The notes under the pieces were generated by a model that saw only the letters and a program-made list of their open reading frames with translations, was not told where the DNA came from and did no database searches. A stretch of 58,402 bases of DNA, from positions 1 through 58,402 of the forward strand of contig CANOBK010000009.1 of assembly GCA_947564265.1 (NCBI GenBank). Reading direction: 5' to 3'. This DNA is from an uncultured Caryophanales bacterium (GTDB lineage: Bacteria; Bacillota_I; Bacilli_A; RF39; UBA660). Below are positions 1 to 58,402 of this stretch, piece by piece (the stretch's first letter is position 1; each line of letters begins with the position of its first letter). The position numbers were made by a program, and so were the translations under genes.

Positions 1-69
1 GTAAAATATTTAAAGGATCATCTAGGATCTGATCATTGTCCCTATGTCTTAGAATTAAAAGAACAATAA
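1..69 (+). CDS. exoA: Exodeoxyribonuclease III, C-terminal end only
   Basis: Frame 1 is open from the left edge to a TAA at 67-69 and encodes 22 residues ending in LGSDHCPYVLELKEQ. The GSDHCP motif followed by a hydrophobic strand is the hallmark C-terminus of the exonuclease III/AP endonuclease family (Xth/ExoA). In that family the Asp-His pair sits in the active site and coordinates catalysis during base-excision repair. The body of the gene lies outside the window. The call rests on one short but highly diagnostic motif; another EEP-fold nuclease is the only realistic alternative. Confidence 0.72.
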   Translation, partial: VKYLKDHLGSDHCPYVLELKEQ

Positions 70-107
70 TAGTTAAAAGTAAGATATATAAGTATGGAGG
101 TGAGAAA

Positions 108-149
108 ATGAGAATGAATCGAGTTGTAGAACATGATTTTTCTAGATAA
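108..149 (+). CDS. Putative 13-residue leader peptide upstream of the ABC-F gene
   Basis: A strong ribosome binding site (GGAGGTGA, 96-103) precedes ATG 108, which encodes MRMNRVVEHDFSR before TAA at 147-149. The stop codon lies inside the left arm of a perfect hairpin. Many antibiotic-inducible ABC-F and erm genes are preceded by a short translated leader whose ribosome stalls when the drug is bound and thereby opens the downstream gene. The position, size, strong RBS and overlap with RNA structure fit this. The function is inferred; the peptide itself has no recognisable motif. Confidence 0.5.
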   Translation: MRMNRVVEHDFSR

Positions 150-172
150 TTAAAATTAAATCTATCTAGAAA
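139..172 (+). promoter_or_regulatory. Leader hairpin, possible attenuation element of the ABC-F gene
   Basis: A perfect 10-bp inverted repeat (139-148 with 163-172, core TCTAGATA/TATCTAGA, 14-nt loop) contains the leader-peptide stop codon. It has no U-tract, so it is not a plain terminator. Further on, GTCCT at 183-187 can pair with AGGAC at 212-216, which would cover the ABC-F ribosome binding site (207-214). Together with the leader ORF this suggests ribosome-dependent attenuation; the switch itself is inference. Confidence 0.45.
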
Positions 173-219
173 TAGTCATCATGTCCTACTTTGAAATAAA
201 ATAAGAAAGGAAGGACAAA

Positions 220-1722
220 ATGTTTGAAACTAGAGATTTGACTATCTCAGTAGATGGTAGATATTTAATTAAAAAGTTAACATTCACTTTAAATAAAGGT
301 GATAAACTCGCAATTATTGGAGAAGAGGGAAATGGGAAATCAACTTTACTAAAATCCATTCTTGGAATTTGTAAATATGCTAAGGTAGAAGGAACTATTG
401 ATTCTAAAAGAAATCGGATTGGTTACTTAGAACAATCTATGGATGAGGATATTCAAGATAAAAAGGTCTATGACTTTTTATTCGAAGATGATTGTGGTTA
501 TTATAATAAAATAAATCATTTATATAAATGCTTAACCTTAATAAGTTTAGATGATAGTATATTAGAACGGATAATTCATACTTTATCTGGTGGGGAAAAG
601 GTAAAAATTGGGATTCTAAAACTTTTATTAGATGAATACGATATTCTCTTTTTAGATGAACCTACAAATGATTTAGATATTGATACTCTCAATTGGTTAG
701 AAACTTTTATTAATACTAGTGATAAACCGATTCTATATGTTTCCCACGATGAAACACTTTTATCAAATACCGCAAACATGATTTTGCATCTGGAACAAAT
801 TAAGAATAAAACAGAATGTAGACATACATTATTAAGAGTAGACTATGATACTTATGTAGAACAAAGACTTTGTTTCATTGAAAAACAAACAAGAATTGCG
901 AAATCTGAAAAAAGAGAATTTAAAAAAAGCCAAGAAAAATTACAACAAGTAATGCAGAAAGTTGAGTATCAGCAAAATACAATTTCTAGAAGTGATCCTC
1001 ATGGCGCTAGAATGTTGAAAAAGAAAATGCACTCTTTAAAATCTCAAGAGAAAAAATTAGATTGTGCAGATTTAACTCAAATGCCAGATATTGAAGAGCG
1101 GATTCATTTCTTTTTTGAAGATGTGGAAATTCCTAAAAATAAGAGTATTTTAAAATTAGATTTTCCAGAGTTAAAAGTTCAAAATAAAGTATTAGCCAAA
1201 AATATTAAATTGGATATTATTGGTAATGTTCATTTGTGTATTATTGGCAGAAATGGGGTAGGAAAATCTACTTTAATCAAAAGAATTTATCAAGAATTAA
1301 GTACGAGAGATGACATTCATGTTGGATATATGCCTCAAAACTATGATGATATTTTAAATCAGTATGAGAATGTATTAGATTTTATGGTACCAGGAAAAGA
1401 CAAAGAAGACATCACAAAAACCAGAATGTATTTAGGAAATATGAATTTTACCAAAGAAGAAATGATAGGGAAAATTAAAAATTTAAGCAATGGGACAAAG
1501 GCAAAGTTATTTTTAATGAAATTGGTAATTGATCAGTGTAATGTTTTAGTCTTAGATGAACCTACTAGAAATGTAAGTCCGCTATCTAACCCCGTGATAC
1601 GGAGAGTTTTAAAAGAATTTAATGGGACTATTATTAGTGTATCCCATGACAGAAAGTACATTGAAGAAGTGATTGACTATTTATATGTTTTAACAGAAAA
1701 TGGGTTAACAAGAAAATTTTAG
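220..1722 (+). CDS. ABC-F family ATPase, probable ribosomal (antibiotic target) protection protein
   Basis: This is a soluble 500-residue protein with two ABC ATPase domains and no membrane segment, the ABC-F layout. Domain 1 has a Walker A (GEEGNGKST, about 34-42), signature LSGGE (122-126) and Walker B ending FLDEPTND. A basic, helical linker follows (about 205-285). Domain 2 has Walker A GRNGVGKST (343-351), a divergent signature LSNGT and a Walker B LDEPTRN. Proteins of this family bind the ribosomal E site; the Vga/Lsa/Msr-like members displace antibiotics. The start has a good RBS (AAGGAAGG), and a leader peptide with hairpins lies just upstream, which fits drug-inducible expression. 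The antibiotic class cannot be read from sequence, and a housekeeping EttA-like role is less likely given the length and the leader. Confidence 0.82.
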   Translation: MFETRDLTISVDGRYLIKKLTFTLNKGDKLAIIGEEGNGKSTLLKSILGICKYAKVEGTIDSKRNRIGYLEQSMDEDIQDKKVYDFLFEDDCGYYNKINHLYKCLTLISLDDSILERIIHTLSGGEKVKIGILKLLLDEYDILFLDEPTNDLDIDTLNWLETFINTSDKPILYVSHDETLLSNTANMILHLEQIKNKTECRHTLLRVDYDTYVEQRLCFIEKQTRIAKSEKREFKKSQEKLQQVMQKVEYQQNTISRSDPHGARMLKKKMHSLKSQEKKLDCADLTQMPDIEERIHFFFEDVEIPKNKSILKLDFPELKVQNKVLAKNIKLDIIGNVHLCIIGRNGVGKSTLIKRIYQELSTRDDIHVGYMPQNYDDILNQYENVLDFMVPGKDKEDITKTRMYLGNMNFTKEEMIGKIKNLSNGTKAKLFLMKLVIDQCNVLVLDEPTRNVSPLSNPVIRRVLKEFNGTIISVSHDRKYIEEVIDYLYVLTENGLTRKF

Positions 1723-1777
1723 TGGATGATCTTTCTCTATATTTATGGTATATTAAAAATATTTATTAGGTGATTTT

Positions 1778-2593
1778 ATGTTAAGAATGAGTAATCCAGA
1801 AGACAAGTTAAAAATGATGAATTATTATAGAACTAGCGATATGATAAATTTATTAACCTTTTTCCCTGAATTAAGTCCTGTTAGAGATTTAACGATTGTA
1901 GAAAGCGTAGAAGAATATTTGTATCATAAAGATTTCTTAGATAGTTTTGACCAAAATCGATTTGATACTTTAAAAGGTAGAATTCCTATTTTAGGAGTAG
2001 AAAATGCAGGAAAAAGTAATTGTTTTTATGATTACTTAGTGAAAACTAAGGAAAAAGATCCTCTTGGCGTAATTGTCTTGTTTAATATTACTAGTGAACC
2101 ATCTGAAAGATATGAGAGATATGCGGGAATATCCGTCGGAGTAGATTTAGGAAAAAATGTTATCATAGAGGCTGTTTCTAAAGGATTTGATGGAAGGGAA
2201 GTTTCGAAAAGTATTTGTACTCATGAAAGATATTTGATTCCGTGGCATGATTTAAGAAAAATTAGTATTGGAAATTTCAAAGAATATCAAACATATCAAA
2301 TTAGTAATGCAGAATATCAAAAAACTAGAAATGAGAGAATCTCTTTTTTAGAATCAGTAGGTCTAAATTCTGCTGTTTTTTCTAAATATATTCCTGAAAA
2401 TTATCAAGAAATACCGGATTTTGTTTGGTTAAGTGTCATTAGAAATCTTCTCAAACAATTAGAAAAAAACGAAGATATTCTGGCAAGTTATGGGTTTACT
2501 AATTTTGCTATTTCTGGGCATACAGAAGGGAAACAATTTTCTCCTTGGGCAATGTTTGATAAGAGTAGATATTTATCAGTAGAGAAGAAGTAA
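1778..2593 (+). CDS. Hypothetical protein, 271 aa
   Basis: I do not recognise this family. The start is ATG 1778 with RBS TAGGTGA, and an extended -10-like sequence lies just upstream (about 1746-1754). The protein is soluble, with no signal peptide or membrane segment. Residues around 70-77 (GVENAGKS) formally match a Walker A pattern after a hydrophobic strand, but no convincing Walker B or other NTPase motif follows, so nucleotide binding is only a possibility. It is monocistronic: it follows the ABC-F gene by 55 bp and is closed by a terminator. Confidence 0.6.
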   Translation: MLRMSNPEDKLKMMNYYRTSDMINLLTFFPELSPVRDLTIVESVEEYLYHKDFLDSFDQNRFDTLKGRIPILGVENAGKSNCFYDYLVKTKEKDPLGVIVLFNITSEPSERYERYAGISVGVDLGKNVIIEAVSKGFDGREVSKSICTHERYLIPWHDLRKISIGNFKEYQTYQISNAEYQKTRNERISFLESVGLNSAVFSKYIPENYQEIPDFVWLSVIRNLLKQLEKNEDILASYGFTNFAISGHTEGKQFSPWAMFDKSRYLSVEKK

Positions 2594-2596
2594 AAA

Positions 2597-2620
2597 TGAA
2601 TCGCAGAAATGCGATTTTTT
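2597..2620 (+). terminator. Rho-independent terminator
   Basis: Stem AATCGCA (2599-2605)/TGCGATT (2610-2616) with a GAAA tetraloop, followed by a T-run. It lies 6 bp after the stop of the hypothetical gene ending at 2593. Confidence 0.85.
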
Positions 2621-2726
2621 CATTTGTTATTCCCATAGTCTCATGAATTTTCACCAATTTTTCATAATCTAATCACACAAAGTTCAAAAAAAATGAATAG
2701 AATGGTAACACGAAAGGAGAAGTTCT

Positions 2727-3422
2727 ATGTATCATGCTAATTTTAAAAGAGTGGAAGAGAAATATTTGTTATCTAAAAAACAAGGAGATTTACTCTTAAA
2801 AAAGATTCGCTCTTATATAGAAAAAGACGAATATTATGAGTCGACGATTTGTAATATTTATTTTGATACCCCAGATCATAAATTAATTATTAATTCGTTA
2901 GAAAAACCGATTTATAAAGATAAAATTCGATTAAGAAGTTATAATATTCCAAGTTTAGATGATGATGTTTTTCTCGAAGTGAAATGTAAGTATGATGGAG
3001 TTGTCAGTAAGAGAAGAATTAAGTTGACCCTGAAAGAGTTTTATAACTACTTAGAAAGCAGGGAAGTTCCAAAGAATCATCAGATTATGAAAGAACTTGA
3101 CTATTTATTTCGTTTTTATCAGCTACAGCCATCCTACTTTATCGCTTATGATAGAAAAAGTTATCGAGGAATTTACGATAATGAGTTACGAATCACAATT
3201 GATTCTAATTTACGAAGTAGGAGAGAGGACTTACAACTAGAGCTTGGTGATGCAGGAAAAAGATATTTTTCTGAAGATCATTATATTATGGAAATTAAAA
3301 CATTGAATGCGATGCCCTTATGGTTAGTTCAGTGTTTATCAGAATTAAAAATATTTCCAATTTCATTTTCGAAGTATGGAAGTATTTATCAAAAGGAAGG
3401 GAAGAAAGTTTATGCTAACTAG
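2727..3422 (+). CDS. VTC-domain (polyphosphate polymerase-like) protein
   Basis: This 231-residue protein is essentially one VTC/CYTH-type tunnel-fold domain. Visible family motifs are FKRVEEKYLL near the N-terminus, FDTPDH, KIRLRSY, EVKCKYDGVVSKRR, AYDRKSYRG, RITIDSNLRSR and a C-terminal MEIKTLNAMPLWL. These supply the alternating basic and acidic residues that line the triphosphate tunnel. Yeast Vtc4, the family reference, makes polyphosphate from ATP. Many bacterial versions sit beside DUF4956 and secreted CotH/DUF4353 proteins, as here; their substrate is not established. The stop codon overlaps the next start (3412), so the two genes are translationally coupled. Confidence 0.8.
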   Translation: MYHANFKRVEEKYLLSKKQGDLLLKKIRSYIEKDEYYESTICNIYFDTPDHKLIINSLEKPIYKDKIRLRSYNIPSLDDDVFLEVKCKYDGVVSKRRIKLTLKEFYNYLESREVPKNHQIMKELDYLFRFYQLQPSYFIAYDRKSYRGIYDNELRITIDSNLRSRREDLQLELGDAGKRYFSEDHYIMEIKTLNAMPLWLVQCLSELKIFPISFSKYGSIYQKEGKKVYAN

Positions 3423-4083
3423 TTTATTTTCAAATACTAGTAGTAACGTTGAGTTATCTAGTATCTTAATTTGTTCAATTGTATCGATTGTTTTGGGATT
3501 TATGATTGCGTTTACGCATATGAAGACATCAAAATATAGTAAAAATTTTTTAATTACTTTGGTCGTGTTACCTGTTTTGGTTCAAGTAGTAATGATTATA
3601 GTGAATGGAAATCTTGGAACTTCTGTTGCGATTGCGGGAGCTTTTAGCTTGGTTCGTTTTCGAAGCCTTCCAGGAACTTCAAAGGAGATTCTAAGTGTGT
3701 TCTTTGCGATGACGGTTGGTATTATTACAGGAGTCGGTCATGTGTTTTTTGCAGCTATTATCACAGTTCTTGTTTGCTTGGTTATTTTCCTATTTCATGC
3801 TATTTCTTTATTTGATCCAGATAATAAGGAGAGAATTTTAAAAGTAACAGTTCCAGAGAATCTGGATTATACCAGTATGTTCAATGAAATTTTTGAACAG
3901 TATACGAAAAGTGCTGTACTTGATCAGGTAAAGACGACCAATATGGGAAGTTTATTCGATTTAAGTTATCGAATTGTTTTAAATCAGGGAACAAATGAAA
4001 AAGAATTCATTGATGAAATTCGGATTAAAAATGGAAATTTGAAAGTAATATTAAGTCATCCAATCGATGGTACTGATATGTAG
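3412..4083 (+). CDS. DUF4956 family membrane protein
   Basis: I place the start at ATG 3412 (MLTSLFSNTS), overlapping the VTC stop by 11 bp and preceded by AAGGAAGGG. The upstream in-frame ATG at 3376 lies deep in the VTC gene and lacks an RBS. The 223-residue protein has about four hydrophobic segments in the first 140 residues, including the conserved stretch GAFSLVRFRSLPGTSKE, then a soluble C-terminal domain. This matches DUF4956, which habitually neighbours VTC-domain genes. A membrane partner for the VTC enzyme is inferred from that co-occurrence only. Confidence 0.8.
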   Translation: MLTSLFSNTSSNVELSSILICSIVSIVLGFMIAFTHMKTSKYSKNFLITLVVLPVLVQVVMIIVNGNLGTSVAIAGAFSLVRFRSLPGTSKEILSVFFAMTVGIITGVGHVFFAAIITVLVCLVIFLFHAISLFDPDNKERILKVTVPENLDYTSMFNEIFEQYTKSAVLDQVKTTNMGSLFDLSYRIVLNQGTNEKEFIDEIRIKNGNLKVILSHPIDGTDM

Positions 4084-4090
4084 GTGAACT

Positions 4091-5869
4091 ATGAAGAATA
4101 AGAAAAATTATTGGTTGTTGGGATTTGTTATTTTGGTTGTAATCTGTATTCTTGTTTTTCCAAAGTTTTTAGAAAAGAAGGAGAACTCTAAAGAATCAAA
4201 AAGCAATGCAGATTCTATTACAATGGAGATTAATACTGATGATGATGACGAGAAAATTGATTGGAGTCGATATGAGACTGTTAGTCATGAATTAACGAAA
4301 AGTTTGACGATTACAAAAGAAGGAATCTATCAATTAACAGGAACAATTGAGGATGGGCTTATTACAGTTAACACAAGTGGAAATGTGAAATTAGTTCTAG
4401 ATAATGTTCACATCACAAATTCAAGTGGACCTGCAATTTATGTTCAAGAAGCTGAAGATGTAGTCATTTCTACTGTTTCAGATAGTACAAATTATCTAGA
4501 AGATGGTTCTAGTTATAAAGGGTATGATACCGATGTAATTGGCACAATCTTTAGTCATGATGATATTACCTTTGAGGGAGAGGGAACTTTAGTTGTTACT
4601 TCGAACTGTGAAGACGCAATTGTTTCTAAGGATGATTTAAAAATTGTAAATGGAACTTATCAGATTACTTCTGCCGATGATGGAATTCGTGGAAAAGATT
4701 CTGTTTATATCAAAAATGGTGTTTTTGAAATTACAGCAAAGGGAGATGGAATTAAGTCTACCAATGATACTGATGCAGGGAAGGGATACATCTTAATAGA
4801 AGATGGAACTTTTAAAATAGATGCTACTCTTGATGGGATTCAAGCGGAAACAAAACTTTTCATTCAAAATGGAACTTTTCATATTACAACGGGTGGCGGA
4901 AGTAGTATTACTAGTACTCGTGAAGATTGGGGACGTTGGGGTACTACAAGTTCTAGTAACAGTGATAGTGCGAAAGGTATCAAATCTGGAGATAATTTGG
5001 TAATTGAAAATGGTGATATTACGATTGATTCTTCTGATGATTCGATTCATTCCAATAATTATATCGGAATAAAAAGTGGGACTTATCATTTAAGTTCAGG
5101 TGATGATGGGATGCATGCGGATACTGAACTAATTATTGATGGTGGAGAAATTGATATTACAAAGAGTTATGAAGGATTAGAAGCGTCTAAGATTACCATC
5201 CATGATGGTACCATTCGTGTTGTTTCTTCTGATGATGGAATTAATGTCGCAGGAGGTAAAGATTCTTCCTCGATGGATCGTCCTGGTGCTAATCACTTTT
5301 CAAGTAACTCTAATTGTACGCTAACGATTAACGGAGGAACTATCTATGTAGACGCCTCTGGTGATGGATTAGATGCGAATGGCTCTATTTATATGTATGG
5401 TGGTACAGTTACAGTAGATGGACCAACCAATAGTGGAAATGGAGCTTTGGATTATGATAGAGAATTTGTAATTGATGGTGGAATATTAATCGCAGGTGGT
5501 GCGAGTGGTATGGTACAGGGCGTAAGTTCCACATCTAGTATCTATAATTTATTAATTAATTTTTCTTCGAATTATGGGGATTCTGATACGATTATGATTG
5601 CGGACTCTAATAATCAAGAAATTGTATCTTATCATTCTGATAAATCATATTCTTCTTTAGTAGTAGCTTCTCCTGAGTTACAAAATGGAGGAACCTATAC
5701 AATTAAAGTAAATGGAACTGATTATCAAACGTTTACGATTTCTAGTATTACTACTACAGTCGGCAATACACAAACTATGGGAGGACCTGGCGGGAATCCA
5801 GGAGGAGACCCAGGTAGAAATCCTGGAGGTTCCCCTAGTGGTGGTAAAGGAAACCGTGTTCCTCGTTAA
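4091..5869 (+). CDS. Cell-surface DUF4353 (carbohydrate-binding domain-containing) protein
   Basis: The protein has 592 residues: an N-terminal membrane anchor or signal (about 7-27), an acidic Ser/Asn-rich spacer, then many beta-strand repeats of the form DGI...G.Y.I.S.DDGI (about 75-500). This is the repetitive beta-helix-like pattern annotated as DUF4353 or carbohydrate-binding domain. The C-terminus is a Gly/Pro-rich low-complexity tail (from about 563) ending in basic residues, with no LPXTG motif. It starts 7 bp after the DUF4956 gene and is the last gene of this three-gene operon, before a strong terminator. It is probably an exported surface protein handled with the VTC/DUF4956 pair; its ligand is unknown. 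Confidence 0.75.
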   Translation: MKNKKNYWLLGFVILVVICILVFPKFLEKKENSKESKSNADSITMEINTDDDDEKIDWSRYETVSHELTKSLTITKEGIYQLTGTIEDGLITVNTSGNVKLVLDNVHITNSSGPAIYVQEAEDVVISTVSDSTNYLEDGSSYKGYDTDVIGTIFSHDDITFEGEGTLVVTSNCEDAIVSKDDLKIVNGTYQITSADDGIRGKDSVYIKNGVFEITAKGDGIKSTNDTDAGKGYILIEDGTFKIDATLDGIQAETKLFIQNGTFHITTGGGSSITSTREDWGRWGTTSSSNSDSAKGIKSGDNLVIENGDITIDSSDDSIHSNNYIGIKSGTYHLSSGDDGMHADTELIIDGGEIDITKSYEGLEASKITIHDGTIRVVSSDDGINVAGGKDSSSMDRPGANHFSSNSNCTLTINGGTIYVDASGDGLDANGSIYMYGGTVTVDGPTNSGNGALDYDREFVIDGGILIAGGASGMVQGVSSTSSIYNLLINFSSNYGDSDTIMIADSNNQEIVSYHSDKSYSSLVVASPELQNGGTYTIKVNGTDYQTFTISSITTTVGNTQTMGGPGGNPGGDPGRNPGGSPSGGKGNRVPR

Positions 5870-5887
5870 AAACAATTTTTGCGTACT

Positions 5888-5923
5888 AAAAAACTACTTT
5901 CATCTTTGGGAGTAGTTTTTAAT
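5888..5923 (+). terminator. Rho-independent terminator (probably bidirectional)
   Basis: A perfect 10-bp stem AAAAACTACT (5888-5897)/AGTAGTTTTT (5911-5920) lies between the convergent DUF4353 and VOC genes. The A-rich and T-rich flanks allow it to work on both strands. Confidence 0.85.
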
Positions 5924-5938
5924 ATTTCTAGTTTTTTA

Positions 5939-6298
5939 CTAATCCTTTTTCTTTTTAATGAATTGAATAGATAAACCACTATTATCGTCTATAAAGAAAC
6001 TTTTGCGATTTAAATCTCCATAGAAAATTTCTGCGTCCTCTTCCTTATATCCCAATTGTTTCACAATTTGAAAAACTTCTTTTTCATCCGTAAAACGATA
6101 TGCGATATGATTCATTTTAGGAAATTCTTTTTTTAGTGGCTCAAATATCTCTAAGCTGCTACCTGAAAGTTCTAAAGTTGCCCATTTGTATTCCTCATCA
6201 TCAAACTTGTTTTGTAATTGATATCCTAATTTCTCATAGAAATTAATTGACTTTTCTAAATTGGATACTGTGATTGCGATGTGATCTAATTCTAACAT
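5939..6298 (-). CDS. VOC family protein (glyoxalase/bleomycin-resistance fold)
   Basis: This 119-residue protein is a single vicinal-oxygen-chelate domain. It opens with LDHIAITVSNLEKSINFYEKLGY, the typical first beta-alpha-beta-beta unit with a metal-ligand His. A second half follows with NHIAYRF and a strand ending GLSIQFI. Members include lactoylglutathione lyase and methylmalonyl-CoA epimerase-like enzymes and small-molecule-binding resistance proteins. The substrate cannot be assigned. It is transcribed alone on the minus strand, with RBS GGAGGTAG upstream of ATG 6298. Confidence 0.8.
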   Translation of the reverse strand: MLELDHIAITVSNLEKSINFYEKLGYQLQNKFDDEEYKWATLELSGSSLEIFEPLKKEFPKMNHIAYRFTDEKEVFQIVKQLGYKEEDAEIFYGDLNRKSFFIDDNSGLSIQFIKKKKD

Positions 6299-6346
6299 AA
6301 CTACCTCCGATTTCTATTATAAAATTGGTAGTAGGAAGTATTTATG

Positions 6347-6928
6347 CTAGTTATTGATAATTTTATGAATTCGATTTAAGTTGAGATGTCTAATATCGTT
6401 TTTATCTTCTGAATACTGAGCAACAATCATGATTAATTTTTCATAAATATAAATTTGTTTTGGATAGATTACTCTAGTTTTTGTTTCACCTTTACTAGAG
6501 TATTCTATTTTAATACCGGTATTTTTAACAATGGCATTTTTCATATTATCTAGAATTTCTTTTTTTGATTCCTCTAACTGAGTATCTTCATCATTTACTA
6601 ATCTACAGTAGTTTTTAATTTTCTGTTTTAATGTATTTAATTTTTGAATTTTTTCTTTATCTTGGGTTTCTTTTATTAATTGATCTAAGGTATCAATATC
6701 ATTGGGATTAAATAATATGGAGGGTAATTCTATTTTTGAACGTAACTGGTACCCGCCATCTTTTCCTAAGAACGAATCAATATAAAACCCTTCTTTTTCT
6801 AATTCTTCTTTGTATGATCTTACCATTCTTGGACTAACTTCTAATCGTTCAGAAAGTTCTTTACAAGTATATTTTCTTCCTGATGATAAGATATCAAGCA
6901 TTTTAATATTTTTTGATATTTTCGACAT
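6347..6928 (-). CDS. Compact HTH (DeoR/HTH_11) transcriptional regulator with a C-terminal WYL-like domain
   Basis: The protein has 193 residues. The N-terminal winged helix-turn-helix (about 5-60; YTCKELSERLEVSPRMVRSY) is the HTH_11/YafY type. The C-terminal part (about 135-193) follows the WYL pattern, with IKIEYSSKGETKTRVIYP and then DIRHLNLNRIHKI, although the W-Y-L triad itself reads as other hydrophobic residues. WYL regulators sense small ligands or nucleic acid and are often repressors. The gene starts 26 bp after the SDR gene on the same strand, so the two probably form one transcript, and the SDR may be its target. Confidence 0.72.
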   Translation of the reverse strand: MSKISKNIKMLDILSSGRKYTCKELSERLEVSPRMVRSYKEELEKEGFYIDSFLGKDGGYQLRSKIELPSILFNPNDIDTLDQLIKETQDKEKIQKLNTLKQKIKNYCRLVNDEDTQLEESKKEILDNMKNAIVKNTGIKIEYSSKGETKTRVIYPKQIYIYEKLIMIVAQYSEDKNDIRHLNLNRIHKIINN

Positions 6929-6954
6929 ACAATCACCTGATATTGATATTTTTC

Positions 6955-7710
6955 TTATTTTAAAAGAATACCACCGTTCACGTTTACATTTTCACCATTG
7001 ATATAATCTGCTTTATCACTTAGAAGGAATAAAACTAAATTAGCAGTATCTTCTGTTTTCCCTAATCTTTTACTAGGATTTTTTTCTGCGGTTGCTTGAA
7101 TTTCTTCCTCTGTATAACTTTGCATTCCAAGAGGCGTTAGGGTTAGGGAAGGACTGACTGTATTTACTTTGATGTTATATTTTGCTAATTCAAGAGCTGC
7201 ACATTGTGTAAGCATAATAGTTGCTGCTTCACAAGTACAGTAAGCAATTGAATCTTCCATGGGCCTAGTTCCAAGTCTAGATGCAATATTTATAACTCTG
7301 GGTGCATTAGATTTTTTCATTAGTGGAATTGCATTCTTTATACATTGCCATCTTGCTACGACATTTACATTTAACTCATGTTGATATTCTTCTACTGTTA
7401 AATCCTCAATAGATAATACCTTATCATAAGCGGCACAATTTACTAAACCATCTAATTTGCCATATTTTTTTGTGATTTTATCAAACATTTCATTAATATC
7501 ATTTTCTTTTGATAGATCTGCTTTGACTAATAAAGTATTTTCTTTATAACTTGATAACTCTTTCATTGTTTCCTCTGCCATTTTGTCATTATGACCATAG
7601 GTTATGATAACGTTTGCTTGATTTTCTAATAATTGCTTTGCAATTTGGCGCCCTATCCCAGATGTTGATCCAGTTACAAGAACTACTTTGTTTTTGAAAT
7701 CTATATTCAT
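6955..7710 (-). CDS. SDR family oxidoreductase (FabG-like) with an altered YxxxK motif
   Basis: This 251-residue Rossmann protein has the SDR cofactor motif TGSTSGIG (about 13-20), NCAA (91-94) and the catalytic Ser (S144). The active-site motif reads Y157-C-T-C-E161: the lysine that normally lowers the Tyr pKa and holds the nicotinamide ribose is a glutamate. The rest of the fold, including the C-terminal NVNGGILLK, is intact, so this may be a pseudo-enzyme or use unusual chemistry. RBS ATGGAGGAT precedes ATG 7710, and the HTH-WYL regulator follows in the same transcript. The family is certain, the activity is not. Confidence 0.85.
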   Translation of the reverse strand: MNIDFKNKVVLVTGSTSGIGRQIAKQLLENQANVIITYGHNDKMAEETMKELSSYKENTLLVKADLSKENDINEMFDKITKKYGKLDGLVNCAAYDKVLSIEDLTVEEYQHELNVNVVARWQCIKNAIPLMKKSNAPRVINIASRLGTRPMEDSIAYCTCEAATIMLTQCAALELAKYNIKVNTVSPSLTLTPLGMQSYTEEEIQATAEKNPSKRLGKTEDTANLVLFLLSDKADYINGENVNVNGGILLK

Positions 7711-7769
7711 TTATAAATCCTCCATTTCAATTTCATTATAATATATTTTAGGATTTATTTGTACATTTA

Positions 7770-8654
7770 TTATAATTTACGGGATTTTATTTCCCCTAGT
7801 AAAGACAATTGTTTAATTTTAATATTATGATTTTTTCCACTTCCTAATTCAATATCTGGTTTTACAGTTTTTCCATGGTAATCACTTCCACCACTGATTA
7901 ATAGGTTATATTTATTCGCTATTTCTAAATAGTACTCTCTTTCTTCCTTTGTATGAGTAGAGTGATAAACTTCGATTCCTCTTAATCCATAACTTATCAT
8001 CTCTTTTAGTAATGTTAGAAATTCTTTTTCGTCTAATTCTAAGGATTTAGGATGTGCTAAAACCGGGATACCACCACTATTAGAAATTAATTCTAAACAT
8101 TCCTGATAAGCTAATCCTTTCCCAGTTTGTCTAGTCTTATTATAAGCATCAATTAAGTATTTATCGAATGCCTCTTGAACTGTTGTAGCATGACCGTATT
8201 TAACACATAATTTGGCTAAATCTGGGCGTCCTAAATTATGATTGGCATTGACAAGATTTTTGATATCTTCATAGTGAAATATAATTCCATAATCTCTTTT
8301 AATTTGTTCCATGATAGATAAAACTGAATTGATACTATTATCTTTTAACTGATCCATTTTCTTATTTAGTGTTTCATTTGTTAAATCAATATCATAGCCA
8401 AGAATGTGCATTCTTCCTTTTGCTGCTTTTGCAGATAATTCAATCCCATTAATAATTTGAATTCCACTTTCTACAATGTAAGACTCATTCCTATCAACTT
8501 GTTGTATTCCTCTAATAGTATCATGATCTGTAATTGCGAGTGTGCCAATATTTTTATTAATTGCTAATCTAATTAACTCTTGTGGTGATAAATCTCCATC
8601 AGAATAATTTGTATGCGTATGTAAATCAATGAATCTTTCGTTTCTATCATCCAT
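7770..8654 (-). CDS. PHP-domain phosphoesterase (YciV/RNase AM-like)
   Basis: This 294-residue protein carries the full set of PHP metal ligands: DLHTHTNYSDG near the N-terminus, TDHDT, GIELSA, HILGYD, LAHP and a C-terminal SDYHG. Stand-alone PHP proteins of this length and order (YciV family) are 3',5'-nucleotide phosphatases or 5'-3' exoribonucleases with a trinuclear metal centre. It is the last gene of the coaE-coaD-MBL-PHP run and begins 1 bp after the preceding stop. A phosphoesterase role is well supported; the substrate is not determined. Confidence 0.82.
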   Translation of the reverse strand: MDDRNERFIDLHTHTNYSDGDLSPQELIRLAINKNIGTLAITDHDTIRGIQQVDRNESYIVESGIQIINGIELSAKAAKGRMHILGYDIDLTNETLNKKMDQLKDNSINSVLSIMEQIKRDYGIIFHYEDIKNLVNANHNLGRPDLAKLCVKYGHATTVQEAFDKYLIDAYNKTRQTGKGLAYQECLELISNSGGIPVLAHPKSLELDEKEFLTLLKEMISYGLRGIEVYHSTHTKEEREYYLEIANKYNLLISGGSDYHGKTVKPDIELGSGKNHNIKIKQLSLLGEIKSRKL

Positions 8655-8655
8655 A

Positions 8656-9420
8656 TTAAATTCCTCCTAATATAAGTTGTTTTCCTTCTTCAGCAACTTC
8701 TACATTTTGAAAATTTTGTTTTGCTTCTTCTAAATATAATTCTTTTTCTTCCTCAGGCCAAAAATGAGTTAATAACAGTCTTTCAGCACCTGCACTTTTT
8801 GCGAGTATTCCAGCATCATAGGCTCTCATGTGTGTCGTGCTTGAGGAATTGTGTCTTTTAAGGAAAGAACTCTCGCAAATAATCAAATTAGAATTTTTAC
8901 AAAACTCTACTAGTTGATTAAAATTCGTAGTACCAATATCAGATGTATAGACGATTTTAAACTCTTTATTTTGTAGCTTTACCATATAAGACTCAATTGT
9001 GTGTGAACCATTATCTTCAAAGCTGATTTCTAAATCATCTATATTAAGAGTTGTATTCTCATCAATATCAAAATAATTAGAATAACTTTCTTCGTTATAT
9101 ACAATTGCTTTTTTATTAAATTTAAAATCTTTTTTGGGTAAGAATATTTTGATTTTTTCATCTAACAGTCCTAAATTATGATAAACATAAGAAGCATATT
9201 GAACCACTCCAATATCTCCAAAATGATCTTTATGATAGTGAGTAATAATTACATGTAGATTCTTTAAATCATTTGGAAAACTTAAATGCCTTGTACTTCC
9301 ATTTCCACAATCAAGTAGGATTTTTTTATCATGATACTCAAGAAGAAAACCAGGACAGTTCTTATCTCCCTTTAAATAAGGGGATACTGTACCCAACGTT
9401 GTTATTTTTATTTTACTCAT
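8656..9420 (-). CDS. MBL-fold metallo-hydrolase (YhfI/RNase Z-like)
   Basis: The protein has 254 residues with the metallo-beta-lactamase motifs. HYHKDHFGD is the HxHxDH metal site, preceded by LLDCGNGST. The later ligands are YTSDIGTTN (Asp), ICESSF and LLTHFWPEE (His). TTHMRAYDAGILA resembles the helix before the last ligands in the RNase Z/YhfI branch. It starts exactly where coaD ends, so it is co-transcribed. A hydrolase of phosphodiester or cyclic nucleotide type is likely; it lacks the exosite expected for a true RNase Z. Confidence 0.82.
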   Translation of the reverse strand: MSKIKITTLGTVSPYLKGDKNCPGFLLEYHDKKILLDCGNGSTRHLSFPNDLKNLHVIITHYHKDHFGDIGVVQYASYVYHNLGLLDEKIKIFLPKKDFKFNKKAIVYNEESYSNYFDIDENTTLNIDDLEISFEDNGSHTIESYMVKLQNKEFKIVYTSDIGTTNFNQLVEFCKNSNLIICESSFLKRHNSSSTTHMRAYDAGILAKSAGAERLLLTHFWPEEEKELYLEEAKQNFQNVEVAEEGKQLILGGI

Positions 9421-9909
9421 TTAATAACCTCTTCTTTTTTGTAACATTTTTTCTTGTACGAAAGGGTCTACGTATCTATTGATATCTTTTTCTAGCCCAA
9501 AAACTTCTCTTACCATAGAGGAAGATACAAATTGATATTCTTTACTCGCAAATAAAAGAATTGTATTTACTTTTCCTTCTGATATATCTTGATTGGTCAT
9601 TGCTAATTGTACTTCGTGATCATAGTCACTAATTCCTCTAAGACCACGAATGATAGCTTTACATCCATGAAGCAATGCGAGGTCTACTGCCGCACCATTA
9701 CCAAGAACTACTTGTATATTTTGGTAATCTCTATATAATTCACGAATGATTTCAAGTCTTTCTTCTAGAGTAAAGAAACCCAAGCCCTTGCTTTGATTTT
9801 GCAAAACAGCTACTACGACTTCATCGAATAAATCACTCGCTTGTTCAATCACATTCATATGTCCTTTTGTGATAGGGTCAAAACTCCCTGGATATAATAC
9901 TTTTGTCAT
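9421..9909 (-). CDS. coaD: Phosphopantetheine adenylyltransferase
   Basis: CoaD adenylates 4'-phosphopantetheine to dephospho-CoA, the penultimate step of CoA synthesis. The 162-residue length is typical. Diagnostic motifs are YPGSFDPITKGHMNVI (nucleotidyltransferase T/HxGH site), RGLRGISDYDHE and SSSMVREVF (the ISSTxVR-like phosphate-binding motif). Its ATG overlaps the coaE stop as ATGA, so the last two CoA enzymes are translationally coupled; in many genomes these two genes are unlinked. Confidence 0.95.
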   Translation of the reverse strand: MTKVLYPGSFDPITKGHMNVIEQASDLFDEVVVAVLQNQSKGLGFFTLEERLEIIRELYRDYQNIQVVLGNGAAVDLALLHGCKAIIRGLRGISDYDHEVQLAMTNQDISEGKVNTILLFASKEYQFVSSSMVREVFGLEKDINRYVDPFVQEKMLQKRRGY

Positions 9910-10460
9910 ATTTTCTTCACCATTTCCTTTAATTTTTCATAATTAATTTCCTTTAGTACAACATCAAAACTTGTTTTATCGTACTGAATGCTTGCTTGTT
10001 CTCTTAAATCAAACATTTCTTCTGTAATATGATCTCTTTCTATCGCTCTTTTTTTTCTTGTTTCGTAGTCAACATCTAATAAAATCGTAATATCAGACCC
10101 TTTGAAAAATTTCGTTTTCGGTAACAATTGCCAATCAAGGATGATTATTTTATCTTTGTTTTCTTCTAGTATTTTCTCAATTTCTTGTTCCATATATCCC
10201 CAAGTAATTGTAGTTAATTTCTCCATTTCTTCTGTAGAAGCGAAGACAATCTTACCTAACTTTTTTCTATCAATTTTTCCTTCTGTTGTAATATCTCCAA
10301 ATGTCTTTACTAGTCTTTCTTTAATTTCCGGAACCTCTAAAGCTTGATGTCCGATTTTATCGATATTTAGATGAATTCCATTTCCATCATAGATATGAAT
10401 CAAATCATTTGCTAATGTAGTTTTTCCAGAACATGATTTTCCACATAATCCAATAATCAT
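9906..10460 (-). CDS. coaE: Dephospho-CoA kinase
   Basis: CoaE phosphorylates the 3'-OH of dephospho-CoA to finish CoA. I take ATG 10460 as the start (MIIGLCGKSCSGKTTLAN), giving 184 residues, because GGAGGG lies just upstream; the longer ORF from 10517 has no such site. Visible are the P-loop GKSCSGKT, the NIDKIGHQAL substrate region, RKKLGKIVF and the LID-like RAIERD. The gene ends in TGA overlapping the coaD start and is divergent from the LysR gene. The family is P-loop kinases; sequence and coaD linkage make CoaE the best fit. Confidence 0.88.
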   Translation of the reverse strand: MIIGLCGKSCSGKTTLANDLIHIYDGNGIHLNIDKIGHQALEVPEIKERLVKTFGDITTEGKIDRKKLGKIVFASTEEMEKLTTITWGYMEQEIEKILEENKDKIIILDWQLLPKTKFFKGSDITILLDVDYETRKKRAIERDHITEEMFDLREQASIQYDKTSFDVVLKEINYEKLKEMVKKI

Positions 10461-10549
10461 AATTTTCCCTCCTGTTACTTGTATTATATTTTCTTTATTG
10501 ATATAATTAAAATACATATTTTTTATCTTTATTATAACTGGAGGTTATT

Positions 10550-11443
10550 ATGAATATAGATTTTGAATTATATAGGGTTTTCTATACTGTTGCGAATCAT
10601 GGAAATATTACGAAAGCGAGTGAAGAGTTAAATATCTCTCAGCCTGCGATTAGTAAATCCATTAAAAATTTAGAGGATCAATTAGGTGGACAGTTATTTG
10701 TGAGAACAAAAAGAGGTGTCATTCTTACTGAGGAAGGGAAAGAATTTTATAATTATATTAAACAAGCGATTGAGTATATTACAAGTGCAGAAAATAAATT
10801 TACGGATTTGATTAATCTTGAGACCGGTTGTATAAAAATTGGAATTGGAGTAACCCTGACAAAAGAGTTTTTGCTTCCTTACTTAGAGACTTTTCATGAA
10901 CTATATCCTAAAATAGATATCCAAATTATGACGAATATGACATCTGATTTATTACCAAAATTAAGAAATGGATTAATTGATTTGATTATATTGAATCTAA
11001 ATGACAGAAGTTATGGAAATGATATTGATGTTATAAAATGCAAAAAAATACATGATTGTTTTGTAGTAAATAATAGTTATAAAGATTTACTGAATCAAGA
11101 ATTATCAATGAAAGACTTAGACAATTATCCTTTAATATTACAAGCAAAAGGATCGAATACGAGAGAATTTCTGGATAATGTTGCGAGAGAAAATCACATT
11201 GTTCTTAAACCAAATATTGAATTAGCGAGCTATTCACTAGTAGTTTCTTTTGCGAAAATAGGATTGGGTATTGGATATGCAACAAAAGAATATATTAAGG
11301 ATGAAATCAAAAATAAAGAATTATATGAATTAAAAATGAAAGAAAAAATACCAGAACGGTATGTAGGAATTGCCTTATCAAAAAATCATTTACCTAACTT
11401 TAGTACAAGAAAATTAATAGAAATTATTACAAAACAAAAATAG
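10550..11443 (+). CDS. LysR family transcriptional regulator
   Basis: This 297-residue protein has an N-terminal winged HTH (about 1-60) with NITKASEELNISQPAISKSI and LFVRTKRGVILTEEGK, the canonical LysR recognition helix and wing. A periplasmic-binding-like effector domain (about 90-290) follows. RBS CTGGAGGT precedes the ATG. It is transcribed divergently from coaE across an 89-bp gap, so the CoA operon or its own gene is a candidate target, but LysR effectors cannot be deduced here. A strong terminator follows. Confidence 0.9.
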   Translation: MNIDFELYRVFYTVANHGNITKASEELNISQPAISKSIKNLEDQLGGQLFVRTKRGVILTEEGKEFYNYIKQAIEYITSAENKFTDLINLETGCIKIGIGVTLTKEFLLPYLETFHELYPKIDIQIMTNMTSDLLPKLRNGLIDLIILNLNDRSYGNDIDVIKCKKIHDCFVVNNSYKDLLNQELSMKDLDNYPLILQAKGSNTREFLDNVARENHIVLKPNIELASYSLVVSFAKIGLGIGYATKEYIKDEIKNKELYELKMKEKIPERYVGIALSKNHLPNFSTRKLIEIITKQK

Positions 11444-11477
11444 CTCAAAAGATTAGTTAGGAATTTTTTTAGACAAT

Positions 11478-11518
11478 AAAAAAGTTCATAATATCAAATA
11501 TACTATGAACTTTTTTCC
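11478..11518 (+). terminator. Bidirectional Rho-independent terminator
   Basis: A perfect 13-bp stem (11478-11490 with 11504-11516; AAAAAAGTTCATA/TATGAACTTTTTT) with a 13-nt loop. It ends the LysR gene on the plus strand and, in reverse, tRNA-Leu on the minus strand. Confidence 0.9.
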
Positions 11519-11550
11519 TTTAAAATCGCAAAGGCACGATTATATCATTT

Positions 11551-11636
11551 TGGTGTGAGAAAGGAGACTTGAACTCCCACAGTCATATGACCACTACCCC
11601 CTCAAAGTAGCGCGTCTACCATTCCGCCATTCTCAC
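11551..11636 (-). tRNA. tRNA-Leu (anticodon GAG)
   Basis: The 86-nt class II tRNA reads from 11636 leftward. Acceptor stem GTGAGAA pairs with TTCTCAC, followed by discriminator A and an encoded CCA (11551-11553). The anticodon stem CTACT/GGTAG encloses the loop TTGAGGG, giving anticodon GAG (Leu, CUY codons). A long variable arm and a T-arm with GTTCAAG are present, as expected for tRNA-Leu. Confidence 0.93.
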
Positions 11637-11745
11637 ATATAGAATTTTTCTTTATACGATTTCTAGTATATCACAGAATGGAAAAGATAGGTAGATTAAA
11701 TAAAAGAAAAAGGACTTTATTTAAGTTTTTTTTCTATTTCATATT

Positions 11746-12090
11746 TTAATCCTTGATATAGGTACCTACTGATCCATAACCTACAAGATATCCAATCCTA
11801 ATTGTATCTGATTTTGCACCATTATTAACTGGAACTCCAATAGGATATATGTAGAAACCTATATAATCTGCCTCTGAAAGAGTTCCTTTAATAGTACATA
11901 GATATCTACTACTTTCTTTTTTTGTAACAGAAACCGTTTTTCCTTTGGAAGTTGTATTGACTATGAAAGAATCATCTTTTTTTAAAGTTAACGTATTAAC
12001 AGTAGTACCTCTTTTAACATCTTCTTCACTAGTATAAGTGCCAGCATAACAGGAAAAATCACCATCTAATAATTTTAATTCACAACTATC
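11746..12090 (-). pseudogene. In-frame continuation of the exported protein beyond a TGA: duplicated C-terminal domain
   Basis: Directly after the TGA that ends the exported-protein gene (12091-12093) the same frame stays open for 114 codons to TAA at 11746-11748. The translation DSCELKLLDGDFSCYAGTYT is a near copy of residues about 556-573 of the upstream protein (DCEEKLLNGDFSCYAGTYT). Similarity continues to a shared SxTIRI motif near both ends. This is a second copy of the same C-terminal domain, cut off by one stop codon. It has no start codon with an RBS of its own. It is a nonsense mutation, a sequencing error, or a readthrough extension. Confidence 0.72.
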
Positions 12091-14151
12091 TCATTCATCC
12101 TTTTGATAAACTACATTCGCATCAGCCGCTATAAAACCCTCTTTCTTAATTCGAATGGTAGAAGAATCTGTTTCTTCATTTGTTCCTTGAGTACTATAAT
12201 ATTTAAGAGATACGTCGATAGGGGCTAAATAGAAATATTGAGAAGTTAATTGATTTTCTCCAGAAGGTGTTTCAAAATAAAACTGATGCTCTATTCGATA
12301 TGTTCCGTCCTCTTCCTTTTGAATAGAAACTGGTTTATTATTATATGTTTCGCTGAATCCATCACCAGTAATTTTTCCTTCTTTATCAAGAGTGAATTTG
12401 GATGTTTGACTTCCTTTGTACCCTAAAACATAAGTATAAGTACCAGCATAACAAGAGAAATCGCCATTTAATAATTTTTCTTCACAATCTCCTTGTTCGG
12501 TTTCTTCACCACCTAGAGTTCTTTCCCATTTAAGAATTGGAAATTTCTTTTCGTAATTAGCTTCTACCTTTGCGAGATCAAGTTTTAGGAATTTAATTTT
12601 TGCATATACTCCTGCACTTACAAACGCACCTAATTCAAAATTACCATCTAACTCATTTTTGTCTTTTGAATTCATGTAGTTAATTTGACCCTCTCCATAC
12701 ATTCCAACAGGTGATTCAATTCCCGCTTCCATGATACCAACGAAACTGATACTTGCTTTTGGTTCTAGACCGAGTTTATATTCACCTTTTCCAAGAATAG
12801 AAAAATCACTTTCCTTGGTTTCAAAATCAAAATTTTTATAAAATCCCTTTTTATTATTATAACCAAAATTAATATCGATGTTTTCTTTCATACTTAAAGA
12901 ACTTTCTAGCGCAATTTCTAATTCATTTAGAATACTTGCTTGAAAACGGATTGCAAGTCCAATATTAGGTGCATAGATTGTTGTTTTTGCGAATGGTTTT
13001 TTAATTTTGGTAGTATCTTTTTTTAATTCCTTAATTTTTTCTCTAGATACAGCAATATCGATTTCTTGATTATCTTTCATTTCATGTTTTAATGCTAGAA
13101 AATCTTCGCTAGTTGGTTCAATATTAAAGTCAGTTCCAAGTTCCATTTCAATCTTTAAACCAATATCTTGTTTAAATAAAGTAATATCACTGTGCGCTGT
13201 TAATTTTACGAGGAATTCAATATCAAGTTTCATGTCATGTTCTTCTAACCAATTATCAAAAACAGATTTTTCCCCACCACTTAATCTTAAGCTTACTTTT
13301 ACTTTTGCACTTCCATCATTTTGAGTTTTTACTTCAATATTAAAAATACTAGCTGCTTGTACGTTTGGAACAATTTTATCTAAGATTCCCTCTTCTTCAA
13401 TCGCAATTTTAATATAATCTTTTAATTCTTCTTCTGAAATAAAATCTTCTAGCTTTAAATGGAACTCTCCATAGACATCTAATTCCTTAAATATTTCTTC
13501 TGGTGTTGGAGCACTCGTTTTGATAACATAGTTGTTATTTTCTTTTGTGAAACCATCTACCTTAAAGGCCAGTCTTTCTTCACCACTTTGATAATATAGA
13601 ATATCATTTTCTTGAAATTCTTTGTTTGAGGTAATGGTATAGTGAGTTTCGTCTTCTTCCATATTCGTAATGGTGTCTTTATTCACCTTGATGACATCAT
13701 CATTTAATATCTGTGTGTTTGCATTGGGACGTACAATCGTAAAGTATAATGTCTTAATATCTTTTAATTTTTCTTCAGTAAAGGAAGCATTTTCTAATGT
13801 TAGTTTATAGGTTTTTCCTGCTTCATAATTTTTATCTGCGACAATTTCAAAGTTTTTCTTTTTCTCTCTTACTTTTGTACTGATTTCTTTATCATCTTCA
13901 TCAACGATTGTATATTTGATTTCTTTTTCTTCGCTTTCTACACTAAACTTAATATCTGCATTTGCTTTCATTAAGTAGTAATCTCCGTCATCATACTGTA
14001 CTAGATAATCAGTATAATTTTTAATATTTAGCGTTTTCCCAACGATAAAATCATCATTTTTCTTTATAGAATTATGAATGAATATACCTGTGATGAGTAA
14101 GACTATGATAATCATAGAAGTCACAATTTTTTTGTTTTTAAAAGTTTTCAT
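12091..14151 (-). CDS. Large membrane-anchored exported protein of unknown function, interrupted by an in-frame TGA
   Basis: The protein is 686 residues from ATG 14151. An N-terminal hydrophobic segment (about 10-26) preceded by Lys suggests a signal anchor. The rest is a large, charged, beta-rich extracellular region. Residues about 554-686 form a Cys-containing domain beginning GDCEEKLLNGDFSC. The gene ends at TGA 12091-12093, but the frame continues with a second copy of this domain to 11746, so the ancestral protein was probably about 801 residues. I do not recognise the main body. No partner genes adjoin it; about 280 bp upstream to 14433 contain no other gene. Confidence 0.72.
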   Translation of the reverse strand: MKTFKNKKIVTSMIIIVLLITGIFIHNSIKKNDDFIVGKTLNIKNYTDYLVQYDDGDYYLMKANADIKFSVESEEKEIKYTIVDEDDKEISTKVREKKKNFEIVADKNYEAGKTYKLTLENASFTEEKLKDIKTLYFTIVRPNANTQILNDDVIKVNKDTITNMEEDETHYTITSNKEFQENDILYYQSGEERLAFKVDGFTKENNNYVIKTSAPTPEEIFKELDVYGEFHLKLEDFISEEELKDYIKIAIEEEGILDKIVPNVQAASIFNIEVKTQNDGSAKVKVSLRLSGGEKSVFDNWLEEHDMKLDIEFLVKLTAHSDITLFKQDIGLKIEMELGTDFNIEPTSEDFLALKHEMKDNQEIDIAVSREKIKELKKDTTKIKKPFAKTTIYAPNIGLAIRFQASILNELEIALESSLSMKENIDINFGYNNKKGFYKNFDFETKESDFSILGKGEYKLGLEPKASISFVGIMEAGIESPVGMYGEGQINYMNSKDKNELDGNFELGAFVSAGVYAKIKFLKLDLAKVEANYEKKFPILKWERTLGGEETEQGDCEEKLLNGDFSCYAGTYTYVLGYKGSQTSKFTLDKEGKITGDGFSETYNNKPVSIQKEEDGTYRIEHQFYFETPSGENQLTSQYFYLAPIDVSLKYYSTQGTNEETDSSTIRIKKEGFIAADANVVYQKDE

Positions 14152-14433
14152 TAATAATACCTCTACACTTTCTTTGCATTTTACAACTATTTTATGCTAT
14201 TTTCTTTTTGCCAATTTCAACATTTCTTTAATAGGAAATAATTTTATCTAAGTATAACATGTTTTTGATAATAAAAGGGAAATTTTATTCATTTTTAATT
14301 TGTAATTGCTTTGATATTTTATCTGTATGTTTATCAAAAGAAAGCTGTTTTTCCTTTTCTGAAATAATTTAAAGTTATGTTAAAAAGAATTAAAATATGA
14401 TATAGTAGTAGAAATAAAGGATGTGAATTAGAT

Positions 14434-14688
14434 ATGAAATTAGAAGAAAGAATTGAAAATATTGAAAAGAGAAATGAAAGGGTAGAGGAGGATAAAGCTT
14501 GGGAAACCAGTTTTACTAGGAGAGTTTGTATTGCGATATTAACGTATTTTGTTGTGGTACTATATTCTTTTTCAATTTCTAAAATTGACAATATCTTTTT
14601 AAGTTCTCTAGTTCCTGTATTTGGATTTACTTTATCAACACTTTCTTTGGATGGAATTAGAAAAATTTGGAAAAATAAAAGGAACTAA
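14434..14688 (+). CDS. Small two-helix membrane protein with an N-terminal coiled coil
   Basis: The 84-residue protein begins with a charged heptad-like region (EERIENIEKRNERVEEDKAW, 4-23) and then TSFTRRVC. Two hydrophobic helices (about 33-50 and 53-70) and a basic tail follow. RBS AAGGATGTGA precedes the ATG and an extended -10-like TATAGT lies upstream. Proteins of this layout are common and uncharacterised in bacteria. It lies 5 bp upstream of the cupin gene, so the two are co-transcribed. The 282-bp gap before it (14152-14433) shows nothing beyond the promoter region. Confidence 0.7.
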   Translation: MKLEERIENIEKRNERVEEDKAWETSFTRRVCIAILTYFVVVLYSFSISKIDNIFLSSLVPVFGFTLSTLSLDGIRKIWKNKRN

Positions 14689-14693
14689 TTTTT

Positions 14694-15167
14694 ATGAATG
14701 AAAAAATTGTAAATACAAATATTGAAACGATTTCTCCAAAGTATAAAAATGAACATGAGGGATATGAATATAAAAAATATGAGGTAACGAAACGTAGTGA
14801 GTTTAATCAAGCTTATATTTGTTTTTATGAAATTATGCCAGGAAAGGCAGCTTTTCCCAAGCATTACCATTCCTATAATACGGAGTGCTTCTATATTATA
14901 GAAGGGGAAGGAAAAATTGAAACAGAGGGAGAAGAATTTTCTATAAAAAAAGGAGATATTATTGTATTTCCTTGTGGTAAAGCAGGCACTCATAAAATTA
15001 TTAATACTTCCTCTAATCAAAATTTACTTTATATTGATTTTGATACAACCAATTCTCCTGATATTATTCATTACGTAGATTCTAATAAAATTGGTGTCAT
15101 TCAACATGGGATTTCTAGTGAATTTTATAGAGAAGGGGATCAAGTTGACTATTATGAAGGAGAATAG
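14694..15167 (+). CDS. Cupin-domain protein
   Basis: The protein has 157 residues and a central cupin barrel. Motif 1 is PKHYHSYNTECFYIIEGEG (metal-ligand His/His and Glu) and motif 2 is GDIIVFPCGKAGTHKI (final His), about residues 55-105. Cupins of this class bind a divalent metal and often a sugar or small acid. No enzymatic role can be assigned. It follows the small membrane protein by 5 bp and ends at a terminator shared with a convergent hydrolase. Confidence 0.82.
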   Translation: MNEKIVNTNIETISPKYKNEHEGYEYKKYEVTKRSEFNQAYICFYEIMPGKAAFPKHYHSYNTECFYIIEGEGKIETEGEEFSIKKGDIIVFPCGKAGTHKIINTSSNQNLLYIDFDTTNSPDIIHYVDSNKIGVIQHGISSEFYREGDQVDYYEGE

Positions 15168-15177
15168 CTTTTAGAAT

Positions 15178-15203
15178 AAGAGAACACAAGATGTTCTTTT
15201 TCT
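15178..15203 (+). terminator. Bidirectional terminator
   Basis: Stem AAGAGAACA (15178-15186)/TGTTCTTTT (15192-15200) with a 5-nt loop and T-rich flank, between convergent genes. The right arm abuts the stop codon of the minus-strand hydrolase. Confidence 0.8.
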
Positions 15204-15963
15204 ATTGTTTTATAAATTCTACCGTATTGTTGATTGCTTTTTCTAAACCTTCTTTTGATTTGCGAAATGCGTGAGATTCATGATCAATTAATACTAATTT
15301 TGCATTTTTACATTTTTCTGCTACTTCTTTTGAGGATTGGTAGGGAATGATAGAGTCAATCGTTCCATGAACAAATAGGATTGGCATTTCTAAATTCAAG
15401 AGTTTTTTGTATGGAGTTTTCTCCTTGATATCCTTATATAGATTTTTTCCTAATTTGAAAGTAATACCCAATCGATGACTTTCAATGAGTTTGAATCCGT
15501 TTTTGTTTGCTTCTTTTTCACTTTCCCTTATAAAAAAATCAGTATTCGTTTTTGAAAAGTCTAATAGTCCATACCAAATAATTAATTTTTTTATACAAGG
15601 ATATTTTGAAAAATCGAGGCTAGATACAACACTTCCAGCAAAGCTTGCTCCAAGTAGATAAATTGAATTGAATCCTTTATTTAACAGTAAGTCGATAGTT
15701 GTTTCTAAATCGATTAATTCTTTTAAATGGGTCATTTCGTAGTCGTTTCCTTCACTTTCTCCATGCGCTCTAAAGTCAAAACGGAAAGTATTTACATTAT
15801 TTTTATTTAAAGAGGCAGATAACCCCTTAAAGTGATCCGAGTCGTTTTTATCTCCCATTAATCCATGACATAGTATTGCAATTTCTTTGTTTTCATTTAC
15901 TACGGATAAAATTCCGCATAATTTTATATTATCTTTCGTTTGATAGAAAATCTTTTCTCCCAC
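15202..15963 (-). CDS. Alpha/beta hydrolase
   Basis: The protein has 253 residues. Visible motifs are the oxyanion region CHGLMGDKNDS, FDFRAHGES, the nucleophile elbow GASFAGS (serine hydrolase GxSxxG), the acid segment HGTIDSIIP and the catalytic His in DHESHAF. It resembles the BAAT/esterase branch of small cytosolic serine hydrolases. It is monocistronic on the minus strand. The substrate is not predictable. Confidence 0.85.
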   Translation of the reverse strand: MGEKIFYQTKDNIKLCGILSVVNENKEIAILCHGLMGDKNDSDHFKGLSASLNKNNVNTFRFDFRAHGESEGNDYEMTHLKELIDLETTIDLLLNKGFNSIYLLGASFAGSVVSSLDFSKYPCIKKLIIWYGLLDFSKTNTDFFIRESEKEANKNGFKLIESHRLGITFKLGKNLYKDIKEKTPYKKLLNLEMPILFVHGTIDSIIPYQSSKEVAEKCKNAKLVLIDHESHAFRKSKEGLEKAINNTVEFIKQ

Positions 15964-16057
15964 AATATCACCTATCGTTTATTATACTATGAATTCTTTT
16001 TAAAAAATTAACTTTTTTGAAGTAAGTTGTGTTAAAATAGTGGTAATGTTATTTTTT

Positions 16058-16132
16058 GCTTGTATAGTTTAATGGATAAAACGGTCGCCTCCGGAGTGAC
16101 TGATGCAGGTTCGATTCCTGCTACGAGCACCA
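16058..16132 (+). tRNA. tRNA-Arg (anticodon CCG)
   Basis: The 75-nt tRNA has acceptor stem GCTTGTA/TACGAGC, discriminator A and an encoded CCA (16130-16132). The anticodon stem GTCGC/GTGAC encloses loop CTCCGGA, giving anticodon CCG (Arg, CGG codon). The T-arm contains GGTTCGATTCC. The 3' end lies within the left direct repeat of the downstream islet. Confidence 0.93.
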
Positions 16133-16186
16133 GATTGATAGGAAACTCGAACTTTTCGAGTAGTAATAGAAAACGGCTTGTCAAAA
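16121..16186 (+). repeat. Left imperfect direct repeat at the tRNA-Arg 3' end (attL-like)
   Basis: The sequence runs from the last bases of tRNA-Arg through a conserved ATTGATAGGAAACT and on to CTTGTCA. The right copy is at 17691-17756. The two copies share most bases over about 60 nt and bound the islet. Confidence 0.6.
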
Positions 16187-16197
16187 AGCCGTTTTTA
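16170..16197 (+). terminator. Terminator of tRNA-Arg
   Basis: Stem AAAACGGCTT (16170-16179)/AAGCCGTTTT (16186-16195) followed by T residues, 38 bp after the tRNA end. Confidence 0.85.
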
Positions 16198-16286
16198 TGT
16201 TATTATGTATATGTCAAGGAAACTTGCATAAAATAAAAAAGAAACATTCAATATTGCAGTGTTGAGTGTTGCCAGTATATTTGGTT

Positions 16287-16322
16287 TCACCTAATTCAAG
16301 ACTGAGTTAGGTGATTTTCTTT
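16287..16322 (+). terminator. Plus-strand hairpin terminator abutting the toxin-like ORF
   Basis: Stem TCACCTAA (16287-16294)/TTAGGTGA (16307-16314) followed by TTTTCTTTT on the plus strand. It would end a short plus-strand RNA converging on the minus-strand peptide gene, which stops at 16322; the 3' ends of the two transcripts would overlap. Confidence 0.6.
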
Positions 16323-16405
16323 TATATTAATACTATAAATAGTAAAAATACTAATAGGAAGATAAGAATTACTAGAGAGAAGATTAAAAAATCTTTCTTG
16401 TTCAT
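16322..16405 (-). CDS. 27-residue hydrophobic peptide, candidate type I toxin
   Basis: The ORF reads MNKKDFLIFSLVILIFLLVF and ends LLFIVLI: a short Lys/Asp head and one uninterrupted membrane helix. A very strong RBS (GGGAGGCG) lies 6-7 bases before the ATG. A near-consensus promoter lies about 60 bp further upstream on the same strand (-35 TTGTAT, 17-bp spacer, TGC-TATAAT). Size, topology, strong expression signals and a structured 3' end with an opposing terminator match the TxpA/BsrG/Fst style of membrane toxins controlled by an antisense RNA. I cannot assign it to a named family by sequence, and a small regulatory membrane peptide is the alternative. Confidence 0.6.
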   Translation of the reverse strand: MNKKDFLIFSLVILIFLLVFLLFIVLI

Positions 16406-16466
16406 TATATCGCCTCCCTTCTTTAGAAGTTTGGCAACCACCCAACTATTAAATGTTCCTAAATGA

Positions 16467-16495
16467 ATTATAGCAAACATCTATTTTTGATACAA
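16467..16495 (-). promoter_or_regulatory. Sigma-A promoter of the toxin-like peptide
   Basis: On the minus strand: TTGTAT at 16495-16490, 17-bp spacer, extended -10 TGC TATAAT with the hexamer at 16472-16467. The predicted transcript starts near 16460, leaving a leader of about 55 nt that contains a small hairpin. Confidence 0.7.
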
Positions 16496-16512
16496 TGAGC
16501 TTATACTAAATT

Positions 16513-16560
16513 TTGACAATTTAGTAGACACACTTGTATATTGACATAATCAATATACAA
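16513..16560 (+). promoter_or_regulatory. Promoter with overlapping palindromic operator
   Basis: TTGACA (16513-16518), 18-bp spacer, TATATT (16537-16542). A perfect palindrome with 11-bp arms and a 5-bp centre (16534-16560, arms TTGTATATTGA/TCAATATACAA) covers the -10 region and ends just before the AAGGAG ribosome binding site of the next gene. This is typical for a repressor site; an mRNA hairpin next to the RBS is an alternative reading. Confidence 0.65.
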
Positions 16561-16577
16561 ATAAGGAGATATTTTAA

Positions 16578-16961
16578 ATGATTAAAGCCATTAATAAGGT
16601 GTATAATGAATATACTACAAATGTCACATGGGGAAACTTTTCAGTTAGTTCTCATGGTAAAAAAAGAATAGGTGTTGCGCCTTTTATAACATTTAATATT
16701 GATGATAAAATTTTTATTGGTTTAGAATTTATATTTTCAGATAAAATGTTTCAAGATTGCAAAATTGATACAAGGATAAATATAACTGAGTATTTAAGTG
16801 ACATTTGCTATGAAGATGAAAAAGGTTGGATTTCAATTACTACTGGAGAATATTGGCTTTATATAACTAGGGTTAATTCTAACAGTTTTAAATTTGAATT
16901 TTACGTAGAGGATGGAGAAATAAAGATTATTATAGATAGTATTGTCGTGCTATTAAAATAA
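16578..16961 (+). CDS. Hypothetical islet protein, 127 aa
   Basis: I do not recognise this protein. It is soluble and rich in alternating hydrophobic residues and short charged turns, suggesting a mostly beta fold, with no signal peptide and no HTH. RBS AAGGAG precedes the ATG. It has its own promoter with a palindrome over the -10, so expression is probably switched. It lies inside the tRNA-Arg-associated islet, divergent from the toxin-like peptide, and could be accessory or phage-derived cargo. Confidence 0.6.
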   Translation: MIKAINKVYNEYTTNVTWGNFSVSSHGKKRIGVAPFITFNIDDKIFIGLEFIFSDKMFQDCKIDTRINITEYLSDICYEDEKGWISITTGEYWLYITRVNSNSFKFEFYVEDGEIKIIIDSIVVLLK

Positions 16962-17028
16962 AAGTTATTGTACATCCTCATCTGTCGATGCGTTGATAAT
17001 TTTATATTTATAGCTAATTTTGCTATAC

Positions 17029-17057
17029 TTGACAAAATACTTAGGGTGAGTTAAATT
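17029..17057 (+). promoter_or_regulatory. Sigma-A promoter of the GNAT pseudogene
   Basis: TTGACA (17029-17034), 17-bp spacer, TAAATT (17052-17057), about 40 bp before the start codon with AAGGAG in between. Confidence 0.55.
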
Positions 17058-17097
17058 TTTTGTCAAAATAAAATATGATATTAAGGAGATTTTATTT

Positions 17098-17683
17098 ATG
17101 GAATTAACATTAGTACTAACTGAAGATGAACCTGATTTTAAAACATATACATTATGCGATAAAGCAGGTAATCATATAGTTAGTTTTAGAAATTAATAAA
17201 GAAACGGCTCTTATTAGTTATGTAACAAAAGAGAATTTTAGAAATAGGGGGTATGCTAGTAAGGGATTAATTCTATTAAGAGACACATTGTTTAATAATG
17301 ATAATATTTTATTTTTAGAATTGATACATTTATCTGGTGATTATAGTAGAAAAGTTGCTGAAAATGCTGGCTTTTTCTCGCGTAGCGGAAATCTTGAATA
17401 TTATATTTGTTTAAATCCGCATGCAGAACAAATTATAAACGGTAGATTAAAATCTTTAGATATTTCTTCAGTTGAATATGGAAGAACACCTAGACTTTTA
17501 GAAAAGACACAGACTTTGAGGCACAATGAAAATACAGAAAAACAAAAATTACAGGAAAAATTAGATGAATTAACGCAAATAAGAGAACTTGAAGTTCAGG
17601 GGGAATATAAAGTATACATTGAATCTGAAATCAGTCATTTGCAAAAAATATTGACAAATTCACAAGATATTAAGAGATATTAA
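17098..17683 (+). pseudogene. GNAT family N-acetyltransferase, frameshifted
   Basis: ATG 17098 with RBS AAGGAG opens a frame reading MELTLVLTEDEPDF to GNHIVSF, which stops at 17194-17196. The next frame carries the rest of the GNAT fold: INKETALISYVT, then FRNRGYASKGLILL (the acetyl-CoA-binding RxxGYA-type motif), then LFLELIHLSGDYSRKVAENAGF. Removing one T from the TTTT run at 17184-17187 joins the two into a continuous GNAT domain. A charged coiled-coil tail of about 65 residues follows the domain. One frameshift in a homopolymer could be a real inactivation, a sequencing error or phase variation. Confidence 0.78.
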
Positions 17684-17690
17684 ATAAATA

Positions 17691-17756
17691 TGCCACTCGC
17701 ACTAAATTGATAGGAAACTTGATCTTTCGAGTAACAATAAAAACGACTTGTCAGAT
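17691..17756 (+). repeat. Right imperfect direct repeat closing the islet (attR-like or tRNA remnant)
   Basis: Matches the tRNA-Arg 3' flank at 16121-16186: CTCGCACTAAATTGATAGGA, then AAACTTG, CTTTCGAGTA, CAATA and CTTGTCA, with scattered substitutions. The hairpin of the left copy is degraded here. Confidence 0.6.
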
Positions 17757-17772
17757 AAATAAAACGTAATAT

Positions 17773-17807
17773 AAAAAGAAGCATGAGTATTCTCTATACT
17801 TCTTTTT
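17773..17807 (-). terminator. Probable terminator of the minus-strand hypothetical gene
   Basis: Stem AAAAAGAAG (17773-17781)/CTTCTTTTT (about 17799-17807) around an imperfect inner region. The minus strand ends in a T-run. The right arm overlaps the stop codon of the gene at 17807. Confidence 0.6.
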
Positions 17808-18691
17808 TAGTTTTTCTTGATTAAGTGTTTATACTTTTCTTTTATTTCTTCTCTAGTTAAGTAGCAATAGTAGTTTGCTCCCTTTTTGATATGGTCAATT
17901 CCTAAATCTGCTCGTTGATTGATATCTAGCGATTTCTTTTCAATTTCATCTAGCTGAAATGTTTTATAGTGAATTGCCATATTAATCTCTTCTAATTCTT
18001 CAAAAAAAGATAAGATACTAACACAAGCTTTGTTTCTTTTTAATCTCCAGTTTTTTCTTATATTTCCTAGATCAGAATAACTAATTTTATGTAATCTTAC
18101 GGCGTTAAACCATTGTTGGTGATAAAAATCTCTTGTTGCTTGTAGATGATCCTTGTTTTCTGTCAGTGCTTTTGCAAGTCGATTAAGATTCTCTATCAAT
18201 TCAATTTCAAAATCTCCAATTTCATCTGGAACTTGAACTTTAGGTATATAGAAATCAACGTTTTGTAGTGTTCTCATTAAAAATGGATAGAGTAGAGAGA
18301 GTTCTAACAATATTTGTTTATTTGTTTCATTTTGATTCGCTCCATAACTATTTTCTCCACTGATTCTAAAATGATAATTTCCTATTTCTTTGATTAATTC
18401 ATCATAGGAAGTAAGAACTTTTTCAGTAATTCTACTATGTGCGCTAAACTCTTTTTGTTCTTGCATAGCTTTTTGTAGGTACATATATCCTTCTTGGATT
18501 GCAATACTACTTAAGCTTTCTTTTGTGATTGGTGTTTGAAAATATTTTTCCTTTAATTCTAAATATTTTTCCTTTAATTCCTCTAAACTTTTCTTACTAT
18601 CAACATTGAATTCTTCCGTGAAAAAATCTGGGAAACACTCAATTGCACATTTTTTCTCTTTGATTTCTGATAAAAATGTTTGTTTATCCAT
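17807..18691 (-). CDS. Hypothetical protein, 294 aa
   Basis: Not recognised. The sequence is strongly alpha-helical and charged, with a heptad-like stretch near 33-50, a Cys pair in the first 20 residues (KKCAIECF) and a basic C-terminus. There is no signal peptide or membrane segment. RBS AGGAGG sits before ATG 18691. It is transcribed alone, divergent from the gene at 18813. Confidence 0.6.
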   Translation of the reverse strand: MDKQTFLSEIKEKKCAIECFPDFFTEEFNVDSKKSLEELKEKYLELKEKYFQTPITKESLSSIAIQEGYMYLQKAMQEQKEFSAHSRITEKVLTSYDELIKEIGNYHFRISGENSYGANQNETNKQILLELSLLYPFLMRTLQNVDFYIPKVQVPDEIGDFEIELIENLNRLAKALTENKDHLQATRDFYHQQWFNAVRLHKISYSDLGNIRKNWRLKRNKACVSILSFFEELEEINMAIHYKTFQLDEIEKKSLDINQRADLGIDHIKKGANYYCYLTREEIKEKYKHLIKKN

Positions 18692-18812
18692 AAAAAACCT
18701 CCTAGTAACTAGTTATTATAGCACATATTTTTAAGTCTATGAAAAAAATTTATTTTCATATTGGATAAAGAGAGTTTGTGATATAATAATGGTCAATTAA
18801 GGTGGTAATTTT

Positions 18813-19322
18813 ATGAATTGTTTAGAAATGTCATATATCAGAAATCAATTGGAGAGTGGTCGTGAAATAAAAGTATTATTCATGTCACATAATTCCTATT
18901 GGCCAGAATTGCAACAATTAAGTAGTCGATATAAAAATTGTCATGTAGAAATTTGTGGGGATGGACTTTTGTATTTAAAACAAAAAAAGTCTGAAGAGAT
19001 AGAAAATTGTGATTTTATTTTATTCTACAGTTCTCATTTTTATAGTGAGAATGATTTGAATGGGATGAAAGAAATCGCATTTAGGATTTCACAAAGCCAA
19101 AATAAACGAGTTAGTATCGGGTACTCTTATGTTATACCAAAGTCAGAAAGGATAGATCCGAATACTTCAGATAAAGTCAAACTAATCAGTTTTAAAGATG
19201 GTATTGAGTTTGAAGAGACTACGGATGGCTTTCCTTATTTTAGTCCACTTGATCTTGCTGAAATGACAGTAGTAATGCATGATGAATTGGAACAACAGAA
19301 AATAAAATTGCCCAATTTTTAA
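18813..19322 (+). CDS. Hypothetical protein, 169 aa
   Basis: Not recognised. The alternating pattern (KVLFMSHNSYWPEL, CHVEICGDG, CDFILFYSSHF, KRVSIGYSYV) suggests a Rossmann-like alpha/beta fold. There is no signal peptide or membrane span. RBS AAGGTGG precedes the ATG and an extended -10 (TGA-TATAAT, hexamer 18782-18787) lies upstream. The next gene starts 44 bp later. Confidence 0.6.
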   Translation: MNCLEMSYIRNQLESGREIKVLFMSHNSYWPELQQLSSRYKNCHVEICGDGLLYLKQKKSEEIENCDFILFYSSHFYSENDLNGMKEIAFRISQSQNKRVSIGYSYVIPKSERIDPNTSDKVKLISFKDGIEFEETTDGFPYFSPLDLAEMTVVMHDELEQQKIKLPNF

Positions 19323-19366
19323 ATGATACTATGTGATATTATTGATACTTTAGAAGGTGATATTTT

Positions 19367-19921
19367 ATGGATATAGCAATTAAATATAATGATGGTGTGG
19401 ATGATTTTACCTATGATTTAAATTTGCAAATGCGATTGAAAAACTATATTCAAGCACATTTTTCTCCTGCTTATGTTCTTTCCTCTTTAGCTCCTGTTTA
19501 TCTAGTAGGAGGTTCTATTCGTGATTTAATTTATGCGAAAACTCCTAAAGATTTGGATTTTGTCATTTTAGGAACAGAAAATTTAGAATTTGTTTTAACT
19601 CTTTTTAAGACATATTCGATTCAATATCGATTGAATCGATTTGGTGGATTTAAGTTTCAATATCAAGGAACTGAGATTGATTTATGGTTAACAGATGATT
19701 TATATTCTGCGATACAATATAATGTTGATGGTTTGTTTTTTAACTTGAAAGATAATTCCTTGTTATCCTTAACATTTGATGATTTCTGTCAGAATGGATT
19801 AAAATTAATTAACGAAGAAAATAACATTGAAGTTGGAAGGAAACCAAAACTAATAGAATTCGAAAAGCGATATTTAAGGAATCATCGATTAAACTCCTCT
19901 ACAGATAATATAGAACAATAA
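19367..19921 (+). CDS. Stand-alone poly(A) polymerase/tRNA nucleotidyltransferase head domain
   Basis: The 184-residue protein has the class II nucleotidyltransferase core: VYLVGGSIRDLI (helix-turn GG motif with following RD), KDLDFVI (the two catalytic Asp) and TEIDLW (third carboxylate), about 45-110. CCA-adding enzymes add about 200-250 residues of neck, body and tail after this head, and none of that is present. It therefore cannot be a normal Cca enzyme. It may be a minimal nucleotidyltransferase of unknown substrate. RBS AAGGTGAT precedes the ATG and a terminator follows. Confidence 0.72.
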   Translation: MDIAIKYNDGVDDFTYDLNLQMRLKNYIQAHFSPAYVLSSLAPVYLVGGSIRDLIYAKTPKDLDFVILGTENLEFVLTLFKTYSIQYRLNRFGGFKFQYQGTEIDLWLTDDLYSAIQYNVDGLFFNLKDNSLLSLTFDDFCQNGLKLINEENNIEVGRKPKLIEFEKRYLRNHRLNSSTDNIEQ

Positions 19922-19953
19922 AAATGTGATTTTACCAAAAACACATTTTTTAT
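19920..19953 (+). terminator. Rho-independent terminator
   Basis: Stem AAAAATGTG (19920-19928)/CACATTTTT (19942-19950) with a T-run, immediately after the stop at 19921. Confidence 0.82.
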
Positions 19954-20040
19954 TTTTAGAATCATTAAGTGTAAGAAAGGGGCCCTGTTAATTTACGAAT
20001 ATTAGGATTGGTGCTATAATGAATTAGGATGTGATACTTT

Positions 20041-21825
20041 ATGATTAAAGATAATATAAAGATTATAAGAGATTTTTTTCGGTTAGTAAAAGGAAATAAA
20101 AAATGGATATTTCTTTTATTTTTTGGTTCTTTTATGGCGCACTTGTCGAGTTTATTAGTTCCCGTTTTTACTTCAAATATTGTGTATGAAGTAACGAATG
20201 GGAATGCTTATGCCACCTATCTAAACATAGGATTTCTAGCAATTACCTATCTTGTATATAATTTATTTTGGTACTTAAATTATACTTCCTACTCTCATAA
20301 TTTTCAGTATAGTTATAAAAACTTGAGAGAGAAGATTATTGATAAAATATTTACCTATGATACTGAATTTACTGACAAAATATCCAAAGGGACAGTCTTA
20401 AATACAGTAAATACTGATACTGCAAATTTATCAGAGATGATTGATAATGTCTGTGAAATTATTGTTTTATTCCTAAAAGTAATTGTTATGATATTTATCT
20501 TTTTAAAAACGAATCTTTATATTGGACTCATAGTACTATTATTAGAATATCTATACTTAAAATCATTTGATTATTGTAATATTAAAAGTACTAAATATTT
20601 AAGAGGACAACAAAAATATCGAGATAAACTAACAGATAATCTATCTCAAATTTTAAATGGTTTAGGGGAAATTAAAGTATTTAATCTTTATGATAAAATT
20701 AAAAATAATTTTTATGTAATTGCGAATAAGTGGTCTGATCAATATATGTTAAAAAGAAAATACGTAAATATTAGATCTACTTTGTTACCATTTGTTATTC
20801 ACTTTGGAAAGGTCATTCTATATTTAATATTGGTTTTCTTTGTATTAGAGGGTAAATATGAAGTCAATACGCTCATTCTTTTAATTACCTATTTTGAAAA
20901 TATTATGACGAATACCAAAGAATTAATGGGTTATTCTAGACAGTTACGAGAATGGTCAATTTCGATTACTAGGATTGATACTCTCTTAAATTATTCAAAT
21001 AAAGGACAAATTACTTTTGGAATTAATGAAAATGACTATATCAATGGATTAGTGGAATTTAAAAATGTAAGTTTTTCTTATAAGTCTAAAAATAGAGGAA
21101 ACATCAAAAATATTAATTTCATTGCAGAACCAAATCAAATTACAGCTTTGGTTGGACATAGTGGGAGTGGAAAAACTACAATTACTAATTTAATTCTTCG
21201 AAAATATAAAATCGATGAGGGTGAAATTTTAATTGATCATGAGAATATCTATGAATATTCTAAGAGTGTATATTCAACGAATGTCGTGGGAGTGAACCAA
21301 TCACCCTTTATATTTAATATGAGTATTAGAAAGAACTTAAGTTTAATTGATTCTAACTTTAAAAATCAGGTAGAAGCATGTAAGAGAGTGGGAATTCATG
21401 ATTACATTATGAGCCTACCAAAAGGATACAATACCGTATTAACAGAAAATGGTAGTAATTTTTCTGGTGGTCAAAGACAATTGCTTGCGATTGCGAGAAC
21501 GTTATTATCGAAAGCCGAAATACTAATATTTGACGAAGTAACGAGTTCACTAGATACGATATTAGTAGAAAAGATAAAAGATATTTTTGAAAATTTAAAA
21601 CTAGATCATACGATTTTAATTGTTACACATAAAAAAGATGTTATGCAAATTGCAGATAAAATTGTTGTCTTAAATCATGGAGAAATAGTAGGGCTGGGTA
21701 CTCATCAAGAATTGATGAAAGAAAACGAGTACTATATTGATTTACAGACGAATAATTATTCAAGTTCTCATAAAAAGATGGAGATAGATTCCATTGTCGA
21801 AGATCATAATTCTGAACAAAAATAA
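20041..21825 (+). CDS. ABC transporter, fused permease and ATPase (exporter type)
   Basis: The 594-residue half-transporter has a type I exporter membrane domain (about 1-310, around six hydrophobic helices) and a C-terminal ATPase. The ATPase has Walker A GHSGSGKT, Q-loop near VGVNQSPF, signature FSGGQRQ, Walker B LIFDEVTSSLD and H-loop VTHKKD. The Walker B catalytic Glu is kept, although the usual Pro-Thr is Val-Thr. The family exports lipids, peptides or drugs as dimers. A hydrolase begins 14 bp after the stop, so the two are an operon. An extended -10 (TGC-TATAAT, 20015-20020) lies just upstream. Confidence 0.9.
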   Translation: MIKDNIKIIRDFFRLVKGNKKWIFLLFFGSFMAHLSSLLVPVFTSNIVYEVTNGNAYATYLNIGFLAITYLVYNLFWYLNYTSYSHNFQYSYKNLREKIIDKIFTYDTEFTDKISKGTVLNTVNTDTANLSEMIDNVCEIIVLFLKVIVMIFIFLKTNLYIGLIVLLLEYLYLKSFDYCNIKSTKYLRGQQKYRDKLTDNLSQILNGLGEIKVFNLYDKIKNNFYVIANKWSDQYMLKRKYVNIRSTLLPFVIHFGKVILYLILVFFVLEGKYEVNTLILLITYFENIMTNTKELMGYSRQLREWSISITRIDTLLNYSNKGQITFGINENDYINGLVEFKNVSFSYKSKNRGNIKNINFIAEPNQITALVGHSGSGKTTITNLILRKYKIDEGEILIDHENIYEYSKSVYSTNVVGVNQSPFIFNMSIRKNLSLIDSNFKNQVEACKRVGIHDYIMSLPKGYNTVLTENGSNFSGGQRQLLAIARTLLSKAEILIFDEVTSSLDTILVEKIKDIFENLKLDHTILIVTHKKDVMQIADKIVVLNHGEIVGLGTHQELMKENEYYIDLQTNNYSSSHKKMEIDSIVEDHNSEQK

Positions 21826-21839
21826 TAGGAGATGGTACT

Positions 21840-22709
21840 ATGGAACAATTAGAAAGGTATACGGAAGACGGTTTGAAATTAACTGGATATTTGTATGAGA
21901 CTTTATCAAATTCGCTTTGTGTTGTTTTTATTCACGGAATGAGTGGGAATCTTGAACATAATCCATTTGCGAATATTTGGGGAAGATTAATGAGTAATCA
22001 GGGAATTTCTTTTCTCTTTGGTTATACTAGAGGTCATTCTGAGGTCAATCAGATTGAAACAAAAGAAGGAAAAAGCGTTCGATGTGGAACAACTTATGAA
22101 GTATTTGAAGATTCCTTTTATGATGTAGATGTATGGGTTTCTACTGCGAAAAAATTAGGGTATTCTAAGGTTATATTAATGGGGCATAGTCTAGGATGTA
22201 ATAAAGTGCTTGATTATTTATCTAAGAAGAGAAATTCTGTCGATGGTTTGATTTTAGCCTCTCCTCCCGATATGATTGGTTTAATTAAGAGTGATGTTTA
22301 TCAGCCCAATTATAAAGACTTAATGATTGAAGCAGAAAATAATGTAAAAAATGGGGAACCTGATAAAATTCTTTCTTCTAAACTTTGGGATGAATATTTT
22401 ATTAGTTCAAAAACATTCTTAAGTTATACCAATGAACAGGGTAAAATTAATAACTTACCAGTTGCAGCAAACCCAGAACATTTTTTACAATTAGAAACGA
22501 TAGCTGTTCCAATTTTAGCTTTTATGGGATCTAACGATGATATTACAATTCGTAGTATTCCAGAAGATTTAGAATTGATTAAAAATAAAGCTTCTGCTTG
22601 TCCTGATTTTGAGACTAAGATATTTCAAGGGGCAAATCATCTCTATGAGACTTGTGAAGAAGAGATTGGACTTTATTTAATAGGGTGGGTCAAAAAGCAA
22701 TTTTTTTGA
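21840..22709 (+). CDS. Alpha/beta hydrolase (DUF1749-like)
   Basis: The 289-residue protein has VFIHGMSGN (oxyanion region), the nucleophile elbow GHSLGC, an acid segment FMGSNDD and a final His in GANHLYE. It lacks a signal peptide, so it is cytosolic. It is the second gene of an operon with the ABC exporter. It could process the exported molecule or a peptide, but nothing in the sequence fixes a substrate. It ends in TGA, one of the genuine TGA stops in this window. Confidence 0.82.
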   Translation: MEQLERYTEDGLKLTGYLYETLSNSLCVVFIHGMSGNLEHNPFANIWGRLMSNQGISFLFGYTRGHSEVNQIETKEGKSVRCGTTYEVFEDSFYDVDVWVSTAKKLGYSKVILMGHSLGCNKVLDYLSKKRNSVDGLILASPPDMIGLIKSDVYQPNYKDLMIEAENNVKNGEPDKILSSKLWDEYFISSKTFLSYTNEQGKINNLPVAANPEHFLQLETIAVPILAFMGSNDDITIRSIPEDLELIKNKASACPDFETKIFQGANHLYETCEEEIGLYLIGWVKKQFF

Positions 22710-22750
22710 TTCTCTTTTTTGTCTTTAGGCTTTCATTTCTTAGAAAATGA

Positions 22751-22779
22751 TTGACAAATTCGTACTTTTGTGCTAAAAT
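22751..22779 (+). promoter_or_regulatory. Strong sigma-A promoter of the sortase gene
   Basis: TTGACA (22751-22756), 17-bp spacer, extended -10 TGC-TAAAAT (hexamer 22774-22779). The roughly 55-nt leader can form a stem AAGCGA (22792-22797)/TCGCTT (22820-22825) that leaves the RBS free. Confidence 0.8.
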
Positions 22780-22840
22780 ATGAGCTCATAAAAGCGAGTA
22801 TCCAGAGATTTTGGCTTTTTCGCTTAATGGGGTGGTTTTA

Positions 22841-23647
22841 GTGAAAAAAAGATATTGTTTATTTGTTTTATCAATTATGATTTTAACACTTTCCTTAGGA
22901 GTTTCTAAAATTTGTCTTAGTACTTCTAGTAAGGAATCCTTTGTAAAGGAACCGAATCAGAAAGAAACAAAGGTTGTTTCTATTAAGAAAATAGAGAAAG
23001 TAGAAGAAAAAGAAGTAGAACCTTCGTTAGAAGTCCCTGTAACAGAGGAGGTTTCTAAAGACGAAGTAATGGGAAAAGAAGAAAAGGAAATACAGGTTGA
23101 GAAAGAGATAAAGGAAGTTGTGAATACGCCTTCTCCTATTTTGACAGAGACACCTACTGTTCAGGAAACTCCTTCGGTTTTGGAGACTCCTGTTCTACCA
23201 GACGTGATTGAAACGATTCGTCGAAATGAATCTTCTTTAGGTACCTTAGGAAGATTATTCCTTCCCTCAGTTGATTTCAATGTCGCCGTTTATTCTACAG
23301 ACCTTTCTGATGGTAACAATGCTCAAAAAATTGTAGATCAAAAGGACAGTGCAGCATACTTCCAAATTCGTAATCACTCTGTGATAGCCGATCATAACCA
23401 TCAAGGATTTCATAGAATTATCGATCTTGAAATTGGAGATAAAGCTTATATAAAAACCTCTGATGGACAAATTCAAGTTTATAGAATGACCCAAAAATTT
23501 GAAGGAATGAACCTTGGATCGGATTTAACAGATTTAAATGGAAAAAGTGCTTTCGATTTAGAGAGTGATTTAATTCTTTATACTTGTTACAAAATCTATG
23601 AATATGAAAATCATGTTATGATTACTATGTGGGAATTAGAACATTAG
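22841..23647 (+). CDS. Sortase-family transpeptidase with an unusual active site
   Basis: I use GTG 22841 (VKKRYCLFVL) with GGGGTGG before it, giving 268 residues; the longer frame from TTG 22811 has no RBS. A signal anchor (about 5-25) is followed by an acidic, Glu/Pro/Thr-rich linker and a C-terminal sortase domain (about 125-268). That domain has RLFLPSVDFNVAVY, the catalytic His in ADHNHQG (about 185) and the Cys in LYTC (about 249). The Arg expected a few residues after the Cys is absent; the strand reads ENHVMITMWE. Sortases attach surface proteins to peptidoglycan or polymerise pili, but no LPXTG-type substrate is visible nearby. Confidence 0.78.
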   Translation: MKKRYCLFVLSIMILTLSLGVSKICLSTSSKESFVKEPNQKETKVVSIKKIEKVEEKEVEPSLEVPVTEEVSKDEVMGKEEKEIQVEKEIKEVVNTPSPILTETPTVQETPSVLETPVLPDVIETIRRNESSLGTLGRLFLPSVDFNVAVYSTDLSDGNNAQKIVDQKDSAAYFQIRNHSVIADHNHQGFHRIIDLEIGDKAYIKTSDGQIQVYRMTQKFEGMNLGSDLTDLNGKSAFDLESDLILYTCYKIYEYENHVMITMWELEH

Positions 23648-23650
23648 TTG

Positions 23651-23677
23651 GAAGAGGAGATTTCCTCTTTTTTGTTT
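23651..23677 (+). terminator. Terminator after the sortase gene
   Basis: Short stem AAGAGGA/TCCTCTT followed by TTTTTTG, right after the stop codon. Confidence 0.75.
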
Positions 23678-23701
23678 TTTATAGAATACTCTTGTTCCTT
23701 T

Positions 23702-23740
23702 AAAAAGAGTATCAGAAAATAAAATTCTGGTACTCTTTTT
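23702..23740 (+). terminator. Second hairpin terminator before the SDR gene
   Basis: Stem GAGTATCAGAA/TTCTGGTACTC (one wobble pair) with A-rich and T-rich flanks (23702-23717 with 23725-23740), 30 bp before the next start. It could be a backup terminator or an attenuator. Confidence 0.65.
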
Positions 23741-23769
23741 CGCATATCCTTAATTAGGGAGGAATTTAA

Positions 23770-24690
23770 ATGAATTTTGATTACCATTTTGGATCAGATT
23801 ATTATAATTATTATGGGGATGTTGGTTTTAAGACGACTCGGTATCATATCATGGCACCAGAACAGTCACAACCTACACAACCAGGAATGGAATACTTAAT
23901 GGAACCATTACCGATTTTTGATAATCCTAACTATTTAGGAAGTAATAAGTTAAAAGATAAAATAGCGATTATCACAGGAGGGGACAGTGGTCTTGGAAGA
24001 GCTTGTGCGATTGCCTTTGTGAAAGAGGGCGCTAAAGTAGTCATTCCTTATCTAAATGAACAAAAGGATGCTATGGATACTAAGAACTATATCGAAAAGT
24101 TAGGTGGTACTTGTCTTTTATTAGAAGGAGACATTACAAATCCTGATTTTTGTTCTAAGATTGTTGAAGAAACACTCAATCACTTTGGAAAAATTGATGT
24201 TTTAGTAAACAATGCAGGAGTGCAGTATCAACAAGATACGCTATTAGATATTACAGAAGAACAATTTGACCATACGATGAAAGTGAATATTTATGGGATG
24301 TTTTATCTAACAAAACGAGCACTTCCTCATATGAGTAAGAACGGTTCTATTATCAATTTGTCTTCTGTGACTGCCTTTTATGGAGATCCTCAACTAATCG
24401 ATTATGTCACAACGAAGGGTGCGATTGTTGGGTTTACAAGGGCGCTCGCTAGAAATCTAGCAGAAAAAGGAGTTCGTGTAAATGCGATTGCTCCAGGATT
24501 TTTCTGGACACCACTCCAACCAGCTTGTTGGCAGAAAGAAAAAATTCCTTCTTTGGGAGCTGATTCTGCGATGAGACGAGGAGCAATGCCTTATGAACTT
24601 GCACCAACATTTGTTTTTTTAGCGTCTGATGATTCTAGTTATATGACGGGTCAGGTGATTCATAATGATGGAGGACAAATTATGGGATAA
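23770..24690 (+). CDS. SDR family oxidoreductase (YdaD/YhxC-like general stress type)
   Basis: The 306-residue protein has the extended N-terminal arm (PTQPGMEYLMEPLP) typical of the Bacillus YdaD/YhdF/YhxC group. It then shows the Rossmann motif TGGDSGLG (69-76), NNAG (147-150), the catalytic Ser (about 198-199) and Y212-V-T-T-K216. All catalytic residues are present, unlike the SDR at 6955-7710. NAD(P)-dependent oxidoreductase; the substrate is unknown. Monocistronic, RBS GGGAGGAA. Confidence 0.88.
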   Translation: MNFDYHFGSDYYNYYGDVGFKTTRYHIMAPEQSQPTQPGMEYLMEPLPIFDNPNYLGSNKLKDKIAIITGGDSGLGRACAIAFVKEGAKVVIPYLNEQKDAMDTKNYIEKLGGTCLLLEGDITNPDFCSKIVEETLNHFGKIDVLVNNAGVQYQQDTLLDITEEQFDHTMKVNIYGMFYLTKRALPHMSKNGSIINLSSVTAFYGDPQLIDYVTTKGAIVGFTRALARNLAEKGVRVNAIAPGFFWTPLQPACWQKEKIPSLGADSAMRRGAMPYELAPTFVFLASDDSSYMTGQVIHNDGGQIMG

Positions 24691-24765
24691 GGGTTTATAA
24701 AAAAACTCTTCTTTTTTTCTAAATTGTGTTATAATGGAAGAACAGTTTAGAAAGGATAGAGAATC

Positions 24766-25626
24766 ATGGAACGGTATGAAGAAACACAAAAAGTAGGTAT
24801 TTTAGGCATTTTAGGGAATTTATTTTTATTGATTATCAAGGCGATGGTCGGATTTGTGAGTCATAGTCAATCCATGATTGCAGATACCTTTAATAGTGCG
24901 AGTGATATCTTTGCTTCTTTGATGACTACAATTGGAAATAAAATTGCGAATGTACCAGAAGATGAGGATCATAATTTTGGTCATGGGAAAGCGGAATATC
25001 TTTTTTCGCTTTTTATCAGCTTATCGATGATGGGACTTTCCCTAAAACTCTTATGGGATTCTTTTTCTTCTATCTTAGAAAAGAATGTGGTTACTTTTTC
25101 TGTACCATTATTAGTTGTTTGTATTCTTACGATTCTAGTAAAATTAGGACTTTATCTTTATACGAGAAAAATTTATAAAAAACATCACAATATTTTAGTA
25201 GAATCTAATATGTGTGATCATCGAAATGACTGTGTAATTACTACTTTTACACTAGGTTCTATTTTACTTAGTTATTATGGAATCTACTGGGTAGATGGAA
25301 TCATTGGATTCTTAATCTCTGCTTGGATTTTCTATACAGGAACTCAAATATTTATAGAAAGTTACCATGTCTTAATGGATGCTTCTCTTACTAAGGAGAA
25401 GAAAGAACTTCTGCAAAAATTAGTCCTACAAAATAAGAAAATCAAAAAAATTGATGACATTTATTCTGTACCAGTCGGGTATCACTATATTGTTGTTTTA
25501 ACCATTTATGTAGATGGGAAAATGTCTACGGAAGATAGCCATGAAATTGCCGATCAATTAGAGGAAAAAATCATACGGAAAATGGATGCGATACAGAAGG
25601 CAATTATTCATGTGAATCCTATTTAA
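24766..25626 (+). CDS. Cation diffusion facilitator (CDF) metal efflux transporter
   Basis: The 286-residue protein has about six membrane helices (8-205) and a cytosolic C-terminal domain. The metal site is recognisable: SMIADTFNSASD in helix 2 and VESNMCDHRNDCVIT in helix 5. The loop HNFGHGKAEYLFSL is the CDF signature. Members export Zn, Mn, Fe or Co against protons. The helix-2/helix-5 residues do not let me decide the metal. An extended -10-type TATAAT (24730-24735) and RBS AAAGGATAG precede the gene. Confidence 0.9.
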   Translation: MERYEETQKVGILGILGNLFLLIIKAMVGFVSHSQSMIADTFNSASDIFASLMTTIGNKIANVPEDEDHNFGHGKAEYLFSLFISLSMMGLSLKLLWDSFSSILEKNVVTFSVPLLVVCILTILVKLGLYLYTRKIYKKHHNILVESNMCDHRNDCVITTFTLGSILLSYYGIYWVDGIIGFLISAWIFYTGTQIFIESYHVLMDASLTKEKKELLQKLVLQNKKIKKIDDIYSVPVGYHYIVVLTIYVDGKMSTEDSHEIADQLEEKIIRKMDAIQKAIIHVNPI

Positions 25627-25688
25627 TAGTTTGGGATAGTTTTTCTATTTATTTTTGATATAATAGAAATTAGGGAAGTGTAAGTAGT

Positions 25689-26603
25689 ATGGCTAAGATT
25701 GAAAAAAACAAAGATGGTTATATAAAAAAGACAGAAGAATATATTTTAAAAGAGTTTCCAGATGGAACAAAAGTTACAGTTCGGGAACTACAATTAGAGG
25801 TTCTTTCCATCATGGATGAAATTCACCGTGTCTGTGAAAAAAATCATATTCCTTACTTCTTAATCGCAGGAAGTGCTTTAGGAATCTGTAATTATGGTGG
25901 CTTTATTCCATGGGATGATGATATGGATATTGCGATAGAAAGAAAAAATTGGCTTAAATTTATAGAGGCATTAAAAAAAGATTTAGGAAAAGACTTTTAT
26001 TTTGACTGTTATGAGATTGATTCTAAGTATAATCCCATTTCTGGTCCTACCATGAAAGTTAGAAAACGTGGCACTTATATTGAAGAAGTAAATACTTTAC
26101 TAAAAAATAGATGTAAGCGAGGAGACGGAGTTTTTGTAGATGTCATTATTTATGATAATGTAGCGGAAAATAAATTTATCGATGAAGTAAATCGTACCGT
26201 CATTAAATTAGTCATGCCATTTATTGTGTTGTTAGATAATTTACATATCAATCCAATTCCTTTAAAAAAATTTGTTCGATGGTTTTCTAATCGTTATTCA
26301 AGAAAACATGAAAATAGTAAGTTAGTTTCTCAACCGATTTCTGTTCCTTGGGAAAAATTTTTAAAGGAGCCAGTCTTTTTAAAGGAAGATGTATTTCCTT
26401 TAAAAAAATATAACTTTGAAGGAAGAGAATACTATTCATATCATAATATAGAGAAAGTATTGAAAGAGTGGTATGGACCTAACTGTTTAAAGAAATGGAA
26501 TGGAAAAGAGTGGGAGGAGACCCTTCCTGTTCAAAAGAGAAAACCAAAACATGTGAAAGATATTAATCTGCATGGGGAGGAACCCCTTTTTAAGAACAAA
26601 TAA
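25689..26603 (+). CDS. LicD family (phosphotransferase-like) protein
   Basis: The 304-residue protein has the LicD core: YFLIAGSALGICNYGGFIPW followed by DDDMDIAI (about 57-84). The two Asp of the DxD-type motif mark the nucleotidyltransferase-fold active site. LicD proteins add phosphocholine or related groups to teichoic acid or capsule sugars. No choline uptake or licABC genes lie nearby, so the donor and acceptor are unknown. It is flanked by promoters and appears to be expressed alone. Confidence 0.87.
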   Translation: MAKIEKNKDGYIKKTEEYILKEFPDGTKVTVRELQLEVLSIMDEIHRVCEKNHIPYFLIAGSALGICNYGGFIPWDDDMDIAIERKNWLKFIEALKKDLGKDFYFDCYEIDSKYNPISGPTMKVRKRGTYIEEVNTLLKNRCKRGDGVFVDVIIYDNVAENKFIDEVNRTVIKLVMPFIVLLDNLHINPIPLKKFVRWFSNRYSRKHENSKLVSQPISVPWEKFLKEPVFLKEDVFPLKKYNFEGREYYSYHNIEKVLKEWYGPNCLKKWNGKEWEETLPVQKRKPKHVKDINLHGEEPLFKNK

Positions 26604-26665
26604 AAAAATCTTAAAAAGAAAAAGTTTTATGGTACAATGAAATAGAAGTATAAAAGAGGTGTGTC

Positions 26666-27952
26666 ATGGCGAAGAAAGAAATAGATTCTGAATTAGAGAA
26701 GGAATTAACAGAAGAAAAGAGCGAACAGAAGGAAGAAGAGATTCGCGAGATAATTATTGAAAAGAAATCAGGATTTAATTATTTAGAAGTCATTCTAATT
26801 ATGATTATTACTTTGATTATTGGTGGGTTTGTTGGAAGTACGGTTACAAATTTTACGAAGAAGCATACCTCTGATACAAAGAGTGGAATCGAAACGAATC
26901 AATATAAAGAATTTATAGATACTTATAACGATATTAAGAAAAATTATTATGAAGAAATCGATGAAGATGCGTTACTTGATGCTGGAATTAAAGGAATGTT
27001 AGAATTCTTAGGAGATAAATATTCTGTTTATATGGATCAAGAAGAGACGGATGAATTTAATGAACAAGTAGAAGGAAAGTATCAAGGTGTTGGAGTTGAA
27101 ATTATCCAGAACGAAGATCAAACAGTTGAAATTTATCGTGTATTTGAAGATTCACCAGCAGAAAAAGCAGGATTAAAAGCGGGGGATATTATTAAAAAGA
27201 TTGGAACAGAAGATGTAACGGAAAAAACTTCTGCTGAAATTTCTGATATGATCAGAGGTTCTAAAGAAAAAAAGGTAACCATTACTGTATTAAGAGAGGA
27301 AGAAGAAAAGGAATTTACATTAGAAAAGGAATCTGTAGACATTGAATCCGTTACTACGAAAACTTTTGAAAAAGAAAAGAAAAAAATCGGTTATATTGCC
27401 ATTAGTATTTTTGCTTCTAATACCGAAGAACAATTTGAAAAAAAATTAAAAGCGCTAGAAAAAGAAGGAATTGATGGACTAATCATTGATGTTCGTGGGA
27501 ACTCTGGAGGATATTTAAACAGTGTTACTGATATTTCTTCCATGTTCTTAGAAAAAGGAAAAGTGATTTATCAATTAGATACAAAGGGAATTATTGAACA
27601 GATTCGTGATCAATCAAAAGAGAAGAGAACTTATCCAGTTGCTGTTTTAATTAATAAAGGGAGTGCTTCAGCATCTGAGATTCTAGCAGCAGCACTTCAT
27701 GAGTCGTATGGTGCTTATTTAGTAGGAACTTCTACCTATGGAAAGGGTACTGTTCAAAGAGCTTATGAATTAAAGAGTGGGGCAACGGTTAAATATACGA
27801 TTCAAAAATGGTTGACTCCAGATGGTAATTGGATTAATGAGACGGGTCTAACACCAACTCATGAAGAAGAATTAAACGTTCAATATTATGTTGATCCAAA
27901 AGATGAGAATGATAATCAACTTCAAAGGGCTTTAGATGAGATAAGTAAATAG
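26666..27952 (+). CDS. S41 family C-terminal processing peptidase (CtpA-like)
   Basis: The protein has 428 residues. A charged cytosolic head (1-36) and one membrane helix (about 37-58) precede an exported part. That part has the PDZ domain (about 130-205; GVGVEIIQ, SPAEKAGLKAGDIIKKI) and the S41 protease core with IDVRGNSGGYL, KGSASASEI (catalytic Ser) and STYGKGTVQ (catalytic Lys). Such proteases trim or degrade envelope proteins. The length and domain order are normal for CtpA/CtpB of Bacilli. An extended -10 (TGG-TACAAT, 26633-26638) lies upstream. Confidence 0.92.
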   Translation: MAKKEIDSELEKELTEEKSEQKEEEIREIIIEKKSGFNYLEVILIMIITLIIGGFVGSTVTNFTKKHTSDTKSGIETNQYKEFIDTYNDIKKNYYEEIDEDALLDAGIKGMLEFLGDKYSVYMDQEETDEFNEQVEGKYQGVGVEIIQNEDQTVEIYRVFEDSPAEKAGLKAGDIIKKIGTEDVTEKTSAEISDMIRGSKEKKVTITVLREEEEKEFTLEKESVDIESVTTKTFEKEKKKIGYIAISIFASNTEEQFEKKLKALEKEGIDGLIIDVRGNSGGYLNSVTDISSMFLEKGKVIYQLDTKGIIEQIRDQSKEKRTYPVAVLINKGSASASEILAAALHESYGAYLVGTSTYGKGTVQRAYELKSGATVKYTIQKWLTPDGNWINETGLTPTHEEELNVQYYVDPKDENDNQLQRALDEISK

Positions 27953-28012
27953 TTATTATTTACTTTTTTTTTCTTTTATGGTATTATATCGAACAATTAG
28001 AGAGGTACTTTT

Positions 28013-28483
28013 ATGAAGAAAATTAAAAATTTAGTAATTAGAGATATTATTGACGATTTAAAATACGGAGGCGAGATTATAAAGCTGATAGGTGGTGGTA
28101 TCGTTTTCTGTGGTCTTGTAGTTTATTCACTCGTTTATTATAACCGTGATGAACAAGAACAAATCGTTGGTGATTCCATCGATTATTCCGAAGATACAAT
28201 TGATGAAGAAGGACATATTAGGCATGAGTATTTACCAGGAGAACATAGGATTGTTAGAACTAGAAATGATTCCTTTCGTTATGAAGTAACAGCACCTGAT
28301 GGTTATATGATTGAAAGTGTTACTGTACAAGGTAATTTAGATCGAAATCAGGTAGTTTATGTCAATATAGTTCCCGTGATCGTTCAGGGGACAGAGCAGA
28401 AGGACGGAACGGTGACATTTGATGATTTTGGTGAGGTTCTTGTCAATCCATCAGTGAAGACTTTAGGGAGTCAGAGGGATTAG
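28013..28483 (+). CDS. Single-span membrane protein of unknown function, 156 aa
   Basis: One membrane helix (about 25-43) follows a basic cytosolic N-terminus; an acidic extracytoplasmic domain of about 110 residues follows, probably beta-rich (YEVTAPDGYMIESVTVQG, VVYVNIVPVIVQG). I do not recognise the family. It has its own -10 (TGG-TATTAT, 27982-27987) and lies between the S41 protease and clpB. Confidence 0.6.
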   Translation: MKKIKNLVIRDIIDDLKYGGEIIKLIGGGIVFCGLVVYSLVYYNRDEQEQIVGDSIDYSEDTIDEEGHIRHEYLPGEHRIVRTRNDSFRYEVTAPDGYMIESVTVQGNLDRNQVVYVNIVPVIVQGTEQKDGTVTFDDFGEVLVNPSVKTLGSQRD

Positions 28484-28507
28484 GAATCTCTTTTCTTTTT
28501 TATTAAA

Positions 28508-28534
28508 TTAGCACTCTTTCTTGACAAGTGCTAA
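28508..28534 (+). promoter_or_regulatory. CIRCE operator (HrcA binding site)
   Basis: TTAGCACTC (28508-28516), nine bases, AAGTGCTAA (28526-28534). This is the CIRCE inverted repeat with one mismatch in the right arm (consensus GAGTGCTAA). It overlaps the -35 of the clpB promoter, the usual place for HrcA repression of heat-shock genes. Confidence 0.88.
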
Positions 28535-28548
28535 AAAAGTGATATAAT
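28521..28548 (+). promoter_or_regulatory. Sigma-A promoter of clpB
   Basis: TTGACA (28521-28526), 16-bp spacer, extended -10 TGA-TATAAT (hexamer 28543-28548), partly inside the CIRCE element. Confidence 0.85.
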
Positions 28549-28569
28549 GATACCTGTGAGGTGATGATT

Positions 28570-30681
28570 ATGTATCCACAAGAGGAACAAGTAGAAAATG
28601 TTTTAGAGAAGTATGGACGTAATATCATAGAAGATGTAAAAAATGGGAAAATTGATCCAGTTATTGGAAGAGACGAGGAAATACGTAGTATTACTCGGAT
28701 TCTATCTAGAAAAACGAAGAATAACCCTGTATTAATTGGAGAGCCTGGTGTTGGAAAAACGGCAATTGTAGAGGGACTAGCGCTTCGTATTGTGAAAGGG
28801 GATGTTCCTAGCAGTCTAAAAAATAAAATGATTTGGGAACTCGATATGGCTAGTTTGATTGCGGGTGCAAAGTATCGTGGTGAATTTGAGGAGCGATTAA
28901 AGAATGTGTTACAAGAAGTGAAAAAAAGTGATGGAGAAATCATCATGTTTATCGATGAAATTCATACGATCGTTGGTTCTGGGAATATGGAAGGTGCGAT
29001 GGATACTTCTAATATCTTAAAACCGATGCTAGCACGTGGAGAAATTCATTTAATTGGCGCTACTACGTTAAATGAATATCGTAAATATATTGAAAAAGAT
29101 GGTGCCTTAGAGCGTAGATTTCAAAAAATTAAAGTTAGTGAACCAACCGTAGAAGATACCATAACCATTTTACGTGGTTTAAAAGAAAGATTTGAGATCC
29201 ATCATGGAGTTAATATCAAAGATAATGCGTTAATCGCAGCAGCAACCATGTCGAATCGTTATATTACAGATCGTTATTTACCAGATAAGGCAATCGATTT
29301 GATTGATGAAGCTTGTGCGACCATTCGTGTTCAAATGGACTCTGTTCCTATTGAACTAGATTCTTTGACTCGTGAAATTATGAGACTCCAGATTGAAAAA
29401 GAGGCTATTAAAAAAGAAAAAGATGAACTTTCTAGGGAAAGGGTTTCTTCCATTGATGAAACACTTGGAAATCTAAAACAAAAAGAATCTGAATTAAAAG
29501 AAGCTTGGGATAAAGAAAAGTCAATTAATGATGATATTAAAGCGAAAAAGAAAGAAATTGAAAAGACAAAATTCCTTTTAGATCAAGCAGAAAATGATTA
29601 CGATTTAGAAACAGCAGCGAGACTACGTCATGGAGAATTACCAAGATTAGAGAAAGAACTTTTAGAATTAAATACCGTAGAAAAAAATAAAATTTTAAGT
29701 GATGTGGTTACCTCCGATGATATCGCAGGAGTTATTTCTAAATGGACGAATATTCCAATTAGTAAATTAGTAAGTGGAGAAAGAGAAAAACTTCTTTCTT
29801 TAGAAGAGAATATGAAAAAGCGAGTGATGGGTCAAGAAGAAGCAATTCGCTATGTGAGTGAAGCAATTATCAAAAGTCGTAGTGGGATTAAGGATCCTAA
29901 CCGTCCGATTGGTTCCTTCATTTTCTTAGGGCCAACTGGTGTTGGAAAAACGGAAGTTGCAAGAACCCTTGCTTATGAATTATTCGATGATGAGAAACAC
30001 ATGATTCGTATTGATATGAGTGAATACATGGAAAAATTCTCCGTTAGCAGATTGATTGGAAGTCCTCCAGGATATGTTGGATATGAAGAAGGAGGACAAT
30101 TAACAGAGGCAGTTCGAAGAAATCCATATAGTATTGTACTTTTTGATGAAATTGAAAAAGCACATCCAGAGGTTTTAAATCTATTACTACAAATTTTAGA
30201 TGATGGTAGGGTAACAGACTCCAATGGTAGAACGGTTGACTTTAAAAATACTATTATCATTATGACTTCTAATCTTGGAAGTGAGCATATTCTAGATGGA
30301 AATACCAGTTTAGTACTAACAGAATTGAGACAACAATTCCGACCAGAATTTATTAACCGAATTGATGAAATTATCGTATTCAATCCATTAACAAAACCAG
30401 TTATTTCTGAAATTTTAGATAAGATTATTTCTGATTTGGAAATTAGACTAAAAGACCATCAGATTCATTTAGAGTTAACAGAATCAGCCCGAGAATTTTT
30501 AGTGGAAAATGGATTTGATCCAAATTATGGAGCGAGACCTTTAAAACGTTTTTGTAGTCGTACGATTGAGACAGAACTTTCAAAAATGATTATTGAAGAT
30601 AAAGTTTCTTTTGGAATGCATCTTGTGATTGATGCTAAAAATGATCAGATTCTAATTTATGAGAAGAAGGAAGAAGAATAA
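28570..30681 (+). CDS. clpB: ClpB disaggregase lacking the N-terminal domain
   Basis: I choose ATG 28570 (MYPQEEQ), 5 bp after GAGGTGA; GTG 28561 and ATG 28564 lie inside that RBS. The 703 residues begin directly with AAA+ domain 1 (Walker A GEPGVGKT, about 57-64; FIDEIHT). A coiled-coil middle domain ends [16 protein letters not shown], a ClpB hallmark. Domain 2 (GPTGVGKT, about 454-461; MTSNLGSE) follows, then the ClpB C-terminus (NYGARPLKR). Full ClpB is about 860 residues; the substrate-binding Clp-N domain is missing, as in the short ClpB isoform of other bacteria. It refolds aggregates with DnaK. The CIRCE box shows heat-shock control by HrcA. Confidence 0.9.
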
Positions 30682-30693
30682 TTCCTTCTTTTT
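30665..30693 (+). terminator. Terminator overlapping the end of clpB
   Basis: Stem AGAAGGAA (30665-30672)/TTCCTTCT (30682-30689) followed by TTTT. The left arm lies in the last codons of clpB. Confidence 0.65.
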
Positions 30694-30770
30694 CATGGCT
30701 GAATTTATTTACAAATTGACTTTGTTTTGGTAGAATAACTCTTACAAATACACGAAAGGGGGGGAATTTC

Positions 30771-32519
30771 GTGAAAAAGGGAATCTTATTACTTAGTTCA
30801 TTTGGTTGTTTTGTTCTTTCTTTTTTCTATTTTCCTACCCTAATGTTTCCAATTAGTTATTTTCTATTACTTTTGAGCTTTATTCCTGTTCCTCGTACGT
30901 TTTCTAGAAATTCTTTTCTCTTCTTTTTGGTCTCTATTGGCTGTATGTTTCTAGAACTTCCACGTACTGGATATTTATTGTTCTTTTCTCACACATTACT
31001 TTCTAATTTATTGATCCTTTTGCAGAACTATTTTTATAAAAAATATCAAAGAATGATTGGAAATTTAGAAGATACAGTAATTGTTGTTGCGGGAAAACTT
31101 CGAATTAGAAAACTACTTTCAGAGGTAAAAGTAGGAGATACTATCGTAGTAGATAAGAATCAAGTTTGTTTATTTGATGGGAAAGTCCTTCAGGGAATTA
31201 GTAAAGTAAATTTAAAGAATTTATCTGGAAAAGATGATATTACCTCTTTAAAAAAGGGAGATTCTATTCTTTGTGGTAGTATCAATCTAGACCGAGAACT
31301 ATTAATTTCAGTTACAACTCCTTTTGAAGATACGTTATTTTCAAAATATCAAAGTGCCTTTTTTCATCAGAAACATAAGAGTTTCATGAAAATGATTTTT
31401 CCATTTTGGTTATTTTCCTTTCTTCATCTGGTGTTACCCTTTCTCTTTATTTTTTTAGTCGTTTATCGTTTTCATTTACATGCTTTAGAATATGGACTTA
31501 TGATTTTACTGATTACTTTTTTGGATTTTGAAACTATATTTTCTTTTATTGAACAGTTGATGATCGTTCGCTTTCAGAAAAAGGGAATTTACGTTTTAAA
31601 TCGTAGTAAGCTGTATGAACTTCCGAAAGCAAAAAACTTTATTTTTACAAAAACAGGCGTTTTGACTTTAGGAAAGTTTTCTGTGACGAAAATTTTTACG
31701 GAGCAGGAAAAACAATTACTAGAAGTTTTAGCCTATGCCGAATTTCACTCTGAAAACAAAATTGGACAATGTATCAATGAATATTGTAAGAAAAAGGTAA
31801 CTGTGGACGCTTCCCGAATAGAGAATTTTCAGCAATTTCCAAATGGAGTCCTTTCAGTTGTTGATGGAAAAAGATATTTAGTCGGTAATCATAATTTTAT
31901 GTTAGAGAATGGAGTAGAAGCAGACAGGGAGTATATTGTTGGTACGAATTTATATGTTGCGAAGGGAAAAAAGAGTTTAGGAATCGTAACTTTATCTGAT
32001 CAGGTTTTAACCACGAATCAAGAGGAGATTTCTAAACTTCGAAAGATAGGACTCGCTCATATTACTACGTTTTCTAAGGATAATGAGGCTGTGACGAGGG
32101 CAGTTTCTAATACTCTAGGAATTGAGGATTGTTACTCAGAACTCACTTATAAAGATCGTGACTTTTGGATTCAGTATTTAAAAGATATGTATCAAACACC
32201 ACAAGCATATATTAGTGATGAGGCATGCAAATACCCATTAGATGTTAAGATTTTATTTTCTAGAGATGGTAATGATTTTGGCGATTTTGTGATTCGAACA
32301 TCCGACTTCCATTCGGTTACGACCCTTTATTCTTTGAGTCGAAAGTTTCTTTCGGCGATTCGTTCTTGGGTTTTACTAGAAATTTTAATAAAAATTTTTC
32401 TTTTCTTCCTTTTACTTTGGATTCGTGATATTTTAGTATTAGGTAACATCCTACTTGGAATTGAGATTCTTTTCTTTGGAATTTTACTTCCATTTACTAG
32501 GAATAGAAAGGGTGAATAG
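30771..32519 (+). CDS. P-type ATPase-like membrane protein with all catalytic motifs replaced
   Basis: The 582-residue protein starts at GTG with AAAGGGGGGG before it. The architecture is a P1B-type (heavy-metal) pump: N-terminal helices, an actuator domain (about 100-195), two helices, the P/N domains (about 285-500) and C-terminal helices. Key residues are gone. The phosphorylation motif DKTGTLT reads TKTGVLT (293-299), so the acceptor Asp is Thr. TGE reads SGK (152-154), the nucleotide HP motif reads NK (329-330), TGDN reads SKDN (435-438), GDGxND is absent (near 481-494) and the membrane CPC is absent. It cannot be a working ATPase, yet the frame and fold are intact. The next gene, fhs, starts on the base after its stop codon. 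Confidence 0.78.
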   Translation: MKKGILLLSSFGCFVLSFFYFPTLMFPISYFLLLLSFIPVPRTFSRNSFLFFLVSIGCMFLELPRTGYLLFFSHTLLSNLLILLQNYFYKKYQRMIGNLEDTVIVVAGKLRIRKLLSEVKVGDTIVVDKNQVCLFDGKVLQGISKVNLKNLSGKDDITSLKKGDSILCGSINLDRELLISVTTPFEDTLFSKYQSAFFHQKHKSFMKMIFPFWLFSFLHLVLPFLFIFLVVYRFHLHALEYGLMILLITFLDFETIFSFIEQLMIVRFQKKGIYVLNRSKLYELPKAKNFIFTKTGVLTLGKFSVTKIFTEQEKQLLEVLAYAEFHSENKIGQCINEYCKKKVTVDASRIENFQQFPNGVLSVVDGKRYLVGNHNFMLENGVEADREYIVGTNLYVAKGKKSLGIVTLSDQVLTTNQEEISKLRKIGLAHITTFSKDNEAVTRAVSNTLGIEDCYSELTYKDRDFWIQYLKDMYQTPQAYISDEACKYPLDVKILFSRDGNDFGDFVIRTSDFHSVTTLYSLSRKFLSAIRSWVLLEILIKIFLFFLLLWIRDILVLGNILLGIEILFFGILLPFTRNRKGE

Positions 32520-34001
32520 ATGAAAAAGATAGATACATTGTGTCATGAATTGGGTCTTCATGATGATGAGTTTATATGTTATGGAAATGATAAGGCCAAA
32601 ATACTAAAAAAACCCAATGATAGGAAGAAGGGCAAGTTAATTTTAGTAACTGCGATTAATCCAACGCCATATGGGGAGGGGAAAACAACGGTTACGATTG
32701 GTTTAAATGATGCCTTTTCTAGCTTAGGTCTTTCTAGTATGGCTGTTTTAAGAGAACCTTCTTTAGGTCCTGTTTTTGGAATGAAGGGAGGAGCGACTGG
32801 TGGTGGGCGTGCCAGTGTGATTCCAGAAGACGATATTAATCTTCATTTTACAGGAGATTTTCATGCGATTACTTCTGCCAATAATTTATTATGTGCAGCG
32901 ATTGATAATCATATATTTCAAGGAAATGAGTTAGGGATTAATCCAGATACGGTGGCAGTTAAGAGATGTCTCGATATGAATGATCGCGCTTTGAGAGATG
33001 ATTTTAATATCACAGCAGCAAGTGAAGTAATGGCCATTTTTTGTTTATCCACTAGTTTTGAAGATTTGAGAAATCGACTTGGAAATATTTTAATTGGTTA
33101 CACCATGAATCAAGAACCACTTTACGCAAAAGATTTAAAAGTAGATGGTGCGATGGCACTATTGTTGAAAGATGCCTTTTATCCTAATTTAGTGCAGTCA
33201 CTGGAAGAAAATCCAGTCCTAATTCACGGAGGCCCTTTTGCCAATATTGCTCATGGATGTAACAGTATCATTGCTACCAAAACGGCGTTAGGTTTATCTG
33301 ATTATATTGTGACAGAAGCTGGTTTTGGAAGTGATTTAGGAGCAGAAAAGTTTTTAAATATTAAATGTCCTCTTGCAGAAATTGCCCCTTCTTTTATTGT
33401 ATTAGTGGCAACCGTTCGTGCTTTAAAGCATAGTGGAATAGAAAATCTTCTTGCACATATTGATCATTTAAAACATTATCATATTCCATTTTGTGTAGCA
33501 ATCAATCATTTTTTCGATGATTCTTCACAAGATATTGAGGAGCTTCAATCTTATTGTAGTTCTCATGGAGTCATCTCTTTTGTTACAAATTCCTTTTTAG
33601 AAGGGGGAAGTGGAAGTACTAATCTTGCTCAATATATTATTGAAAATGTGGATTCCTCTAAGTATCAGCCACTTTACACCGATGGTATGTCTGTAACAGA
33701 TAAAATTTTAACGATTGCAAGAGAGGTCTATGCGGCATCTTCTGTTCATTATTCAGAAGAGGCTAAGAAAAAATTAGAAGAAATCGAATCTTTAGGAGTC
33801 TCTCATTTTCCTATCTGTATGGCAAAAACTCCTTATTCTATTAGTGATGATAAAAATAAATTAGGGTATCCTAAGGACTATTCCATTTCTGTTCGTGATA
33901 TCTTAATTCAAACAGGTAGTAGGATGATTATTGTCTTATTAAATAAAATTATCACGATGCCTGGACTTCCTAAAAAACCTAATTTTGAAGAGTTTCAATA
34001 A
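32520..34001 (+). CDS. fhs: Formate-tetrahydrofolate ligase
   Basis: Fhs makes 10-formyl-THF from formate, THF and ATP in the cytosol. Visible motifs are TAINPTPYGEGKTTVTIGL (P-loop), EPSLGPVFGMKGGATGGGRA, HFTGDFHAITSANNLL and HGGPFANIAHGCNS, ending in MPGLPKKP. At 493 residues it is shorter than the usual 555 or so: internal loops are reduced and the last residues after MPGLP are trimmed, as in several host-associated Firmicutes. It begins on the base after the stop codon of the P-type-ATPase-like gene, so translation is coupled. Confidence 0.95.
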   Translation: MKKIDTLCHELGLHDDEFICYGNDKAKILKKPNDRKKGKLILVTAINPTPYGEGKTTVTIGLNDAFSSLGLSSMAVLREPSLGPVFGMKGGATGGGRASVIPEDDINLHFTGDFHAITSANNLLCAAIDNHIFQGNELGINPDTVAVKRCLDMNDRALRDDFNITAASEVMAIFCLSTSFEDLRNRLGNILIGYTMNQEPLYAKDLKVDGAMALLLKDAFYPNLVQSLEENPVLIHGGPFANIAHGCNSIIATKTALGLSDYIVTEAGFGSDLGAEKFLNIKCPLAEIAPSFIVLVATVRALKHSGIENLLAHIDHLKHYHIPFCVAINHFFDDSSQDIEELQSYCSSHGVISFVTNSFLEGGSGSTNLAQYIIENVDSSKYQPLYTDGMSVTDKILTIAREVYAASSVHYSEEAKKKLEEIESLGVSHFPICMAKTPYSISDDKNKLGYPKDYSISVRDILIQTGSRMIIVLLNKIITMPGLPKKPNFEEFQ

Positions 34002-34033
34002 ATCAAGGAACAAGTTCTTCTTGATTTATTTTG
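34000..34033 (+). terminator. Terminator after fhs
   Basis: Stem AAATCAAG (34000-34007)/CTTGATTT (34020-34027) with an inner GAAC/GTTC, followed by a T-rich run. Confidence 0.8.
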
Positions 34034-34077
34034 TTTTTTGGTGTATAATAGGCGCAATTTAAAAGGGGGAATTTTTT

Positions 34078-35721
34078 ATGGAATTTCAAACATTAAATGA
34101 GTTATTATCTATAGAGGATTTAAAAAGATTAGGATTACCTGAGATAAAGGGGCTTCCTTTTTCGGAGCAGCCTTTAGTTCACATATTTTCAAAAAATTAT
34201 CAACAGAAAAAAGTGCTACGTGATATAAGCGAAGAATTTTCTAATCGTTTTCGTGAACTGACACCACTTTTTGAACCGATTGTGCAAATCAGTCATATTT
34301 TATCTCCTGGTTTATATTTGTATCAAAATGGAGGAGAATCTTTTGAATTCACTCTTGACTACGTACAGATTTTATCTTTTTTCTTAGTTTACTATCAAAA
34401 GAAATACAGGTTTAATTCAGTTAAGTTAATTTCCGGGTATGGAGAAGAGCTTAATAGCGCACCAGATGAGAAAATATTTTCAATTTTTGAGGAAGTGTTT
34501 TTGCGAGTATTTAGGATAGTAAATGAAGAATTTAATAGAAGTACTGTTAGAAGAGAAGAAATTAGTAATGACAGAAAGTTGGCAAAATATCTATCAAGAA
34601 ACATTCAAGAAGTTGTTCAAACATTAAGAAAACCTTTAAATCTACCAATTTTAGAAGAGATGGATAAAGATCGTTTTCTATTACTTCTTGCAATGCGTGC
34701 GATGGTTACTTTAAGGGAAATGGAAAGAAGTAAGGAAGAAGAAAATGAAGACTTAGAACATGCTTTAGCAGAAGGTGTAGATGATGAAGACTTAGAACAT
34801 GCTTTAGCAGAAGATGTGGATGATGAAGATAAAGTAATTTATTCAGAAGAGTTAGAACGCGCAGCTGTCAAGTTTTTGGAACGCTATATGACGATTACAG
34901 ATTACATCTCTAAAAAATCTAATCAGGAATATGATTGTTCATTTTATGCTAATGGAGAAAATTTTAATTATAAAGAGTTAAAATTGGCATATGAAGATTA
35001 TTGTCAATATCATCCTGAGACTACTGAAAGCCAGATAGATTGTGCAGACCTTTTTAGACACTATCTAATTGATGCTAGAACTAAGATTAAAAAAGATGAA
35101 TTTGTAAAAGCAATAAAATTACGCTTTGAACTTTTCCCAAAAGGGGAAGGAAAAGTAAAAGGTTCTGGAGCATTCGCTAGAAAGTCTGTGATCAGTGAAG
35201 ATATTAAAAAGTTATTAGAGGAAAAACACGAAGCTTTACTAGAAGAAAAAATCCATTTCTTTTCTTCAACAGATTATTTGTGGGTTTTGGAAGAAGCTCA
35301 AGCATTCGGCGGTTACCGTGGATATGTTTATCCAAATGGGAAAGTAATCTTTGAAAAATTTTATCGTAATACTAGAAATGGTTTAGCTCCTACTCATGAT
35401 GAATCATTCATTGCCATGAATCTTTTAGATTTTATAGAAATGGCGCCAAAATCTAAAACAGAATTGATAGACTTTATTCGTAGTCAAAAGCAAGAGTCCG
35501 CAGAATTTACTGGCAATACGCATGAATTACCAGTGGATGTAGATACTGCCAATAATCCTAAGTATAGGGATATTAGGAGAAAATACCATGTTCCTGGTTG
35601 GCAACAGAATGCTCAGGAAATTATCAAAGAAGATGCACCAGAATATGATGTTGATTTAATTGAAGCGATATTATCTGAATTTTCTAATGCATCACAGGCC
35701 GAAAAGCAGTATATCAAATAA
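34078..35721 (+). CDS. Hypothetical protein, 547 aa, with an acidic tandem repeat
   Basis: I do not recognise the family. The protein is soluble, mostly helical and acidic. Residues about 224-249 hold two copies of a 13-residue acidic unit (EDLEHALAEGVDD), which separate an N-terminal helical part from a C-terminal part with YRGYVYPNGKVIFEKFYRN. An extended -10-like TATAAT (34044-34049) and RBS AAAGGGGGA precede the ATG. The next gene starts 11 bp after its stop, so the two are co-transcribed. Confidence 0.62.
   Translation: MEFQTLNELLSIEDLKRLGLPEIKGLPFSEQPLVHIFSKNYQQKKVLRDISEEFSNRFRELTPLFEPIVQISHILSPGLYLYQNGGESFEFTLDYVQILSFFLVYYQKKYRFNSVKLISGYGEELNSAPDEKIFSIFEEVFLRVFRIVNEEFNRSTVRREEISNDRKLAKYLSRNIQEVVQTLRKPLNLPILEEMDKDRFLLLLAMRAMVTLREMERSKEEENEDLEHALAEGVDDEDLEHALAEDVDDEDKVIYSEELERAAVKFLERYMTITDYISKKSNQEYDCSFYANGENFNYKELKLAYEDYCQYHPETTESQIDCADLFRHYLIDARTKIKKDEFVKAIKLRFELFPKGEGKVKGSGAFARKSVISEDIKKLLEEKHEALLEEKIHFFSSTDYLWVLEEAQAFGGYRGYVYPNGKVIFEKFYRNTRNGLAPTHDESFIAMNLLDFIEMAPKSKTELIDFIRSQKQESAEFTGNTHELPVDVDTANNPKYRDIRRKYHVPGWQQNAQEIIKEDAPEYDVDLIEAILSEFSNASQAEKQYIK
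34747..34824 (+). repeat. 39-bp in-frame tandem duplication inside the 547-aa gene
   Basis: Copies at 34747-34785 and 34786-34824 differ at only a couple of positions; each encodes 13 residues, so the frame is kept. Confidence 0.85.
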
Positions 35722-35732
35722 AAGAGGAACTT

Positions 35733-36194
35733 ATGAATCAGCTTTTTTTAGAAAAGTTATTAGAAAATAGGCATTTATTTGAGGCGTTATTAGAAATTGA
35801 TCGTAGAGCGATGAACTTCAGTTACTCAGCTGATCAAGTAACTGCTGTTATAGAATCTCTTCTTTTATCAGAAGAAAAACCAATTGAAATTCTTGCAAAT
35901 AGTTTGATTCTTTCTACAGGAGAACCATTTGAGATTTTAAAATTTTTATCAAGCGTGAATCCCAATACAAATTTTATCTTATTTCCTAACTATTCTTTTA
36001 TGGGGATTAATAGTTTGTTTGTAAAAGTATTTAACTTAGTCTATGGAAATATTTGTTATTTGGCAAAAGAAAAAAATTATGACTGTTATTTAGGTACGAA
36101 AGATACTTTTAATTCTATCTATATCTTAGGACCAGAAATTGTATATCAAGAAATGAAACGAGACTTTTCGAATGCCTTATGGATTTCGGAATAG
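35733..36194 (+). CDS. Hypothetical protein, 153 aa
   Basis: Not recognised. It begins with a helical region, then a hydrophobic stretch (TNFILFPNYSFMGINSLFVKV, about 87-107) that looks like a buried alpha/beta core rather than a membrane span. RBS AGAGGAAC and an 11-bp gap place it in an operon with the 547-aa gene, so the two may act together. Confidence 0.6.
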   Translation: MNQLFLEKLLENRHLFEALLEIDRRAMNFSYSADQVTAVIESLLLSEEKPIEILANSLILSTGEPFEILKFLSSVNPNTNFILFPNYSFMGINSLFVKVFNLVYGNICYLAKEKNYDCYLGTKDTFNSIYILGPEIVYQEMKRDFSNALWISE

Positions 36195-36246
36195 TCTTTT
36201 TTGTATATTATTTTTTATTTTGTTCATTCTATAAATGGTGATTTCT

Positions 36247-36957
36247 ATGGGAAATATATTAGATATAATTGTTCGAAGTGTTGTTTCTTTAGTTGTATTA
36301 TTTTTAATTACTGAGTTAATGGGAAAGAAACAGATTAGTCAATTGAACTTATTTGACTATATTATCGGAATTAGTATTGGTTCCATTGCTGCTAGCTTAA
36401 GTGTGGATGATTCGATTAACTATATCGACGGCGCTTTAGCAATTGTTGTTTATGGATTATTCGCAACACTTGTTTCCTTTGTGACTGCGAAAAGTATTGT
36501 TTTACGAAGATTTTTTATTGGTACTCCTTTGGTACTAATGGAAGATGGGAAAATTTTATATAAGCATTTAAAAAAAGGAAAAATAGACATTAATGATTTT
36601 TTACAAACAGCAAGGGAAAACGGGTATTATGACATTAGCCAATTAAACTGTTCTATTCTAGAACCGAGTGGGAAAATTAGTTTTTTACCTAAGAGTAAAT
36701 ATATGCCTGCTACTCCGAATGATCATAAAATCAAAGTGTCTGAAGGTGGTCTTGTCAGTAATTTAATTATTGATGGAAATATCATGAAAAACAATTTAAA
36801 AAATATTGGAAAGGACGAATCTTGGTTACTTACTCGGTTAAAGAAAATGGGATATTCTACGATAGAAGATATTTTATTAGTTATCTGTGATAACAAAGAA
36901 CAACTAACTGTCTATTTAAAAAAAGAAGATATAGAAGGAACTGCAGTGTTTGAATAA
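36247..36957 (+). CDS. DUF421 family membrane protein (YetF-like)
   Basis: I prefer ATG 36247 (MGNILDIIV), preceded by GGTGAT, over the in-frame ATG 36235. The 236-residue protein has three membrane helices in the first about 85 residues. GKKQISQLNLFDYIIGISIG and the following GSIAA are the DUF421 signature. A C-terminal cytosolic domain follows. Bacillus YetF/YrbG relatives are spore or membrane proteins with unclear function. Monocistronic. Confidence 0.85.
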   Translation: MGNILDIIVRSVVSLVVLFLITELMGKKQISQLNLFDYIIGISIGSIAASLSVDDSINYIDGALAIVVYGLFATLVSFVTAKSIVLRRFFIGTPLVLMEDGKILYKHLKKGKIDINDFLQTARENGYYDISQLNCSILEPSGKISFLPKSKYMPATPNDHKIKVSEGGLVSNLIIDGNIMKNNLKNIGKDESWLLTRLKKMGYSTIEDILLVICDNKEQLTVYLKKEDIEGTAVFE

Positions 36958-37063
36958 TTAGACTTTGGTTGACAGTCGCTCTTCTTGACTTTTCCTCCTA
37001 AAAATAGTATTCTAAAATTAGAAAAATAGATAGAGTTTAATTGTTAGGAAAGGTGAATATATC

Positions 37064-37534
37064 ATGAATGAAAAAGGATTGACCTTGTCTCAATTAGTTC
37101 TTCTAATTGTAGTGATGTTGGTCGTAGTATTAGTAATTGTTCCCCGAATATTTAATTATATTGTAAATTCAGAAAATGTATCTTTTATTTCTAATGCACA
37201 ATTTTATGTTGACGAGGTAAGGAAGCGTTTAACATTAACGGAAGGATTCCCTGTCGATCAAAATGCAACAGTGACCTATCCGATTTCAGAATTAGATTTA
37301 GATCAAAAAAAGAAAAAAAGTGTATATGGAAATCCTTGGGTAGATGAAAAATGTTATGTTGTTACAAAAAATATTGGAACGATGGAATCACCAAAATACT
37401 CTTATTCCATTGCGTTACAAGACGAAAAAGGATATTGTATGGAGCTTACGGATGAAGCAAATCTGAAAAAGGCAGACGTCAAAACAGAGGGTTGTCAAAT
37501 TCCAAATTTTAGTGAAGTGGCTGCCAATGATTAA
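37064..37534 (+). CDS. Orphan type IV pilin-like (pseudopilin-like) protein
   Basis: The 156-residue protein starts MNEKGLTLSQLVLLIVVMLV. A short basic-acidic leader ends in Gly, then comes a hydrophobic helix of about 20 residues, as in class III-signal prepilins. The +5 residue that is normally Glu is Gln. After the helix comes a soluble domain with three Cys (about 104-145) that could form a disulfide. No prepilin peptidase, pilus ATPase or platform gene is in the window. A -10 and RBS AAAGGTGA lie upstream, a terminator downstream. Confidence 0.6.
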   Translation: MNEKGLTLSQLVLLIVVMLVVVLVIVPRIFNYIVNSENVSFISNAQFYVDEVRKRLTLTEGFPVDQNATVTYPISELDLDQKKKKSVYGNPWVDEKCYVVTKNIGTMESPKYSYSIALQDEKGYCMELTDEANLKKADVKTEGCQIPNFSEVAAND

Positions 37535-37560
37535 TAGAATCAGATGTCATGATTAAAATT

Positions 37561-37588
37561 AAGATGAATTTTGTTTCATCTTTTTTTC
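37561..37588 (+). terminator. Terminator after the pilin-like gene
   Basis: Stem AAGATGAA (37561-37568)/TTCATCTT (37575-37582) followed by TTTTT. Confidence 0.8.
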
Positions 37589-37633
37589 TTTGTGGTATAA
37601 TAGAAAAAATATAAAAGAAAGGGGGAGTTCGTT

Positions 37634-38584
37634 GTGCTTAAAATATATAATACCGATATGAAAACGGGTTCTTTTGATTTATTAAAAAAAATAAAAAAAG
37701 GTTGTTGGATTGATGTTGTAAACCCGACAGTAGAAGATATTGAGTTCTTGACACACTCCTTTCATATGGATGCTAGCTTTATTGGGTATATTCTAGATGA
37801 TGAGGAGCAACCAAGAATTGACTATGATGATGATGAAGATATTCGCATGATTATTGTCGATGTACCTACTAGAGAAAAAAAGAAAAATGGAACAAGTATT
37901 TCAACAAGTCCTCTTGCGATTTTAATTATTAAAGATTTATATGTAGTAACAGTTTCTTTACAAGAATGTGAAGTATTAAAGGACTTTAAGCAGGGAAAAG
38001 TAAAAGAATTCTTTTCTTATAAAAAAACAAGATTTACCATTCAAATTTTATATCGTACAGCAACCCTATATTTACGTTATTTACGTATTCTTAGTAAAGA
38101 GATTGAAAAATCTGAAAGTAAAATGTTACATGCAACGAGTAATCGAGATTTAGTGAATTTACTAGGAATTGAGAAGAGTCTTGTTTATATTACAACTTCC
38201 TTAAAGTCAAATGAGATGATGTTAGAAAAGTTCTTAAAGGGAAATTTTATTGTTTTTTATGAAGAGGATGATGAGTTATTAGAGGATGCTATTGTTGAAA
38301 ATAAACAATGTATTGAAATGGCTAACCTTTATCGAGAAATTTTAAGAAGTACGACAGATTCTTATGCGACAATTATTTCTAATAATTTAAATGTATCTAT
38401 GAAATTTTTGGCAGGAGTTACAATTGTATTATCCATTCCAACGATTGTTTCTTCTTTTATGGGAATGAATGTACCTCTTGGCTTTCTAAGCGAGTTTAAA
38501 GGGGCATTTCCTCTACTTGTTGTAATATCTCTTGTATTATCTCTGTTGGTAGCATGGATCCTAAAGAAAAAGAATATGCTTTAA
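37634..38584 (+). CDS. corA: CorA family magnesium/divalent cation channel
   Basis: The 316-residue protein starts at GTG 37634 behind AAAGGGGGAG. A large cytosolic alpha/beta domain is followed by two C-terminal membrane helices separated by the GMN signature (SFMGMNVPLG), the Mg2+ selectivity motif of CorA. It acts as a homopentameric channel closed by intracellular Mg2+. The promoter is an extended -10 (TGG-TATAAT, 37596-37601). Confidence 0.92.
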   Translation: MLKIYNTDMKTGSFDLLKKIKKGCWIDVVNPTVEDIEFLTHSFHMDASFIGYILDDEEQPRIDYDDDEDIRMIIVDVPTREKKKNGTSISTSPLAILIIKDLYVVTVSLQECEVLKDFKQGKVKEFFSYKKTRFTIQILYRTATLYLRYLRILSKEIEKSESKMLHATSNRDLVNLLGIEKSLVYITTSLKSNEMMLEKFLKGNFIVFYEEDDELLEDAIVENKQCIEMANLYREILRSTTDSYATIISNNLNVSMKFLAGVTIVLSIPTIVSSFMGMNVPLGFLSEFKGAFPLLVVISLVLSLLVAWILKKKNML

Positions 38585-38723
38585 GAATAGAGAAAATCTA
38601 ATTTTTATAAATGAAGTAGAAGTACCTTTCATCTCTTGTTCTTTTTTTCCTTAGAATATCATAGGTTATAGTGGAAAAAAACTACATTTTGTGGTATAAT
38701 GTAGGTAGATTGGAAGTGAGTGT

Positions 38724-39149
38724 ATGAGTTTTGTTTGGATGGTCATTTTTGTTGCTTTAGCTGTTTTTGAATTAGCAACTGTAAATTTAGTATCGATTTG
38801 GTTTGCGATTGGTGCTTTGGCAAGTTTTGTAGTTAGCTTAATTTGTGAAGATACAACGATTCAGGTAGCAGTTTTTGTTGTCGTTAGTTTTATTAGTTTG
38901 CTTTGTACGAAAAGTATTGTCAAAAAACTTAGAACAAGAAAGCCGATTCCTACGAATTTAGATCGTGTAATTGGTAAGATTGGAATTGTTACTGAGGAAA
39001 TTACCAAATTAGATCCGGGGGAAGTTAAGGTCGATGGAAAAAGGTGGACTGCTATTTCAAGTAAAAAAATCAGTGTTGGTAGTAAAGTAGAAATACTTTC
39101 TATAGATGGAGTAAAACTATCCGTAAAAGAAGTAAAGGAGGAGGACTAA
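38724..39149 (+). CDS. NfeD family membrane protein
   Basis: The 141-residue protein has about three membrane helices (3-75) and a C-terminal OB-fold (KIGIVTEEITKLDPGEVKVDGKRWTA). Short NfeD proteins partner with the SPFH/stomatin protein encoded next to them. Here the SPFH gene starts 3 bp after this stop, the classic NfeD-stomatin operon. A promoter with TGG-TATAAT (38695-38700) is present. Confidence 0.88.
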   Translation: MSFVWMVIFVALAVFELATVNLVSIWFAIGALASFVVSLICEDTTIQVAVFVVVSFISLLCTKSIVKKLRTRKPIPTNLDRVIGKIGIVTEEITKLDPGEVKVDGKRWTAISSKKISVGSKVEILSIDGVKLSVKEVKEED

Positions 39150-39152
39150 TTT

Positions 39153-40043
39153 ATGGGATGGATTCTTTTAATTATTCTATTATTGATTGTGGTTTTAGGA
39201 GTAAAAATTATTCCACAATCAAGAGCAAAAGTAATTGAGCGTTTAGGGTCATATCATGCGACTCTACAAACAGGATTACATTATGTAATTCCGTTTATTG
39301 ACCGTGTTGCGAGTGATATTAGCTTAAAGGAAATCGTAAAAGATTTCGCACCACAACCAGTAATTACAAAAGATAATGTTACAATGCAAATTGACACCGT
39401 AGTATATTTCCAAATTACAGATCCAAAATTATATACGTATGGTGTTGATAATCCGATTAGCGCAATTGAAAATTTAACAGCAACTACGTTACGTAATATT
39501 ATTGGTGATTTGGAACTTGATCAAACGTTGACGAGTCGTGATATCATCAATACAAAAATGAGAGCTATCTTGGATGAAGCTACAGATCCATGGGGAATTA
39601 AAGTAAATCGTGTAGAAGTAAAAAACATTATTCCACCAAGAGATATTCAAGAAGCTATGGAAAAACAAATGAGAGCAGAACGTGAAAGACGTGAGAAGAT
39701 TCTTCAAGCAGAAGGAGAAAAGAAAGCGGCAATTTTGATCGCTGAAGGTGAAAAAGAAAGTGCAATTTTACGTGCAGATGCAAAACGTGAAACTCATATT
39801 CGTGAAGCAGAAGGTGAGGCACAGGCAATCGTAAAAATTCAAGAAGCTACTGCTCAAGGAATTCGCCTTTTAAAAGAAGCTGGCGCTGATGAATCTGTTT
39901 TAAAACTAAAAAGTTATGAAGCAATGGTAGAGGTTGCGAATGGTCAATCTACTAAAATCATTGTTCCAAGTGACTTACAAAATTTAGTAACTGCTGGAAC
40001 TGTTTTAGCAGAAACAATTAGTAAAAAAGAAACGAAAAAATAA
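39153..40043 (+). CDS. SPFH/Band 7 (stomatin, QmcA-like) membrane protein
   Basis: The 296-residue protein has an N-terminal membrane anchor (about 3-20), the SPFH domain (IPQSRAKVIERLGSYHATLQ, about 21-180) and a long Ala/Glu-rich coiled coil (about 165-250; AEGEKKAAILIAEGEKESAI). It forms membrane microdomain scaffolds with NfeD. It resembles QmcA/YbbK-type prohibitin homologues. It ends the two-gene operon. Confidence 0.92.
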   Translation: MGWILLIILLLIVVLGVKIIPQSRAKVIERLGSYHATLQTGLHYVIPFIDRVASDISLKEIVKDFAPQPVITKDNVTMQIDTVVYFQITDPKLYTYGVDNPISAIENLTATTLRNIIGDLELDQTLTSRDIINTKMRAILDEATDPWGIKVNRVEVKNIIPPRDIQEAMEKQMRAERERREKILQAEGEKKAAILIAEGEKESAILRADAKRETHIREAEGEAQAIVKIQEATAQGIRLLKEAGADESVLKLKSYEAMVEVANGQSTKIIVPSDLQNLVTAGTVLAETISKKETKK

Positions 40044-40089
40044 TAGTATAAGTTTTAGAGAAAAGTAGATACTATAAATGGTGATGGTT

Positions 40090-40164
40090 ATGGCAAAGCG
40101 TTGGTACAGGAAATTGTATCGATTAGGTAAGCGTTACTATGTAAATGTTCTAGAACATAAATAA
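40090..40164 (+). CDS. Putative 24-residue cationic peptide
   Basis: ATG 40090 (after GGTGATGG) encodes MAKRWYRKLYRLGKRYYVNV and ends LEHK, rich in Arg, Lys and Tyr. It lies in the gap after the SPFH gene and its stop codon overlaps the following hairpin. The high basic/aromatic content is not what random AT-rich DNA gives. It could be a small ribosome- or membrane-binding peptide or an unused frame. Confidence 0.4.
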   Translation: MAKRWYRKLYRLGKRYYVNVLEHK

Positions 40165-40192
40165 AAGAGAACCTAAATATGTTCTCTTTTTG
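40163..40192 (+). terminator. Bidirectional terminator
   Basis: Stem AAAAGAGAAC (40163-40172)/GTTCTCTTTT (40181-40190), T-rich on both strands, between convergent genes. Confidence 0.85.
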
Positions 40193-41657
40193 TTTGTTTA
40201 TTGATTTGAATTAAGTAGGGTGCAACTTCATTTTCTGTATTATGAAATTCGATAAAATCTTTTCCTTTTAGATACTCTTTTAGAAATTCAGATTCTCTTT
40301 TTCCTTGTTCATGACCAGGATAGACGGTCAGCAGAATTTTTCCTTTTTGATTTAATAATTTTTCAGCTTCTTCTAATGCTTTTCGTGTGGTTTCAACAGA
40401 AGTTGTAATTGTTTTATCTCCTCCTGGTAAATAGCCTAGATTAAAGACAATAAAACTAATTTTATTTTGATAATCTCTTAATGTCTCAGCCATATACTCA
40501 TGTCCTATTTGAAATAGTTCAACATTCGTTAATTTTTCTTTTTCTAATTCAATTTTTGTATTTTGAATGGCTTTTTCTTGTATGTCGAATCCAAATACTT
40601 TTCCTTCTGGGACCATTTTCGCAAGTGTTACGGTATCTTTTCCGTTTCCGATTGTCGCATCAATTACTAAATCATTTCTTTTTACATAACGGTTCATTCT
40701 TTCGTGTACCCGATTTAAAATTGACTTTTGAAATCCTTGATAAGTACCCCGTTTTTCTAATTCTTTGTCGATATCATCTAATACACTAAATTTTTTTAGT
40801 AACCAGTATGGTTCTATTAAATCTTCTTTTTTGGGATCCCCTGTAATTCGATGAATCACAATATCATCACGCAGTAATTCTACTTGATCACAGACAATCT
40901 CTATATATTCATCCTTTGTTAGTACATGGAAAGGCCTGCTTTGATAGATGTCCGCTAGTTTTGTATTTTTTAAAATATGTAACATATGAATTTTAATCCC
41001 TTGAATGTCTAAACGATTTAGATATCTAACAGTTTCTAACATCATTTCTTTTGTCTCATAAGGAAGTCCATTCATAATATGAACTACAACATCAATGTTT
41101 CTTTCTCTAAGTTTCGTTACCATCTCTTCAAAACATTTTAAATCATGACCACGATTGATAAACCTAGAAGTTTTTTCATGGATGGTTTGTAATCCTAGTT
41201 CAACTGTTAAATAAGTTCTTTTATTCAAATCTTCTAAATATGTTAGACATTCTTCTGTAATGGAGTCTGGTCTCGTTGCGATATTTAATCCAATTACGTT
41301 TTCTAATGCAAGGATTGGTTCGTATTTTTGTTTTAATACATCAACATCTGCATATGTATTCGTATTTGCTTGGAAATATCCGATGTAAAATCCATCTTTC
41401 CATTTTTTGCTCATTATGTTTTTTACCTCTTGGAACTGTACAATTAAATCTCGTTCTTTATCTCCCGCAAATTCACCACTGCCAAGTTTTGAACAGTAAA
41501 TACATCCACCATAACCTTTGGTCCCATCTTTATTTGGACAAGTGAAACCAGCATTTAGACTAATCTTATATACTTTCTTTCCAAATTTCTGTTTATAAAA
41601 ATAATCCAAAGTATAATAGCGTTTATTTGAGTTTGTATAGCGAAATTCATTTTTCAT
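40173..41657 (-). CDS. Fused radical SAM protein (YtqA/MnmL) and methyltransferase (YtqB/MnmM), tRNA U34 modification
   Basis: The 494 residues comprise two enzymes usually encoded separately. Residues 1 to about 300 are the TIGR01212/YtqA radical SAM domain with cysteines C40, C52 and C55 (CX11CX2C) for the 4Fe-4S cluster. Residues about 306-494 are the YtqB class I methyltransferase: DATIGNGKDTVTLAK (333-347) is the SAM-binding motif, NLGYLPGGDK (406-415) the catalytic-loop motif. In Bacillus, YtqB (MnmM) makes mnm5(s2)U34 from nm5(s2)U34, and YtqA (MnmL) is the partner in forming the aminomethyl group. The fusion supports their sequential action on the wobble uridine. Confidence 0.87.
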   Translation of the reverse strand: MKNEFRYTNSNKRYYTLDYFYKQKFGKKVYKISLNAGFTCPNKDGTKGYGGCIYCSKLGSGEFAGDKERDLIVQFQEVKNIMSKKWKDGFYIGYFQANTNTYADVDVLKQKYEPILALENVIGLNIATRPDSITEECLTYLEDLNKRTYLTVELGLQTIHEKTSRFINRGHDLKCFEEMVTKLRERNIDVVVHIMNGLPYETKEMMLETVRYLNRLDIQGIKIHMLHILKNTKLADIYQSRPFHVLTKDEYIEIVCDQVELLRDDIVIHRITGDPKKEDLIEPYWLLKKFSVLDDIDKELEKRGTYQGFQKSILNRVHERMNRYVKRNDLVIDATIGNGKDTVTLAKMVPEGKVFGFDIQEKAIQNTKIELEKEKLTNVELFQIGHEYMAETLRDYQNKISFIVFNLGYLPGGDKTITTSVETTRKALEEAEKLLNQKGKILLTVYPGHEQGKRESEFLKEYLKGKDFIEFHNTENEVAPYLIQINKQTKREHI

Positions 41658-41710
41658 GATCTTTTTCCTCTTTGATTATTTAACTTGCCATTTTAGACTA
41701 TTCTTCAAAA

Positions 41711-42562
41711 TTATTTTAATACTATTTTTCTAACATAAGGTGCTTCCGTTGTAAGTAATGTTTGATTACCTTGATACATTTCATATGTTTGACTCGCGAT
41801 GTTTACAATTTCTTCTAATTGGTCTTCCTCTAATAATTCTGTATTCACAATAGAATGACGAACTTTTCCATCACATACTCCTTGCTCAATTGCATAAGTT
41901 GCATTCACTAAAGTTACATGGGCGACCCTATTATCTTTTAGTTGTATAGCTTCATTTGGATTTATGGGACTTGCATAAAAGTAGTGTTCGTTAGTATCAG
42001 GATAGTCAATTTTAGAAATATCACCATCTGTAATTAATTCAGAACTGGCCCATTTACTGTGATGTTTTCCATGTACTAAAGAGTATGATCCATTAGGGTC
42101 AACCCCAAAAATCCTTAATTTGACTTTACTATTTTGTTCTGCCTTATATCGTTTTGATAGCTCAGTAGCAATTTGTCTTATCTTGGATTTTCCGTCTTCG
42201 CTTAAACCTTCTTCATATCTAGATAAGTCCTCATCGGGTCTATATCTTAAATTTAAGATGTCACTGTGCATTTGTTCAAACCATATGCTGCCACTAAAAT
42301 ATTTTTCTCGATATAATCCGTCATATAGATTTAATTCATGATGAGTAATTCCTCTTTTTGGAACTATATCTTGAAATAATTCTTTAAAATCTTGATTTTT
42401 ATAGTAGTAGTATAATCTTTCTTCTAATTCTCTTTCATTGATTTTATAGATGCCATTTTGACATAATAAAGGTAAAAGTAGTGCGACAAAATCATTCTCT
42501 GTAAACTTTATTTCTGCAAATCTTTCTAAATATTTTTCTGTATCTTCATTTTTTGTTGACAT
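41711..42562 (-). CDS. Hypothetical protein, 283 aa
   Basis: Not recognised. Soluble, mixed alpha/beta, with no signal peptide; a tract KWASSELITDGDISKIDYPD and a C-terminal acidic helix are the only notable segments. RBS GGGAGG before ATG 42562. It stands alone on the minus strand beside the YtqA-YtqB gene. Confidence 0.6.
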   Translation of the reverse strand: MSTKNEDTEKYLERFAEIKFTENDFVALLLPLLCQNGIYKINERELEERLYYYYKNQDFKELFQDIVPKRGITHHELNLYDGLYREKYFSGSIWFEQMHSDILNLRYRPDEDLSRYEEGLSEDGKSKIRQIATELSKRYKAEQNSKVKLRIFGVDPNGSYSLVHGKHHSKWASSELITDGDISKIDYPDTNEHYFYASPINPNEAIQLKDNRVAHVTLVNATYAIEQGVCDGKVRHSIVNTELLEEDQLEEIVNIASQTYEMYQGNQTLLTTEAPYVRKIVLK

Positions 42563-42712
42563 TAATAAAACCTCCCAATTTCATTATAACATGGATTATT
42601 TCAATATTAAATAAAAGGGGATCAGGAATATTCGAAATATTTTTATAAAGAAGATTTATTTTTTGTGAATTTTATTCTATAATAATAGTAAGAATGTAGA
42701 GGAGTGTGTATT

Positions 42713-44218
42713 ATGTATTGTGAAAAATGTGGTGCTTCTTTAATTGATGGAAAGTGCCCAAATTGTGAAAAAGGCAAAGAAACACCAAAGAAACGTATCA
42801 AAAATAGAAATATGGCAATTTTTGCTGTTATTCTTTCAGTTTTATCAGTTGGGATTTTAGTGGGAAGTTTTTTTGTATTGTCTAGTTCTAAAACTATTAT
42901 GTTTCAAAGTATTTCTAATTGGAATAGTCTTTTAAAGAAAAGTTTTACGAATGAAGATAATGTACTTATGGAGAAAATTAAATCCCATGATCAGGTTCGA
43001 TTGGATGAGTCTTTATCCTTAACTGTTGACCCTTCCTTTGATTTAGGTTTTGAGAAAGCAAGTATAAAATTAGGCTATAACGATGATCAAAAAGCAAAGA
43101 AGTCAAGTTTTGATTTACAATTGTTACTCGATGAAAATGAACTTAGTTTGGATGGATTTCTTGCGAATAATAAACTTTATTTGAAAATAAAAGATATTCT
43201 TGAAAAATACTATTATTTAGATGTAGAATATATTTCTTTCTTTAAGGATACTGAGAGTTTAGACTATGAGAAGTTCATTGATATTGTTTTTGATAGTTTA
43301 AAAGAAAATGTAGAAGAAAAGGATTTTAAAAAATCAAAAGAAACGATTTATTTAGGTGATAATACAAAGAAAACAACGAAAATTAGTTATACTGTTACTT
43401 CAAAAAAATTATACCAAGTTCTGATTAATATTTTAAAAAAGGTTTCTAATGATAAAGAGTTACTTTTGTCTATAGCAGAAACCAATGATTTATCAGAATC
43501 CGAAATGAAAAATCAATTGGAACAAAGTATTCGTGTATTGGAAGCAGAGTCAGAAAAAACGAATGAATCCTTATTTGATTATAATGTTTACTACTATGGT
43601 TTTAATAATATAGTAATGGAAGAAATTGTAGCGGATGATACGGCGATTCAATATTATCACTATGATAAAACAGAGGAATTGAAGATTGTTGATATTCCAA
43701 GTAAAACTAACTATTTTACTATGAAGACAGTAGAGGAAAAAGATAGTACTTCTATTTCAGGATTTATTTATACTTATGAGTATCAGGGAACAATAAAGGA
43801 AACTGATAATACTCTTGATATGAAAATTAATTTTGATTTTGAAGAAGAAGGAGAATTAGTACTAGAAGTAACAGGAAGAATTAAAGATGAAAAGACTTTA
43901 TATCAGACTCAGGTAGATATCAAAGTAAGTGGAAATATTGAAGATATGGATTTAGGAAATGGTATTCTGCTTTCTATGATGATTCAATACACTTTTGATC
44001 AAAATATCGATACAACAGGAATAAAAGATGCTACTAGTTTTGAAGATATGACGGAAGAAGAACAACTTCAAATCTTTGATTCTATAGAAAATCATCCATT
44101 TATTTCACCAATTCTTGATTGGTTTATGACATATCCTGATGATGAAGATATGGATATGGAAGGTGATTATTATGATGATGAGGATCATGACTGGGATTTC
44201 GATGATTCAAGTATTTAG
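42713..44218 (+). CDS. Zinc-ribbon membrane protein with a large extracytoplasmic region
   Basis: The start is ATG 42713 (MYCEKCGASL), 8 bp after GAGGAG; GTG 42704 lies in the RBS. The 501 residues begin with a zinc ribbon (CEKC...CPNC, 3-17), then a basic stretch, one membrane helix (about 33-56) and a roughly 440-residue extracellular part. The C-terminus is very acidic (DDEDMDMEGDYYDDEDHD). This topology (cytosolic zinc ribbon, one span, extracellular lipoprotein-like domain) is common in low-GC Firmicutes. Its function is unknown. A strong terminator follows. Confidence 0.7.
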   Translation: MYCEKCGASLIDGKCPNCEKGKETPKKRIKNRNMAIFAVILSVLSVGILVGSFFVLSSSKTIMFQSISNWNSLLKKSFTNEDNVLMEKIKSHDQVRLDESLSLTVDPSFDLGFEKASIKLGYNDDQKAKKSSFDLQLLLDENELSLDGFLANNKLYLKIKDILEKYYYLDVEYISFFKDTESLDYEKFIDIVFDSLKENVEEKDFKKSKETIYLGDNTKKTTKISYTVTSKKLYQVLINILKKVSNDKELLLSIAETNDLSESEMKNQLEQSIRVLEAESEKTNESLFDYNVYYYGFNNIVMEEIVADDTAIQYYHYDKTEELKIVDIPSKTNYFTMKTVEEKDSTSISGFIYTYEYQGTIKETDNTLDMKINFDFEEEGELVLEVTGRIKDEKTLYQTQVDIKVSGNIEDMDLGNGILLSMMIQYTFDQNIDTTGIKDATSFEDMTEEEQLQIFDSIENHPFISPILDWFMTYPDDEDMDMEGDYYDDEDHDWDFDDSSI

Positions 44219-44232
44219 AAATTTAATTAGCT

Positions 44233-44278
44233 AGAGAAATAAGGAAACGAATTTCCTGTCATTTCTCTTTTTTTTTTG
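44233..44278 (+). terminator. Rho-independent terminator
   Basis: Stem AGAGAAAT (44233-44240)/ATTTCTCT (44261-44268) with an inner AGGAAA/TTTCCT and a run of T. Confidence 0.88.
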
Positions 44279-44335
44279 TTAACTTTATGATATTATTATT
44301 CTAGAATATTAGGATAAAATCATAGGGGTGATATT

Positions 44336-47300
44336 ATGAATACAAATTTAGCAGAAGGGACTACGACAGCTTCTGAAACTGGTGCGCAAAGTGCTCCACA
44401 ATTATCAGCTGCCCCAATTACCATTACCCCTGCGCCTATCCAAACGGAATCAGAAGTATTAGAACCAGTGGAAGCAGTTTCTGCGCCTACTCCTGAAGCG
44501 CCAGCAGAGGTGACACCTGTAGAACCGGTTGCAGTAGTAACACCAGAGGCAGCACCAGTGGAATCTGCTCCAGTAGAAGCAGTTCCTGCGCCTACTCCTG
44601 AAGCGCCAGCAGAGGTTACTCCTGTAGAACCAGTTGCAGTAGTAACACCAGAGGCAGCACCAGTGGAATCTGCTCCAGTAGAAGCAGTTCCTGCGCCTAC
44701 TCCTGAAGCGCCAGCAGAGGTTACTCCTGTAGAACCAGTTGCAGTAGTAACACCAGAGGCAGCACCGGTGGAATCTGCTCCAGTAGAAGCAGTTTCTGCG
44801 CCTACTCCTGAAGCGCCAGCAGAGGTGACACCTGTAGAACCAGTTGCAGTAGTAACACCAGAACCAGTACCAGTGGAATCTGCTCCAGTAGAGCAAGCGC
44901 CAACAGAAAATCCAATTCCTACTCCATCAGGAGAAGAAGCAAAAGTAGATGATTCTACACAACCTGAAATTGCAACTGTATCTGTTCAGGAAGCTGTAAT
45001 TTCAGAAGAAAAAACTTCTGATATTCCAATTGCTGAGGATATCGAAAGTAAAAAGAAAATGGAACAGGAAAATCTAAAGGCAAGAGTAGAGAATGTGGTT
45101 TCAGGTGAACATTTCCGTATTTCTGTTTTAACGGAACGTTTGGTTCGTCTTGAATATAGTGCAACAGGAGTTTTTTATGATAATAAATCTCAATGGATTC
45201 AATTCCGTAATTTTGATAAAGTCGATTATGAAATTACTCAAGATGAGAAATACTTGGTAATTAAAACAAAATATTTTGCCATTTCTTACAATAAAGAAAA
45301 ACATTTCGATGGAGGAAAAGTGGTTCCAAGTTCTAATCTTCGTGTAGATTTGAACGATACAGATCATGCATGGCATTATAAACATCCTGAGGTAAAGAAT
45401 TATAAAGGCCTTTTTGTAGGATTAGATGGTAGCGATGATGATATGAAACTTCGGAATGGATTGTACTCTATTGATGGATTTGCGACTATCGATGATAGTA
45501 ACTCTTACATTTATGATGAAAATGATAAACTAATAAAGAGAGAACATCCAGGAATTGATATTTACTTGTTTATGTATAATAACGATTTTGATTTAGCTTT
45601 AAAAGACTACCTTCGTTTGACTGGTATGCCTCCAATGATTCCAAGATATGCCCTTGGAAACTGGTGGTGTCGTGATTTACCATATACGGATGAAGATCTA
45701 CGACAAGTTGTTAGTGGTTTCGAAAAACGAGATATTCCACTATCTATTTTACTTTTAGACAAATCATGGCATATTCGAGAAAGTGAAGATAAGAAAACCC
45801 TTGATACTGGTTATACCTTTAATAAAGATTTAATTCCAGAACCAGAAAAATTAATTTCCGAATTCCATGAGAAAAATATTCGTGTAGGACTTCAATATGA
45901 TCCTAAAAATGGAATTTATCCACATGAGGAACATTACCCAGATGTTGCACAAGTGTTTGGAGTAGCTGATAAAAAGGTAATTGCTTTTGATCCAGCCAAT
46001 CCTGCTTTACTTGAGACAGTATCTCAAAAATTATTAAAACCACTTCGAGAAATGGGAATTGATTTCTTTTGGAATGATTATAAGGAAACTGAAAAAGGTC
46101 TGGAAGGGCTTTGGTTTTTAAATCAATCCCTATTAAATAACGATCCTCTTAATCGAACCGTTCGTAATATGACTTTGGCTCGTAGTTCCTTAATTGCCCC
46201 CCATCAACATCCTATTACTTATTCAGGAAAAACTATGGTTGGTTGGGATATGTTAAAGAAAATACCGTTGTATAACCAATCAGCTTCTAATATTGGTGTT
46301 TCTTGGATCAGTCATGATGTTGCGGGGAACTATGGTGGAATTGAAGAGGAAGAACTTTATATTCGTTCTATTGAACTTGCTACTTTTAGTCCTATCTTAA
46401 GATTTCATGCTCCTACTGGAAGATATTATCGTAAAGAGCCATGGAGATGGAATGCGAGAACTTTGGAAGTAGTGGATGATTACTTAAAACTGAGACATCG
46501 TTTGATTCCTTACATTTACTCGAAAGCTTTCCTTTATCATCATGATGGAATTCCTTTAATTAAACCTTTATATCGAGAGTTACCTTGGGTTTATGATGAT
46601 AAAAATTTTGTAAGTGAGTATTATTTTGGAGAATTATTGATTTCTCCAATTCTATCCAAAAAAGATTTACTGATTAATCGTACGATTCACAAGTTCTATT
46701 TACCAGAAGGTGTTTGGTATGACTTCAAAACTGGTAAAAAGTTTCCAGGAGGCAAACAATATGTAGCATTCTTCCGTGATGAAGATTATCCAGTATTTGC
46801 GAAAAAAGGTGCAATCGTTCCCTTAGACAACAGTGGGAAACCAAACTTTACAGGAACACCAGAATCTTTAGAAATTCATATTTTCCCAGGAGAGAATCAT
46901 ACTTTCCAATTGTATGATGACGATGGTACAACAGATATGTATAAAGAAAAACAATACTTATTAACACAGATTGAATATAACTATTTGCCTAGTAACTATA
47001 CAATTATCGTTCGGAACTCTGAAGGTACTAGAAGTGTACTCCCAGATTATAGAAACTATAAAATAAGATTCCGTAATACAAAGAAAGCCCAAGATATTAT
47101 GGCATACTTTAATGATACAGAACTAGAAACAGTTTCTTATGTAGATGATGCAGATTTTATTATCGAGGTAAGTAATGTCCCTTCCTATGGTCAGCTTACA
47201 ATTAACTGTAAGGGAAAAGATATTGAGATTGATGCCGTTCGTTTAATTAACGATGAAATTGACAGTATCTTACTTGATTTACCTATTAATACGGTTTTAA

Positions 47301-47443
47301 AAGAAAAAATTTCTTCTATTATGTTTTCAGATCTTCCCATTAAAAAGAAGAGAATTGAAATTCGTAAATTATCTAAATTTAATTTAACAAGGCAATATAT
47401 AAAATTGTTCTTGAAACTTCTTGAATATATCGGGGAAATTTAG
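44336..47443 (+). CDS. GH31 family alpha-glycosidase with a repetitive Pro/Ala/Val-rich N-terminus
   Basis: The 1035-residue protein has a first about 200 residues of low-complexity sequence: four identical-length 35-residue repeats (from residue 44) of PVEAVSAPTPEAPAEVTPVE type. From about 240 to 960 comes a complete GH31 enzyme. The catalytic nucleophile Asp is D581 in FFWNDYKE. The acid/base Asp is D661 in ISHDVAGNYGG. FHAPTGRYYRKEPW and a C-terminal beta domain follow. No signal peptide precedes the repeats, so it is probably cytosolic. GH31 enzymes cleave alpha-glucosides or alpha-xylosides. Its role beside the secretion cluster is unclear. RBS GGGGTGAT. Confidence 0.88.
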   Translation: MNTNLAEGTTTASETGAQSAPQLSAAPITITPAPIQTESEVLEPVEAVSAPTPEAPAEVTPVEPVAVVTPEAAPVESAPVEAVPAPTPEAPAEVTPVEPVAVVTPEAAPVESAPVEAVPAPTPEAPAEVTPVEPVAVVTPEAAPVESAPVEAVSAPTPEAPAEVTPVEPVAVVTPEPVPVESAPVEQAPTENPIPTPSGEEAKVDDSTQPEIATVSVQEAVISEEKTSDIPIAEDIESKKKMEQENLKARVENVVSGEHFRISVLTERLVRLEYSATGVFYDNKSQWIQFRNFDKVDYEITQDEKYLVIKTKYFAISYNKEKHFDGGKVVPSSNLRVDLNDTDHAWHYKHPEVKNYKGLFVGLDGSDDDMKLRNGLYSIDGFATIDDSNSYIYDENDKLIKREHPGIDIYLFMYNNDFDLALKDYLRLTGMPPMIPRYALGNWWCRDLPYTDEDLRQVVSGFEKRDIPLSILLLDKSWHIRESEDKKTLDTGYTFNKDLIPEPEKLISEFHEKNIRVGLQYDPKNGIYPHEEHYPDVAQVFGVADKKVIAFDPANPALLETVSQKLLKPLREMGIDFFWNDYKETEKGLEGLWFLNQSLLNNDPLNRTVRNMTLARSSLIAPHQHPITYSGKTMVGWDMLKKIPLYNQSASNIGVSWISHDVAGNYGGIEEEELYIRSIELATFSPILRFHAPTGRYYRKEPWRWNARTLEVVDDYLKLRHRLIPYIYSKAFLYHHDGIPLIKPLYRELPWVYDDKNFVSEYYFGELLISPILSKKDLLINRTIHKFYLPEGVWYDFKTGKKFPGGKQYVAFFRDEDYPVFAKKGAIVPLDNSGKPNFTGTPESLEIHIFPGENHTFQLYDDDGTTDMYKEKQYLLTQIEYNYLPSNYTIIVRNSEGTRSVLPDYRNYKIRFRNTKKAQDIMAYFNDTELETVSYVDDADFIIEVSNVPSYGQLTINCKGKDIEIDAVRLINDEIDSILLDLPINTVLKEKISSIMFSDLPIKKKRIEIRKLSKFNLTRQYIKLFLKLLEYIGEI
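44465..44884 (+). repeat. Four 105-bp tandem repeats in the GH31 gene
   Basis: Units at 44465-44569, 44570-44674, 44675-44779 and 44780-44884, each 35 codons. They differ only at scattered positions, and the last unit ends with EPVP instead of EAAP. The high identity implies recent expansion by slippage or recombination. Confidence 0.93.
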
Positions 47444-47474
47444 TATAATTAAAACTGTTTTTGGGGGGATTAGG

Positions 47475-48176
47475 ATGTTTCAGTTTGCACGGCTAGATAT
47501 TCAAGAAAAACAAGAGAAATATCAGATAGATTATGATAAAGAAATGGAAAATTCAATAGAATATGAAAAGGTTCAAAAGAGAATTGATAGATTATTAGTA
47601 CTAAAAAATAGAATTATCCGTTGTAAAAGAAAAATACCACTTTCTATTCTTGGCGGGTTCCTTTTCTTTTTCGTTTTCGGATTTGAGAATGCCTTTCTAG
47701 CAATTCTGTATTCTATTATTCCATTTTCTTTGGTAGTATCAGGATTAAAAGCTACTTTTGATAAAAATAGATATGAGAAACAGGTTCAAAATGAATATTC
47801 AGATTTAGCGGATATGAGCTATGATGAATTACAAGAAAAAAGTAGATACTTTTCTCAACGTTCTTTTGATTCCTATCATAGAGCTATGGTTGATAGAGAC
47901 TCTAATCGCTCATTAGAATCTACACTAGAACAAATGGATCGTTGTGAGAACATCCTTGAAGACTCCAAAAAATTCTTTACAGATCCTTATTATTTAGCAG
48001 ATAGCAAAGAAGACTATGAGGAATTAATGACAAAATATAATTCTTCTAAAATTATATTTGAAGAGTATTTGAATCAACCAATTGATTATTCTAACGTCTC
48101 TTTTGATCATCAGGTTTCTACACCAATTGATTATACGGAAAAAACCAAACAATTAATGAAAAGTTATAGAAAATAA
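47475..48176 (+). CDS. Two-helix membrane protein of unknown function, 233 aa
   Basis: ATG 47475 (MFQFARLDIQ) is chosen because GGGGGGAT lies just upstream; the longer frame from 47421 overlaps the GH31 end and lacks an RBS. A charged helical N-terminus (1-55) is followed by two close hydrophobic segments (about 58-95). A long charged helical C-terminus follows (DMSYDELQEKSRYFSQ). It may be a cytosolic-facing coiled-coil membrane protein; the family is not recognised. Confidence 0.6.
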   Translation: MFQFARLDIQEKQEKYQIDYDKEMENSIEYEKVQKRIDRLLVLKNRIIRCKRKIPLSILGGFLFFFVFGFENAFLAILYSIIPFSLVVSGLKATFDKNRYEKQVQNEYSDLADMSYDELQEKSRYFSQRSFDSYHRAMVDRDSNRSLESTLEQMDRCENILEDSKKFFTDPYYLADSKEDYEELMTKYNSSKIIFEEYLNQPIDYSNVSFDHQVSTPIDYTEKTKQLMKSYRK

Positions 48177-48342
48177 AGCATAGAGTTATGGGATTTATGA
48201 TTTCTATGTTTTTTTATATTTTTAATATATTGATTCCAATCACTATTTTCTTTATTGACACTGTACAAATTATCTTTCTAACTTTTTCTTGCTTAAAATA
48301 CAATGTTTTGATACACTTAATCTATAATAATAGGAGGTTTTT

Positions 48343-48957
48343 ATGGAAAGACAGAGAACAGGAAAAGTCATTGCGATTATTGCATTGGTTATTGCTATTA
48401 TGGGATTGTCGGTTGGTTATGCCGCTTTTACTACTACTTTAAATATTGATAATGCGAGGGGTACAGTAGAATCATCAACTTGGAGAGTTGAGTTTGCTGC
48501 TTTAAATGATGATGATTTACAAACACTGTCAATTAGTAATGCATTTCATAAAAAAGGAACTGCTTCTATGAGTGGTGTTCCTTCTATTGGAACTTTAACT
48601 GTTTCTAATATTAATTTAGCTGTTGCAGCGCCTGGAGATGAAGCATATTACTTCTTTAAAATTGTAAATCATGGAACTTATAACGCAAGATCTGAAGGAA
48701 TTACGGTTGGTAATACAGGAACGTTATCTACTACCGATCAAGCTTGGGTGAATGCAAATGCTTCTTTTAAAGTAGAATATAAGAACGGAAACACTTGGCA
48801 AGAAATTACAAGTAGTTCTCAACTATCTTTAGCGAAGGGTGAAACGCTATATGTAAGAGTTTCTTTAAAATTTAATGGTAGTGCAACTAGTGTTCCTGCT
48901 ACAGCAATTACATTCCCAACAAAGAAAGTTACAATTCCATTTGTTGTTGCAGAATAA
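48343..48957 (+). CDS. TasA/camelysin-like secreted protein with a SipW-type signal
   Basis: The 204-residue protein starts MERQRTGKVIAIIALVIAIM followed by GLSVGYAAFTTTLNI: a long hydrophobic signal ending in the GYAxxxTTLxI motif. This motif is typical of proteins cleaved by SipW signal peptidases (TasA, TapA, camelysin). The mature part (about 35-204) is a beta-rich domain with repeated Thr/Ser/Val strands. In Bacillus such proteins assemble biofilm fibres. It is followed by a hairpin and then by a SipW-type peptidase gene, so it is very likely that enzyme's substrate. RBS AGGAGG. Confidence 0.78.
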   Translation: MERQRTGKVIAIIALVIAIMGLSVGYAAFTTTLNIDNARGTVESSTWRVEFAALNDDDLQTLSISNAFHKKGTASMSGVPSIGTLTVSNINLAVAAPGDEAYYFFKIVNHGTYNARSEGITVGNTGTLSTTDQAWVNANASFKVEYKNGNTWQEITSSSQLSLAKGETLYVRVSLKFNGSATSVPATAITFPTKKVTIPFVVAE

Positions 48958-48967
48958 TAATTAAGAT

Positions 48968-49003
48968 AAAAATTCCATCGTTCTTTCTTATGATGAAATT
49001 TTT
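48968..49003 (+). terminator. Hairpin between the TasA-like and SipW-like genes
   Basis: Arms AAAAATTCCATC (48968-48979) and GATGAAATTTTT (48992-49003), with one mismatch and a T-rich end. It probably ends most transcripts, so the structural protein would be made in excess of the peptidase. Confidence 0.7.
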
Positions 49004-49020
49004 AAAATGATGGTGATTTT

Positions 49021-50139
49021 ATGAAGGATAGTCAGAAACTAATCTTTGCCATTGGGTGTGTTCTCCTTGGATATTTAATCAACTATTTGACACTTTCCAA
49101 TCTTTGGATTTATTTTCTAATTTTGATTTTATTTCTAATATTTTTAATTTCAAACTTTGGATTAAAAAAAATCAATTTTAGATATCAGAAAGATTTATTG
49201 TTCAGTGTCATTATCTGTATTTTAAGTTATTTTCTTATTACTTACTTATCGGGAATATTCTTTGGATTTAGAAAAAATATATTTCGTTTTAATCTTGATA
49301 CTTTATCCACCTTTCTTATATTAGTGGTGGGAATTGGGATTGTAACAGAAATTATTCGGTATCTATTACTTCAAAGATATCGAAATCAAACATGTGTAAT
49401 TTATCTTCTCTATTTCTTTTTTGTTTTTATCGATATTATCCCACAAATAGTAAGTAACAATTTTACAAGCTTTGAATCCATATTGGGAGTATTTGGATTA
49501 GTAATTTTACCAACTCTCTTTGAAAATATATTGTTCTGCTATCTTTGTTTAAAAGTAGGATATCGGTCAAATATTTTTTATAAAGTTATTATGAGGGGAT
49601 ATCTTTATTTTATTCCCTTACTACCAAACTATAATGATTATTTATCATCAATTATCAAGATTGTTTTTCCAATTATTATTTTATGTGTCCTATATCAACA
49701 ATTTCAAGATAAAAGAGAAGTGCAGGTGCGAAGAAATACAAAACTTTCGAAACTTTGGATTCTTCCTGTCTTATTGCTTCTTCTAGTAGTAGCACTTGTG
49801 AGTGGGTACTTTCAATATTTTGCACTTACGATTGGATCTATGTCCATGAGTCCAACTGTTGAAAAAGGGGATATCTTAATTATCGAGAAGACGAAAAATT
49901 TGTCTAGGATTTCAGAGGGCTCTATTTTGGCATTTAATTATGATGGGAAGATAGTGGTCCATCGAGTTATTAAAAAAATTACCAAAGAAGATCAATCTAT
50001 TTACTTTCAAACACAAGGTGATTATAACGAAACAGCAGATAATCATTTAGTATCAATCGATGAAGTAATTGGGGTTGCGAGGTTAAAAATTAAATATTTA
50101 GGGTTACCAACTGTATGGTTGAGTGAATCATTAAAATAA
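49021..50139 (+). CDS. SipW-type signal peptidase I with a multi-helix N-terminal extension
   Basis: The 372-residue protein has an N-terminal part (about 1-265) with around eight membrane helices. Residues about 270-372 are a type I signal peptidase: GSMSMSPTVEKGDILIIEK carries the nucleophile Ser, and KIVVHRVIKKI has His in place of the usual Lys. That Ser-His pair defines the ER-type SipW group. The peptidase part is normally preceded by one helix; the extra helices are unusual. It sits between a TasA-like gene and two more cluster genes, and should cleave their GYxxxxTTL-type signals. RBS GGTGAT. Confidence 0.85.
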   Translation: MKDSQKLIFAIGCVLLGYLINYLTLSNLWIYFLILILFLIFLISNFGLKKINFRYQKDLLFSVIICILSYFLITYLSGIFFGFRKNIFRFNLDTLSTFLILVVGIGIVTEIIRYLLLQRYRNQTCVIYLLYFFFVFIDIIPQIVSNNFTSFESILGVFGLVILPTLFENILFCYLCLKVGYRSNIFYKVIMRGYLYFIPLLPNYNDYLSSIIKIVFPIIILCVLYQQFQDKREVQVRRNTKLSKLWILPVLLLLLVVALVSGYFQYFALTIGSMSMSPTVEKGDILIIEKTKNLSRISEGSILAFNYDGKIVVHRVIKKITKEDQSIYFQTQGDYNETADNHLVSIDEVIGVARLKIKYLGLPTVWLSESLK

Positions 50140-50176
50140 ATAAAAGTACAAAAATTAGATTAAAGGAGGTATTGTC

Positions 50177-51241
50177 ATGGAAAATCATATTTCTCAATTA
50201 AATGCGATTAATAGAAAAGTAGTAAAGTGGTTTTTCTTAGCTTTTATTGGGTTCGGATTATCTGTTATTTTTTGTATTTATACATTTGAGTCAAATTCTA
50301 TGACTCCGATTTCTTATACAGAGCAGAATGACTTAGACTATAAAGTATATTTAAAAAATAACGATTACTACGAAAATGAATATGTACAAGATATGGAATA
50401 TATCTCTAATTTAATCAATTATATTGATCTTAACTATAATTATTCTTTAGTTGTCGATAAAAAGATTGATTTAGATTATAGTTATAACGTAATCTCTAGA
50501 ATTAAAATTTATAATAATGACGAGGGAGATTTAATTTATAAAAAAGACGAGACTTTAGTTGATGAAGTTCATGGTACAAAACAGGGAATGATTCAAATTA
50601 ACGAGGATTTGAAAATAAATTATCCTACCTATAATGATTATGCTAAAGAATTTAAAAACCAATTTAGTTTATTTGCGAACAGTAAACTTGAAGTCATTAT
50701 GACGATTCAAGTAAAAGATAAAGAGGGAAAACTAAACAAAAGTTATTCTAATATTATGGAGGTGCCATTAGGGCAACAATTGGTTCGTATTTCTAAAATT
50801 TATGAAAAACCTTTAGGAAATGGGGAAATTAATGTAACTGAATTTGATTTAAATCACGCTATCTTTGGTGGTGCTTCTCTTGCGATTAGTATTCTAATTT
50901 TCTTAATTAGTATTTTTGAAATTATTAAACTTTCCATTATGAAATCTAAGAGTGGATATTCTATTTATCAGAAGACTCTTCATAGAATTTTCAATGAATA
51001 TGATAAACTAGTGGTTAATACGTTAGAAGTTCCTGTTGTAAAGGATCAACAGTTGATTCGAGTTACTTCTTTTGAGGAATTAGTCGATGCCGCAGATAAT
51101 TTAAAGAAACCGATTTTATATACCGAAGTAGAAAAAGATAAGCTTTGTCATTTCTGTGTGATTAGTGAAAAACAATTCTATCAATATTGGTTAGATGTAA
51201 CAGGTGAAGTAGTAGAAGGAACTGATTATGATGCGTCATAA
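50177..51241 (+). CDS. DUF5305 family membrane protein
   Basis: The 354-residue protein has a membrane helix near the N-terminus (about 17-36), then an extracellular domain with YKVYLKNNDYYENEYVQDMEY and SYNVISRIKIY (DUF5305 pattern). A second helix lies at about 235-258, followed by a cytosolic tail of about 95 residues. In Firmicutes DUF5305 genes often sit beside SipW-like peptidases. Its start is 37 bp after sipW with RBS AAAGGAGGT, and its end overlaps the next gene by 14 bp, so all belong to one operon. It may be a chaperone or anchor for the secreted partners. Confidence 0.78.
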   Translation: MENHISQLNAINRKVVKWFFLAFIGFGLSVIFCIYTFESNSMTPISYTEQNDLDYKVYLKNNDYYENEYVQDMEYISNLINYIDLNYNYSLVVDKKIDLDYSYNVISRIKIYNNDEGDLIYKKDETLVDEVHGTKQGMIQINEDLKINYPTYNDYAKEFKNQFSLFANSKLEVIMTIQVKDKEGKLNKSYSNIMEVPLGQQLVRISKIYEKPLGNGEINVTEFDLNHAIFGGASLAISILIFLISIFEIIKLSIMKSKSGYSIYQKTLHRIFNEYDKLVVNTLEVPVVKDQQLIRVTSFEELVDAADNLKKPILYTEVEKDKLCHFCVISEKQFYQYWLDVTGEVVEGTDYDAS

Positions 51242-53480
51242 TAGGGGTTTTTTCTTTCTTTTTTGGGGAGCTTTTTGTATTTCCCTATTCTTTTTATCGA
51301 TTGGATATTCAACTCTTAATACTACGCTTTTGGTAGAAAGTAGTAGTGTTGTTGAGGGGGAAGTAGTGAAGGGGAATTCTATGTATAGTTGGCAGGATTT
51401 TCCTTTGATGGATGCTAATATTGATTCAACAATTCAAACATTGAAAGAGTTAAATGTTACGACACTTTATCATAGTTTTGCAGAAAGTGATTTTACGAAT
51501 GGAAATGCGAATCGAATTATTTCAAAAATGTCCTTAAATGGAATTCAAGTTTATCATATGATGGGATCCCCTGCTTGGTATACTTCTAAAGATTATGTAG
51601 TTCCAGAAATCAACAAGGTTTATAATTATAACTTATCTGTAAAATCTTCTTCTGAATTGATAGCGGGAATTATCTTTGATATTGAGCCTTATCTTTTGGA
51701 TGAATTTTTAAATGATCAAATTGCAGGATTTGTTCTTTATTCAGATACAATGGTTGATATCAGTAATTACATGAGAGCGCATGATTTAAAGACAGGAATC
51801 GCGATTCCTTTTTGGTATGATGTTTATACTTCAGATAACGTTTCATTTACGGAAGAGGAGAATGCTAGAGCGAAGGTTGCTTTAGAGAATTTAATTAAAA
51901 GTGTCGATATCACGAGTATTATGAACTATACGAAGGATGGAATGCTTGAAAATATTGCAGAAGAAGTGGCAATTGCGAAAGAATTTGATGCCAATATTGA
52001 ATCTATTATCGAGTTTCACCGTCCAGCAGGAGATGAAGTTCCTGAAGATGTAACAGTATGGGTAGAAGATGATCCTGTTCAATATACACAGTCCAAATGG
52101 AATGCAATGTCTGAAAAATATGATTATGAAAATTTAACTTTCTCTTATCACTATTTAGAATGTATTTTGGAAAGATTAGATAAATATGAGAGAGTTCAAA
52201 TTGAGGTAGTGAAGCAGAATAATCAATTAATTCGTAATGATAACGTAGTGATTCGTTTTAATAATGGAGAAACAATCACACGTGCGATTGGTGAAAGTAA
52301 CGTTCTTCCTAAGGAAGTAAATTATACCATTTATTACCCAGGATATTATTTAACAGCTACTAAGGATACTGACTTAGGAGATCGAAAGATTCGAAGACGT
52401 TACAAGTTGACCGATTTCGAAAAATATACTTTAGAAATCTATCCAAGAGTTTTACAATCTAGTAGTGGGGATTATACTGATATACAAAATGGTACCATTC
52501 GAATGGTTGATGTGATTTATGGGGAGGTCTATGAACAACCAATTAAAATAGGATATTCCATCTTTAAAGATATGAATGCAAATTATCCTTATGAAATTTA
52601 TGTCATGGATAAGGATGGAATCGAGTATGAACTAATCTATGCAATGGCAGATAATGATTATAATATGGCAGAACTTGTTAGTAATAAAGATAATCATATT
52701 ATTATTCCAACGGAATTAAAAGAAAATCGTTATGCAGTACCAGTTCTATATTTAAGAGAAATTGTCGAAGCACCCAAAATCTATTCTACAGAAACCTATT
52801 CCTTTGTATATAGTAGTCGTTTTTCTAGATATGTTCCTTTAAATGATGGATCCATTCAAGCGTTTAATCCTACGACACAGGAACAGAGTCTTTGTACGAT
52901 TACTGGTGATGACGATGGATACTTCTGTTCTTTGTATGGGTTAAATGCTAGCTATTCTTATACAATTACAGTCAATGGAGAGGAGTATGCAATTAGTCAT
53001 ATTACTGCGAGAAATGATGAAGGGGAAGAAGTTTTATTAACGAATACCAATCAATTACAGATTCCTCGAAAATTTAGTGAAAGTAACTATTTAACTCTTT
53101 GTATTTATCTGTTGGAAAGGGATGTTGAGTTAAAAGAATATACTGTAGAAAATTATGCATTCTTGGATGATTCTGATGGTGCGCATGTTCCGATTAATGA
53201 AGGAACGCTTGTCTTTACGAATACTGCTACGGGAGATGTTTCTAAATGTGATATTGATCAAGATGGTGAATATTGTTTTATGAAGAATGTAAAAGAAAAT
53301 ACTTCTTATCAAGTTACGCTTGAAGGAACTTCTTATCAATTAACCTCGTTTGTTGCTTTAGATGAAAAGGGTGCTTATCAGATTGTATCCGATCTAAAAG
53401 GAAATATTAAGATACCGATTGGATATCGAAGTGATAATTATATTGTTACCAAATCATTCTTTACCGATACTGGCTGGTAA
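51228..53480 (+). CDS. Large secreted TIM-barrel-like protein with a SipW-type signal and Cys-pair repeats
   Basis: The 750-residue protein starts MMRHNRGFFF; its N-terminus ends SIGYSTLNTTLLV, the same motif as in the TasA-like protein. Residues about 50-325 look like a (beta/alpha)8 glycosidase-like domain, with NVTTLYHSFAESDF, AGIIFDIEPYL (Asp-Glu on a strand end) and SIIEFHRP. Three C-terminal beta domains follow; the last two (about 515-630 and 630-750) each carry a paired Cys motif (LCTIT...YFCSL, KCDID...EYCFM). It could be a surface glycosidase or a polymer-forming adhesin; no CAZy family is assigned. The start overlaps the DUF5305 gene. Confidence 0.72.
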   Translation: MMRHNRGFFFLFWGAFCISLFFLSIGYSTLNTTLLVESSSVVEGEVVKGNSMYSWQDFPLMDANIDSTIQTLKELNVTTLYHSFAESDFTNGNANRIISKMSLNGIQVYHMMGSPAWYTSKDYVVPEINKVYNYNLSVKSSSELIAGIIFDIEPYLLDEFLNDQIAGFVLYSDTMVDISNYMRAHDLKTGIAIPFWYDVYTSDNVSFTEEENARAKVALENLIKSVDITSIMNYTKDGMLENIAEEVAIAKEFDANIESIIEFHRPAGDEVPEDVTVWVEDDPVQYTQSKWNAMSEKYDYENLTFSYHYLECILERLDKYERVQIEVVKQNNQLIRNDNVVIRFNNGETITRAIGESNVLPKEVNYTIYYPGYYLTATKDTDLGDRKIRRRYKLTDFEKYTLEIYPRVLQSSSGDYTDIQNGTIRMVDVIYGEVYEQPIKIGYSIFKDMNANYPYEIYVMDKDGIEYELIYAMADNDYNMAELVSNKDNHIIIPTELKENRYAVPVLYLREIVEAPKIYSTETYSFVYSSRFSRYVPLNDGSIQAFNPTTQEQSLCTITGDDDGYFCSLYGLNASYSYTITVNGEEYAISHITARNDEGEEVLLTNTNQLQIPRKFSESNYLTLCIYLLERDVELKEYTVENYAFLDDSDGAHVPINEGTLVFTNTATGDVSKCDIDQDGEYCFMKNVKENTSYQVTLEGTSYQLTSFVALDEKGAYQIVSDLKGNIKIPIGYRSDNYIVTKSFFTDTGW

Positions 53481-53486
53481 GTATTT

Positions 53487-53515
53487 TTGACAAAATCCTA
53501 AAAATATGGTATAAT
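53487..53515 (+). promoter_or_regulatory. Consensus sigma-A promoter
   Basis: TTGACA (53487-53492), 17-bp spacer, TATAAT (53510-53515), just before the first small paralogue gene. It is one of the most perfect promoters in the window. Confidence 0.9.
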
Positions 53516-53539
53516 ATGCACCAAGAAATGGGGGATATT

Positions 53540-53818
53540 ATGTTTGGTTCTAAAGTTACCTATGTAGGAATGACTTCTTTTGCACCAGGGACACACTATG
53601 TATTAGCTCGTTATTCCTTAGAGAAAAAAGGTTTAATGAGTAAGGAAATAAATGATCAGTCTCAACTGCCACTTCCTTTAGGATATACAATCGTTAGTGC
53701 GGATGATGAATCTATTTTATATGTAAATACAAAAAAAGTAAGAGCAAAAAAGTATAGAGATGAAAAGACGAACCAAGAATTTTCTCCTGAGTTTGGGACT
53801 CCTAGTAGAACTAGATAA
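53540..53818 (+). CDS. Small protein of a tandem paralogue pair, 92 aa
   Basis: Start ATG 53540 after GGGGGAT; the ORF extends upstream to 53516 without an RBS and overlaps the promoter. The protein reads PGTHYVLARYSLEKKGLMSK, GYTIVSADDESILYVN and ends in EFSPEFGTPSRTR. The same order of motifs is found in the next gene, so they arose by duplication. I know no named family. It has no signal peptide or membrane span. The consensus promoter suggests strong expression. Confidence 0.62.
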   Translation: MFGSKVTYVGMTSFAPGTHYVLARYSLEKKGLMSKEINDQSQLPLPLGYTIVSADDESILYVNTKKVRAKKYRDEKTNQEFSPEFGTPSRTR

Positions 53819-53858
53819 TAAAATAAAAATCAATTGTTACTAGGAAAGGGGTTTTGAA

Positions 53859-54212
53859 ATGTTGAATAAAAAGACTGTATATATTGGAGATAAAATTCTT
53901 GAACCAGGAAAACATTTTGTATTGGTTGATGGCTTTTTAGAAGAAAAGAGTTTGATAAGTAGAGAATTTGATGTTCAAGGAGGAGGACAATATCAATTGT
54001 TTGTCCCTTCCGGTTATACAATTTATAAGTATCGTACTCCAGATCAAACACGCATGTGGGGTGGCAGATTTTATATCTATGTTGATAATGAGACTTGTGA
54101 AGGGTCTGTCTTATATGTAAATAACGTTCCAGTAGAGGTTAAAGTATATGAGGAGAATGGGATGAGATTTTGTCCTGAATTTGGTACTCCAGTAAAAAGT
54201 AAGCGTCGATAA
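53859..54212 (+). CDS. Small protein of a tandem paralogue pair, 117 aa
   Basis: The 117 residues match the preceding gene: PGKHFVLVDGFLEEKSLISR, GYTIYKYRTPDQ, SVLYVNNVPVEVKVYEENG and CPEFGTPVKSKRR, with about 25 extra residues in the middle (WGGRFYIYVDNETCEG). RBS GAAAGGGG. The conserved PEFGTP end and LYVN motif may define a small family of unknown role. Confidence 0.62.
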   Translation: MLNKKTVYIGDKILEPGKHFVLVDGFLEEKSLISREFDVQGGGQYQLFVPSGYTIYKYRTPDQTRMWGGRFYIYVDNETCEGSVLYVNNVPVEVKVYEENGMRFCPEFGTPVKSKRR

Positions 54213-54238
54213 AAAAGTGCTTGCTTTTTTTGATTTTA

Positions 54239-54247
54239 TGGTATAAT
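54239..54247 (+). promoter_or_regulatory. Extended -10 promoter of the T-box/leuS transcript
   Basis: TG-G-TATAAT with the hexamer at 54242-54247. No good -35 lies at the expected distance, which is common for TGN-type promoters here. Transcription should start near 54254. Confidence 0.75.
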
Positions 54248-54254
54248 AGTCTTA

Positions 54255-54448
54255 GTTTCATGTTGAACAAGGAAGTAGTAGATATTTATTCTTTTTTAGA
54301 GAGTCTATGGTTGGTGGAAATAGATAAGCAATAATATTGAACTTGTCTTTGGGAGTGAATGGGTGACTCCGTTATTGGTCTTAGAGAAAAAAATAAGGTG
54401 GTACCACGAGTTATGTCGTCCTTTGGCATAATTTGTGGTTTTCTTTTT
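54255..54448 (+). ncRNA. T-box riboswitch with intrinsic terminator (leucine-type by context)
   Basis: All late T-box parts are visible. The antiterminator has AAGG (54395-54398), the T-box bulge UGGUACC (54399-54405), ACGA (54406-54409), then TCGT and CCTT (54416-54423). A competing terminator has a 12-bp stem (54404-54415 with 54427-54438, two G-U pairs) followed by TTTTCTTTTT. Stem III is GGAGT/ACTCC (about 54352-54370), and Stem I holds AGAGAG and GGTTGGTGGAAA. The specifier codon is not certain (UUG at 54337-54339 or CUU at 54342-54344), but the downstream leuS implies tRNA-Leu. Uncharged tRNA opens the terminator. Confidence 0.9.
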
Positions 54449-54457
54449 GGAGGTGCG

Positions 54458-54910
54458 ATGGAATTTTTATTTAACTTTATACTTATATTTGTAATTGTCT
54501 ATATTTCTTTTTACTTTGTATCTGTTAGAAAGGCTAGAAAGAACAGTAAAAGAGTTCCAGTAGAGGTACAATATTTATTAATCAGATATCAAATTGATTT
54601 AAAAAAGATTCGGTACAAAAAATTTGTTAATTCAGTAGCGCTCATTGGAAGTTTTGATATCGCATTAGTCGGAGCGATTGTACTTTTAGTGAAAGGGATT
54701 TTATTTCAACTACTTTTTGGATTTATTCTTTTTGTTCCAGTAATTTTAATTAGTTTTCATTTACTTGGAAAATATTATCAGAAGAAATCTAACAAGGGTG
54801 ATGTTGTTGTTCAAATGGAAGAGATGGAAGTAGAAGAAACAAAAAATACAGAAAAAGTAATGATCAAAGAAAAAAAACAAAAATCGAAGGGAGAGAGAAG
54901 AAATGGATAG
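54458..54910 (+). CDS. Conserved membrane protein, first gene after the T-box
   Basis: Start ATG 54458 behind GGAGGTG, giving 150 residues; the ORF begins formally at 54359, but that lies in the T-box RNA. One helix at about 5-22, a conserved cytosolic stretch (VPVEVQYLLIRYQIDLKKIR), then helices at about 58-80 and 85-105, and a charged tail. I recognise no name. Its end overlaps the leuS start by 8 bp, so the T-box controls it with leuS, which suggests a role linked to leucine supply or translation. Confidence 0.7.
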   Translation: MEFLFNFILIFVIVYISFYFVSVRKARKNSKRVPVEVQYLLIRYQIDLKKIRYKKFVNSVALIGSFDIALVGAIVLLVKGILFQLLFGFILFVPVILISFHLLGKYYQKKSNKGDVVVQMEEMEVEETKNTEKVMIKEKKQKSKGERRNG

Positions 54911-57746
54911 TATCCAAAAAATAGAAAAGAAATGGCAAAAGTATTGGAAAGATCATCATACTTTTGAAGCAAAAATTGATAAAAATAAGGAAAAATATTA
55001 TTATTTAGTGGAGTTTCCTTATCCTAGTGGTGCGGGACTTCATGTTGGACATGTTCGTAGTTATACAGCATTAGATGCGATGGCTCGTAAGAAGAGATTA
55101 ATGGGTTATAATGTATTATTCCCAATGGGATGGGATGCATTTGGTGCGCCTGCTGAACAGTATGCGATTAAGAATCATATTCATCCAAGCGCTGCTGTAA
55201 AAGAGAATATCAAGACCTTTAAAGCACAAATTGAAGATCTTGGAATTTCTTTTGATTGGTCAAGGGAATTCTCTACAACAGATCCTGAATATTATAAATG
55301 GACTCAGTGGCAATTTTTACAATTCTTTAAAAAAGGAATGGCTTATAAAGCGAAAAAAAATATTAACTGGTGTCCAAAATGTAAGACTGGTTTATCGAAT
55401 GAAGACTCTAGTGGTGGTGTTTGTGAAAGATGTGGAACACAGGTAGAGCAAAGAGAAAAAGAACAATGGATGCTTCGCATGAGTGATTATGCAGAAGACT
55501 TAATTGAGGGATTAAAAGATACCGATTTCCAAGAAAGAACAAAAACAGCACAAATTAACTGGATTGGAAAATCTGTGGGGGCTGAAGTTGATTTCAAATT
55601 GAAACAAGTAGACGAGAAATTAACAATTTATACGACTCGTCCAGATACATTATTTGGGGTAACTTTTATGGTAATTGCGCCAGAACATCCTTATGTTGAT
55701 TTATATAGTGGTTTGATTTCTAATATGAATGAAGTAATCGATTACCGTGAACAAGCCAATAAGAAGACAGAATTTGAACGTACACAGCTTGTGAAGGATA
55801 AGACTGGTGTAAAACTAGAAGGACTTACTGCGATTAATCCAGTGAATGGAAAAGAGATTCCAATCTATATTTCAGATTATGTTATGATGAATTATGGAAC
55901 AGGTGCGATTATGGCAGTACCTGCACATGATCAAAGAGACTATGACTTTGCGAAGAAATTCGGTATTGATATTATTCCAGTACTTGCGCCTGTTTATTTG
56001 GGAGATGATGCACCTGTAGAAGGAAAGAAGAACACAGAACGAGAAGTAGTAGTTGTCGTAGTAAAGCATCCAAAAGAGGATCAATATTTATGTGTTCGTT
56101 ATCAAAAATTTGGTTGGCAATCTTTCATTATGGGTGGTATTGAGGATGATGAAGACCCTGAAGGAGCAGCTCGCCGTGAGGTTATGGAAGAAACTGGTTA
56201 TACAGATATCAAGAATGTTCAATCACTTTCTTTTGTATTCCAAGAAAAATTCTATGCAGCGCATAAAGATGTTAATCGTTTAACGACCAATCATGTGTTA
56301 GTCGTAGAACTTGGTTCATTAGAACAAAAAGAAATGTCCGAAGAGGAGAAAAATATTCAAGAACCTGTTTGGGTTTCTAAGAAAGAGCTTCGTGACTTCT
56401 TAAATTTTGAAACACATAAGAAAATATGTGACTTCTTAGAAAGTGGTGGTCAAGCATTTATTGAGGATGGAACTCATATTAATTCTGATCTTTTAAATGG
56501 ATTAAATAAACAAGAAGCGATTGATACCATTATTGGTTATCTTGAGGAACAAGGAATCGGTCATAAAAAAACAAATTACAAATTACAGGACTGGATTTTT
56601 ACTCGTCAAAGATTCTGGGGAGAACCAATTCCACTTATTTACTGTGAAGAGTGTGGTTGGGTTCCTGTTCCGGAAGAAGATCTTCCCGTACTTTTGCCAG
56701 ATGTAGCCGAGTATGAACCAACCGATGATGGAGAAAGTCCACTAGCTAGAATTGATGAGTTTGTGAATACAACTTGTCCACATTGTGGAAAACCAGCAAA
56801 AAGGGAAACAGATACGATGCCAAACTGGGCTGGATCTTCTTGGTATTGGTTACGCTATATGGATCCTCACAATGATCAGGAATTCGTTGGAAAGGATGCC
56901 TTAAAATATTGGGGAAAAGTAGACTGGTACAATGGCGGTATGGAACACGCAACACGCCACCTACTTTATGCGAGATTCTGGAATCAATTCTTATATAATG
57001 AAGGGCTTGTCCCCAATAAAGAACCATTTAAAGTACGTGCAAGTCATGGAATGATTCTAGGAGAAGGCGGAGTTAAGATGAGTAAGAGTCTTGGAAATGT
57101 CATTAATCCAGATGATATTGTATCTTCTTATGGTGCTGATGCCCTTCGTACATATGAAATGTTTATTGGTGATTATGAAAAAGAAGCGACTTGGAGTGAA
57201 CAAGGACTGATTGGTTGTCGTAGATTCTTAGATAAAGTAATTCGTCTAGCTGATAAGGTTGTGGAAAAACAAGAATATTCTAAGGAAATAGAAAAAGATA
57301 TCCACAGAACTGTGAAAAAAGTAACGGAAGATATGGATTCATTGAAATTTAATACAGCTATTTCTGCTTTAATGATTCTATTAAACAAAATGGAAAAAAT
57401 GGATTCTATTACTTCCATGGATTATCGCACTTATTTAATTTTATTAAATCCAATCGCACCACACTTGACGGAGGAACTAAACGAAATTCATAAACTTGGA
57501 AATCCTATTTGTGAATCCTCTTGGCCAACATATGATGATGCCATGCTTGAAGATTCTGAAAAAGAGATTGCAGTTCAAGTTAACGGAAAAGTTCGTGCGA
57601 CGATTACAGTCTCTATGGATGACGATGATAAAGAAATTGAGAAAAAGGCAATGGCTGCTGAGAATGTTCAAAAACACATTGAGGGAAAAGATGTTGTTAA
57701 AGTTATTGTTATCAAAGGAAAAATCGTAAATATTGTGGTGAAATAA
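54903..57746 (+). CDS. leuS: Leucyl-tRNA synthetase with an inserted Nudix hydrolase domain
   Basis: LeuRS charges tRNA-Leu. HVGH (47-50), KMSKS (725-729), zinc-ribbon Cys motifs (NWCPKCK, CERCG), the editing-site Thr-rich YTTRPDT and the editing Asp in AVPAHDQRDYDFA are all present. Between VLAP (360-363) and AFIEDGTHINSD (from 518) about 150 residues are inserted. They include a full Nudix box, residues 411-433 (GGIEDDE, then REVMEETGY). Typical bacterial LeuRS has about 800-880 residues and only a short loop there; this one has 947. The Nudix domain may hydrolyse a nucleotide by-product such as a misactivated aminoacyl-AMP or Ap4A; that is inference. The frame is continuous. Confidence 0.93.
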   Translation: MDSIQKIEKKWQKYWKDHHTFEAKIDKNKEKYYYLVEFPYPSGAGLHVGHVRSYTALDAMARKKRLMGYNVLFPMGWDAFGAPAEQYAIKNHIHPSAAVKENIKTFKAQIEDLGISFDWSREFSTTDPEYYKWTQWQFLQFFKKGMAYKAKKNINWCPKCKTGLSNEDSSGGVCERCGTQVEQREKEQWMLRMSDYAEDLIEGLKDTDFQERTKTAQINWIGKSVGAEVDFKLKQVDEKLTIYTTRPDTLFGVTFMVIAPEHPYVDLYSGLISNMNEVIDYREQANKKTEFERTQLVKDKTGVKLEGLTAINPVNGKEIPIYISDYVMMNYGTGAIMAVPAHDQRDYDFAKKFGIDIIPVLAPVYLGDDAPVEGKKNTEREVVVVVVKHPKEDQYLCVRYQKFGWQSFIMGGIEDDEDPEGAARREVMEETGYTDIKNVQSLSFVFQEKFYAAHKDVNRLTTNHVLVVELGSLEQKEMSEEEKNIQEPVWVSKKELRDFLNFETHKKICDFLESGGQAFIEDGTHINSDLLNGLNKQEAIDTIIGYLEEQGIGHKKTNYKLQDWIFTRQRFWGEPIPLIYCEECGWVPVPEEDLPVLLPDVAEYEPTDDGESPLARIDEFVNTTCPHCGKPAKRETDTMPNWAGSSWYWLRYMDPHNDQEFVGKDALKYWGKVDWYNGGMEHATRHLLYARFWNQFLYNEGLVPNKEPFKVRASHGMILGEGGVKMSKSLGNVINPDDIVSSYGADALRTYEMFIGDYEKEATWSEQGLIGCRRFLDKVIRLADKVVEKQEYSKEIEKDIHRTVKKVTEDMDSLKFNTAISALMILLNKMEKMDSITSMDYRTYLILLNPIAPHLTEELNEIHKLGNPICESSWPTYDDAMLEDSEKEIAVQVNGKVRATITVSMDDDDKEIEKKAMAAENVQKHIEGKDVVKVIVIKGKIVNIVVK

Positions 57747-57750
57747 TAGG

Positions 57751-57776
57751 AAGAGTCTTTTAGGCTCTTTTTTTTG
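57751..57776 (+). terminator. Terminator after leuS
   Basis: Stem AAGAGTC/GGCTCTT (one wobble; 57751-57757 with 57763-57769) followed by a T-run. Confidence 0.85.
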
Positions 57777-57821
57777 ACATTAAATTTATCATATTCCTTA
57801 TAGAATAAAAGAGGTGATATG

Positions 57822-57998
57822 ATGCGTGTAAAAGTGTTTGATTTTGAAGATGAAAAAGATTTAGAGGAAGCAGTTAATGCATTTCTCTCCCAAGATATGG
57901 ATGTGATAGATATTAAATATCAAGTCTCCTCGAGTGTTTATAGTGAGGAACAAATTTATTGTTTTTCAGCGATGATTATTTATTCTAGTAAAGAATAG
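57822..57998 (+). CDS. Sporulation protein Cse60 family (DUF2758)
   Basis: This 58-residue protein reads MRVKVFDFEDEKDLEEAVNA, then VIDIKYQVSSS and QIYCFSAMIIYS, which is the Cse60 pattern (short alpha/beta protein in Bacillus spore-formers and related Bacilli). RBS GAGGTGAT lies 5 bp upstream; an in-frame ATG at 57819 is equally possible. Cse60 is expressed from a sporulation promoter in Bacillus, but homologues occur in non-sporulating relatives. The window shows no other spore genes, so a sporulation role is not certain. Confidence 0.8.
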   Translation: MRVKVFDFEDEKDLEEAVNAFLSQDMDVIDIKYQVSSSVYSEEQIYCFSAMIIYSSKE

Positions 57999-58238
57999 TA
58001 ATATGTAAAATTTATGATGTAAATTAATTGTAAACACTTCTTTAACTAATATATTTTAAATCAAAATACATTATGTTATATATAAAGGGTAAAATTAGTA
58101 ATATTTTTTTGTCTAATTAAGTGTAAAATTGTAAAAAAATGTAGTTTTTCTATCCAATTATAAATTAAAAAAGTGTACAATGGAGTTAGAAACAATAAGG
58201 ACATATTCTAAATGTTTATTGGAAGGGAGTAAAAAGGT

Positions 58239-58402
58239 ATGAAAAACACTTTAGGAGACAGAAAAAGAAAAATTTTAGCTTTTATTTGTTTAGGGATAGG
58301 ATTGTTTCTTTTGCCACTTTCTTTTGCGACTTTACCAAAGGAGGAAAAGGTAGAAGGGAATACTTATACCTATATGTCTTATAATACGGAGAAGTTCCGT
58401 TA
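58239..58402 (+). CDS. Exported protein, truncated by the window edge
   Basis: ATG 58239 behind GGAAGGGAG. The 54 visible residues begin MKNTLGDRKRKILAFICLGI and continue with a hydrophobic segment (about 13-31) and a Thr/Tyr-rich start of an exterior region. It has an N-terminal signal or anchor; nothing more can be said. The 240-bp gap before it (57999-58238) is very AT-rich and contains no other gene that I can see. Confidence 0.6.
   Translation, partial: MKNTLGDRKRKILAFICLGIGLFLLPLSFATLPKEEKVEGNTYTYMSYNTEKFR

Follow-up and report, generated by a model that had tools for sequence, protein, structure and literature searches.

The leuS locus and the domain nested in it

The window, that is the whole stretch of 58,402 nucleotides from an uncultured Caryophanales bacterium analysed here, carries a leuS gene encoding a leucyl-tRNA synthetase (LeuRS) in which a Nudix domain is nested. 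The features of the locus are the following.

54359..54910, + strand: ORF of 183 aa, membrane-protein-like, no confident Pfam family, overlapping the start of leuS by 8 bases
54903..57746, + strand: leuS, leucyl-tRNA synthetase with nested Nudix domain, 947 aa (ORF, Pfam, TIGR00396)
55035..55052, + strand: class I HIGH-type motif GLHVGH, aa 45-50 (motif check)
55632..55658, + strand: TTRPDTLFG, aa 244-252, taken as an editing-site motif (motif check)
55920..55940, + strand: editing-site motif PAHDQRD, aa 340-346, with Asp343 (motif check)
aa 360-363, + strand: VLAP motif (motif check)
55992..56450, + strand: Nudix insert in the CP1 editing domain, about aa 362-516, type A cassette (Pfam, 1h3n alignment gap, domain model)
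56133..56198, + strand: Nudix box GGIEDDEDPEGAARREVMEETG, aa 411-432 (motif check)
56250..56279, + strand: FYAAHKDVNR, conserved motif of type A cassettes (alignment A3, motif check)
aa 518-529, + strand: AFIEDGTHINSD, downstream of the Nudix insert (motif check)
57075..57089, + strand: KMSKS motif, aa 725-729 (motif check)

As the first-pass annotation had read it, leuS is a single open frame of 947 codons with the signatures of a LeuRS: the product scores 957.6 bits against the bacterial LeuRS profile TIGR00396 (cut-off 548.4), and the synthetase and editing motifs GLHVGH, KMSKS, TTRPDTLFG and PAHD are all intact. Asp343, the presumed editing aspartate, corresponds to E. coli Asp345. The editing domain PF13603 was found at aa 219-365, and the predicted model of the protein is confident and superposes on 2bte_A across 791 residues at 2.5 Å. 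The 25 contigs of the window's own genome contain no second LeuRS above the TIGR00396 cut-off, and since the window protein is the sole such match in a genome that is 89.6% complete, the protein is presumably the working LeuRS of the organism. Elsewhere in the window, two adjacent small proteins (53516-53818 and 53859-54212) are alike in sequence and each end near a PEFGTP motif; neither had a Pfam match.

The alignment with Thermus thermophilus LeuRS (1h3n) covers aa 6-361 and then aa 517-720 of the window protein, and because it breaks between aa 361 and 517 we place the extra segment at about aa 362-516, its start lying some 19 residues past Asp343. This bears out the earlier description of about 150 additional residues between VLAP and aa ~518, at a place where a normal LeuRS has only a short linker; among loci L001-L100, the spacing from PAHxxRD to RQRxWG is 71-74 in plain LeuRS versus 213-224 in Nudix-bearing ones. 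The Pfam search suggested at that stage located PF00293 (NUDIX) inside CP1, at aa 382-501, with an E value of 8.8e-15 and 55.3 bits (cut-off 21.1). The Nudix box had been described as agreeing with the pattern Gx5Ex7REUxEExGU at every position, and so it does at aa 411-432; the last U is Tyr433, which agrees only if tyrosine is counted as a bulky hydrophobic residue, and tyrosine is nearly invariant there within this Nudix subfamily. The lysine of FYAAHKDVNR is invariant in alignment A3.

The predicted model of the domain (pLDDT 94.3) has the alpha/beta/alpha Nudix fold, and its nearest folds are MutT and Ap4A/Ap6A-hydrolase-type Nudix proteins. MutT1, DIPP and sugar-nucleotide hydrolases are also among the near folds, the PDB sequence matches are mixed and weak, and no NCBIfam Nudix equivalog exceeded its cut-off. 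A foreign base composition of the insert was considered and rejected, with 36.2% G+C as compared to 35.7% in the remainder of the gene. Among 94 distinct CP1-loop inserts (spacings of 150-260, hence without L191, L194 and L163), the Nudix box is strict in 79 and variant in 8. The Nudix domain is under purifying selection, with a dN/dS of 0.06-0.17 in ten non-independent pairs. A LeuRS at L049 (3101-5836) has a shortened insert (PAHxxRD-to-RQRxWG spacing 187) with a decayed Nudix box, which by its sequence we regard as a cassette on its way out.

Distribution and exchange of the Nudix cassette

A survey of lineages and insertion boundaries, also suggested by the first-pass annotation, revealed that the layout recurs in the window's family (f1) and in Gracilibacteria/CPR. 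Of 39 relatives, 12 encode the full Nudix-LeuRS as a frame of 948-968 aa, and in the relative G005 it is divided between two contigs. Within the same genus a plain LeuRS was found in G003, G004, G010 and G012, and no LeuRS match in G006. Across Bacilli, 16 of 395 genomes encode a Nudix-LeuRS, all 16 belonging to f1; among the matches listed from these 395 genomes, which included matches in 54 f1 genomes, there was no full-span Nudix-LeuRS outside f1. In the phylum of the Gracilibacteria genome of L048 (Patescibacteria/CPR), a full-span match was obtained in 33 of 239 genomes. With the Nudix-only profile A3, the domain was found in frames of 492-962 aa in 42 of 193 f1 genomes and in frames of 281-301 aa in 4, and a Nudix-only search of CPR placed it in frames of at least 548 aa in 53 of 379 genomes, two of these frames being a ValRS and an IleRS. 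The LeuRS profile matched 27 of the 30 loci fetched from the f1 search and 30 of 30 from the CPR search, the three others being free-standing forms (see below). In the CPR search nearly all high-scoring copies of this Nudix subfamily sit in LeuRS, and in the window's family the insert was seen at the CP1 loop only. The recurrence of the Nudix-LeuRS in many genomes that were assembled separately excludes both chance and misassembly.

One Nudix-LeuRS contig of 3611 bases (L024, G043) lies in a bin titled Burkholderiales that also contains another LeuRS (L114, 882 aa), and was probably misbinned. Carriage by phages or plasmids was considered and rejected: a tblastn search with the insert and its flanks returned 15 phage and 71 plasmid records, all of which covered less than 80% of the query, and the ten listed for either group matched only query residues 1-81, which are LeuRS flank. 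A scan of viral contigs with the Nudix profile gave 15 weak Nudix relatives.

In a core tree calculated without the insert for 101 of the 199 distinct core rows, Nudix-bearing and plain LeuRS are interleaved. Core identity between proteins with and without the domain reaches 87% (L174 with, L185 without) and 83% (L023 and L179), and the core of L001 is 86% identical to that of the plain L015 or L019. A quick tree of the Nudix segments, from which L136, L137, L155 and L305 are absent as the segment rule failed to cut them, sets two types apart (SH-aLRT 96 for A, 99 for B): type A, to which the window's insert belongs, has GGIE...FYAAHKDVNR, and type B, including three CPR copies and the ValRS copy, has GTIK...HHYYAYNK. 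In all 27 pairs of a type A with a type B protein within the window's genus the cores are 81-90% identical and the Nudix segments 25-31%; for L003 and L004 the values are 90% and 27%. The reverse discordance, a Nudix at least 15 points closer than the core, is seen in 91 of 4095 pairs (91 rows, without L101 and L102, which are copies of the window gene), with cores 47-58% and Nudix segments 62-82% identical, for example 55% and 81% in L029 and L045.

In windows of 25 residues, the shift in identity between same-genus A and B proteins is limited to the insert and some 25 residues beyond it. The reverse pairs show higher identity in the 50-75 conserved upstream residues as well, which blurs the limit of the exchange on that side. 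When the six type A LeuRS are constrained to one clade on the core, the log-likelihood falls by 725 units (AU p 1.35e-46), a descriptive value, as types A and B were named after the core tree had been viewed. The Nudix segment moves INDEPENDENTLY of the host gene, and its presence, absence or exchange among LeuRS genes is independent of the core.

Other positions, other hosts and other inserted enzymes

The same Nudix subfamily is found at other LeuRS positions (L293, L289), and also in other synthetases: L198 is a ValRS over its cut-off with a Nudix domain, and L292 an IleRS over its cut-off with a Nudix-profile match. Five proteins (L013, L014, L301, L302, L220) are free-standing forms of 281-309 aa lacking the synthetase core, and consist of a shortened CP1, the Nudix domain and the end of CP1 (Pfam was run on three of the five). 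They represent only two lineages, four of them being close relatives. The Nudix box is kept in all five, and the aspartate of PAHD, a motif found in 194 of 195 LeuRS core rows, is lost in all five, being replaced by isoleucine in four and asparagine in one. G018 and G023 encode a separate plain LeuRS as well, and G042 has a Nudix-LeuRS and a free-standing form together. Overlapping the end of the free-standing gene at L220 is a gene for 258 aa (272-1045) with no Pfam match. Stand-alone Nudix genes of the same subfamily are L224 in G002 and L299 in G788, the latter about 8 kb from a Nudix-leuS. L299 encodes 169 aa, and a piece with stop codons lies at a matching distance in G683 (L300).

In CPR the same LeuRS loop also holds a methyltransferase (L191, PF13489, 9e-11), a serine hydrolase (L194, PF06821, 6.2e-20), a nucleotidyltransferase-like domain (L200, PF10706, 1.2e-8) or, in L163, a HAD domain preceded by a Nudix. 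Insert positions in LeuRS cluster at about 237, 366, 437 and 518 of the 802-position profile, with one at 213, in a sample that the searches had enriched for Nudix and that gives no frequencies; L126, L128 and L132, which appear to be paralogous synthetases matched by the LeuRS profile, are not counted. A LeuRS of 1795 aa at L210 (177-5561) has matches to HAD, Ham1 (two stretches), Nudix and nucleotidyltransferase at four insert positions. RBBP9-like serine hydrolases (E ≤ 2.8e-51) were found in 13 frames of 867-1191 aa in a search of 192 CPR genomes, the hosts being LeuRS by profile in 11 and by NCBIfam in one (L355); the thirteenth frame is that of G143. Inserts of about 100-120 residues are present in the CP1 loop of L199, L217 and L230, none of which gave a Pfam match, and at profile position ~237 in L290; those of L199 and L290 share by eye a GFWNE...FKxxDG pattern, perhaps an undescribed passenger domain.

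From 145 CPR genomes searched for IleRS, 20 with split matches were chosen, and 18 of these have inserts of at least 149 residues, taken as histidine-phosphatase-like (L331-L340, L342-L346, L348-L350). The displayed insert contains RHG in 16, RHA in L331 and neither in the displayed part of L340. His_Phos_1 was identified in all three proteins scanned by Pfam (L331, L334, L336), together with GNAT in L336, and two histidine-phosphatase-like domains lie in tandem in L334 and L335. Among the 98 f1 genomes searched, the full-length IleRS matches listed run without a break. L358, a ValRS-like C-terminal part below the ValRS cut-off, has HAD, hydrolase and Nudix matches, and one host is not a synthetase, namely a glycosyltransferase frame with a serine hydrolase (L357). 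Many of the listed CPR ValRS matches (145 genomes) end around model position 715 and include a stop codon, giving the impression that the C-terminal part is frequently absent.

Interpretation and comparison with known systems

In our view the insert is a functional Nudix hydrolase that travels as a passenger in a permissive loop on the surface of CP1 in LeuRS (probability about 0.65). This fits better than a part in editing because position, host and enzyme vary, the core stays unchanged when cassettes are swapped, and the Nudix can persist after the editing residue is lost. The passenger would be made in step with LeuRS and would hydrolyse a small nucleotide in the manner of house-cleaning enzymes of the MutT/Ap4A-hydrolase type, apart from aminoacylation and editing. 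Cassettes may be exchanged through homologous recombination within the highly conserved sequences on either side, PAHDxRDYxFAKKF upstream and NYKLxDWIFxRQRFWG downstream. In CPR the same carrying of passengers extends to further small enzymes, which occupy several loops of LeuRS, IleRS and ValRS. A broader reading, held a shade less firmly, is that class I synthetases in bacteria with small genomes (CPR and one Bacilli family) probably serve as chassis for a pool of passenger enzymes, in which a few permissive loops of LeuRS, IleRS and ValRS hold a nested Nudix, RBBP9-like serine hydrolase, histidine phosphatase, HAD, Ham1, nucleotidyltransferase, methyltransferase or GNAT domain, and at least the Nudix ones are swapped as cassettes between leuS genes and now and then escape as free-standing proteins that retain part of the host domain.

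Aminoacyl-AMP is made by LeuRS, which can also form Ap4A, and the Nudix might instead work with this chemistry, destroying by-products (Ap4A, released or misactivated aminoacyl-AMP) at the source or, as the first-pass annotation had also proposed, giving a second proofreading step. The restriction of the insert to the CP1 loop and the unbroken IleRS in the window's family are a counter-point to the passenger reading, as they indicate a non-random choice of host that could reflect a LeuRS-linked role; by-product clearance is a possible such role given that high-scoring copies are almost confined to LeuRS, and the presence of Ap4A and Ap6A hydrolases among the nearest folds of the predicted model would suit it. 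We nevertheless find this explanation unlikely, and do not favour the proofreading step, because the subfamily occurs at other LeuRS positions, in a ValRS and in free-standing forms without the editing aspartate, unrelated enzymes take the same loop, Nudix types swap with the core unchanged, and many close relatives lack the insert. A passenger could also shield the synthetase from nucleotide-like inhibitors, for instance leucyl-adenylate mimics of the agrocin 84 type, each inhibitor being countered by its own passenger. The passengers include Nudix, GNAT, methyltransferase and nucleotidyltransferase-like domains, which belong to enzyme classes known for detoxification, and such a defence would account for both patchiness and swapping; it seems improbable to us as no inhibitor, producer or resistance context was found and serine hydrolases and histidine phosphatases are no obvious detoxifiers of such compounds.

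That decay does occur is illustrated by L049, where a Nudix segment of the same kind has decayed in the same loop, yet the recurrence in many separately assembled genomes, the strict box in 79 of 94 inserts and the low dN/dS make it very improbable that the window's insert is a structural spacer, a dead remnant or an assembly artefact. Inteins are modules at fixed sites of essential genes, patchy and exchanged, and the insert resembles them in its fixed site in a conserved essential gene and in its patchy, exchanged occurrence among similar hosts. Pfam found no splicing (Hint) or homing-endonuclease domain in the window protein, the conserved part is the Nudix box, and the free-standing forms retain CP1 remnants on either side of it, so that an intein-like or otherwise spliced-out element is hardly conceivable.

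Aminoacyl-tRNA synthetases are textbook examples of conserved, essential enzymes, and here one LeuRS loop accepts whole enzymes that are replaced while the surrounding synthetase stays nearly unchanged. The nested-enzyme insertions and their matched empty counterparts form a natural series with which one can ask how domains come to be embedded, what leads reduced genomes to house small enzymes inside essential genes, and whether the passengers serve to clean up after translation or to protect it; the natural fusion also makes the fate of synthetase by-products directly testable. The first-pass annotation allowed that earlier reports of the architecture might have escaped it; the titles and abstract beginnings of the open-access PMC literature, which leaves most subscription papers and preprints outside, yielded none of a Nudix, histidine phosphatase or other enzyme nested in LeuRS or IleRS.

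In its core, CP1 editing domain and HIGH-type and KMSKS motifs the window protein is like other bacterial LeuRS (TIGR00396; T. thermophilus 1h3n and 2bte), but where 1h3n has a short linker its CP1 loop holds a whole Nudix enzyme. MutT/Ap4A-hydrolase-like Nudix proteins (2azw, MutT1, the Ap6A hydrolase Ndx1) are separate small proteins, whereas the window's is nested in a synthetase and has a motif of its own, FYAAHKDVNR. Unlike inteins, the insert has no splicing domain and appears to stay in the protein as its own enzyme. There is a parallel in layout with NCBIfam NF040702, an isoleucine--tRNA ligase with an N-acetyltransferase domain: in both, a class I synthetase carries an extra small enzyme domain, the synthetase and the enzyme being different ones, and the window protein scores 72.3 bits against that family's cut-off of 1999. 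With this IleRS with GNAT, known by name, one such layout has already been noticed by curators.
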